Assembly (NCBI GenBank): GCA_018817505.1
Contig: JAHITR010000017.1
Coordinates: 1-40,033 of the forward strand
Length of the DNA stretch: 40,033 bases
Reading direction: 5' to 3'
From: Candidatus Bipolaricaulota bacterium
Lineage (GTDB): Bacteria; Bipolaricaulota; Bipolaricaulia; UBA7950; UBA9294
Part shown: one piece after another, positions 1 through 40,033 of the stretch
How positions within the stretch are numbered: the stretch's first letter is position 1
Layout of the letters: every line of letters starts with the position of its first letter
The notes under the pieces: generated by a model
Told to the model about the DNA's origin: nothing
Databases searched by the model: none
What the model saw: only the letters and a program-made list of their open reading frames with translations
Program-made: the position numbers and the translations under genes

Positions 1-90
1 CGCGATATGCTGGAGAAGTTGCGTCCACGCTTGACCTAGCACCGTCCCAGCCCAGCGCGCCCCGACTTCATTGTTCGGCAACCCCAAATG

Positions 91-130
91 CAAGAACGCC
101 TCTTGCGTGAATTTGCAAGAGGCGTTCTTG
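91..130 (-). terminator. Perfect inverted repeat after rplQ, likely transcription end of the ribosomal cluster
   Basis: Two perfectly complementary 16-base arms (CAAGAACGCCTCTTGC and its reverse complement) flank an 8-base loop, starting about 30 bases past the rplQ stop. This is the only strong hairpin at the end of a more than 22 kb minus-strand cluster, so a terminator or mRNA 3-prime-end stabiliser is the natural reading. In the minus orientation the arm is followed by CATTTGGGG, not a U-tract, so it is not a textbook intrinsic terminator. In the plus orientation the flank is only mildly T-rich. Bases 1-90 hold no gene I can support. Confidence 0.55.
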
Positions 131-161
131 ACTCATTTGCTTTCTTGACGACGACCGTCCC

Positions 162-524
162 CTATTCTCCAGACTCGACAAGCATGATCCGCGCCATCTG
201 CGCACCATCACCTTGTCGTGGTCCCAATTTGAGGACACGCGTGTATCCGCCGTTTCGATCCTTGAATCGCGGACCAAGCTCATCAAATAACTTGGTGACC
301 GCTGCCTTGTCTCGGATGCGGGAGAATGCAATGCGCCGCGCATGCAGGTCCCCACGACGCGCCAACGTAATGAGGCGTTCAGAGAACCGCTGACTCGCTT
401 TGGCCTTCGTCAACGTTGTATCCAAATGCTCATGCATGATGAGCCCGGTAGCCAAATTGGCTAGTACGCTTTTCCGGTGACTGCGCACCATGCCGAGCTT
501 ATCGACATTGTTTCTATGCCTCAT
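162..524 (-). CDS. rplQ: 50S ribosomal protein L17 (bL17)
   Basis: L17 is a bacterial large-subunit protein near the exit-tunnel side of the ribosome. The predicted 120 residues begin MRHRNNVDKLG, the family's usual N-terminus. The ORF track starts six codons earlier; I prefer the ATG at 524 because an AGGTGAG ribosome-binding site lies 7 nt upstream and all L17 proteins start at MRHR. The gene overlaps the end of rpoA by 11 nt, so the two are translationally coupled. It is the last gene of the alpha-type section and is followed by the 16-bp inverted repeat. The body matches L17, including the NLATGLIMHE and ERLITLARRGDLHARR segments. Confidence 0.97.
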   Translation of the reverse strand: MRHRNNVDKLGMVRSHRKSVLANLATGLIMHEHLDTTLTKAKASQRFSERLITLARRGDLHARRIAFSRIRDKAAVTKLFDELGPRFKDRNGGYTRVLKLGPRQGDGAQMARIMLVESGE

Positions 525-1467
525 GACGAATCTCACCTTCACTTTGTAGAGAGTAGCCCAGCTCTTCCAATCGATCTTCGACTTTGCTCAGCGTCTTGCC
601 GCCGAATCCGTGAATGTCAAGTAATTCCTCACGGGGACGGGAGATCAAGTCATGAAGCGTCACGATGTCCGCCTCTTGAAGGAGGTTACACGCACGCTGA
701 TCGATATTCAGGTCAATCAGAGAGATCGACAGCTCTTCAGCTTCGACTTCTTCTGCCTCATCCACGGAAATGCCGTACGGATGCTCAGCGAAATCACTGA
801 ACAGGTCGACGTGTCGTTTAAGAATTCGGCTCGCCTCAGACAGCGCCTCTTCAGGCTTGATGCCGCCATTGGTCTCCAACTCAAGGACAAGTCGTTCGTA
901 TCCCGTCTTGCCCCCCACTCGTGTCTCTTCACTATGGTAGTTTACGAGTCGGACAGGGGAGAAATCCGCATCGACTGGAATCACCGAAAGGGGTGAGTCC
1001 TCTAGGCTATTCATTTCTGAAGCCACATAGCCGAATCCAGTTTCTACTTCGATTTCCACGTCCAGCTCTCCGTCCTTGCTGAGCGAAGCGATATGGAGAT
1101 CCCGATTGATGATCTCGACGCCTGGAGGTGTATTGATGTCGGCAGCCGTAACTTCAGCAGGCCCCTTGATCACCAACGTAAGCCGTTGCATCTCATCGCC
1201 AGTCATTCGTAGTGAAAGACTCTTGAAATTGAGAATGATCTCCAAGACGTCTTCGCGGACGCCCTCGATCGTATCGTATTCATGATACTTTCCTGCAAAA
1301 CGGACGCGCACGACGGCAGCGCCGGGAATAGCGGAAAGCAACACCCGACGCAACGAGTTCCCGAGCGTGGTCGCAAAACCACGCTCAAGCGGCTCGATTG
1401 AAATCTTCCCGCTAGTTTCCGTTAGTTCTTCGATCTTTATCCCTTTTGGGAAGACAAGCTCGTCCAT
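514..1467 (-). CDS. rpoA: DNA-directed RNA polymerase alpha subunit
   Basis: Alpha dimerises to start RNA polymerase assembly and contacts promoter UP elements and activators. At 317 residues it has normal length. The N-terminal domain (about 1-230) contains the conserved EPLERGFATTLGNSLRRVLLS stretch that forms the dimer interface. A linker rich in Glu (EEAEEVEAEELS region) leads to the C-terminal domain (about 245-310), whose helix-hairpin-helix segments include LDIHGFGGKTLSKVEDRL. The ATG start has a GGAGGCGAC ribosome-binding site. It lies 8 nt downstream of rpsD, in the usual rpsM-rpsK-rpsD-rpoA-rplQ order. Confidence 0.98.
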   Translation of the reverse strand: MDELVFPKGIKIEELTETSGKISIEPLERGFATTLGNSLRRVLLSAIPGAAVVRVRFAGKYHEYDTIEGVREDVLEIILNFKSLSLRMTGDEMQRLTLVIKGPAEVTAADINTPPGVEIINRDLHIASLSKDGELDVEIEVETGFGYVASEMNSLEDSPLSVIPVDADFSPVRLVNYHSEETRVGGKTGYERLVLELETNGGIKPEEALSEASRILKRHVDLFSDFAEHPYGISVDEAEEVEAEELSISLIDLNIDQRACNLLQEADIVTLHDLISRPREELLDIHGFGGKTLSKVEDRLEELGYSLQSEGEIRHEA

Positions 1468-1475
1468 GTCGCCTC

Positions 1476-2099
1476 CTAGCGGGAGTAGAACTCAACGATC
1501 AGGTTGGTGGCGATCGATAGACCAATCTGCTCAACGTTTGGCGCTGTGACCAGTTGGAACTTCATCGCATCGACATTCTTATCCAACCACGTAGGGACTT
1601 CTCGTCCCTGGTTTGAGTCAATGATCGCTTTCATTCGACTACGGCGCCCTTCTTTGATGGCCACAAAGTCACCCTCTCTGAGGAGCATGGACGGCACATT
1701 CGACGCTCGTCCGTTCACCTCAAGATGACCGTGAACAATCATCTGTCGCGCTTGCTGGCGGGATGAGGCAAAGCCGGCTCTGTAAACGAGATTGTCAAAT
1801 CGTCGCTCCAACAAGACCAACAAGGCTTCACCCGTGACGCCCTTCCTGCGCTTGGCTTCCGCAATGTAGTTGCGGAACTGCTTCTCGCGTACGCCATAAA
1901 TCCGTCGCGCTTTTTGCTTTTCACGCAAGTGAAGAAGATATTGACTTCTTCGCGGTCGCCGTTTCTTGGGCCCTTCTCCCGGGGGTCGTGATCGCGAACT
2001 CATCGCACAAGCACGCGAATAGCAACGATCCCCTTTCAGGAAGAGTTTCTCGCCCTCTCTGCGGCACTGCTTACATTTTCCTCCAGTATCTCGACCCAT
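1476..2099 (-). CDS. rpsD: 30S ribosomal protein S4 (uS4), zinc-binding form
   Basis: S4 nucleates 16S rRNA folding in the small-subunit body and in many bacteria represses its own operon. The 207-residue protein carries four N-terminal cysteines (C9, C12, C26, C31), the C+ zinc-knuckle form of S4. The S4 RNA-binding domain is at about residues 95-160 (FDNLVYRAGFASSRQQARQ, VNGRASNVPS). Its ATG overlaps the rpsK stop by one base (TAATG), so it is probably translated by re-initiating ribosomes. Confidence 0.98.
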   Translation of the reverse strand: MGRDTGGKCKQCRREGEKLFLKGDRCYSRACAMSSRSRPPGEGPKKRRPRRSQYLLHLREKQKARRIYGVREKQFRNYIAEAKRRKGVTGEALLVLLERRFDNLVYRAGFASSRQQARQMIVHGHLEVNGRASNVPSMLLREGDFVAIKEGRRSRMKAIIDSNQGREVPTWLDKNVDAMKFQLVTAPNVEQIGLSIATNLIVEFYSR

Positions 2100-2443
2100 T
2101 ATCGTCTCCCCTTGCTGTGGGAAAGCGGAGTTACGTTATTCACTTCTTCGACGCGGATCCCAGAAGACTTGATTGTCTGAATGACGGATTGCCTCCCTGA
2201 ACCTGTCCCCTTCACGAAGACAGCCACGGAACGAATCCCGACATCCTTCATTTCCCGAGACAATGACTCTGCGGCAATCTGAGCAGCGTATGGAGTACCT
2301 TTTCGAGACCCTTTGTAGCCAACAACGCCCGGCGATTTCCACATGACTGGGTGCCCGTTCATGTCGGTAATCGTAATAATGGTATTGTTGAACGAGGCGT
2401 AGATATGAACCTGGGCACGCTCAAGCTTGAAAGTTTTCGCCAT
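2099..2443 (-). CDS. rpsK: 30S ribosomal protein S11 (uS11) with shortened C-terminus
   Basis: S11 lines the platform and contacts 16S rRNA near the mRNA exit. The core (HIYASFNNTIITITD, GSRKGTPYAAQ, VKGTGSGRQS) is clearly uS11. The protein is only 114 residues; typical bacterial S11 has about 125-130. Part of this is a short N-terminus, but the C-terminus also ends PLSHSKGRR where other bacteria have PIPHNGCRPPKKRRV or close variants. The Asn-Gly pair, which is an isoaspartate site in E. coli (residue 119), is replaced by Ser-Lys. The reading frame runs straight into a TAATG junction with rpsD and no simple frameshift restores the missing tail. See findings. Confidence 0.96.
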   Translation of the reverse strand: MAKTFKLERAQVHIYASFNNTIITITDMNGHPVMWKSPGVVGYKGSRKGTPYAAQIAAESLSREMKDVGIRSVAVFVKGTGSGRQSVIQTIKSSGIRVEEVNNVTPLSHSKGRR

Positions 2444-2451
2444 AATAGCCG

Positions 2452-2817
2452 CTACCTCTTCTTACCCGCCTTCGCAGGGCGTGGTCCTTTCCACGTCCGA
2501 GCGTTGGCCCGAGTCCGCTGTCCACGCGCCGGTAGGCGCCTCGCATGTCGAGATCCGCGATACGAACTGATGTCCTTCAAGCGTTGAATGCTTGATTGAA
2601 TCCTTCGCCGCAAATCACCCTCGACCATGAATTGTTCCACTTCACGGCGTAGGTTGTTGACCTCGTTTTCGGTGAGATCCTTCACCCGCACGTCGGGAGA
2701 AATCCCTGTCTTATCGATGACCTCAGCCGCACGCGTCGAACCGATCCCGTAGATATACGTCAACGCGATCTCGATTCGCTTGTTGTTCGGCAGATTCACA
2801 CCTGCTATTCGCGCCAT
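2452..2817 (-). CDS. rpsM: 30S ribosomal protein S13 (uS13)
   Basis: S13 sits in the small-subunit head, contacting the P-site tRNA and L5 across the subunit bridge. The 121-residue sequence starts with the standard [21 protein letters not shown] and contains the helix-two-turn-helix segment [19 protein letters not shown]. Its basic C-terminal tail ([13 protein letters not shown], ending KAGKKR) is the part that reaches toward the decoding centre. It lies 11 nt after rpmJ and 8 nt before rpsK. Length and motifs are ordinary. Confidence 0.98.
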
Positions 2818-2828
2818 TGATACTCCCC

Positions 2829-2942
2829 CTACCCTTGCCGCTGCTTATGCTTCGGATTCCGACAGATCACGCGCACTCGACCCTCACGCCGGATGACCTT
2901 GCAATTGGCACACATCTTCTTGATAGAAGCTCGTACTTTCAT
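2829..2942 (-). CDS. rpmJ: 50S ribosomal protein L36 (bL36), zinc-binding form
   Basis: This 37-codon gene is too short for the ORF track. Translation from the ATG at 2942 gives [20 protein letters not shown] and then [17 protein letters not shown], stopping at TAG. C11, C14, C27 and H32 form the CxxC-x12-C-x4-H zinc ribbon of the C+ type of L36. It lies between infA and rpsM, the usual place in Firmicutes, Thermotogae and other bacteria. L36 is a small late-assembling large-subunit protein. Confidence 0.97.
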
Positions 2943-2959
2943 AATGTCAAGCGTAGTTA

Positions 2960-3202
2960 TTATGACTCACGATAGACAATCCTGCCCTTGGTCAGATCAT
3001 AGGGTGAAAACTCGACGATCACACGGTCTCCGGTAAGGATACGGATATAGTGTTTTCGGATTCTCCCCGAGATATGACACAGCACGACATGATCGTTGTC
3101 GAGTTTCACTCGAAACGTTGAATTGGGAAGAGATTCGATAACCTCGCCCCGAACTCGCAGCACGTCTTTCTTTGCTCCGCGTTGTTTCTCGTTTATAGCC
3201 AC
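2960..3202 (-). CDS. infA: Translation initiation factor IF-1
   Basis: IF-1 is an OB-fold protein that binds the ribosomal A site during initiation. The 80-residue product has the standard body ([52 protein letters not shown]) and a basic N-terminal extension of about seven residues compared with the usual MAKEDVIE start. The start is GTG, sharing bases with the map stop codon (TAGTG). A strong AGGAGGTGA lies about 15 nt upstream, an unusually long spacing, so coupling to map may help initiation. Confidence 0.95.
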
Positions 3203-3966
3203 TACGCTTTTTCGTCACCTCCTAGCGTTACGACGACTGTTCCGTTTTCTGTCAGCACAATCGTATGCTCAAAATGCACAGACAATCCACCCGATCCCGT
3301 GACGACGGTCCAGCGATCAGCTAGGACCCGTGTTGCCATCGAATCGACCTTGATCATCGGCTCGATAGCCATCGCCATACCCGGTCGCAATCGTGGTCCA
3401 TGACCAGGCGGTCCGTAGTTGGGAATCTGCGGATCTTCGTGCAAAGCTTTCCCGATTCCATGCCCGACATATTCCTTGACTACGTAAAACCCTGCCAGTT
3501 CGACATAGGTCCCGATAGCGTGTGAAATATCGGACAAACGGTTTCCTATCTTAACTTGTTCAATTCCTTCCCACAAGCTACGTTCACCAACATCCATCAA
3601 TCGTCGAGCCGTTTGGTCGACTTGGCCGACACCCACTGTCGTGGCCATATCCACGTGCAGTCCGTCTCGCACCAGCCCAATATCGATCGAGAACACATCT
3701 CCCTCTTCGAGCCTTCGCTCCGGCGAGGGAATCCCGTGTACGACTTCTTCGTTGATTGACGCATTGATCGTCGCCGGATAGCCGGAGTAGCCCTTGAATG
3801 AGGGGATACCCCCGGCGTCTCGAATCAGTGCCTCCGCCATGTCATCGAAGAACTGGGTTGTACGCCCTGGCTGAACCTGCTTGCACAAGGCGTGCAGGGT
3901 TTGAGCCAGAAGCAAACCGTTCTCTTGCATGACGGAAATCTCGGCCGATGTCTTCAGTTCGATCAT
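3202..3966 (-). CDS. map: Methionine aminopeptidase, type I
   Basis: The enzyme removes the N-terminal methionine from nascent proteins using two metal ions. The 254-residue protein has the full type I ligand set: D95 (SIDIGL), D106 (HVDMATT), H169 ([12 protein letters not shown]), E202 (AIEPMI) and E233 (FEHTIV), plus substrate-binding H77 (EEVVHGIP). There is no N-terminal zinc-finger extension. Its ATG overlaps the adk stop by four bases (ATGA) and its own stop overlaps the infA start, so it lies in the usual secY-adk-map-infA block. Confidence 0.98.
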
Positions 3967-4595
3967 GCGGTCAGAATGTCAATGATCTCCGAGAACACTT
4001 TCTCGGATCCTGCCAAACCATCCAGCGTTCGTAACACTCCCTGCCGTTTGTAGTAGTCGATCAGGGGTGCTGTCGATCGCTCGTAAATATCGTATCGATT
4101 GGCGATGACGTCGGTCTTGTCGTCATCCCGTTGATACAACTCACCGCCACACTTGGCGCAAGTCGTTTCGCCTTCTGCGAGATTAAATGTCAAGTTGTAA
4201 ATCTCGCCACAGCCTTTGCAAACCCGCCGGCTGGTGAGTCGCCGAACCACTTCATCACGAGCAAGGCCAATGTTGAGGACGACATCAATGGTAGCAAACC
4301 GGCCCAACGCCTCAGCCTGGGCCGTGGTGCGCGGAAATCCGTCCAACAGAAATCCCGCGTCCGCTGCTTCGATTCGCCCTCGAATCATATCAATGATCAG
4401 TTGATCGGGAACAAGATCGCCCCGATTCATGAATTCCTTGGCCGTTTTGCCAAGATCGGTTGCGCGGGCGACTTCGTCACGGAGAATGTCCCCTGTGGAC
4501 AGATGCGTCAGACCATATTTGTCAACGATCTGCTTTGCCTGCGTGCCCTTGCCCGCGCCAGGAGGGCCAAGTAGAACCACGTGGGTGCGTGCCAC
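3963..4595 (-). CDS. adk: Adenylate kinase, zinc LID form
   Basis: Adenylate kinase converts ATP plus AMP to two ADP. The P-loop GPPGAGKGTQ is at residues 10-19, and the AMP-binding and substrate segments HLSTGDILRD and LLDGFPRT are intact. The LID holds four cysteines (C126, C129, C146, C149) in two CxxC pairs, the structural zinc form found in Gram-positives and many thermophiles. It is 210 residues, normal for a long-LID enzyme. The start is GTG, sharing bases with the secY stop (TAGTG). Confidence 0.98.
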   Translation of the reverse strand: MARTHVVLLGPPGAGKGTQAKQIVDKYGLTHLSTGDILRDEVARATDLGKTAKEFMNRGDLVPDQLIIDMIRGRIEAADAGFLLDGFPRTTAQAEALGRFATIDVVLNIGLARDEVVRRLTSRRVCKGCGEIYNLTFNLAEGETTCAKCGGELYQRDDDKTDVIANRYDIYERSTAPLIDYYKRQGVLRTLDGLAGSEKVFSEIIDILTA

Positions 4596-5872
4596 TAGCC
4601 TCTCCTTCCCAACAAGCCACCCGACTTGGTCAGCGACTCGTAGTGTCGCATGACAAGGTGCGTCTCGATCTGCATCAGCGTATCGATACCCACACCCACC
4701 ACGATGAGCAACGAGGTCCCACCAATGAGGAACATGGTTTGAGAACCACTCAGCGTCGACAGCAGGTAGGGCAGCACGGCCACTGCGGATAGAAACAACG
4801 CGCCAACCAGCAGCAACCGTCCGAGGATGCTTGAGATGTACTCGGCCGTCGGTTTGCCAGGGCGAACGCCGGGAACGAACCCGCCAGCTTCGCGAATATT
4901 CTTGGCGACGTCATTGGGATCAAACACAATGGAGCTGTAGAAGTACGTGAAGAAGAAAATCAACAGAACGTAGCAGGCGATATACAGCGGGCTTCCCTGT
5001 GCAAACAGAGCCGAAGCCCGGGCCCAACCAAAGGCGCTGAAGATCGTGATTGGGAACGTCAGCAAGGCCATGGCAAAAATGACCGGAATAACGCCCGACT
5101 GATTCACGCGCAACGGAAGATGCGACGAGTGTCCACCGTAAATTCTTCGGCCCATCGTCCGCTTGGCATATTGAATCGAAATCTTGCGCTGCCCTTGCTG
5201 CACCATCACCATGCCACCAATGACAACAATGAGCAGGACGATGAACGCGATCCCCCAATAGGCAGGAACTGAACCCGTTGAGATCTGCACCCACAGTTGA
5301 TTCAAGCTGGCCGGGAAACGAGACAGGATACTGATCATGATGATCAAGCTGATTCCGTTTCCAATACCATTTTCAGTGATACGCTCTCCCAACCACATCA
5401 GGAAGATCGTTCCCGTCGTCAATGTCACGATGGTGGTTGCATAGAACCACAGCGTCGCATCCACAGGAAACGCGTTCCGAATGATCGACGAGAAGGCAAT
5501 CGCCTGAACGATGGCCAACCCCACGGTAGCATATCGCGTGTAGGACGTGATTTTTCGACGTCCTTCTCGACCTTGTTGCTGCATTTCCTTGAGCTTGGGG
5601 ATGACCGACGTCAGCAAACTGAAGATAATCGAAGCATTGATGTAGGGCGTCACGCCCAATGCAAACAGGGAGAAGCGCTGCAATGCGCCCCCGCTGAACA
5701 TATTCATGAAGTCGAGAAGCCCGCCACTGTCAAAGGCAGTAATCGCATTCAAATTGACGCCGGGAACGGTAATGTGCGTTCCTAAACGAATAACAATGAT
5801 TGCACCCAAGGTGAACAGAATTCGCTTTCGCAGTTCCGGAACCTTGAAGAGACTCGCGAACTTCTCCCACAT
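4595..5872 (-). CDS. secY: Protein translocase subunit SecY
   Basis: SecY is the ten-helix membrane channel that exports unfolded proteins with SecA, SecE and SecG. The 425-residue sequence starts in the cytoplasm (MWEKFASLFKVPELRKRILF) and includes the plug and TM2 region (GGALQRFSLFALGVTPYINAS), the cytoplasmic loop KEMQQQGREGRRKITSYTRY, and TM10 before a short basic tail. It lies 2 nt after rplO, as in the classical spc operon, and overlaps adk. Length and hydrophobic pattern are ordinary. Confidence 0.98.
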   Translation of the reverse strand: MWEKFASLFKVPELRKRILFTLGAIIVIRLGTHITVPGVNLNAITAFDSGGLLDFMNMFSGGALQRFSLFALGVTPYINASIIFSLLTSVIPKLKEMQQQGREGRRKITSYTRYATVGLAIVQAIAFSSIIRNAFPVDATLWFYATTIVTLTTGTIFLMWLGERITENGIGNGISLIIMISILSRFPASLNQLWVQISTGSVPAYWGIAFIVLLIVVIGGMVMVQQGQRKISIQYAKRTMGRRIYGGHSSHLPLRVNQSGVIPVIFAMALLTFPITIFSAFGWARASALFAQGSPLYIACYVLLIFFFTYFYSSIVFDPNDVAKNIREAGGFVPGVRPGKPTAEYISSILGRLLLVGALFLSAVAVLPYLLSTLSGSQTMFLIGGTSLLIVVGVGIDTLMQIETHLVMRHYESLTKSGGLLGRRG

Positions 5873-5874
5873 GC

Positions 5875-6321
5875 CTAAATCACCTCGGCCTTTCCTCCAG
5901 CTTCCTCGATCTTGCGGACGGCCTCGGCAGCAAACCGATGCGCGCGTACCACAAGCGGTTTGGTCAGTTCTCCTCGACCGAGAATCTTGACCAATTCGAC
6001 CTTGCCTCTCACCAATCCGCCTTCGCGAAGGCGATCCGGTGTGATCTCATCGTTTGCCTTGAATAGGTTGTTTAGTGTGTCCACATTGACGCAGCCATAT
6101 TCGACACGCGCATGGTTAATGAAACCACGCTTTGGGAAGCGCATCCAGATCGGTGTCTGGCCGCCTTCATATCCCAGACGGGTTCCGCCGCCAGAACGAG
6201 AGTTCTGACCGCCGTTTCCGCGGCCGCTTTCATGGCCACCTGAACCGGATCCATAACCCCGACCGATTCTCTTTCTACGATGATTGGCACCCTTGGTTGG
6301 ATGCAGATCCTCAAGTCGCAT
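5875..6321 (-). CDS. rplO: 50S ribosomal protein L15 (uL15)
   Basis: L15 is a late-assembling large-subunit protein with a Gly/Arg-rich N-terminal arm. I start it at the ATG at 6321 (MRLEDLHPTKGANHRRKRIG) because an AGGAGGTC ribosome-binding site lies just upstream and other L15 proteins begin here; the ORF track runs eight codons longer. This gives 148 residues. The arm motif GSGSGGHESGRGNGGQNSR and the C-terminal core (VVRAHRFAAEAVRKIEEAGG) are typical. It overlaps rpsE by 11 nt, and rpmD, which normally lies between them, is absent. Confidence 0.97.
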   Translation of the reverse strand: MRLEDLHPTKGANHRRKRIGRGYGSGSGGHESGRGNGGQNSRSGGGTRLGYEGGQTPIWMRFPKRGFINHARVEYGCVNVDTLNNLFKANDEITPDRLREGGLVRGKVELVKILGRGELTKPLVVRAHRFAAEAVRKIEEAGGKAEVI

Positions 6322-6823
6322 TCTTGACCTCCTGAGTTTCCACACCCATGGCGAGAACCTGTTCGATCTGCTGACGACTTCGCAGTTGTCCCAATCCCTT
6401 CAGCGCTGCTTTCGATAGGGTCAATGGATTCGTCGTCCCGATGGACTTGGTCAGGATGTCTTTAATTCCCGCCAGGCGACAGATAGCCCCTACCGTTGTG
6501 CCGGCAATGACGCCGGTTCCTGGAAAGGCCGGCTTGAGCAAGACATTGCCAGCCTTGAACTTCCCGTTGATTTCGTGAGGAATCGTTCCACCGTCTAGAT
6601 TCACGGTCACAAGGCTCTTCTTGGCATCGCGAATGGCCTGTTGAATGGCAAGTGGGATTTCAGTCGTGCTTCCCATGCCCACGCCAACGTGGCCCTTTCC
6701 GTCGCCCACCACCATGGTGACGCGGAACCTAAGATTCCGTCCACCCTTGGTGACCTTGCTTACGCGGCGAATGTCGATAATTTCATTCTCAAACTCATCT
6801 TGTATACGTTGATTGCGACGCAT
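6311..6823 (-). CDS. rpsE: 30S ribosomal protein S5 (uS5)
   Basis: S5 is a fidelity-related protein at the mRNA entry side of the small subunit. The preferred start is the ATG at 6823 (MRRNQRIQDEFENEIIDIRR), which overlaps the rplR stop as TGATG and follows an AAGGGGGAT ribosome-binding site. The ORF track start is an in-frame TTG nine codons earlier and has no better support. The 170-residue product has the double-stranded-RNA-binding domain (VSKVTKGGRNLRFRVTMVVG) and the C-terminal S5 domain (VGAICRLAGIKDILTKSIGT). No rpmD follows it. Confidence 0.97.
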   Translation of the reverse strand: MRRNQRIQDEFENEIIDIRRVSKVTKGGRNLRFRVTMVVGDGKGHVGVGMGSTTEIPLAIQQAIRDAKKSLVTVNLDGGTIPHEINGKFKAGNVLLKPAFPGTGVIAGTTVGAICRLAGIKDILTKSIGTTNPLTLSKAALKGLGQLRSRQQIEQVLAMGVETQEVKNAT

Positions 6824-7185
6824 CAGAACTGCAATCCCCCTTTGCGACAAGCATCAGCAAAAGCCTTTATGACGCCGTGATAGACGTGCCCACCGCGATC
6901 AAAAACGACCGCCGTGACGCCTTTTTCCTTCGCACGTTCTGCCAGGATTGCGCCCAGCTTCTCAGCAGAAGCAATATTGGACCCGTGCAATTCTTCACGA
7001 AGAGCTGGCTCGAGCGTAGAGGCTTGCAGTAGCGTGACTCTAGCCTCATCGTCAATGACCTGCGCGTAAAGATGACGCAAGGTCTTGGCGATGCACAATC
7101 GCGGACGAGCACTTGTTCCGGAAACCTTCTTCCGAAGTCGCAGGTGTCGTTTCACGATGTCTGCGGCACGATTAAATCTTGCCAT
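6823..7185 (-). CDS. rplR: 50S ribosomal protein L18 (uL18)
   Basis: L18 binds 5S rRNA together with L5. The ATG at 7185 (MARFNRAADIVKRHLRLRKK) is chosen over the track's GTG three codons upstream because GGGGGAG is 8 nt before it. This gives 120 residues. Conserved features include RKKVSGTSARPRLCI near the N-terminus, VVFDRGGHVYHGVIKAFADA, and a C-terminal hydrophobic GGLQF. It follows rplF by 17 nt and overlaps rpsE (TGATG). Confidence 0.97.
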   Translation of the reverse strand: MARFNRAADIVKRHLRLRKKVSGTSARPRLCIAKTLRHLYAQVIDDEARVTLLQASTLEPALREELHGSNIASAEKLGAILAERAKEKGVTAVVFDRGGHVYHGVIKAFADACRKGGLQF

Positions 7186-7202
7186 GTATCTCACTCCCCC
7201 TA

Positions 7203-7751
7203 CTATGCACCAGGGCCGCCCATCTTTCCGGCCTTCTGAATGACCTGCTCGTCTTTATAGCGAATGCCCTTGCCGTCATAGACATTGGGTTTGCGGAACT
7301 TCCTAATCTCAGCGGCCGCTTGCCCAACGCCCTGTCGATCCGCTCCACGTACGATGATTTCGTTCGGATTCGGGACTTCGACTTCGATGCCCTCGGGGAT
7401 CTCGTATTCCATGGGATTGGAGTAGCCGAGATCAAGAATAAGGGTCGAACCTTGAAGCCGGGCTCTGTAGCCCAAGCCGCGTACGACCAATCCCTTTTCC
7501 CAGCGTTCAGACACCCCGTGCACCATGTTCGCCAACAGGCTGCGATACAGCCCGTGGAAAGCACGATACTGTTTGCCCTCTTTGACGCGCGTGACAGTTG
7601 CCTGTGCGTCATCCACGGCGATCTGAACCATATCCGAACGGAACGCCTGTTCAAGACGTCCGAACTTGCCTTCGACTGCGAATCTACGACTGTCGACGGT
7701 CACTTTCACGCCATCAGGAATCGCAATAGGTACTTTGCCTACTTTAGACAT
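7203..7751 (-). CDS. rplF: 50S ribosomal protein L6 (uL6)
   Basis: L6 binds 23S rRNA next to the sarcin-ricin loop and the factor-binding site. The 182-residue protein has two L6 folds. The first begins MSKVGKVPIAIPDGVKVTVD. The second contains ILDLGYSNPMEYEIPEGIEV and ends with the signature RKPNVYDGKGIRYKDEQVI, including the PNVYDGKGIRY motif that contacts rRNA. It lies 12 nt after rpsH in normal spc order. Nothing unusual was noticed. Confidence 0.98.
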   Translation of the reverse strand: MSKVGKVPIAIPDGVKVTVDSRRFAVEGKFGRLEQAFRSDMVQIAVDDAQATVTRVKEGKQYRAFHGLYRSLLANMVHGVSERWEKGLVVRGLGYRARLQGSTLILDLGYSNPMEYEIPEGIEVEVPNPNEIIVRGADRQGVGQAAAEIRKFRKPNVYDGKGIRYKDEQVIQKAGKMGGPGA

Positions 7752-7763
7752 CTTCGATTCTCC

Positions 7764-8168
7764 CTACCAGACTTCACAAAGGACTTCGCCGCCGATACCG
7801 CGCATCTTGGCGTCCCTGCCTGAAATAATGCCTTGCGAGGTGGAAATGATGCTGAGCCCCATTCCGCCAAGCGGTTGCGGCACATGGTCTTTTCCGACGT
7901 AGACCCTGCGGCTCGGCTTGCTGACCAAACGTATCGTGCCAATCGCACAAACTGTGTCTGCACGGTCACCTTGATACTTCAATTCGATCTTCAGCTCGGG
8001 CTGGGGATCCTTCTCCACAACTTCAAATCCGCGTATGTATCCCTCAGACTGCAAGATTTTTGCGACTGCCTCTTTCATCTTCGAATGAGGCATCGTTACA
8101 GATGAATGAAAACGCGAGTTCGCGTTTCGAATCCGTGTCAGCATGTCTCCAATTGGATATGGAATCAT
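7764..8168 (-). CDS. rpsH: 30S ribosomal protein S8 (uS8)
   Basis: S8 is a primary 16S rRNA binder in the central domain and in E. coli represses the spc operon. The 134-residue sequence starts MIPYPIGDMLTRIRNANSRF and ends with the RNA-binding C-terminal domain (SKPSRRVYVGKDHVPQPLGG, GLSIISTSQGIISGRDAKMRGIGGEVLCEVW region). It lies 1 nt after rpsN. Length and motifs are ordinary. Confidence 0.98.
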   Translation of the reverse strand: MIPYPIGDMLTRIRNANSRFHSSVTMPHSKMKEAVAKILQSEGYIRGFEVVEKDPQPELKIELKYQGDRADTVCAIGTIRLVSKPSRRVYVGKDHVPQPLGGMGLSIISTSQGIISGRDAKMRGIGGEVLCEVW

Positions 8169-8169
8169 C

Positions 8170-8355
8170 TTACCAACTCGCCTTTCTCACGCCCGGGATT
8201 TCTCCGAGATGAGCCATCTTTCGAAAACAAAGCCGGCAAATGCCATAATCGCGAATGTAGGCATGAGGGCGCCCGCACAAGGAACATCGAGTGTATCCTC
8301 GTGAACTGAACTTCGGCGTCCGCTTGGTTTTCACAATCAGTGCTGTTCGTGCCAT
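8170..8355 (-). CDS. rpsN: 30S ribosomal protein S14, type Z (zinc form)
   Basis: S14 belongs to the small-subunit head near the decoding groove. At 61 residues with C24xxC27 and C40xxC43 ([21 protein letters not shown]) this is the short zinc-binding form typical of Gram-positives, Thermotogae and thermophiles, not the about 100-residue form of enterobacteria. It sits between rplE and rpsH as expected. Zinc dependence is inferred from the four cysteines. Confidence 0.98.
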
Positions 8356-8364
8356 GTCGCCCCC

Positions 8365-8895
8365 TTAGTCGTTGAATGGGAAGCCTAGCGCCTTGAGCAA
8401 GGCATACCCTTCCCTGTCCGTTCTTGCCGTCGTTCCGATCGTGATGTCCATTCCCTGCGACTTCACGATCTCGTTGTAGTTGATCTCGGGGAACGAAAGC
8501 TGTTCTCGCAGACCCAACGTGTAGTTCCCTCGTCCATCGAATGCCGATGAGGACAGGCCGCGAAAATCCCGGATACCTGGCAACACAGCGTTGAACAAAC
8601 GATTCAAAAACTCATAGGCTTGGTGTCGCCGCAGTGTCACCTTGCAACCAATCGGATCACCCTGGACAAGCTTGAAATCGGAAATCGATTTCTTTGCCTT
8701 GGTGATGATCGGCTTCTGCCCTGTGAGTTTGGTCAGATTCTTGACCGCGCCCTCCAGAACTTTGGGATTGTCTTTGTCTCCAACGCCCATGTTAATGGTG
8801 ACTTTGACGACTCTTGGAATTTCCATGATGTTGGACAAGCCGAGTTCGTCCTTCAGCTTCGGAGCTATCTCTGTTTGGAAGCGTTCGCGCAACAT
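8365..8895 (-). CDS. rplE: 50S ribosomal protein L5 (uL5)
   Basis: L5 binds 5S rRNA in the central protuberance and forms a bridge with S13. The chosen start is the ATG at 8895 (MLRERFQTEIAPKLKDELGL), two bases after the rplX stop, with GGGGAG about 12-14 nt upstream. The track's GTG start lies inside rplX and has no ribosome-binding site. The product is 176 residues with the expected MEIPRVVKVTINMGVGD, TKAKKSISDFKLVQGDPIGC and RDFRGLSSSAFDGRGNYTLG segments. Confidence 0.97.
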   Translation of the reverse strand: MLRERFQTEIAPKLKDELGLSNIMEIPRVVKVTINMGVGDKDNPKVLEGAVKNLTKLTGQKPIITKAKKSISDFKLVQGDPIGCKVTLRRHQAYEFLNRLFNAVLPGIRDFRGLSSSAFDGRGNYTLGLREQLSFPEINYNEIVKSQGMDITIGTTARTDREGYALLKALGFPFND

Positions 8896-8897
8896 GA

Positions 8898-9209
8898 TTA
8901 TTCGAAATTCTCCCCGCACTGCTTGCAGCGCCGCAATTTGATACCTTCTACATTCACGAAGCCGATGCGCGTTGGTTCATCACACTCTGGACAGATCGTC
9001 AGAAGGTTCGATAGATTGATCGTCCCTTCACGCTGAATGATTCCAGGCTGACGCAAGTTCTGTGTCGCTCGCTGATGCTTGGTGATCATGTGCACGTTCT
9101 CGACAATGGCACGGCCACGTTCAGGGTGTACAGCGAGTACTCGGCCGATTTTCCCTCGGTCGTTCCCTGCGAGAACCTGAACTCGATCACCTTTCTTTAC
9201 CTTTTTCAT
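8898..9209 (-). CDS. rplX: 50S ribosomal protein L24 (uL24) with zinc ribbon
   Basis: L24 helps start large-subunit assembly. The KOW motif is at about residues 5-35 (KKGDRVQVLAGNDRGKIGRV). The C-terminal part carries C73/C76 and C95/C98 in a CPEC-x18-CKQC zinc ribbon, as in many non-proteobacterial L24 proteins. The 103-residue length is normal. It lies 12 nt after rplN and 2 nt before rplE. Together with S4, S14 and L36 it shows a strongly zinc-using ribosome. Confidence 0.98.
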   Translation of the reverse strand: MKKVKKGDRVQVLAGNDRGKIGRVLAVHPERGRAIVENVHMITKHQRATQNLRQPGIIQREGTINLSNLLTICPECDEPTRIGFVNVEGIKLRRCKQCGENFE

Positions 9210-9221
9210 GACCGCTATCTC

Positions 9222-9590
9222 CTATAGAACTTCTGGTGCAAGCGAAAGGATTCGCATCATCTTCTTCTCTCGAAGCTCACGAGCCACAGGACCAAAAACG
9301 CGCGTGCCAATCGGTTCGCCTGCCGGATTGATCAACACAATCGCATTGTCATCAAACCGAACGGAAGTTCCGTCCTTGCGTCGAAAGGGCCGCCGCGAGC
9401 GCACAATGACACCGCGAACGATTTCGCCTTTCTCGATGTCGCTGGTGGGAAGCCGCTTACGTACGGAGGCGACTACAATGTCTCCAATGACACCCTCGGC
9501 TCGATTCGACGGTCCGAGTACGTTGATGCAGCGTACCAGCTTCGCGCCGGAATTGTCGGCGACTTTGAGCATCGTTTGCATCTGAATCAT
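9222..9590 (-). CDS. rplN: 50S ribosomal protein L14 (uL14)
   Basis: L14 forms subunit bridges with 16S rRNA and is the docking site of silencing factor RsfS. The 122-residue sequence has the invariant [20 protein letters not shown] start, the [13 protein letters not shown] and [20 protein letters not shown] segments and the [24 protein letters not shown]-type end. It lies 2 nt after rpsQ. It is fully ordinary in length and motifs. Confidence 0.98.
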
Positions 9591-9592
9591 GG

Positions 9593-9838
9593 CTAGACCT
9601 CCGCTCGCTTCAGCACTTCAACCAAGCGCCAGCGTTTCAAACGGCTCAACGGGCGACATTCCTGAATCTTGACCATGTCGCCGATGGCTGCAGACTCTTG
9701 CGCATCATGCGCATGGAACTTGGTGTGCCGACTGATGTGCTTGCGATATTTCTTGTGCAAGGTGCGGTCTTCTACACGCACGACAATCGTTTGCGTCATC
9801 TTGTCACTAACAACCTGTCCAATCTTCGTCTTCTTCAT
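9593..9838 (-). CDS. rpsQ: 30S ribosomal protein S17 (uS17)
   Basis: S17 is an OB-fold primary binder of 16S rRNA. The 81-residue protein shows [38 protein letters not shown] and [20 protein letters not shown], all family signatures. Its ATG overlaps the rpmC stop by four bases (ATGA), indicating coupled translation. It is followed 2 nt later by rplN. Confidence 0.98.
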
Positions 9839-10038
9839 GACCTGGTCGCCCCCAGCTTGCGCTCCGAGATGATTGTCATCGCCCGTGCGATGTCCTTTCT
9901 CGTCTTCAGCAATTCTGCGCTGTTGTCGAGCTCTCCTGACGCGCGCTGGAATCGCAAATTGAAGAGCTTCCGCTTGAGTTCGGATTCGTGATGCACAAGC
10001 TCTTCGGGCGTTAACTCACGCAATTCAACAGCCTTCAT
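9835..10038 (-). CDS. rpmC: 50S ribosomal protein L29 (uL29)
   Basis: L29 is a small helical hairpin near the polypeptide tunnel exit, where trigger factor and SRP dock with L23. The 67 residues include the two helices ELTPEELVHHESELKRKLFN and SAELLKTRKDIARAMTIISE with the LRFQRASGELDN turn. It overlaps rplP upstream and rpsQ downstream by four bases each (ATGA junctions). Confidence 0.97.
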   Translation of the reverse strand: MKAVELRELTPEELVHHESELKRKLFNLRFQRASGELDNSAELLKTRKDIARAMTIISERKLGATRS

Positions 10039-10466
10039 ACCTCTCCTCCAAGAACAATTCGCTGTTTGAGTTTCGTCCGAATGGGAAGCTTGTGACTAAC
10101 CAATTCGTGTACCCGCCTCGCTTGTCGATCCTCAAGACCGGAAATCTCAAACAGGATGGTTCCCGGTCGAACGACGGCGACCCAATGATCCACAGCACCT
10201 TTACCCTTTCCCATACGAGCTTCTGCGGGATGCTTGGTAATCGGCTTGTCGGGAAAGATACGGATCCATACGCGTGCGCCACGCTGAGTGGTTCGTGCGA
10301 TCGTTGTTCTGCACGCTTCGATCTGCGCACTCGTGATCCACGCCGCGTCCAATGATTGGATACCGTACTCGCCGAACGTGACTTGTGCGCCTCGAGCTGC
10401 CATTCCTCGGCGCTTTCCACGGAATGTCTTTCGATGTTTTGTTCGTCTTGGGAATAAAAGTGCCAT
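10035..10466 (-). CDS. rplP: 50S ribosomal protein L16 (uL16)
   Basis: L16 sits near the peptidyl transferase centre and A-site tRNA elbow. I start at the ATG at 10466 ([20 protein letters not shown]), one base after the rpsC stop; the track's 37-residue upstream extension lies inside rpsC and is not part of the family. This gives 143 residues. Motifs include [27 protein letters not shown]-like [21 protein letters not shown], and [16 protein letters not shown] around the conserved arginine. Confidence 0.97.
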
Positions 10467-10467
10467 T

Positions 10468-11121
10468 TTAGTTCGCCTCTTCCCTCTGGCCCTTGCGCGG
10501 ATGCTCACCACGGAAGATCCAAACCTTGACACCAATGTTTCCGTATTTCGTGCGAGCTTCCACCAAACCGTAATCAATGTCGGCTCGAATCGTCTGAAGC
10601 GGAATCCGGCCTTCCTTCATCGTAATGGAGCGAGCAATGTCAGTACCGCCAAGACGCCCGCTGATCTTGAACTTAACGCCACCTGCGCCTGCGCCCATGA
10701 CGCGCCGCATCGCTTCCTTCATGGCGCGAGCGGGTGCCGTACGATTCTCAATCTGAATGGCCAGATCCTGGCCAACCAACCGCGCTTCCAAGTCAGGGCG
10801 CTCGATCTCTTGAATGGACACTTTCACAGTGCGTCCAGTCAGATCTTCAAGTGCAGCCTGCAGCAATTCGATCTCGGAACCGCCGCGGCCAATGATGATG
10901 CCAGGACGTGCTGAACGAATGACGATCGATACACGATCCTCTTTCGACCGCTCGATATTGACTTCGGAGACAGAGGCTCGTCGATATCGTTCAGTAATCA
11001 AATCGCGAATGCGCTTGTCTTCATTAATGTATTCAGGGGCCAGTTTGGGGTTATACCAGTTGGAAACCCATTTCCGGTTGACCCCGATTCGAAAACCCAA
11101 TGGATGGATCTTCTGGCCCAT
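10468..11121 (-). CDS. rpsC: 30S ribosomal protein S3 (uS3)
   Basis: S3 lines the mRNA entry tunnel and has RNA-unwinding activity with S4. The 217-residue protein begins [20 protein letters not shown] and has a KH domain (about 45-110) with the [14 protein letters not shown] loop. The C-terminal domain includes [20 protein letters not shown] and [11 protein letters not shown]. Its ATG overlaps the rplV stop by one base (TAATG). It is of normal length. Confidence 0.98.
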
Positions 11122-11462
11122 TATTCACTCTCCCTGTCGCCGACAACGATCGTGATGTGACTCGTTGGGCGGCGGATAATATCAGCCCTGCCGTATGCAC
11201 GGGGGCGGAGGCGGCGAAGCGCTCGGCCCATGTCTGCGGTTGCCTCGACCACATAGAGCGCATCTACGTCGATGTCGTAATTGTTCTCGGCATTCGCAAT
11301 GGCGGATTCCAGTGTTTTGCGAATGGGCCTTGCCGCCTTCTTGCTAGAAAGCTGCACGATACGCAAGGCGTCATTGACGTTCTTACCACGAATGGCATCA
11401 ATCACCAATCGTGCTTTACGCGTAGACATGCGTACATACTTGGCAACAGCTCGTGCTTCCAT
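11121..11462 (-). CDS. rplV: 50S ribosomal protein L22 (uL22)
   Basis: L22 extends a long beta-hairpin into the peptide exit tunnel. The 113-residue sequence contains [20 protein letters not shown] at the N-terminus and the hairpin and tip region [20 protein letters not shown], followed by [10 protein letters not shown]. It lies 12 nt after rpsS and overlaps rpsC by one base. The length is usual for the family. Confidence 0.98.
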
Positions 11463-11474
11463 GATTCGCTCTCC

Positions 11475-11759
11475 CTACGTGAGGCCCGCAGCCCTCTTTT
11501 TCTTCATTCCACTATGGCCTCGGAACGTTCGCGTGGGAGCAAATTCGCCCAGCTTGTGTCCCACCATATTCTCAACAATGTAAACGGGCAGATGTTGCTT
11601 CCCATTATGGACTCGAATCGTCAGGCCGACCATGTCGGGGATGACCATCGAAGCACGTGACCACGTGACAATGTCATCAAGCTCTCCGCGCTTGGCACGC
11701 TGAACCTTCTTGAGAAGGCTCTCCTTGACGAACGGTCCTTTGCTTGTCGATCTAGGCAT
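11475..11759 (-). CDS. rpsS: 30S ribosomal protein S19 (uS19)
   Basis: S19 is a small-subunit head protein that contacts S13 and the A-site side. The 94-residue sequence starts [20 protein letters not shown] and contains [41 protein letters not shown], all characteristic. It lies between rplB and rplV in the S10 gene order. No anomaly was noticed. Confidence 0.98.
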
Positions 11760-11768
11760 ACTCTCTCC

Positions 11769-12605
11769 TTACCGTCGACCCTTGCCGGCCCGTCGCACTA
11801 TCAAGGCCGTGCTCTTCTTGCGTTTCTGACGCGTACGTCCACCCTTGGCCAGAACTCCGGTCGGGGAGACTTGCGGACGACCGACATGGGCTCGTCCTTC
11901 ACCACCACCATGCGGATGATCCACCGGGTTCATGGCAACACCGCGTACATGCGGCTTGCGACCCAGGTGCCTCACACGCCCGGCCTTTCCGTGTTTAATG
12001 TTCTTGTGATCGGGGTTGGAAACTTCCCCAATGGTTGCGCGGCAGTCTGTCATGAAAATGCGGACTTCACCCGAAGGTAGCCGGATGTGCGCACGTTTGC
12101 CTTCTTTGCCAATCAGTTTGGCAGAAGTTCCCGCTGATCGGGCAATCTTGCCGCCACTTCCAGGAGTGAATTCAAGGTTGTGGATAATGGCGCCCAGTGG
12201 GATACGAGCCAAGGGCATAGAGTTGCCGACACGAACTTCGGCGGTTTCACCCGACTCAACCATGGCGCCAATCTCCAGCTGAACTGGAGCAACAATATAC
12301 CGTTTCTCGCCATCGACGTAATGAAGAAGCGTAATCCACGCCGAACGATTGGGATCGTATTCACGCGTAGCAACGCGAGCAGGAATGCCATCCTTCCCAC
12401 GCGTAAAATCGATCATCCGATAGCGACGTTTGTGTCCGCCGCCACGGAAACGTGATGTAATTCGACCTTGGCTGTTGCGCCCCCCCGTCTTGCTATTAGG
12501 CTGCAACAGGCTTTTCTCAGGTGCGACTTTGCACAAGTCCGAAAAATCAGGAAGCTCTGCATGGCGTCGCCCCGGGGACGTTGGATTAAATCGTTTTAGC
12601 GTCAT
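11769..12605 (-). CDS. rplB: 50S ribosomal protein L2 (uL2)
   Basis: L2 is required for subunit joining and supports the peptidyl transferase centre. The 278-residue protein has the OB and SH3-like rRNA-binding domains (GGRNSQGRITSRFRGGGHKR, NLEFTPGSGGKIARSAGTSA) and the C-terminal signature VAMNPVDHPHGGGEGR with the functionally important histidine. The basic C-terminus ends with RRAGKGRR. It lies 3 nt after rplW and 9 nt before rpsS. Confidence 0.98.
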   Translation of the reverse strand: MTLKRFNPTSPGRRHAELPDFSDLCKVAPEKSLLQPNSKTGGRNSQGRITSRFRGGGHKRRYRMIDFTRGKDGIPARVATREYDPNRSAWITLLHYVDGEKRYIVAPVQLEIGAMVESGETAEVRVGNSMPLARIPLGAIIHNLEFTPGSGGKIARSAGTSAKLIGKEGKRAHIRLPSGEVRIFMTDCRATIGEVSNPDHKNIKHGKAGRVRHLGRKPHVRGVAMNPVDHPHGGGEGRAHVGRPQVSPTGVLAKGGRTRQKRKKSTALIVRRAGKGRR

Positions 12606-12608
12606 GTC

Positions 12609-12908
12609 CTAGCCTCTCATGATTTCGATCCGGTCGCCGGGTGCCAAACGAACGATTGCCTTGCGCCAGCGCGGGGTTCGCCCCTGCAATTGGCTCATAC
12701 GCTCTCGTCGCGGTTTCCCTCTGCGATTGGCTGTCCAAACCTTCTCAACTTTCACGCCGAAAAGATGCTCAACAGCTTTGCGGATCTGGATTTTGTTCGC
12801 ACCAAGCGCCACGCGGAACGAGTACTTCCGCTCTTCCATTCTCTGCCACGTCTCTTCAGTAAGAATCGGAGCGAGCAGAACGTCCTCGTGATGATCGAAC
12901 CTTGCCAT
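12609..12908 (-). CDS. rplW: 50S ribosomal protein L23 (uL23)
   Basis: L23 is at the tunnel exit and docks trigger factor and SRP. The 99-residue protein has the family's LAPILTEETWQRMEERKYSF start, ANKIQIRKAVEHLFGVKVEKV core and the RNA-binding arm RRGKPRRERMSQLQGRTPRWRKA. It lies 2 nt after rplD and 3 nt before rplB. The length is normal. Confidence 0.97.
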   Translation of the reverse strand: MARFDHHEDVLLAPILTEETWQRMEERKYSFRVALGANKIQIRKAVEHLFGVKVEKVWTANRRGKPRRERMSQLQGRTPRWRKAIVRLAPGDRIEIMRG

Positions 12909-12910
12909 GG

Positions 12911-13540
12911 CTAAAACCTCTCCGTCAGTTCTTCTACTGCCTTCGCCGTCATCAGAAGATGGTCATGACGAAGAATGTCATAAACATTGACCCCCCCACA
13001 AGCGATGCATTTCGCTGTAGAGAGGTTGGTGAACGATTTCTTGACGGCTCGATTGTACTCGGCCGTAGCGACGACAACCAGCGTCTTGCCCGATAGCTCC
13101 ATGCGATTGAGCAACGCAACGGCTGCTTTGGTCCTGGGGGTTTCGAACCCCAGTTGGTCAATCAATGCGACATTGCCAGAACTGGCGCGATCGGATAGCG
13201 CGGCAGCCAATGCCCCAAGCTTCATCTTCTTGGTGAGTTTCGACTCATACGATCGGGGTTTAGGACCAAAAATGGTGCCGCCGCCGACCCATATGGGAGA
13301 TCGTCGCGAGCCTGCGCGTGCGCGGCCCGTGCCCTTCTGTCGCCATGGCTTGCGTCCACCGCCGCTGACTTCGCCCCGCGTCTTGGTGGAGTTCGTTCCC
13401 TGGCGACGATTGCCCAACTGCATCCGAACGACGCGATACAGAAGATCTTCGTTAACTTTAGCAGCGAACATGCGATCGTCGAGTGACGTCGTCGTCGGAT
13501 CGCTCGCGCTGGCAAATGAGTATAGTTTCGCTTCAGCCAT
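12911..13540 (-). CDS. rplD: 50S ribosomal protein L4 (uL4)
   Basis: L4 reaches into the peptide tunnel and, in enterobacteria, represses the S10 operon. The ATG at 13540 (MAEAKLYSFASASDPTTTSL) follows a GGGGA ribosome-binding site by 6 nt; the longer track start lies within rplC. This gives 209 residues. The tunnel loop is conserved (TKTRGEVSGGGRKPWRQKGT, GRARAGSRRSPIWVGGG, FGPKPRSY). It overlaps rplC by 8 nt. The E. coli-type S10 leader target of L4 cannot be present, as only 2 nt separate rpsJ from fusA. Confidence 0.97.
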   Translation of the reverse strand: MAEAKLYSFASASDPTTTSLDDRMFAAKVNEDLLYRVVRMQLGNRRQGTNSTKTRGEVSGGGRKPWRQKGTGRARAGSRRSPIWVGGGTIFGPKPRSYESKLTKKMKLGALAAALSDRASSGNVALIDQLGFETPRTKAAVALLNRMELSGKTLVVVATAEYNRAVKKSFTNLSTAKCIACGGVNVYDILRHDHLLMTAKAVEELTERF

Positions 13541-14156
13541 GGCATTTCCCCAATTCAAGAATGGTTCCTCGCGCGCCCGGCGTGGCCCCCTTGACAATGA
13601 TCAGGTTTCGCTCTGGGTCGACTCGGAGGACCTTGAGTCCCCGCACGGTGGTGCGCCGTGATCCCATCTGGCCAGGCAGCTTCTTTCCCTTAATAACACG
13701 GCCCGGCTTCACGCAGTTTCCTACGGAACCGGGACGTCGGTGAAAATGGGACCCGTGTGATGCTGGCCCCCCTGCGAAGTTCCATCGCTTGACAACGCCT
13801 TGGAAGCCTTTTCCTTTGGACGGGCCAGCGATATCCACTTTGCCACCTTCTTCAAACAGATCCACGCTCAGCTTGTCGCCGACCGAGTAGTCTTCTGGGT
13901 TGTCAACTCGAATTTCAAACAGGTGACGATGTGGCGCGACACCTGCCTTCCCAAAATGTCCGGCGATAGGACGGGTCACTTTCGATTCTTTGACCTCGTC
14001 GTATCCAAGTTGCAGCGCATTGTATCCATCCGTTTCCTTCGTTTTGATTTGAACGATGGTGCATGGATCCGTTTCAATGACGGTGACGCCGACAGCTTGG
14101 TCGTTAACGAAGAGCTGGGTCATCCCAATCTTTCGTCCTAGTATTCCGCGAGCCAT
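13533..14156 (-). CDS. rplC: 50S ribosomal protein L3 (uL3)
   Basis: L3 is an early assembly protein whose central extension reaches the peptidyl transferase centre. The 207-residue sequence starts MARGILGRKIGMTQLFVNDQ. The conserved loop appears as GFQGVVKRWNFAGGPASHGS, HRRPGSVGNCVKPGRVIKG and KKLPGQMG. It lies 17 nt after rpsJ and overlaps rplD. Length and motifs are usual for the short bacterial form. Confidence 0.98.
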   Translation of the reverse strand: MARGILGRKIGMTQLFVNDQAVGVTVIETDPCTIVQIKTKETDGYNALQLGYDEVKESKVTRPIAGHFGKAGVAPHRHLFEIRVDNPEDYSVGDKLSVDLFEEGGKVDIAGPSKGKGFQGVVKRWNFAGGPASHGSHFHRRPGSVGNCVKPGRVIKGKKLPGQMGSRRTTVRGLKVLRVDPERNLIIVKGATPGARGTILELGKCHG

Positions 14157-14173
14157 GATCCGCCAACCTCCGT

Positions 14174-14482
14174 CTACAGCTTGATCTCAATATCGATCCC
14201 CGTGGGGAGTTCGATATCCATCAAGGAATTGATTGTTTCCGAAGTCGGCTCTTTAATGTCTAGAAGACGAGTGTGAATCCGACGCTCGAAGTGCTCCATC
14301 GACCGCTTGTCAATATGAGGCGATCGCAAGACTGTATAAATTCGCCGCTGAGTGGGCAAAGGAATGGGTCCGGCAATCTTGGCGCGCGTTTCCTTTGCCG
14401 ATTCGACAATCTTGCGAATCGAGCTGTCAACGAGCTCGTGGTCATATCCCCGCAGCTTGATACGTATTTTCTCTCTTGCCAT
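14174..14482 (-). CDS. rpsJ: 30S ribosomal protein S10 (uS10)
   Basis: S10 is a head protein that also serves as NusE in transcription antitermination. The 102 residues include [40 protein letters not shown] and [19 protein letters not shown]. It follows fusA after only 2 nt. In the classical arrangement tuf separates these two genes and the S10 set has its own leader; neither is present here. Confidence 0.98.
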
Positions 14483-14484
14483 TT

Positions 14485-16554
14485 CTAATATCCTCTGCTT
14501 CGAATAATCTTTTCTTTCAGCCCTTCGGGGACGAGGTCATATCGCTCAACACGCAACGAGTACGTCGCCCTCCCTTGGGTTAAAGAACGCAGCCGTGTGG
14601 CATATCCGAATGTTTCAGCCAGCGGCACCGCGACACGAAGTATCTGCACGGTCTCGCGTTGCTGCAGCTCTCGGATTTCCCCTCGCCTGCGAGCCAGGTC
14701 CTCCATCACCTCACCCAAATAGTCCGCTGGTGTGATCACTTCGCCTTCCATGATTGGCTCTAGAAGCGCAAATACACCTTCACTGTACGCTCGCTGCAAC
14801 GCAACAGACGTCGCTGCTCGAAACGCCAGTTCAGACGAGTCTACTGGATGAAAAGACCCACCGATTACGGTGGCGCCAATATCGGCCAGAGGATACCCGG
14901 CAACAGGCCCATTTGTCAACGTACTTCGAACGGCACTTTCGACGGCGATTTGGTACTCGCTGGGGATTTCTTCGACAGGCGCCTCAAAATGATACGAAAA
15001 GCCAGAGCCCCGCTGAAGCGGCTCCAGTTTGATTCGAATGCGTGCGAACTGCCTTTTTCCTGCTGCTTGTTTGTCGAATTGGTCCTCGACGTCGATCGGC
15101 CGAATCAGAGTCTCTCGATAGGCAACTTGCGGCTGTCCAACGTGGACTTTCATATTGAATTCGTCGCGCAAACGCCTTACCAGGACTTCAAGATGCAATT
15201 CACCCATTCCTGCAAGAATCGTTTGGTTGGTGAACTCGTCCGTTCTGACGTGAAACGTCGGATCCTCAAGAGCAAGTGAAGTCAACGCTGCCAACAAGTC
15301 GTCAAATTCGGCCTCTGTCCTCGGTTCCACCGCGATAAAGACAACGGGATCCGGAAATTCAATTTTCTCGAGAAGAATGGGCGCGTCCTTGTCCGCCAGC
15401 GTATCGCCCGTAGCGATGGTTTGTGATCCAACGATGGCGACGATGTCCCCGGCAATCGCCTGCTCGAGTGGAATGCGTTGATCGGCATGCATGCGAAAGA
15501 TCTTCGACACTCGCAACCCTTTCCCGCTGGAAACGTCAAATGCATGGCCGCCTGCAACCAATCTTCCTGAGTAGATGCGCAAGAAGACAAGTTGGCCAGC
15601 ATATCGATCAGCAACGACCTTAAATGCAAGCGCAGAAAGCGGCTCCTTGGGATCGGGTTTCCGCTGTTCGTCGGAGTCCACGCCATGGACGGGCGGAACA
15701 TCCAAAGGAGAGGGGAGGTAGCGGATGACCGCATCCATCAATAGCTGAATGCCTTGATTTTGGAATGCCGATCCGCCGACCACTGGAATCATGCCGGCGT
15801 GAATGCAGCCATTTCGCAATGCACGGTGGAATAAGTCCGAGGGAATGTCCTCTTCAGCCAAGAACAATTCCATCACTCGATCGTCCACTTCGGCAACGCG
15901 CTCGATGGCTTGTTCACGCAGCTTTTCCGCTTCATCGCGTAGCTTTTCTGGTATCTCTCGCACCTCAATGTTGGCGCCAAGCGATTCCGCGTCCCAGATG
16001 AGAAACTTCCTCTCAATGAGATCGATCAACCCTTCGGTTTTGCGCTCTTCATTGCGCACTGGAAGAATGAGCGGAACGGCTCGGACCCCCAGCCGTTCTT
16101 CGATCATCTCCACGGCTCCAATAAAATTGGATTCCACTCGATCGAGCTTGTTAATGAAGGCGATGCGTGGGATGTGGTAGCGGTCAGCCTGCCGCCAGAC
16201 GGTCTCAGATTGAGACTCAACCATCTCCACGCCTGAGAAAACGACCACACCGCCGTCAAGAACCCTCAGCGAGCGTTCTACTTCGGCGGTGAAATCAACG
16301 TGCCCAGGCGTATCGATAATATTGATGCGATGGTCAAGCCAAGAACAGGTCGTCGCAGCGGAAGTAATGGTGATGCCACGTTCGCGCTCTTGAACCATCC
16401 AATCCATTTCGGTGTCGCCTTCGTGGACTTCACCCATTTTATGGATCTCGCCGGTATAGAAGAGGATACGCTCAGTCGTTGTCGTCTTGCCCGCATCGAT
16501 GTGAGCCATGATGCCTATGTTGCGTACTTTCTCTAGGCTCACGGGTGCATCCAT
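14485..16554 (-). CDS. fusA: Elongation factor G
   Basis: EF-G is the GTPase that drives tRNA-mRNA translocation and, with RRF, ribosome recycling. The 689-residue protein has G1 [12 protein letters not shown], switch I with [14 protein letters not shown]3 DTPGHVDF and G4 NKLD, then domains II-V ending [18 protein letters not shown]. Two points differ from standard EF-G: switch I reads [10 protein letters not shown] where GAATMDWM is usual, and the domain IV opening reads [18 protein letters not shown] instead of a GGRGQYG-type motif. It may therefore be a variant EF-G, but its position in the str cluster argues that it is the main translocase. The ATG has a GGGAGG ribosome-binding site, partly paired in a possible hairpin. 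Confidence 0.95.
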
Positions 16555-16562
16555 AGCGTCCT

Positions 16563-16598
16563 CCCTTCAACGCGAACATCCAAACCAACGCAGAAGGG
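16563..16598 (-). promoter_or_regulatory. Possible hairpin over the fusA ribosome-binding site
   Basis: In the 70-nt rpsG-fusA spacer, minus-strand CCCTTC can pair with GAAGGG, and a nested GCG can pair with CGC around a 14-nt loop. The GAAGGG arm overlaps the GGGAGG ribosome-binding site of fusA. This is the longest spacer between rpsL and rplQ. In E. coli, S7 represses this operon from the rpsL-rpsG spacer; a similar role here is only a guess. The stem is short. Confidence 0.25.
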
Positions 16599-16624
16599 AA
16601 AGACAAGAATCCGCTTCAGTTGGA

Positions 16625-17086
16625 CTACCAGCGATAGTGTGCGAATGCCTTGTTTGCTTCAGCCATTCGGTGTGCATCCAGACGCTTGTTATAGGCTTTG
16701 CCTTCCTTGCGAGAAGCGTCCAGAATTTCACCGGCCAGCTTTCCAGCCATCGTCGTTTCCCCACGGGCACGTGCCGCGGCTACAAGCCACCGAAGGGCAA
16801 GCGCGATCTGTCGATCCTGAGGCACTTCGTAGGGAACCTGGTAGTTGGCACCACCGACTCGTCGCGTACGAACCTCAAGACGCGGGAAGCAGTTGCCAAG
16901 GCCTTCGTTGAAGACATCAAGCGCTGGCTGCCCGCTTCGCTCTTCCACGAGAGCTAGGGCATCATAAACGATCCGTTTCGCAGCCGATTTCTTGCCTTCC
17001 TGCATGATGTAGTTGATCAATTTGGCAAGAAGCTGACTGCCATACTTGATATCCGGAACTATATTGCTGCGTCCAGGTAATTTCAT
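16625..17086 (-). CDS. rpsG: 30S ribosomal protein S7 (uS7)
   Basis: S7 organises the 3-prime major domain of 16S rRNA and contacts E-site tRNA. The 153-residue protein contains KYGSQLLAKLINYIMQEGKK, RRVGGANYQVPYEVPQDRQI and the family end HRMAEANKAFAHYRW. Its N-terminus (MKLPGRSNIVPD) is a few residues shorter than the usual MPRR-type start. The ATG follows a GGAGAG ribosome-binding site, so the short start is real. It is flanked by rpsL and fusA. Confidence 0.97.
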   Translation of the reverse strand: MKLPGRSNIVPDIKYGSQLLAKLINYIMQEGKKSAAKRIVYDALALVEERSGQPALDVFNEGLGNCFPRLEVRTRRVGGANYQVPYEVPQDRQIALALRWLVAAARARGETTMAGKLAGEILDASRKEGKAYNKRLDAHRMAEANKAFAHYRW

Positions 17087-17095
17087 CGAGCTCTC

Positions 17096-17467
17096 CTAGC
17101 TTCCCTTCTTGGCGCCATACTTGGAGCGCCCTTGCTGCCGACCACTGACACCTTCGGAATCAAGCGTTCCCCGGACGATATGATACCGCACGCCAGGAAG
17201 GTCCTTGACGCGTCCGCCGCGCACCAACACCATCGAGTGTTCCTGCAGTTTATGACCTTCGCCACCAATATAGGCGGTCACTTCTCTGCCGTTGCTGAGT
17301 CGAACGCGCGCAACTTTTCGAAGTGCGGAGTTCGGCTTCTTCGGCGTTCGCGTGTAGACACGCGTGCAAACGCCTCGGCGCTGCGGGCACGAGTCAAGTT
17401 GAGGCGCCTTGCTTTTCTTACGCTTTGGCTGCCTTCCCATACGGATCAATTGGTTAATCGTCGGCAT
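17096..17467 (-). CDS. rpsL: 30S ribosomal protein S12 (uS12)
   Basis: S12 is the decoding-centre protein that controls fidelity and streptomycin response. The ATG at 17467 ([20 protein letters not shown]) has AGGAGA just upstream; the track's TTG start eight codons earlier overlaps promoter DNA and is rejected. The 123 residues keep the wild-type [11 protein letters not shown] loop (K43) and [11 protein letters not shown], whose aspartate (D89) is the RimO methylthiolation site in other bacteria. It is the first gene after the promoter overlapping the rpoC stop. Confidence 0.98.
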
Positions 17468-17491
17468 AGTCTCTCCTAAGAATTGAATCAA

Positions 17492-17520
17492 ATTATAGAA
17501 CCTGGCTGGACCTCATTCAA
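17492..17520 (-). promoter_or_regulatory. Near-consensus sigma70-type promoter for rpsL onward
   Basis: On the minus strand TTGAAT (17515-17520) and TATAAT (17492-17497) are separated by exactly 17 bases. The -35 hexamer overlaps the rpoC TGA stop codon. The predicted start near 17485 leaves a leader of about 18 nt before rpsL. It gives the ribosomal genes a supply independent of rpoC transcription. Confidence 0.7.
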
Positions 17521-20500
17521 CCTGCGACGCAGACTCCTCGCGGCTCGCGGCAGCCACTTCGGCTTTGAGCAATTCTTCTGCGCCCAAAACTTTCGGCTCA
17601 ATGAGGAGGCCAGGAATCTTGAAACCAGTACCAGATGGGATCCTCTTGCCGACAATAATACTCGGTTTGAGACCATCGAGCTCGTCAACTTCACCACGCA
17701 GTGCAGCTTCAGAAAGCACCTTCGTCGTACGCTGGAACGAGGCAGCAGAAAGCCATCCTTTCGTCTGCAAGGCCGCGCGTGAGATTCGGAGCAGTTCGCG
17801 TTCGCCATCAGGAAATGCCTTGGGAATCAACGTAACTTCAACGGATTCTTCGCCGTGCATCACGAAGACTCGTTCGAGCGCCAGTTTCGTGGCTCGAGTG
17901 ATGATCTCAAGCGTCAGCGGAGTTCCGCTGGTCGCGATCAGATGACCCCCAATGGCGACATCTTCGGCCAATGGCTCACCCAAGACATCCTGTCGGATTC
18001 GTTCGGCTTCTTGGTTCCACTTTGTGAGTTCGCGAATCTCCTTGCGGAACGCCTCAAGCGTGACGGAATCGCCAAGCAGGAAACGCGAATCACCTCGATC
18101 AATGATCCGAACGTTATTGAGGATCTGGCGAATAATGATTTCCAGATGCTTGTCGTTAATATCAACGCCCTGTTGTTTGTAAACCTTATGAATCTCATTC
18201 AGCAGGTACTGGCGCGCCTTGTTGACGCCAGCTGTTTCCAGCAGCGTGTGTGGGGCTACGACGCCCTTGGTGATCAAGTCGCCCTCTTCAACCTTGTCAC
18301 CAACGCGAACGGTCACTGCCTTGTCAATCTTGACGATACTCTTGGGCTGCAAGAGGACTGTGGCAATTCCCTTCTTCTTGGTGATGGATTCGATCATGAT
18401 TTCACCCTTGTGCGCGATCTCAAGAGCCAAGACGCTCTCGCCAGCTTTGACGGTTTCGCCGTGTTTCTTGGTGACGTACAAATCAGACGTCAAGGGCAGC
18501 CTCAAGCAATCTCCATCAGGGTTGTAGACAACAATGCGATCAGGCAACAGCAGAACTGTGCCTCCGCCTTCTGCAGCAACGAACACAGGCTTCGAGCGCG
18601 AAGTAAGCTGTTCGCCTTCTTTGACTTGAGCGCCTGCTTCCACCATCAGGCGAGCGCCAAATGGTATCTCGTATTCCGTAATCTGGCCATCCTCGTCGAC
18701 CAGAACAAAGGCTCGGTCTTCGCCTTCTGGAATCTGAACCACGGCGTCACGATCAGCTGTGATCCCTTCAATGTTGTACCGCTCAGTCAGGGCCTCGCCA
18801 TCAGCGACTCGATCGCCATTCTTCACCTTGGGGGTAGCATCCAGAGGCAAAATATAGCTACGGTCGCCAGCGGTCTTGTCAGTGATGAACAGCTCCTGAA
18901 CACCGTCCTCGTTGTCCAGGATGTAGAGCTCGCCCGCACAGGGGCTCGATGGATCGATCAACGTATCCACATCGATCTGCTCACCGGCCTCTGCCCTGAG
19001 TATGGAAACGGGTAGGCGAGCTGCTCGGATCTCTCCCGTGACTTCTACCTGATCCTCGCCTGATGCCGTAGGAAGAATGTTCGTAATGTATCCGTCGAGC
19101 GGGGAAATTCCGGCTTCGCCACTCTTCATGGTTTTTCGGGCTTCAAACAACTCCTCAGCTCGTGGCAATCCCTGCGTAATGTCGTCACCTGCGACGCCCC
19201 CGGTGTGGAAGGTACGCATGGTAAGCTGCGTGCCCGGCTCTCCGACGGATTGAGCAGCGATGACGCCAGCTGCCATTCCCAGAGCCGCTGGCTGGTGGTT
19301 ACTCATGTCATAGCCATAGCAGAGCTGGCAAACACCGTTCGCTGTTTCGCAAGTCATGGGTGAACGAATGACGATCCGCGGTCGAACTCGAACCGTCGTA
19401 ATGCGCGCTTCCTTCAGTAGCTCAAGCAGCCGCGGAGTAAGCAACTCGTCGGGCTTGATGAGAACTCGATCCGTTTCCGGATGCTTGATCTCGCCCACGC
19501 TCTTCGTTCCAATCATGCGTTCTCGTTCAGCAGGTTTCGCCATCGACAATTCGCATTCCAGTCGGCCTAGATGATCTGCAACATCCTGGGAAATCCATTG
19601 ATTGGCATCAATGAGGATCTCGCCGGAGGCAGGATCAATCACCGCCTCAGCAGATACGCGCCCGTAAATGCGTTCATCAATCGATTCCATGACATCGGTC
19701 TTGCTGAACCAAAGCGGATCGATGTCGATTCCCTGTGAGGTTTCGCAATCCAATTCGGAGATGATGGTATCTGACGAGGCGTCCACTAGTCGCCGTGTCA
19801 GATAGCCGGAGTCGGCTGTCTTTAGCGCCGTATCCGCAGCACCCTTGCGGCCGCCGTGCGTGGAGATGAAGTATTCCATCATGTCCAAACCTTCTCTGAA
19901 GTTGGAAATGACCGGGCGTTCGATAATCTCTCCAGAAGGGCCTGCCATCGGGCCACGCATACCGCACAACTGCTTGACCTGATCGGGTCCACCGCGAGCG
20001 CCCGACGTGACCATGCCGTACACAGGATTGAATTGATGCCGCTTGAGGTTCGCCATCGTCGCGTCTTCAACCTCATCGACCGTGCGTCGCCAGATACGAA
20101 TCACCGACTGCTTGCGCTCGTCTTCTGTCGACAGCCCCATGCGGTACATCGTTTCAATTCGCTGCACTGCAGCTGTTGAATTGTGAATGATGCCCTCTTT
20201 CTCCTCAGGAATGAGACAGTCCTTCAGAGAAATGGTCAGGCCCGATTGTGTTGCGTACCTAAACCCCAGATCCTTGAGATCGTCTAGGACCTCGGCTGCT
20301 TTCTGCCATCCATATTCGTGGTAGCAGGTTCGCACAACGCGCCGAATCGCGCTTCGCGTCATTTCTCGGTTGTAGTCGCGTATGGACTCAGGAAAAATCC
20401 GGTTCAGTTCCGCTCGTCCGAGCGTTGTGGCAACACGTTTGCCATCGATGCGAATTTGGACTGGGCTGTGGATATCCAGAATGCCTTCTTCATTCGCTTT

Positions 20501-22510
20501 GCGAGCCTCGTGAATATCACTGAATGCCTTGCCTGCACCCTTCCCGTCTTTCACTTCAATGGTCAGGTAGTAATAGGCATAAACTGGATCCTGCGTCGGA
20601 AGACTGATCGGCTCCCCGTCAGACGGAGATAGGATATTCCTCGGCGCTGCCATTAGCTCGCGCGCTTCCTTGATGGCTTCTTTCGACAGCGGAAGATGCA
20701 CCGCCATTTGATCGCCATCGAAGTCCGCGTTGTATGGAGGACAGATGAGCGGGTGAATGTGAATGGCTTCACCATCCACAAGCACGGGCTCAAACGATTG
20801 CATGGATAGCCGATGCAACGTTGGAGCACGGTTCAATAGAACTGGATGATCCTTAATGAGCTTGTCGAGAATGTCCCACACTTCGGGCATCTCACCGGCC
20901 AACGCCCGGTTCTTTATTTCGTCAAAATCCGAGAACGTGGTGGTCTCAAGATGATGCAGGATGAACGGTTTGAACAACTCGAGCGCCATCTTCTTGGGAA
21001 GCCCGCACTGATGGAGCTTCAGCGTCGGATCGACAACGATGACTGCTCGGCCTGAGTAGTCCACGCGACGCCCCAGCAGGTTACGACGCAAGCGCCCGTG
21101 CTTTCCATGGATACGTTCAGAAAGCGACTTCAGCGGGCGATTGTCGCGGCCGCGAATCGGACTCTCTTTTTTCTCGTTATGAATCAGGGCATCGACGGCT
21201 TCCTGCAACATCCGCCGCTCGTTTCGAAGAATAACTTCCGGTGCGCCCATGTCAATCAATTTCTTGAGTCGATTGTTGCGATTGATGATTCGACGATAAA
21301 GATCGTTGAGGTCCGTCGTAGCGAACTTCCCACCCTCGAGCTGAATCATGGGGCGCAAATCAGGAGGGAGAATCGGAATGACTTCCATGATCATATCCTG
21401 GGCGTTGTTACCAGACTGACGGACTTGGTCGACAATCTCCAGCCGACGGGTAATCCGTCGGCGGTTCCCAGCTGCAGATTCAACGTTCAATTGCGCAGTG
21501 AGCGTGTTGTGCAGTTCATCCATGTCAAGAACTTCCAGCAGACCCTTGAGGCCTGCGGCACCAGTGTCAGCGACAAACCCATCGGGATAGATCCTCTCGT
21601 AGGCGCGCTTCTCCAGATACGAGAGATGGGTTCCCAGTTCAAGTGGAATCGCCGGGTTCTTGATGCGCGTCACAATGAAGATCAGGCTGTCGAGGATTTC
21701 GCGATCCAGGACCTCCCCTTTGAGCGAAGGACCATAGCGATCAGAAAGCATTTCAAAGGCTGTCTGCGAACACAGCTCATCTACTGGGCTCTCGGCAATA
21801 ATGGTCCCCTCGTCGACATCATCGCCTTCTTCGACAAGCAGATCGATTTCACCGATCAGCGGGTATTCCACAGAACCGATGACCACAGCAACAAATTTCT
21901 CACCATTTGTGAGCTGGCGATCCTCGATCATGACGCGCCCAGCTTCGTCTGCGGCAATTCGCGGTGAGTCCTCAATGTAATAGCCAGGCTCTACTTCGAA
22001 TGTAAATTCCTGAGACAGCACATTCACTTCAGATGAATAAAGACTCTCGCCAGGACGCACTTCCTTGCAGTCAGAGGTGGTGACCAGATAAAGTGCCTCC
22101 TCCATGGGCTCCGTCTCGTAGTAGGCAATTCGCTGGAGCTCTCGCTTCTTCATTCCGAGTAGGCGGCTCAGCAAACTGGAAACACCCTTCAAGAACCAGA
22201 AATGCACGACGGGGCTCGCTAGCTGGATGTGCCCCATGTTCACGCGGCGAACCGAAGAGTCCGTAACCAGGACGTGGCACTTCTCGCAGGTGATGCCTTC
22301 GTATTTTTTGCCCTTGTACTTCCCGCAGGCGCACTCGTAGTCGTTGGCCGGTCCGAAAATTTCCTCGGCGTACAGCCCACCACGCTCCGCCCGATGCGTT
22401 CGGTAATTGATCGTTTCGGATTCCGTAATCTCCCCGTGGGACCAATTCAGAATCACCGAAGGGGGAGCGAGCTGAAGTTTGATGCGTTTGATGTCGTCAC
22501 CCGAAATCAC
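17513..22510 (-). CDS. rpoC: DNA-directed RNA polymerase beta-prime subunit
   Basis: Beta-prime carries the polymerase active site. At 1665 residues it is longer than the E. coli protein (1407). The first zinc site is C60-x-C62-x12-C75-x2-C78; the catalytic NADFDGDQ is at about 594-601, some 136 residues later than in E. coli. The offset comes from an insertion at about 150-290 with lipoyl-like hairpins ([13 protein letters not shown]), matching the position of the Thermus/Thermotoga beta-prime NCD. A second expansion with four or more G-D-x-V-x-x-G-x-x-L hairpins lies after the [15 protein letters not shown] zinc site. The start is GTG with GAGGTGA upstream. Most notably no rpoB precedes it; a 460-bp gap and a tRNA-modification-like gene do. 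Confidence 0.98.
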
Positions 22511-22553
22511 TTCTCACCTCGTTTGTTTGTTGCATTCCCGCGGTGGAGGGCAT

Positions 22554-22565
22554 GAAGGATCCTTC
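22554..22565. repeat. 12-bp perfect palindrome before rpoC
   Basis: GAAGGATCCTTC is its own reverse complement and lies 44 bases upstream of the rpoC GTG. With no loop it would be a poor RNA hairpin, so an operator-like site or chance are the alternatives. Confidence 0.4.
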
Positions 22566-22788
22566 CTGGACCCATTGCCGCCATGGACAGCGCGCGCCGT
22601 AGCCTGAGCTGATCTAGCCCTCCATCTCTGCTCTCACTAAAATCAGAGACTGTCGTTTCTATTGCTGCCCTTCTATCGACGCGACCTTTGCTGCGTTGAT
22701 GGCTCGTCGCGCCCCCTTTGCATCCTCGCTAAATGTTTCTCCCCCGTTGCCGTTCCACGGCATGGATTGCACTGGGACTTCCTCATTG

Positions 22789-22818
22789 TTACGATTCAAA
22801 GCCTGTCGGGAATCGTAA
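22789..22818 (-). repeat. 9-bp inverted repeat in the rpoC leader
   Basis: TTACGATTC and GAATCGTAA flank a 12-base loop. In the minus transcript the stem directly follows a run of eight T, so the order is T-run then hairpin, the reverse of an intrinsic terminator. It may fold in the leader RNA. Confidence 0.45.
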
Positions 22819-22854
22819 AAAAAATCCCCGGTTCAATTGCCATAAAAGCATACC

Positions 22855-22877
22855 TTTCCCTGCTCCCTGCAGGGAAA
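22855..22877 (-). repeat. 8-bp inverted repeat in the rpoC leader
   Basis: TTTCCCTG and CAGGGAAA flank a 7-base loop. An alternative 12-bp perfect palindrome (TCCCTGCAGGGA, 22864-22875) uses the same bases, so two mutually exclusive structures are possible. The minus-strand sequence after it (GGTATGCTTTTAT) is only weakly T-rich, so it is at best a weak terminator. Confidence 0.45.
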
Positions 22878-22945
22878 TCAAGTACCATCATCTCATTTCT
22901 TCCGTTCATCGCAAATCCACGTACGGACCTGGCGAACAAACCACA

Positions 22946-22973
22946 AGTATAGCTCCAAAACGAGGCTTTTCAA
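22946..22973 (-). promoter_or_regulatory. Sigma70-type promoter of rpoC
   Basis: Minus-strand TTGAAA (22968-22973) and TATACT (22946-22951) are spaced by 16 bases; each matches consensus in five of six positions. The -35 overlaps the stop codon of the upstream PP-loop gene. Transcription should start near 22939 and produce the long rpoC leader. Confidence 0.6.
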
Positions 22974-24034
22974 GCACCTGATATGCGCGTGATAGGTAAG
23001 TGAAGCGGGATGTGCTCCAGTCCCTCTCTCGAGATAAGGTTGTCAACAGATTCAAACGGTTCGACGTTCAGCAGCTGACGTTCGTCTTGCGACTCAAGGC
23101 GATAATAGACGGGAACGGTCGACATCCCTTCGACTCGGGCATAGGTTGCTGTGAGTCTCGCCACAAAATCGATGATGTCCGTCTTCTCCTGTTCGCTCTT
23201 GGTGTCCCAATCCGTTCGCAGAAGGGTCATGGGGCCGTGAGGAGTTGCTGGATAGAGTCTCAAATCCTGAGGGAGAAAGTAATTCTGCAATTCGCGCTTT
23301 TCTTCCTCATCCGATGCGAGGACGATCCGCAGGTCTGGATCTGCCTTAAAGTACAAAGGAAAATCCAGAAGGCACAGAGCATTCAGTGTAACCATCTCTT
23401 CCTTGAAGAGCGCCGCAACTCTCTCACCAAATCCAGGGATCATCAGCTTGCAACGGCGCCCCGCATTCACTGGATCCATCGGATGAATGTTCAATTTCGC
23501 CGCCAGCTGCAGAACAATATCAGTCACATCATCAACGATACCCGTCTGATTCGCGTGATCTGCCCAGGAAGCCAACTGCTCGGGAAGGTTGAGTGGGTCC
23601 TCCGCCAGAAGCGGGTTGAGAATTCTTCCCTCAAGTCCCACACGCGCGGCGATATCAGATGCTTCCTGCATCGCCAAGCCATGTTTACCTGGAATACATC
23701 CCGTCACAACGAAATCAGCGCCAATGCGATCCATGTATCTTGCGGTCTTCGACAGCAAAAGAGATTGGCAGCTGCGGCAGCTTTGTTCAAGGGAGAATTC
23801 GCCTTCCCGGGTCAGCGAAATGAGGTCCTGATAATCCTTCTTGATGGATTGAGTTCTGTAAGTTGCCCTTGTCCATTCGGATTTGACCAATTCGCGCAGC
23901 TCTTCACATTCACGCGAAAAAGGCGATCGGAAGTAGAGCAACTGAATGCTGCTCACGGAAGGATGGCGCTCGACGAGTCTGGTTGCGACTCGGCTCGCCA
24001 AGCTGCCCGAGAATAATGACAAGACCTTAACCAC
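22970..24034 (-). CDS. PP-loop (MnmA/ThiI-like) protein with NFACT-R_2-like C-terminus, probable tRNA modification
   Basis: The 354-residue protein resembles the ThiI/MnmA-like family often annotated as tRNA 2-thiouridylase: a PP-loop at residues 9-14, a CxxC pair (C86, C89) and GADFVVTG followed by SDIAARVGLEGRILNPLLAED and RRCKLMIPGFGERVAALF, corresponding to the family's LEG, RPL and GGCLLTDPGFSRRL segments. Residues of about 240-330 (LRIVLASDEEEKRELQNYFL, TPHGPMTLLR) match the NFACT-R_2-type RNA-binding domain pattern. The canonical SGGLDS PP-loop reads SGSLAS, losing the aspartate, so catalysis is uncertain. The start is GTG after a GGGGTAGGG stretch. It follows hpf by 22 nt and is probably co-transcribed. 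Confidence 0.7.
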   Translation of the reverse strand: MVKVLSLFSGSLASRVATRLVERHPSVSSIQLLYFRSPFSRECEELRELVKSEWTRATYRTQSIKKDYQDLISLTREGEFSLEQSCRSCQSLLLSKTARYMDRIGADFVVTGCIPGKHGLAMQEASDIAARVGLEGRILNPLLAEDPLNLPEQLASWADHANQTGIVDDVTDIVLQLAAKLNIHPMDPVNAGRRCKLMIPGFGERVAALFKEEMVTLNALCLLDFPLYFKADPDLRIVLASDEEEKRELQNYFLPQDLRLYPATPHGPMTLLRTDWDTKSEQEKTDIIDFVARLTATYARVEGMSTVPVYYRLESQDERQLLNVEPFESVDNLISREGLEHIPLHLPITRISGA

Positions 24035-24056
24035 GCCCTACCCCGTCCCCGTTGTT

Positions 24057-24578
24057 CTACCGTCGCGGTTCAATCAGCCCGAAATTGCCATCTCGCCGGT
24101 GATATATGATTCCGATTTCGTCCGTTTCGACATCGACAAATACAAGGAATTCCTTGTCGATGGCATCCAGTTGCAGCGCGGCTTCTTCAGCGGTCATCGG
24201 CTTCTGAAAATAGGTTTCAGAACGGATGATCTTTTTGGCTGGAGTCTCATCTGACACGTGAAGACTCGCATCTGGATGCGTTTGATCCCGAACTCCCTGA
24301 AGCTGATCTTTGACCTTGATCAATTGCCGCTTCAGCCGATCAATCGCCGTGTCGATCGACGCGTACATATCTGTCGACTCTTCACGGGCATTGATTGTTT
24401 TTCGGCTAGTTAGGTGTGCGTGAAAATCTGCAATCTGCCTCTCCCTCTCAACGGAAAGAAAAACCTCGACGCTGACAATACGATCAAAGAAACGCTCAAG
24501 GCCCTCGGTCTTCTCGATGATGTAGTCACGAATTTTGGGACCCGCATCTGTATGATGTCCTTCGATTTTGATCTTCAT
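24057..24578 (-). CDS. hpf: Ribosome hibernation promoting factor, long form
   Basis: Long HPF binds the 30S decoding groove and pairs 70S ribosomes into inactive 100S dimers in slow growth. The N-terminal domain (1-100) has the MKIKIEGHHTDAGPKIRDYI start and DMYASIDTAIDRLKRQLIKV helix. A linker leads to the C-terminal dimerisation domain (about 118-173) with KPMTAEEAALQLDAIDKEFL, VFVD and the RRDGNFGLIEP end. The 173-residue length is typical. The ATG follows AAGGAGG, and a strong promoter lies just upstream. Confidence 0.96.
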   Translation of the reverse strand: MKIKIEGHHTDAGPKIRDYIIEKTEGLERFFDRIVSVEVFLSVERERQIADFHAHLTSRKTINAREESTDMYASIDTAIDRLKRQLIKVKDQLQGVRDQTHPDASLHVSDETPAKKIIRSETYFQKPMTAEEAALQLDAIDKEFLVFVDVETDEIGIIYHRRDGNFGLIEPRR

Positions 24579-24599
24579 ATCCGCGCCTCCTTATCGTAA

Positions 24600-24628
24600 A
24601 CTATAGCATAAAAGGAGAAAGCGGTCAA
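24600..24628 (-). promoter_or_regulatory. Sigma70-type promoter of hpf
   Basis: Minus-strand TTGACC (24623-24628) and TATAGT (24600-24605) are separated by 17 bases, with a TGC just before the -10 element (extended -10). Start near 24593 gives a leader of about 14 nt containing the AAGGAGG site. It should serve hpf and the PP-loop gene. Confidence 0.75.
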
Positions 24629-24673
24629 TTCAGTCTACAATTGAAGAAAGGCAGACGAACTCCTGCACAGTGC

Positions 24674-26215
24674 CTAGGCAAGCATTGGCAATCGTTCGCG
24701 AAGAAGTCTTGTTACGTAATGAAGCCCATTGTCTCCGATGTCGGGCTGAAAGACTCGGAACTCTCGATTCACGAAGGTACGAAGCGCGCTCCGATAAACG
24801 ATTCCCGAAGTCCTTCGTTCACGCGCGATCAGCCCAGAAGACAAAAACCCTTGCGGTGGATCGTCATCGATGAGTTCCTGCGGACAACGCGTCCATGCAG
24901 CAATTTGGTGGGTGGAATAGGATCCTGGTGAATGCTCGATGAGAAAGGCAAGAACCCGTCGGTGGAGAATCTCTTCACGTGAAAATCGAGAAATCAAACG
25001 CTCGATATGCTCATTCACGGCGGGGGGCAATGTACGAGATACGCCTTTCACGAACGGCTCCACGGCAACGCCACTAGCATCTGCGTGGGGGGCAATGGAT
25101 GTCGCGTGGAACGATTCGATGATATCCATACTCGCGTCATCGGCTGCGACAACGAGCGGCAAGCTGTGGGCCAGTCGTGCCTCCCTCTCAGCCTGCCCAA
25201 CTGGCGGCGAGGCCCCCTCACTCACGAAGGAAGGGATTTCCAATTTGATATACCCCAAGGTTCGAGCCACATCTTCGAGCTCGGCAATCCGCTGATCCTT
25301 GGTATCCATGAGTCGCTCCATCGTCTCGATTCGACTTTCAAGTTGCTGTGTAGGGGACTTCGGCCCCTTGCCCTCTCGGGCCTTCTCGATGGTCTCAATA
25401 ATGGAGGCACTGACACTCCGCAATTCCGGAGATTTGACGGCCTCCAGAGAGGGTGTGAACCCGGCGTGAAATGTCGATCGCTCGCGCACGTAGATCGGCA
25501 AAACGTTATCGCCGTTCACATACATGCAATCTCCAACATCCAGCGCATTGATGATTTCCTTGACTTCGCTCTTCCTCCAGGGCAGAAGCTCGCTATAGAC
25601 GCGCATGTCCACTTCATGGACGACTCGGTGCAGGAACAACATGCCCGCTTGACTCAACACATCCTTGTCGACCTTGGCGCTTCGTTGGGAAACGATAATC
25701 GCACCTAGACCGCGCTTGCGCCCTCGCAAAGCCACACGAGCGATCATTTCCTTGAGTTCATTCTTTACGCCCTGAGGAATGAATTCATGCGCTTCTTCAA
25801 TTCCGATCATATAGGGCTTCCTGAGAGTGCCAGCCAGGTTCCACAATGCAGACAAGTAGGCCTTGAGAACTTCTGTTCGCTCATCAGACAGAAAGCCACT
25901 CAAATCGAACACGACAGGGACGTTCTGCTCCATACTCACTTGAGCGATCTCGCCGGCGCAGTCGGCATCGATTTCAATTTCGACACCGTCGCCCTTGCCA
26001 ACAACAAGAACCTCGTATTTCTCCTTGAGGCCAAAATACTCACCCTCGATGTCAATGATCGAGAGGGGATAGTCGTTTTGAAGGAGTTCTTCAAAGATCA
26101 CGCCGGAGGTGTTGGATTTTCCGGATCCTCTGATGCCCAGGATTGCGATGCACTGACCGATCAGGTCTTCAAGATTGATATCGAGGTCTTTGCTAATGTG
26201 TAAAGGCTTGCCCAT
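24674..26215 (-). CDS. HerA-like ATPase (DUF87 family)
   Basis: HerA/FtsK-superfamily ATPases are hexameric DNA motors, in archaea paired with nuclease NurA. I start at the ATG at 26215 (MGKPLHISKDLDINLEDLIG), which has GGGGGAG 12 nt upstream, giving 513 residues. Walker A is GIRGSGKSNT (about 27-36), Walker B YMIGIEEAHEF (about 135-145), followed by VALRGRKRGLGAIIVSQRS. A predicted coiled coil (QQLESRIETMERLMDTKDQR) and a C-terminal region of about 180 residues that may include a winged helix (HRRVLAFLIEHSPGSYSTHQ) extend the ATPase. No nurA, sir2 or mre11 neighbour is visible, so the role is open: repair, DNA segregation or defence. Confidence 0.8.
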   Translation of the reverse strand: MGKPLHISKDLDINLEDLIGQCIAILGIRGSGKSNTSGVIFEELLQNDYPLSIIDIEGEYFGLKEKYEVLVVGKGDGVEIEIDADCAGEIAQVSMEQNVPVVFDLSGFLSDERTEVLKAYLSALWNLAGTLRKPYMIGIEEAHEFIPQGVKNELKEMIARVALRGRKRGLGAIIVSQRSAKVDKDVLSQAGMLFLHRVVHEVDMRVYSELLPWRKSEVKEIINALDVGDCMYVNGDNVLPIYVRERSTFHAGFTPSLEAVKSPELRSVSASIIETIEKAREGKGPKSPTQQLESRIETMERLMDTKDQRIAELEDVARTLGYIKLEIPSFVSEGASPPVGQAEREARLAHSLPLVVAADDASMDIIESFHATSIAPHADASGVAVEPFVKGVSRTLPPAVNEHIERLISRFSREEILHRRVLAFLIEHSPGSYSTHQIAAWTRCPQELIDDDPPQGFLSSGLIARERRTSGIVYRSALRTFVNREFRVFQPDIGDNGLHYVTRLLRERLPMLA

Positions 26216-26336
26216 ACGTGCTCCCCCATTCAGCCAGTCGAAACTTCGGCACGCCAACGTGTCCGAGGTGATACAACAGACAGCCTAGAGAAGTGAGTGC
26301 TGATTCGACAGGGCGCTTGTCCCCTGTGAAATGGCC

Positions 26337-27791
26337 TTAGTTCTTATCGGACGCCGCGGCATCCTGCTCAATGAGGGATTTCACATAGACGATCGCCTCG
26401 TCGGACGTGCTGATGAGCCCAGCAAGGATGCGGTCATGCACTTGATCGAGGATGTGTCCCAATTTCGGCCCAGGCGAAAGTCCAAGCTTCTTCAGATCAT
26501 GTCCGTCCAAGATATCGCGCGCACGCTGCAAGTCGCACACCTGCTCGATGTGATCCATCACGTCGATCGTCTCGCGAAGGATGGGACTCCACCCCGACGA
26601 ACGATGTGCACTCGCTTCGCAGTCAGAAATCAGCACTTGCAGAAGGTCAAAGAACAGCGGATACCGCGTGGCGGGAGTTCGTGCTTCAGGGACTTCTCCC
26701 TCGCTCAGGAAGCGAATCTGTTTTCCCTTGCCCATTTTTGGAAAATCGGCAATGCGCATATGGTTGCGTACAAGACCGGTCAACCGTTGCGTTTGGAGCT
26801 TGCTTAGTCGCAATCTGCGTCCAATATCCTTGGCCATTCGTGCACCAATCGCGCAGTGGCCTCCCATATTGCGGCCATCATTTCGCTTCAGAGCAACAGG
26901 TTTCCCAATGTCATGAATCAAGACCGCTAGCTTGACGATCGGATCCACGACGAAACGATCGGCCACTCGCATGGCCTCGATCGTATGAACGAATACATCT
27001 CCCTCAGGATGGTATTCCTCAGGCTGCGGTACGTGATGGCAACTGGACAACTCAGGGAGGACATGCGGTAATAGGCCAAGCTCATCCAGGAGCTCGATGC
27101 CGCGTGCCGCTCGCGATGTCTCAAGAATACGCAACAATTCGCTGCCAATGCGCTCAGATGAGATCGCCAGAATGGAGGCCGCGTGCTGGCGAATCGCTTG
27201 CGCCGTCGCTTGATCGATGACTCCATCCATGCGACAGGCAAAACGAATGACACGCATCATCCGCAAATGATCCTCGCCAAATCGGATTGCCGGATCTCCA
27301 ATGGTCGTCACGCGTCGATCCACAAGATCCTTGATTCCGCCGACCAGATCGATCACTTCGCCTTCGGCATTCGCCGCAAGACCGTTCATCGTCAGATCGC
27401 GGCGGAGCACGTCTGTCTTGAGATCACGTACGAGATCGACCTTGGCTGGCCAACGTCCGTCATACTCTGATTCCACGCGAAACGTCGCCACTTCGTACGT
27501 TTGACCATCGGGGGCAACGATGAGTAGAACGCCGAATTCCTCTCCGACGCCGATAATGGGACGATCGCGAAACAGGTGCCGAATCTCTCCGGGCAAGGCG
27601 GCTGTAGCGATGTCAATATCGTGAGGCGGATAAATGACGTCCCGGTCAAGTTGCGCCTGGAGGCCATCGCGAACGACGCCGCCAATGAGCACGGCCTCGA
27701 ATCCCGACGTCTCCAATCGCGAGAGAATCTCCCGGACGAATGGATGGGCTTCGTAGATTTCATCTGTGGAGATTCGCGTCAGCTTGGGCAT
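26337..27791 (-). CDS. cca: CCA-adding tRNA nucleotidyltransferase / poly(A) polymerase family with HD domain
   Basis: The enzyme adds or repairs the 3-prime CCA of tRNAs. The class II nucleotidyltransferase head has GGVVRD (37-42) and the catalytic D58 and D60 (PPHDIDIAT), motif RRDLTMNGLA (130-139) and FGEDHLRMMRVIRFACRM. The insertion between GGVVRD and the aspartates is longer than in E. coli. An HD phosphohydrolase domain follows (H293-D294 in LIHDIGKP). CCA versus poly(A) activity cannot be told from motifs, but the tRNA-Gly in this window lacks an encoded CCA, so the cell needs a CCA-adding enzyme. No ribosome-binding site precedes the ATG; see its promoter. Confidence 0.88.
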   Translation of the reverse strand: MPKLTRISTDEIYEAHPFVREILSRLETSGFEAVLIGGVVRDGLQAQLDRDVIYPPHDIDIATAALPGEIRHLFRDRPIIGVGEEFGVLLIVAPDGQTYEVATFRVESEYDGRWPAKVDLVRDLKTDVLRRDLTMNGLAANAEGEVIDLVGGIKDLVDRRVTTIGDPAIRFGEDHLRMMRVIRFACRMDGVIDQATAQAIRQHAASILAISSERIGSELLRILETSRAARGIELLDELGLLPHVLPELSSCHHVPQPEEYHPEGDVFVHTIEAMRVADRFVVDPIVKLAVLIHDIGKPVALKRNDGRNMGGHCAIGARMAKDIGRRLRLSKLQTQRLTGLVRNHMRIADFPKMGKGKQIRFLSEGEVPEARTPATRYPLFFDLLQVLISDCEASAHRSSGWSPILRETIDVMDHIEQVCDLQRARDILDGHDLKKLGLSPGPKLGHILDQVHDRILAGLISTSDEAIVYVKSLIEQDAAASDKN

Positions 27792-27800
27792 AGAAGAATC

Positions 27801-27830
27801 ATTCTACAGACACAGGAATCGGGCCGACAA
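27801..27830 (-). promoter_or_regulatory. Candidate promoter giving a near-leaderless cca mRNA
   Basis: Minus-strand TTGTCG (27825-27830), 18-base spacer and TAGAAT (27801-27806) lie such that the -10 element ends 9 bases before the cca ATG. Start would fall 0-3 nt before the ATG, consistent with the absence of a Shine-Dalgarno sequence. Confidence 0.45.
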
Positions 27831-27850
27831 CCGTGCGGCGGCTCATCATG

Positions 27851-29584
27851 CTAACTCAAACCCTTCACAAGCCCTTCGTCATCCAAATCAATATCCATGA
27901 ACGCAGGTCTGACAGGCAGCCCAGGCATGGTACGAACGGAACCACAGAGCGGATAGATGAATCCTGCGCCTAGGCTCGCTCGAACCTCGCCAATGGGCAA
28001 CAGGTATCCCGAGGGCACACCCTTCCATTGCGCATCGTGAGAGATGGACAGCGGCGTCTTGGCCATACAGATGGGCAACTGGCCATACCCCAGCGCTTCA
28101 AATCGTGCCAATTGTTGGCTCGCTTCTGGCGTCAGATCTACGCCATCAGCTCCGTAAATACGCGTGGCAACCGTTTCGATTTTGTCTATGAGGGACATCT
28201 CCAGCGGATACAAAAATCGGAAATCAGACCTCGCCTCGCAAGCCTCGACGACGGCGTCTGCCAGGTCCGTTGCCCCTTCTCCTCCACGCTGCCAATGATC
28301 TGCGATCACAGATGATTGCGCACCGGCTGCTAGCGTCATCCTCCGGACCAGGTTCAGCTCTGCCGGAGTGTCTGTGGGAAATTTATTGATTGCCACGACA
28401 ACAGGAACGCCAAACGTTTGGGCGATTTCAATGTGTCGAATCACGTTGGCGCACCCCGCTTCGAGTAATGCCACGTTCTCCGTGGCGTATTCAGGGGGAA
28501 GCGGCTTGCCAGCAGAGACTGTTGGCCCACCGCCATGCATCTTCAGCGAGCGAACGGTTGCGACCAGGACGACTGCATCTGGAACCAGTCCGCTGGCACG
28601 GCATTTGATGTCGAAGAACTTTTCCATGCCAATGTCCGCGCCAAAGCCCGACTCAGTCACCACATAGTCCACAAGCTTCAGAGCCATTCGATCTGCGATG
28701 ATCGACGAGTTGCCATGGGCGATATTGGCAAAGGGACCGGCATGAACAAATACGCCTTGCCCTTCCAGCGTCTGAAGCAACGTAGGATGAATGGCGTCTT
28801 TCATGAGCACCGTCGCTGCACCGGCAACGCCAAGATCCTCCGCGGTAATTGGCACGCCGCTCTTTCCATAGCCCAAGACGATTCGTCCGATGCGCAGTCG
28901 TAAGTCCTTTAGGTCATCGGCAAGTGCAAGACACGCCATGAGCTCCGACGCGGCGGAGATGTCGAATCCTGAATCCCGCGGAACCCCATCACTCTTGGAT
29001 CCCAACCCAGTTCGAATGTTTCGCAAGGCGCGATCGTTGACGTCAAGCACTCGTCTCCACAGAACGGAGTCAACGTCAATGTCCAGCCGAGCCAATCCGC
29101 GTGCAGCCCAGCCCGCATCGGTGAAATCACGCTCGTGCATCATTCGCGCATCCAGCGCCGCTGCAATCAGATTGTGGGCAGCCGTGATGGCGTGCATGTC
29201 GCCTGTAAGGTGCAGATTTAGCTCTTCCATGGGGATGACCTGTGCATGGCCGCCGCCCGCTGCGCCACCCTTGATACCGAAAGTCGGTCCCTGTGAAGGT
29301 TGACGAATACAGGCCATCGTACGAAGTTGTCGCTTGGCTAGCCCCTGGACCAATCCAATAGTTGTTGTGGTCTTCCCCTCGCCCAATGGCGTTGGCGTGA
29401 TCGCAGTCACGTCAATGTACTTCCCATTGGCAGCATGCTGTCGAGCAGCCAAAGCAGAATGAAGAACCTTGGCCTTGGTCGTTCCGTACTGCCACAACTC
29501 ATCGGCATGCAATCCTAGATGTTCGGCAATGCGCGAGATAGGTTTCGGGGTCACAGATCGTGCAATGGACAGATCGCTGTTCAT
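27851..29584 (-). CDS. fhs: Formate-tetrahydrofolate ligase
   Basis: FTHFS makes 10-formyl-THF from formate, THF and ATP, feeding one-carbon metabolism and, in acetogens, the methyl branch of the Wood-Ljungdahl pathway. The P-loop is [14 protein letters not shown]. Other family segments are [50 protein letters not shown] and [19 protein letters not shown]. The ATG at 29584 has AAAGGA 7 nt upstream; the track's TTG start is rejected. The 577 residues are slightly longer than the usual 555-560. It ends the infB-ylxP-rbfA-membrane protein run, with a 30-nt gap. No other pathway genes are in view. Confidence 0.97.
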
Positions 29585-29614
29585 CGTCAATTCCTTTCAC
29601 TTCAGAAGAATGGC

Positions 29615-30289
29615 TCAACTACTCAGCTGATCGCTCGCTGTCGTGCCCCGGTCGTCGGCCATTAAGTCCCCGAACCAGACGGTGACGTAGACGTTAATCC
29701 ACGCAATGAACGACGCTGAGACCAGTATTCCAATGGGGTGAATCCACCAAGCTTGAGTCGCCGGGGAGAGCAAATAATCGATCGCCAAGGGCAAACAGTA
29801 GGATACCGCGAGAAGTAGAAAGACACGAAACATGACACGAGAGTCCGCTGTAAGCTGAAAACTGGCACGAATGGCGTCAACGGGGCGGGCCTTGTGAAGG
29901 ATGATCATCTGTTTGTAGTAGATTGATCGGATACCCACATAGATCCCAGGTAGAAGAAAGATCGCGCTGCCCAAGACAACGACAGCATTGACGAGTAGCT
30001 CGCCAAGAACAAGATCGCCAAATGTCTCAAAAGGAAGCGCGTGAAGCGGGAACGATTCATGTCGGCTCATGGAGTCGACCTTCCCGATGACGAAGATATG
30101 AATCATCGGAGATAGGAGGAGCACCAGTCCAATGGACACCACCCACCATGGATCGACAATGTCGAGAAGATCGGCTCGAAGCGAGGAGAGATGAATGACG
30201 CCACTATAGACCAACGAGGCAAGGACGATGGAAGGCGCATCCATGACAAGACGCGCGACCCGCTTACTCCGCCTGAGGTTCATCATCAT
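29615..30289 (-). CDS. Multi-pass membrane protein of unknown function
   Basis: I do not recognise a characterised family. The 224-residue protein has a basic cytoplasmic N-terminus and about five to six hydrophobic segments (about 17-38, 46-68, 94-117, 150-170, 180-205). The segment IFLLPGIYVGIRSIYYKQMI followed by RPVDAIRASFQLT resembles the LPGIY-R...EAL-S--LT pattern of YciC/GlpQ-type membrane domains. It overlaps rbfA by 26 nt. Three consecutive ATG codons (30289, 30286, 30283) leave the start uncertain, and 30244 is a shorter option. It lies between rbfA and fhs on the same transcript. Confidence 0.75.
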   Translation of the reverse strand: MMMNLRRSKRVARLVMDAPSIVLASLVYSGVIHLSSLRADLLDIVDPWWVVSIGLVLLLSPMIHIFVIGKVDSMSRHESFPLHALPFETFGDLVLGELLVNAVVVLGSAIFLLPGIYVGIRSIYYKQMIILHKARPVDAIRASFQLTADSRVMFRVFLLLAVSYCLPLAIDYLLSPATQAWWIHPIGILVSASFIAWINVYVTVWFGDLMADDRGTTASDQLSS

Positions 30290-30623
30290 CTCGGAGCAGC
30301 CTCTCTAGTCTCAAAGACCGTTCCACAGTCACGTCAATGATGAATTGAAGTTCAGGTGTATGCCGAGTGGCCAGCCGACTTGCTAGCTCGCTGCGATAGA
30401 ACCCTTGATCGCGTTTGAGTGCTTTCAGGAAGGCGTCGGAATCGATCTCAGTTCCGGCTCCCACATACACCTTGGCGTGGCGGCCGTCAATCGACAGATT
30501 GACGTCCATAACCGTCGGAAAGGCGTTGCGGACAACTGGATCGCGGCTTTCGAATTCGACAATCGATGCCAGTTCTCGCTGAATGTCCTCTTGCAGGCGT
30601 GCCAAGCGTCGTTTGCCTGTCAT
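30264..30623 (-). CDS. rbfA: Ribosome-binding factor A
   Basis: RbfA is a KH-domain factor for late 30S maturation and 16S 5-prime-end processing. The 119-residue protein shows RLARLQEDIQRELASIVEFE, VMDVNLSIDGRHAKVYVGAG and LASRLATRHTPELQFIIDVT, typical of the family. Its ATG overlaps the ylxP stop (ATGA). The infB-ylxP-rbfA order is as in Bacillus and many other bacteria. Confidence 0.95.
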   Translation of the reverse strand: MTGKRRLARLQEDIQRELASIVEFESRDPVVRNAFPTVMDVNLSIDGRHAKVYVGAGTEIDSDAFLKALKRDQGFYRSELASRLATRHTPELQFIIDVTVERSLRLERLLRDDDEPQAE

Positions 30624-30904
30624 AGCATCTCCATATCCGCTTCCTCAAGTTCGTAGCCGTCTCCCCGTTCAAGCTTCAACTGCAGCTTCTGTAGGGCGGC
30701 ATCCGAGAAACGCGGGTCGTTCGATAGGTGGGCCACCCGGATGGTCATCTGCTGCAAATCGTCCTGATCATTCGCTTCACACGCTGCAAATGCCGAACCA
30801 TGCCGATGCACTTCGGCCAGTATTCGCTTCACAATCGACCGTTTCTGTTTGATGGAATCTATGCCATACAGTCGGAATCGTATCGTGAGAAGTGCCGATT
30901 TCAT
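30620..30904 (-). CDS. ylxP: DUF503 (YlxP-like) protein
   Basis: The 94-residue DUF503 protein starts at the ATG at 30904 (MKSALLTIRFRLYGIDSIKQ). The track's 51-residue upstream extension lies inside infB and is rejected. Conserved family features are the KQKRSIVKRILAEVHR segment and VAHLSNDPRFSDAALQKLQ. DUF503 proteins are small and regularly encoded between infB and rbfA, as here; their exact role in ribosome biogenesis is not established. It begins 7 nt after the infB stop. Confidence 0.9.
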   Translation of the reverse strand: MKSALLTIRFRLYGIDSIKQKRSIVKRILAEVHRHGSAFAACEANDQDDLQQMTIRVAHLSNDPRFSDAALQKLQLKLERGDGYELEEADMEML

Positions 30905-30911
30905 TCGATGG

Positions 30912-32678
30912 TTAGCGTTCCACCTCTTCGAGCACAAAGGCCTGCAGGCGGTCGCCGACTTGAACGTCGTTGAAATCGCGAATTCGAACGCCACACTCAC
31001 GTCCAGATTGGACCTCACGAACGTCATCTTCAAACCGGCGCAACGATGCAATATCACCCGAGAACACCTCGGCGTTGTTCCGGATCACTCGGATTTTTGC
31101 CCTCCGCTCAACGCGCCCCTCCGTGACATAGCAGCCGGCAATCGTGCCAGATGGTGCCTTGAACAGGTTCCTCACCTCAAGCGAGCCCATGGCACGCTCT
31201 TCGTACGAAGGACCAAGCTGTCGCTTGAGAGCGCTTTCGATTTCATCCACGAGATGATAGATGATGTCATAAAGCAAAACAGGAATGCCTTCGCGCTCCG
31301 CCAACTTGAGTACCTTGGGATCCGCGCCGACCCCAAAACCTACGGCAAGACACTCTTCGGTAACCGTTGACGCAAGAACGATATCAGATTCGGAAATGTC
31401 TCCCACACCAGAAACGAGAATGTCCAACTCGACACCTTCAACATGAAGAGATGCAATCTCTCGGCGTGCTGCCTCCAATCCTCCCGTCGTTTCTGCCTTA
31501 AGGATCACCTTGAGCTTGGCTGCTTCCTCCTTGGTGGAGAACAAATCATCCAACGTTCGCGCTCGAGGTGCAGCCTGTGGGAGCTTGTCACGTTGGTATT
31601 GTTGAACGAGCTTCTTGGCCTGTCCTTGATTCTTGACGATCTCAATCTGGGTTCCCACTTCCGGAAGATCGCAAAAACCGAGAATGGAAACCGCATCGCC
31701 CGGAAGCGCTTCCTCGACTCGGTTTCCAGCTCCATCAAGAAGCGCCTTGATTCGGCCTTGTGCCACGCCTGCCACCGCCCAATCTTTGACGCGCAGTGTG
31801 CCATCACGCACAACAACAGTCGCCACAGGACCCTGGCCGACAACGAGGTGGGATTCGATAATGGCAGCCTCTACTGGATTCTTGGGATCTGCCTGCAGAT
31901 CCCCCATTTCGGCCACAAGAAGAATCATTTCCAGCAGCTCATCAATGTTCGTTCCCTGCAACGCAGAAACCTCCACACTGATGGTGTCTCCACCCCATGC
32001 TTCAGGGAGCAAGCCGTGCTGTGCAAGGTCATTGATCACTCGACCCACATCGGCATTGGATTTGTCGATCTTGTTGATGGCAACGATGATGGGGACCCCT
32101 GCCGCCTTGATATGATCAATCGCTTCGACAGTCTGCGCCATCACTCCGTCATCCGCTGCGACCACCAAGATGGCAATATCTGTCACCTGAGCGCCGCGAG
32201 CACGCATGCCGGTAAACGCCTTGTGCCCTGGCGTGTCGATGAATGTAATTTTTTGTCCGTGCAGTTGTGCTTGATAGGCAGCAATCCCCTGCGTGATCCC
32301 GCCCGCTTCTTTGGCAGCAAGGTGGGATTTGCGGATGGCATCCAGCAACGTCGTCTTGCCATGATCAATATGCCCCAGGACAGAAACAATTGGAGGCCGA
32401 GTGCTTCCTCTTGGTTTGGCTGTCGACGCCGACGCCTTTCTTGTAGCAGGTGCTGCAGGTTTTGTGGACGGCTTGATGGGCGACTCAGTCTCTGTAGGCG
32501 TCTGATCTTTGTCAGCTTGCCCCTCTTCATAGAGGTGCACGATCAGAGAGGATTCCTCGTCGTCTACGGAATTGGCCGCCTTGAGTCCAGGCATGCCCAG
32601 TTCTTCAAGTTTGTCTATCAGTTCTTTGCTCGATACGCCAAGCTCGCGAGCAATTTCGTAGATTCTTTTCTTTGACAA
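30912..32678 (-). CDS. infB: Translation initiation factor IF-2, short form
   Basis: IF-2 is the GTPase that brings fMet-tRNA to the 30S subunit and promotes subunit joining. The 588-residue protein is compact: one IF2_N domain (1-50), a short linker rich in Pro, Thr and Ala, then the G domain with GHIDHGKTT (102-110), DTPGH (148-152) and NKID, and domains II-IV. The G2 region reads GGITQGIAAYQ where GGITQHIGAYQ is near-universal, so the histidine is lost. The start codon is TTG with GAGAGGA upstream and no better in-frame alternative. A strong promoter precedes it. Confidence 0.97.
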   Translation of the reverse strand: MSKKRIYEIARELGVSSKELIDKLEELGMPGLKAANSVDDEESSLIVHLYEEGQADKDQTPTETESPIKPSTKPAAPATRKASASTAKPRGSTRPPIVSVLGHIDHGKTTLLDAIRKSHLAAKEAGGITQGIAAYQAQLHGQKITFIDTPGHKAFTGMRARGAQVTDIAILVVAADDGVMAQTVEAIDHIKAAGVPIIVAINKIDKSNADVGRVINDLAQHGLLPEAWGGDTISVEVSALQGTNIDELLEMILLVAEMGDLQADPKNPVEAAIIESHLVVGQGPVATVVVRDGTLRVKDWAVAGVAQGRIKALLDGAGNRVEEALPGDAVSILGFCDLPEVGTQIEIVKNQGQAKKLVQQYQRDKLPQAAPRARTLDDLFSTKEEAAKLKVILKAETTGGLEAARREIASLHVEGVELDILVSGVGDISESDIVLASTVTEECLAVGFGVGADPKVLKLAEREGIPVLLYDIIYHLVDEIESALKRQLGPSYEERAMGSLEVRNLFKAPSGTIAGCYVTEGRVERRAKIRVIRNNAEVFSGDIASLRRFEDDVREVQSGRECGVRIRDFNDVQVGDRLQAFVLEEVER

Positions 32679-32721
32679 CGGTATCCTCTCTCTTTTGAAA
32701 TCTGCGGTAAGTACGATCCAG

Positions 32722-32750
32722 ACTATACGGAATCACTCAGATTGCGTCAA
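32722..32750 (-). promoter_or_regulatory. Sigma70-type promoter of the infB operon
   Basis: Minus-strand TTGACG (32745-32750) and TATAGT (32722-32727) are separated by 17 bases, each five of six to consensus. Start near 32715 gives a leader of about 37 nt before the TTG of infB. It separates infB from the TPR gene upstream. Confidence 0.75.
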
Positions 32751-32779
32751 ACGCGGGTACCAAAGCTATGTGCGGCCTA

Positions 32780-33256
32780 CTAGCGTAATAACAGCCAAAT
32801 GATCAGCACAATGAAGCCCGCTCCACCGAACAACCACATGAAAACTATGCGGCTCACGCCGCGTATCTTCTTCTTTTCGTCGGGATTGAAGTTCGTCCTG
32901 TGGGGATTGCTTATCGAGAGGCGTTGAGATTTTTTGTAGGTCTTGACGTACAGCGACATTTTCTTTTGTCGGCGATAGACCACGGCCAGATTGTGCATGG
33001 CATTGATGAACTTGGGTTCCATTTCCAAGGCTCGATTGTAGGCATATTCGGCTCTCGCCAAATCGTTGCCGTCGATGTAGATATTGCCCAATCGATAATA
33101 AATCTGCGCCTTCTCGAGACCATACTGAAGCGCTTCCACAAGCAACGAAATGGCCTCTTTGTATTCCTTGTTCTTGCGCAGAGCTTCTGCCTTCTCTAGA
33201 GATTCGGTGACGAAGGCAATTTGCTCTTCATGCGTTCTTCGCTCTTCGGTACTCAT
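32780..33256 (-). CDS. TPR protein with C-terminal membrane anchor
   Basis: The 158-residue protein has at least two tetratricopeptide repeats at about 25-100 (EYKEAISLLVEALQYGLEKA, YYRLGNIYIDGNDLARAEYA, NRALEMEPKFINAMHNLAVV). A basic stretch (about 118-132) precedes one hydrophobic segment at the very end (IVFMWLFGGAGFIVLIIWLL). This is the layout of a tail-anchored cytoplasmic scaffold. Binding partners are unknown. It overlaps the uracil-DNA glycosylase gene by 29 nt and its ribosome-binding site is weak, so translation is probably coupled. Confidence 0.8.
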   Translation of the reverse strand: MSTEERRTHEEQIAFVTESLEKAEALRKNKEYKEAISLLVEALQYGLEKAQIYYRLGNIYIDGNDLARAEYAYNRALEMEPKFINAMHNLAVVYRRQKKMSLYVKTYKKSQRLSISNPHRTNFNPDEKKKIRGVSRIVFMWLFGGAGFIVLIIWLLLR

Positions 33257-33842
33257 CGATCCATTTACTCACTTTCTGGATATCCAACCAGGTCAAGTAT
33301 TTCGGACTGCCTTTCTCTCGAGAGGGATTGCGCAACAAGTAGCTCGGATGAAACATCGGGAACAACAGAATATCCCCTCGCCAAGAGAAGAAACTACCAT
33401 GGGATTTCGTAATGCCAGGAATATCAGGCTTCAGCCATTGTGTCGACGTATTCCCAAGCGTAACAATCAATGCTGGCTTGATTAATGCGATCTGAGATTC
33501 AAGATAGGGGAAGCAAACCTCCATCTCCGAATGTGAAGGAACGCGGTTGCCGGGAGGGCGGCATTTCACCACATTGCTGATGTAGACATCTTCGCGCCTG
33601 ATTTGAACTGAATTGAGAACCTCATCCAGCTTCTGTCCTGCAGGTCCCACAAATGGGCGCCCCGATCGATCCTCCTCTTCGCCTGGCCCTTCTCCGATGA
33701 AGAGCAGGTCTGCAGAACGATTTCCTTCTCCAAATACGACACTCGTTCGCGTTTGAGCCAGCGGGCACAGCACACAAGAGCGGACGCGCAGCTCAAGTGC
33801 ATCAAGAGACAGCGCATTGCTGGATGGGCTCGTTTCCTGCAT
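33228..33842 (-). CDS. Uracil-DNA glycosylase, family 4 (iron-sulfur)
   Basis: Family 4 UDG removes uracil from deaminated DNA and is common in thermophiles. The 204-residue protein has four cysteines for a 4Fe-4S cluster (C23, C26, C94, C110), motif GEGPGEEEDRSGRPFVGPAG, NVVKCRPPGNRVPS and the late MFHPSYLLRNP loop with the conserved histidine. The ATG follows AAGGAGCGAC. It lies downstream of tRNA-Gly and upstream of the TPR gene. Confidence 0.93.
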   Translation of the reverse strand: MQETSPSSNALSLDALELRVRSCVLCPLAQTRTSVVFGEGNRSADLLFIGEGPGEEEDRSGRPFVGPAGQKLDEVLNSVQIRREDVYISNVVKCRPPGNRVPSHSEMEVCFPYLESQIALIKPALIVTLGNTSTQWLKPDIPGITKSHGSFFSWRGDILLFPMFHPSYLLRNPSREKGSPKYLTWLDIQKVSKWIDEYRRAKNA

Positions 33843-33895
33843 GTCGCTCCTTGTTCATTGACACTGCAGCGCGAGAACGATTCGACGCAATCAAA

Positions 33896-33967
33896 AGCGG
33901 GCAACGGGATTCGAACCCGCGACCCTCAGCTTGGGAAGCTGATGCTCTACCACTGAGCTATGCCCGC
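33896..33967 (-). tRNA. tRNA-Gly (anticodon CCC)
   Basis: The minus strand folds as a full cloverleaf: acceptor GCGGGCA/TGCCCGC, D arm GCTC-AGTGGTAGA-GC, anticodon stem TCAGC/GCTGA with loop TTCCCAA, short variable loop, and T arm GCGGG-TTCGAAT-CCCGT. The loop places CCC at positions 34-36, reading GGG. The discriminator is U and the genome continues TTTGA, so CCA is not encoded. It lies 40 bp after pgk and shares direction with the downstream glycosylase gene. Confidence 0.97.
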
Positions 33968-33978
33968 ACAATCAACGT

Positions 33979-33984
33979 ATTATA
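33979..33984 (-). promoter_or_regulatory. -10 element of the tRNA-Gly promoter
   Basis: A perfect minus-strand TATAAT lies 11 bases before the tRNA 5-prime end. The -35 region (TTTCGT or TTCGTC, near the pgk stop) is poor, so only the -10 is called. Confidence 0.5.
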
Positions 33985-34007
33985 CCCAACACCAAGTTCA
34001 GACGAAA

Positions 34008-35186
34008 TCAGGCCCGCAAGGCTTCCAGCGCGGGCATCGTCTTGCCTCGCAGCAATGCAAGGCAGGCTCCGCCCCCCGTAGAGACGTAAGACGCGTGTTC
34101 GGATAGGCCGAACCGATCCATCGCCTCTCCGGTCTCTCCGCCACCAATGACGCTATAGGCTGAAGACTTGGCGACTGCTTCACCCAGCGCTTTCGTGCCA
34201 ACGGAGAAGGGCTCGTGCTCATAGGCTCCCATGGGCCCTGTCCAGATCAGCGATTTCGCTTGGATGATCCGTTCGCTGAAGATGCGACTTGTTTCAGGTC
34301 CAATGTCAAACGCATGCCAGCCATGCGGTATCTCGTTCACCGAACACGTCACTGTTTCCGACTCATCGGACAACTCCGCAGCAGCCACGACATCGACAGG
34401 CAGAAGCAAAGTCGTTCCATTCTCCTCGACAATCTGTTGAATCGCCCGCACCTCTTCAACGACCTTGTGATCCACGTCAGAAGCGCCAACATCGACTCCC
34501 ATGGCGTGAAGAAACGTCATGGCAACGCCTCCCCCAATCAAAACCTCGTCCACTTTGGTGGCCAAATCATGCAACGGTCCTAGCTTGCTCTGAGCCTTTC
34601 TCCCGCCAACGACAGCAACATAGGGATGTTGGGGGCCATTGAGCAAGGGATTCAGCGCGGCAATTTCTGCTTGAACGAGGAAGCCCGCATAGCTTGGCAG
34701 AAGATCGGCAATCCCCACAGTCGAGGCATGCGCTCGGTGCATCGTTCCAAACGCATCATTCACAAACAAGTCTCCGAGATTTGCCAACTCGTGAGTGAAC
34801 GTGGGCTCGTTGAGTGCCTCTTCACGATGGAAACGCACGTTCTCCAGCACGAGAACATCGCCATTGGATGCATCAGCAACAGCCCGCGAGACTTCATCTC
34901 CCACGCAGTCAGCAAGCTTCAATACGCTCTTGCCCAAGACTGATTCGAGCCGCGTTGCCACTCGATCAAGCCGCAGTTCGTCGACGACTTTGCCCTCAGG
35001 CCGTCCCAAGTGGGAGATCAGAACAACTTTCGCGTGGTGATCCAGTAGCCATTGGATCGTGGGCAGCGATGCCTGGATCCGGCGATCATCCAGCACCTCA
35101 CCCTCGAGCAATGGAACATTGTAGTCCACCCTTACCAGTACCGTCTTCCCCTCTACGTCGGCATCTTGTACTTTGCGAAGTTCCAC
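34008..35186 (-). CDS. pgk: Phosphoglycerate kinase
   Basis: PGK transfers phosphate between 1,3-bisphosphoglycerate and ADP in glycolysis. The 392-residue sequence has the N-terminal LVRVDYNVPL, substrate histidine and arginine in ISHLGRPEG, ENVRFHREEALN, VGGRKAQSKLGPLHDL and the C-terminal GGGETGEAMDRFGL and STGGGACLALLRG loop. Two adjacent GTG codons are possible starts; the second (35186) sits 6 nt after GGAGG and is preferred over 35189 at 3 nt. In the conserved GGAKVSDK segment K is kept but the text reads GGRKAQSK. It is transcribed from the divergent promoter shared with the LolA-like gene. Confidence 0.97.
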   Translation of the reverse strand: MELRKVQDADVEGKTVLVRVDYNVPLLEGEVLDDRRIQASLPTIQWLLDHHAKVVLISHLGRPEGKVVDELRLDRVATRLESVLGKSVLKLADCVGDEVSRAVADASNGDVLVLENVRFHREEALNEPTFTHELANLGDLFVNDAFGTMHRAHASTVGIADLLPSYAGFLVQAEIAALNPLLNGPQHPYVAVVGGRKAQSKLGPLHDLATKVDEVLIGGGVAMTFLHAMGVDVGASDVDHKVVEEVRAIQQIVEENGTTLLLPVDVVAAAELSDESETVTCSVNEIPHGWHAFDIGPETSRIFSERIIQAKSLIWTGPMGAYEHEPFSVGTKALGEAVAKSSAYSVIGGGETGEAMDRFGLSEHASYVSTGGGACLALLRGKTMPALEALRA

Positions 35187-35229
35187 CACGAGCCTCCAAT
35201 CAGACGATATTTCCCAGTTGTGAACCTTA

Positions 35230-35258
35230 TTGAATGCCCATCAGAAGGCGATTATAAT
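35230..35258 (+). promoter_or_regulatory. Promoter of the LolA-like gene, leaderless output
   Basis: TTGAAT (35230-35235), a 17-base spacer and TATAAT (35253-35258) lie just before the ATG at 35267. The -10 element ends 8 bases before the ATG, so the transcript should begin at or within two bases of it. There is no room for a ribosome-binding site. Confidence 0.7.
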
Positions 35259-35278
35259 GCCCATTGATGAACAATCAA
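35251..35278 (-). promoter_or_regulatory. Divergent pgk promoter sharing the same -10
   Basis: The 8-base palindrome ATTATAAT (35251-35258) provides TATAAT on both strands. On the minus strand TTGATT (35273-35278) is 16 bases upstream of it, so pgk would start near 35244 with a leader of about 55 nt. The minus -35 lies inside the first codons of the LolA-like gene. Confidence 0.55.
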
Positions 35279-36199
35279 AGCCTCATACTTCTTGCCATCG
35301 GTGCGTTTGTCGCACTCATCGTCACTGTGGCTGCAGTGGATCAATACCTCCTAGACGAGCACCCGCCAACAGAAGTCGAAGGACTCATGTGGCGTGTAGA
35401 AAATGCCTTCAACCGAGTCCAGGATCTTGAAGCCACACTACAGATCACTGACGAATCGCAGCCAGCCGAAAACGTACGAATGAAGGTAAAGTACGTCAAG
35501 GGCCCCCCTCCCGTGTTGTCAATGCGCTATGTTCCACCCCAAGACGCGAGTGAGGATCTGTTCATCTCTTCTGTACGAGATGAAACGTTTACCATCCAGA
35601 ATGACCAGCTATTCCATTACATTCCGAGTGAGGATGTGGTCGTAAGCAAACGATGGCCTGGCGTACCACTGGTCATGGTCGGGCTAGGTGTTTTTGACAT
35701 GTCGCAAGTTCGTTCAGACTGGTCTGCCGGCAGGACAGAAATCAAAATCCTCGAAGACATATCTGGATTCTCTGGTATTGCGTTCGCGTCACCGATGTCG
35801 ATTTCCGAGTCATTTAGTCACACGCTAGCGCCATTCGCGCTCTTTTCCAGACTGGATCTCAAAGCGCTTCAGGACTACGCCCTCTCGTTTTCTTTCAATC
35901 CGGATGCCCAGACCGACGAGGCCCAGCCCCATGTTGCACTGGCCAATTCCCTCTTCTCAGACGGCGGAATTTCTCTTCCAGGCAGCTACATCCTTGAGGT
36001 TCGCGACGCGAAATCCAAGAACCTGTTGCGGATGATCTGGATTGACCGTGAGACCTATCTTGTGCAGAAGGCCGTAACTTTCACGAACGGTCAGCGAAGT
36101 GCGACGCTGTTGATCCAGTTGATTACGGTTGACCAGGGATTGTCAGAAGCCGATGTGATCCCTCCACTCCAAGTCGGAGTAGAGAATATCCGAGGCTAG
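35267..36199 (+). CDS. LolA-like (outer-membrane lipoprotein-sorting type) exported protein
   Basis: The 310-residue protein has an N-terminal hydrophobic signal or anchor (about 6-27, LILLAIGAFVALIVTVAAV) with no lipobox cysteine. The rest reads as a LolA/RseB-like half-barrel: WRVENAFNRVQDLEATLQIT near the start and the late IWIDRETYLVQKAVTFTNGQ, the W-x-D-x-x-T-x-L pattern seen in this superfamily. A role in handling lipoproteins or sensing the envelope is inferred. I choose the ATG at 35267 over the TTG one codon earlier because it fits the leaderless promoter. It ends overlapping the convergent DUF151 gene. Confidence 0.7.
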   Translation: MNNQSLILLAIGAFVALIVTVAAVDQYLLDEHPPTEVEGLMWRVENAFNRVQDLEATLQITDESQPAENVRMKVKYVKGPPPVLSMRYVPPQDASEDLFISSVRDETFTIQNDQLFHYIPSEDVVVSKRWPGVPLVMVGLGVFDMSQVRSDWSAGRTEIKILEDISGFSGIAFASPMSISESFSHTLAPFALFSRLDLKALQDYALSFSFNPDAQTDEAQPHVALANSLFSDGGISLPGSYILEVRDAKSKNLLRMIWIDRETYLVQKAVTFTNGQRSATLLIQLITVDQGLSEADVIPPLQVGVENIRG

Positions 36200-36702
36200 G
36201 ACTCTTCAGATTCTGCTTCTGCCCATTCTTTCCATTTGCGAAATTCACCCAAATCCAAGTCATCGTCCACGAAATCATGGAATTCATCTTCCTCGGCAAA
36301 TGGAGATTCAATCGCCTCAGAGCTGAAAACGTCGTCTGCGACGAAGATTTGGCAACCAGATCTCAACGAAAGCGCGAGTGAATCCGAAGGGCGGGCATCA
36401 AATTCCATGACATCCCCTTGGGCATCGCGAACGTAAATCGAGGCAAAAAATGTGCCATCTTGCACGGCCTTGATGATGACTTTGTCGATCTTTGCATCAA
36501 GGTATTCAATCATCTTCTTCATCAGAACATGGGTGAGTGGTCGTGGAAAATCTTCGTTCTGGAGCCCAAAGGCGATTGAAATAGCCTCAGAGTCGCCAAT
36601 CCAAATTGGCAGAGCCTTTCGAGATGCGCGATCCTTCAGTAGTACCACGGGAGAGTTGTTCGAGGGATCGACCAACAGCGCTTTGATCACGACTTCTCGC
36701 AT
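36196..36702 (-). CDS. DUF151 bifunctional nuclease-domain protein
   Basis: The 168-residue protein has the DUF151/BFN domain (about 1-130): VVLLKDRASRKALPIWIGDS, EAISIAFGLQ, RPLTHVLMKKMIEYLDAKID and the signature FDARPSDSLALSLRSG. Members have been described with RNase and DNase activity, and Thermotoga TM0160 is a structural example. An acidic C-terminal tail (about 135-168, rich in E, D) extends the domain. The ATG has AAAGGAG upstream. The stop overlaps that of the LolA-like gene at CTAG. Confidence 0.88.
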   Translation of the reverse strand: MREVVIKALLVDPSNNSPVVLLKDRASRKALPIWIGDSEAISIAFGLQNEDFPRPLTHVLMKKMIEYLDAKIDKVIIKAVQDGTFFASIYVRDAQGDVMEFDARPSDSLALSLRSGCQIFVADDVFSSEAIESPFAEEDEFHDFVDDDLDLGEFRKWKEWAEAESEES

Positions 36703-36742
36703 GTCTAGCTCCTTTCATCATGATAGGCCGAACAGCTACGGC

Positions 36743-36771
36743 ATTATAGCCACTTGCTCGGTACGCAACAA
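36743..36771 (-). promoter_or_regulatory. Promoter of the DUF151 gene
   Basis: Minus-strand TTGTTG (36766-36771) and TATAAT (36743-36748) are 17 bases apart. The start near 36736 gives a leader of about 34 nt with AAAGGAG. It is back to back with the glmS promoter. Confidence 0.6.
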
Positions 36772-36783
36772 TCCTTATGGGCA

Positions 36784-36812
36784 TTGGCGATAGTCCGCTC
36801 ATTCGCTACACT
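36784..36812 (+). promoter_or_regulatory. Promoter of glmS
   Basis: TTGGCG (36784-36789), a 17-base spacer and TACACT (36807-36812) precede glmS by about 23 bases; the hexamers match consensus in four of six positions each. The short leader leaves no space for a glmS ribozyme. Confidence 0.45.
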
Positions 36813-36835
36813 TCTCGCTTGTTCAGGAGGTCAAT

Positions 36836-38647
36836 GTGTGCGGAATCATAGGAATGATAGGCCGTGAACCCGTAATCCCTCTGCTGCTTGAGGGATTATC
36901 CAGGCTCGAATACCGAGGCTACGATTCTGCGGGCATTGCCACCCTTCAAGATGGCAAGCTGAGTCGATTTCGTAGAGCGGGCAAAGTGCGCGACTTGGAG
37001 GCATTACTACGAGGGATATCGTCTGATGCAACGATCGGAATTGGTCACACGCGTTGGGCCACGCACGGTGCCCCCAGCGAACTGAATGCACATCCCCACT
37101 TTGATTGCCACGGAGAAATCGCGCTCATTCACAACGGCATCATCGAGAACTATCTACTGCTGAGGGACGAACTTATCGCGGACGGACATCAATTTGCCTC
37201 AGACACGGATACTGAAGTCCTCGCGCATCTCATCGAGCACTACTTTGATGGAGATCTGCTCCAAGCCGTCTCGGCAGCCGTACGGCGTGCTGATGGTGCG
37301 TTCGCCCTGGCCGTTCTCTGTTCGAAAACGCCGGATCGCATCGTCGCCGCTAGGCGCGGTAGTCCGTTGGTCATCGGGCAAGCGCATGGAGCCAACTACG
37401 TGGCTTCAGATATTCCTGCCCTACTAGGCAAAGCCGATTCAGTCATCTTCCTTTCAGACGACGAACTCGCCGAAATCACGCGAGAATCGGTCCGCATTGT
37501 TGACCTTGAGGGGGCAGAAGTCGTACGCCCCTCTCACCGCGTTCGCACAGATCAAGTGTCAATTCAGAAAGGCGGATACAAGCATTTCATGCTCAAGGAG
37601 ATCCACGAGCAAGATCGTTCTGTGGGTGAAACTATTCGAGATCGGTCTGCGGGCAAGCGCTCACACCATACCATGCTCGAAGCTCCGATCGCTCCGTTCG
37701 ATCACATCTACCTCATTTCCTGCGGAACGGCCTTTCACGCCAGCCTAACTGCCGAGTACCTATGGGAACGCTACCTTCATGTGCCCATTCAATCCATCAT
37801 TGCGTCGGAATTCCGCATGCGTTCGCCTCATTTGTCCAAACGGTCGCTCGTGATCGCCGTCTCCCAATCCGGGGAGACGATCGACACGCTGATGGCCCTT
37901 CGAAGTGCCAAAGCAGCAGGCGCGCAAGTCATCGCGCTGGTGAATAGCGAACAATCCACGATTGATCGAGAAGCGGATGCCTCATTCTATACTCACGCAG
38001 GCATCGAGATTGGCGTGGCTGCCACCAAGACGTTCACCGCGCAAATTGCTGCTCTCGGATTGCTCGGACTTCAGTTGGCAGGCGAACACCTATCTGAGCA
38101 GGAGATCCAATCTGAACTCGACAATCTCGCTCTTCTACCCGGCCGGATCAATGAGGCATTGAAGATGGAAGAGCACGTTCGAGCTATCGCAGAGAAGATT
38201 CATCACGCGACCGACGTCCTATTCCTAGCGAGAGGAGAGCTATTCCCCATCGCTCTTGAGGGGGCGCTCAAGCTGAAAGAGATCTCCTATATCCATGCTG
38301 AAGGCTATCCGGCTGGCGAGATGAAGCACGGACCGATTGCCCTCATTGACGAAGCAACCCCCGTTGTCTTTCTGCTGTCTCGCGGAATCGCATTTGAGAA
38401 AGTGCTGTCCAATATGGAGGAAGTGAAGGCGCGGAATGGGCAGATCGTCGCAGTCACGGATGCACCGAAAGACCCTGGTGTCATTCGTTTGGCCGATTTT
38501 GTCATTCCTGTTCCGGTTGTCCGGGGAATCTCCCGCCCCATTCTATTTACGATTCCTCTTCAGTTGTTGGCCTATCACACGGCCGTGTGGCGTGGCACAG
38601 ACGTCGATCAGCCTAGAAATCTGGCCAAGACAGTCACTGTTGAGTAG
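36836..38647 (+). CDS. glmS: Glutamine-fructose-6-phosphate aminotransferase (isomerising)
   Basis: GlmS makes glucosamine-6-phosphate for peptidoglycan and, where present, lipopolysaccharide. The 603-residue protein starts MCGIIG with Cys2 as the glutaminase nucleophile after Met removal; HTRWATHG and HNGIIENY complete the glutaminase site. Two SIS domains follow (about 280-420 and 450-590) with SCGTAFHASL, SQSGETIDTLMAL, and the end DVDQPRNLAKTVTVE. The start is GTG at 36836, 5 nt after GGAGG; the ATG two bases earlier is out of frame. Confidence 0.98.
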   Translation: MCGIIGMIGREPVIPLLLEGLSRLEYRGYDSAGIATLQDGKLSRFRRAGKVRDLEALLRGISSDATIGIGHTRWATHGAPSELNAHPHFDCHGEIALIHNGIIENYLLLRDELIADGHQFASDTDTEVLAHLIEHYFDGDLLQAVSAAVRRADGAFALAVLCSKTPDRIVAARRGSPLVIGQAHGANYVASDIPALLGKADSVIFLSDDELAEITRESVRIVDLEGAEVVRPSHRVRTDQVSIQKGGYKHFMLKEIHEQDRSVGETIRDRSAGKRSHHTMLEAPIAPFDHIYLISCGTAFHASLTAEYLWERYLHVPIQSIIASEFRMRSPHLSKRSLVIAVSQSGETIDTLMALRSAKAAGAQVIALVNSEQSTIDREADASFYTHAGIEIGVAATKTFTAQIAALGLLGLQLAGEHLSEQEIQSELDNLALLPGRINEALKMEEHVRAIAEKIHHATDVLFLARGELFPIALEGALKLKEISYIHAEGYPAGEMKHGPIALIDEATPVVFLLSRGIAFEKVLSNMEEVKARNGQIVAVTDAPKDPGVIRLADFVIPVPVVRGISRPILFTIPLQLLAYHTAVWRGTDVDQPRNLAKTVTVE

Positions 38648-38743
38648 CCGGAGGCAGGCCAATGCGAGCTGTTGCGCTACTACGAATGGGCCAGCTTCGA
38701 CCCGAGGTGGTGAAGATCTGGCGCTGTGTTCGGTCCTTGGCTG

Positions 38744-39733
38744 CTAGTGGGCAACGATATCTGCAAGCTTCAGGATATTGGGGTTCACATTTGTGCACGG
38801 TTCATCCAGTGCGGTAAATGGGATGGGGACAATGCCTTGACCATCGTAGCTCATCATTGCCGACGGGGCTACGCTGGCAAATGATTGGATTGCCGCCTCG
38901 CCGAATCGGCTAGCCAGGATTCGATCGAATGCTGTGGGAGAACCTCCCCGCTGCAAGTGCCCCAGAATGGTGAGCCGACTCTCCACATCGCCCAACGCGT
39001 CAAGATGATTGCAGATCGCGCGAGCCGATGATCCCAAGTGTGGCAGTGTATCGCTTGGCCTGAACCCTTCTGCAACTACAAGGATGGAATGGCGCTTGCC
39101 GAGGCTGTTACCGTCCCGGACGCTACGTGCGATATCGGCTAGTGAGACAGGCAACTCAGGCAGGAGAATGATTTCTGCCCCGCCAGCCAATCCCCCCATC
39201 AGAGCAATGTAGCCCGACTCTCTGCCCATCACCTCAACCACAAATGCCCGCTGATGGGAAATCGCGGTATCTCGAATACGATCAAGACACTCCACGACCG
39301 TGTTCAGCGCGCTGTCCACGCCAATAGCCATCGATGATCCAGGAATATCATTATCAATCGACGCAGGTATCCCAACCGTCGGTACACCGTGCTCGCTCAA
39401 CCACTGTGCCCCCCGTAGCGAGCCATTCCCCCCGATGACAATCAGTCCGTCCAATGCATGATCGCGAATTGCAGTTAGCGCCCGTTGTTGGCCATCGGAA
39501 GTTCGAAACTCTTGGGAACGTGCCGTTCGGAGCATCGTTCCTCCACGCTCGATAATCCCTCCAACTGCCCGGTTGTCCAATGCAACCATGTCCCCATCAA
39601 TCAGGCCGGCATAGCCCCTGTCGATGCCGAACATGTTGAATCCCCGGTGTGTTCCGCAACGAACTACTGAACGAATTGCCGCATTCATCCCCGGCGCATC
39701 GCCACCGCTCGTAAGGACGCCTATTCGTGCCAT
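38744..39733 (-). CDS. pfkA: 6-phosphofructokinase with Asn at position 103
   Basis: PFK phosphorylates fructose-6-phosphate. The ATG at 39733 (MARIGVLTSGGDAPGMNAAI) has GGAG 6 nt upstream; the longer track start would overlap the upstream gene. The 329 residues align with E. coli PfkA numbering without early gaps: G11, R72-region, D127 and D129 (SIDNDI), and VVEVMGRESG. The nucleotide site reads GGN103G104S105 where ATP enzymes have GGDGS; G104 and a non-lysine at 124 (Ala) speak against a pyrophosphate enzyme. Ser125 replaces the usual threonine. No terminator was recognised in the 96 bp between the convergent glmS and pfkA. Confidence 0.93.
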   Translation of the reverse strand: MARIGVLTSGGDAPGMNAAIRSVVRCGTHRGFNMFGIDRGYAGLIDGDMVALDNRAVGGIIERGGTMLRTARSQEFRTSDGQQRALTAIRDHALDGLIVIGGNGSLRGAQWLSEHGVPTVGIPASIDNDIPGSSMAIGVDSALNTVVECLDRIRDTAISHQRAFVVEVMGRESGYIALMGGLAGGAEIILLPELPVSLADIARSVRDGNSLGKRHSILVVAEGFRPSDTLPHLGSSARAICNHLDALGDVESRLTILGHLQRGGSPTAFDRILASRFGEAAIQSFASVAPSAMMSYDGQGIVPIPFTALDEPCTNVNPNILKLADIVAH

Positions 39734-39762
39734 GGTTATCTCCATCGTGTGCTTGTCGCCAT

Positions 39763-40033
39763 CTACTCTCGAGCCCCATTGGTTGTCGGCGACTGTGCAC
39801 AATATACAAGATCTCCGCCCACCCAGGTCATGCGAATGGAGCGGTCGGATACGTGTCCGGGATTCACGCGAGGATCTTCATCGAGGATCACCAGATCGGC
39901 CAATGCTCCGGGCTCTAGCTGCCCCTTTACCGCTCCTTCAAATCCCAATCGAGCTCCTGCACCCGTGTAACAGAAAATCGCCTCTTCCACCGTGATCCGT
40001 TGTCCTTCATAGGCACCATGCAACGCTCCATGA
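39763..40033 (-). CDS. Amidohydrolase (YtcJ-like) C-terminal end, partial
   Basis: Only the last 90 residues are in the window; the reading frame stays open to the right edge. HGAYEGQRITVEEAIFCYTG, GFEGAVKGQLEPGALADLVI and LDEDPRVNPGHVSDRSIRMT-WVGGDLVY match the C-terminus of amidohydrolase family 3 (YtcJ-like) metal-dependent hydrolases, where the chain returns to the small beta-sandwich. The metal-binding core is outside the window, so the substrate cannot be guessed. It ends 29 nt before the pfkA start and may be co-transcribed with it. Confidence 0.85.
   Translation of the reverse strand, partial: HGALHGAYEGQRITVEEAIFCYTGAGARLGFEGAVKGQLEPGALADLVILDEDPRVNPGHVSDRSIRMTWVGGDLVYCAQSPTTNGARE

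Follow-up and report, generated by a model that had tools for sequence, protein, structure and literature searches.

A putative bidirectional promoter with a shared, palindromic -10 element between pgk and a LolA-like gene, conserved in a family of Candidatus Bipolaricaulota

Introduction

Bacterial bidirectional promoters are known mostly from the start-site maps of a few cultured species, in which a function is hard to tell from a by-product of the symmetry of the -10 element. In those described by Warman, Grainger and colleagues, two opposed promoters share bases of the -10 element while each has its own -35 element (PMC12825309; Salmonella, PMC10268837). The polymerase takes one orientation only, and these promoters often drive the mRNAs of divergent genes, with starts lying 7-25 bp apart, usually 18 bp, although distances of 10 and 23 bp are also common (PMC12825309, PMC10268837). 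Mutual exclusion at the shared -10 has been argued from sterics, while the five bidirectional promoters tested in Escherichia coli were too weak at the basal level to compete, competition arising only once one direction was activated; exclusion need not mean competition (PMC12825309).

A shared -10 with separate -35 elements is also found between pgk and a LolA-like gene in a Candidatus Bipolaricaulota bacterium, within a 40,033-nucleotide stretch of DNA that was analysed as a whole (the window). The proposal of an earlier, sequence-only reading of this DNA that symmetric -10 elements firing both ways are known in bacteria agrees with the above literature (PMC12825309, PMC10268837). In contrast to the usual 18-bp register, the two -10 hexamers at this locus overlap by 4 bp (TATA), placing the predicted starts about 21-24 bp apart, and both hexamers are perfect. 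From the published geometry (PMC10268837) it can be derived that the 4-bp register allows two perfect -10 elements, whereas the usual register does not. The locus further differs from the usual bidirectional promoters in that its LolA-like side appears near-leaderless, with the opposing -35 lying inside the coding sequence of this gene. No report of the family-wide conservation of a single bidirectional site was found in the papers on bidirectional promoters that were consulted.

The locus also resembles the noncontiguous operon described for the men genes of Staphylococcus aureus (PMC7154746), as bfn, encoding a bifunctional nuclease domain, and pgk share a strand, are separated by a gene of opposite orientation and show no evident terminator. 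Unlike in that system, pgk has its own predicted promoter, and the co-transcription of bfn and pgk is a candidate.

Results and Discussion

Gene content and promoter anatomy of the locus

The features of the locus are listed in Table 1. The pgk gene is preceded by a Shine-Dalgarno sequence (GGAGG) and has a predicted leader of about 50-55 nt, while bfn is convergent with the LolA-like gene, their ends overlapping by 4 bp. An open reading frame at 33797-34081 was rejected as a gene, being an artefact of the overlapping tRNA-Gly (CCC). Both flanking genes had been named in the sequence-only reading; pgk is certain from its Pfam match, while the name LolA-like is a weak assignment, based on a match to PF17131 (LolA_like; e-value: 0.026) in two of 18 members and on Foldseek hits to LolA and RseB structures (e-value: about 1e-5; query TM below 0.4) obtained with a low-confidence AlphaFold model (pLDDT 44). 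The protein carries a membrane segment at its N-terminus and showed no match in the PDB sequence search or in NCBIfam. The Pfam and structure matches point to a LolA/RseB fold as likely, but not firm.

Table 1. Genes and promoter elements at the pgk/LolA-like locus (window coordinates; promoter assignments and start sites are predictions)
Feature	Position	Strand	Remarks
tRNA-Gly (CCC)	33896-33967	-	directly downstream of pgk
pgk, phosphoglycerate kinase	34008..35189	-	GTG start; PF00162, 8.4e-138
LolA-like gene (putative LolA/RseB fold, membrane-anchored)	35267..36199	+	ATG start; 310 residues
bfn, bifunctional-nuclease-domain gene	36196..36702	-	PF02577, 3.5e-36
-35 of LolA-like gene, TTGAAT	35230..35235	+	17-nt spacer
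Predicted pgk start	35242..35244	-	7-9 nt from minus -10; conserved T-T just before it on the minus strand
Shared -10 palindrome, ATTATAAT	35251..35258	both	8 bp; TATAAT either way; 4-bp TATA overlap
-10 in LolA-like direction, TATAAT	35253-35258	+	
-10 in pgk direction, TATAAT	35256-35251	-	
Predicted start of LolA-like mRNA	35266	+	from pyrimidine-then-purine just before ATG and column make-up at -2/-1; uncertain by 1-2 nt
-35 of pgk, TTGATT	35278-35273	-	16-nt spacer; family consensus TTGACT; inside LolA-like codons 3-4

The palindrome described in the sequence-only reading is exact in position and sequence and gives TATAAT on both strands, and the two -35 hexamers were likewise found at the claimed spacings. 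The plus and minus promoters each match the consensus at 10/12 positions, and no other promoter-like site was observed in a 4.5-kb scan (33000-37500). Within the window the palindrome alone is weak evidence, occurring once against 0.18 expected occurrences and at least once in 15 of 100 shuffles. The full symmetric pattern, TTGA..ATTATAAT..TCAA, is however present in a single copy in the 2.66-Mb genome (241 contigs), at the pgk/LolA-like locus, while its reversed control has no match in this genome.

As the plus -10 ends 8 nt before the ATG, the LolA-like mRNA would have no leader or almost none. A survey of 400 kb showed no clear peak of such starts at 6-9 nt across the family, and the argument for a leaderless LolA-like message is therefore drawn from the pgk/LolA-like locus alone.

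Conservation across the family

The family set comprises 33 genomes, of which 31 encode the LolA-like protein, the readable loci spanning 12 genera. At 67% and 70%, the completeness of the remaining two genomes is among the lowest of the set, and both also lack a pgk match. The divergent gene pair is retained in 30 aligned family loci and in G006 (31/31), with an alignment that is nearly gap-free from the plus -35 through codon 5 and a constant distance of 8 nt between palindrome and ATG. Substitutions were counted on a tree built from the pgk protein. Each of the eight palindrome columns shows no change among the 31 genomes, against 2-11 changes in each of 31 flanking non-coding columns that lie outside the hexamers; the -10 bases common to the two opposed promoters are thus invariant in 31/31, the relatives bearing out the palindrome proposed from the single sequence. 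An independent genome search retrieved the symmetric pattern at this locus in 31/31 genomes and, across 35 genomes, at four further sites, while the reversed control pattern was found in none of the 35. A chance origin of the palindrome is ruled out by this conservation, together with the single copy genome-wide.

A separate -35 accompanies each direction, with a minus promoter matching at least 9/12 positions in 31/31 loci and a plus promoter doing so in 28/31. On the minus strand, for which the sequence-only reading had considered loss of the -35 in relatives as grounds for abandoning the proposal, the TTG is kept at 16 nt in all 31 family loci. The plus -35 reads TTGA with N17 in most loci and with N16 in L016. 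It reads TTGCAT in three family loci, which lack a good plus -35 and count against a shared promoter.

Two further sites were observed in these genomes. A second symmetric site, TTGACA..ATTATAAT..TGTCAA, with very good -35 elements on both sides, is located in one family genome (G007:C178:924-973), and another promoter with a conserved spacer, TTGAACCCCGCTTCTGATGCGACTATAAT, is common to many family genomes (e.g. G001:C103:1667-1695 and G008:C3:49642-49670).

Constraint on the pgk direction

Bases that serve only the minus promoter are informative on whether transcription towards pgk is itself selected. The left AT of the palindrome falls between the plus -35 and the plus -10 and contributes to the minus -10 only, yet is invariant in 31/31 genomes. 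We know of no element of the plus-promoter spacer that requires AT at this place. Among the matches listed for other sites of the form TTGA-N19-TATAAT in these genomes, most of which were used, AT precedes TATAAT in 5/99 distinct sites, ruling out a general preference for it, and the adjacent base at those listed sites is usually C.

The minus -35 is in turn written in the codons of the opposing gene. All 31 loci use CAA for Gln4, the fourth codon of the LolA-like gene, compared with 117/345 (34%) glutamine codons in the rest of the gene, where CAG is used about two times in three across the family (CAG 228, CAA 117). Codon 3 has T as its last base in 28/31 loci, with five different codons, though it encodes Asn, Ser, Ala or Thr; this fits the minus -35, since TTGA on the minus strand requires that T. 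The exceptions are three loci of one genus with GGG, where the minus strand reads TTGCCC. Third-position changes number two, one and none in codons 2, 3 and 4, where the mean across 280 codons is 9.5 per codon. Their sum of three is the lowest in the gene, the next independent triplet reaching 13. For codon 2 the -35 is probably not the cause of the constraint: AAC is also frequent there in another family, f3, which has no -35 at that place.

Another conserved promoter was considered for pgk and rejected, as a rival minus-strand candidate near the gene occurs in only 1/31 loci. The invariant AT, the constraint on codons 3 and 4 and the minus promoter found in 31/31 loci together say that the pgk direction itself is apparently under selection.

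The locus in other Bipolaricaulota families

The same plan is found in the sister family f2 (two genomes), where the near-symmetric AGTATAAT gives TATACT on the minus strand. In both loci the minus TTG is kept, as TTGACC or TTGATT, 17 nt from TATACT, so that the minus -35 anticipated in the sequence-only reading is also present outside the family.

Family f3 (pgk loci L055, L060-L064, L066-L069, L071-L086, L088-L089, L091-L094, L096 and L104) resembles the source locus in its gene pair and in the mutual overlap of the promoters in a short gap, but differs in having two separate -10 elements, 27-57 bp apart. The pgk promoter there reads TTGNNN-N16/17-TAGAAT (or TAAAAT), while a TATCAT-like -10 is located 5-9 nt before the start of the LolA-like gene. 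As the GTG or ATG of pgk lies 7-9 nt downstream of its -10 in nearly all loci, pgk is apparently leaderless in f3, unlike at the source locus. Given the overlap, two polymerases could hardly sit on the f3 promoters together.

Proposed mechanism and alternative explanations

We propose that the site is a selected sigma-70-type bidirectional promoter with a shared -10 and separate -35 elements, to which we assign a probability of roughly 0.85. The housekeeping sigma-70 holoenzyme would bind the palindromic -10 in either orientation, the far-side -35 setting its direction. From the left -35 the polymerase would proceed rightwards into the LolA-like gene, yielding a leaderless mRNA or one with a 1-nt leader, and from the right -35, in LolA-like codons 3-4, it would proceed leftwards into pgk, yielding a leader of about 50 nt that includes the Shine-Dalgarno sequence. 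The orientations would exclude one another, because only one polymerase fits the site at a time. Bidirectional transcription and its start sites are here predicted from the DNA sequence. Since both -10 elements are perfect consensus matches and both -35 elements are fair, competition between pgk and the LolA-like gene, as expected in the sequence-only reading, is plausible.

It is quite unlikely that only the plus promoter is real, with pgk supplied by read-through from bfn, antisense across the LolA-like gene, and with the minus signals incidental. Gene order lends this some weight: bfn and pgk are direct neighbours of the same orientation in families f5, f6, f7 and f9, with a gap of 23-128 bp, while f1, f2, f3 and f8 have the LolA-like gene, inverted, between the two. 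Noncontiguous operons are known (PMC7154746), and the minus strand from bfn to pgk has no terminator-like site in 28/31 family loci, the remainder not exceeding the shuffled level, although this is permissive only. Read-through leaves unexplained, however, why the minus-only bases of the palindrome are invariant and the CAA codon is frozen, and it may well add to the pgk promoter instead of replacing it. As such, it could be a serious complement in the supply of pgk. With same-strand flanking genes and an opposite gene between them, as observed for bfn, the LolA-like gene and pgk, bfn and pgk may constitute a noncontiguous operon as described in PMC7154746, in which the shared promoter is pgk's own start.

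Two readings would account for the conserved bases by other means. It is very unlikely that codons 2-4 are conserved not as a -35 but because they help to translate a leaderless mRNA or because the protein requires them. The LolA-like ATG lies 8 nt from the -10, placing the mRNA start at or next to these codons, and the frequent AAC at codon 2 in f3 would also fit. Yet codon 4 is not tied to CAA in f3, whose LolA-like gene is probably also leaderless and whose pgk -35 has another location: it is CAG (L055, L071), GAG (L060) or otherwise varied; furthermore, the T of codon 3 is kept across different amino acids, and translation does not explain the left AT of the palindrome. Translation of a leaderless message might nonetheless account for part of the conservation of codons 2-4. 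A dimeric regulator that uses the palindrome as its operator, with no shared -10, is suggested by the perfect symmetry and constant spacing, but is extremely unlikely. The symmetry ends at 8 bp, with complementarity of the outer pairs about as predicted from column make-up and no excess beyond the core; each strand carries an exact TATAAT, with its -35 at a distance of 16 or 17 nt; and the change in the sister family keeps a -10 (TATACT) while symmetry is lost.

Implications

The kind of promoter proposed here is already known; what is notable is the depth of its conservation and a -35 written in the codons of the opposing gene. Across the 31 genomes compared, bases that serve one direction only are constrained, silent sites of the opposing gene among them, which is evidence that both directions are selected. 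The site also represents a defined, short template for the question of competition.

A more tentative suggestion, which we consider rather doubtful, is that polymerase exclusion itself is selected, the shared -10 coupling the glycolytic pgk to an envelope gene of putative LolA fold, with the geometry rebuilt between families. If so, strong firing of one gene would lower or steady the expression of the other, and this coupling would have been kept through a shared -10 in f1 and f2 and through overlapping, separate promoters in f3.
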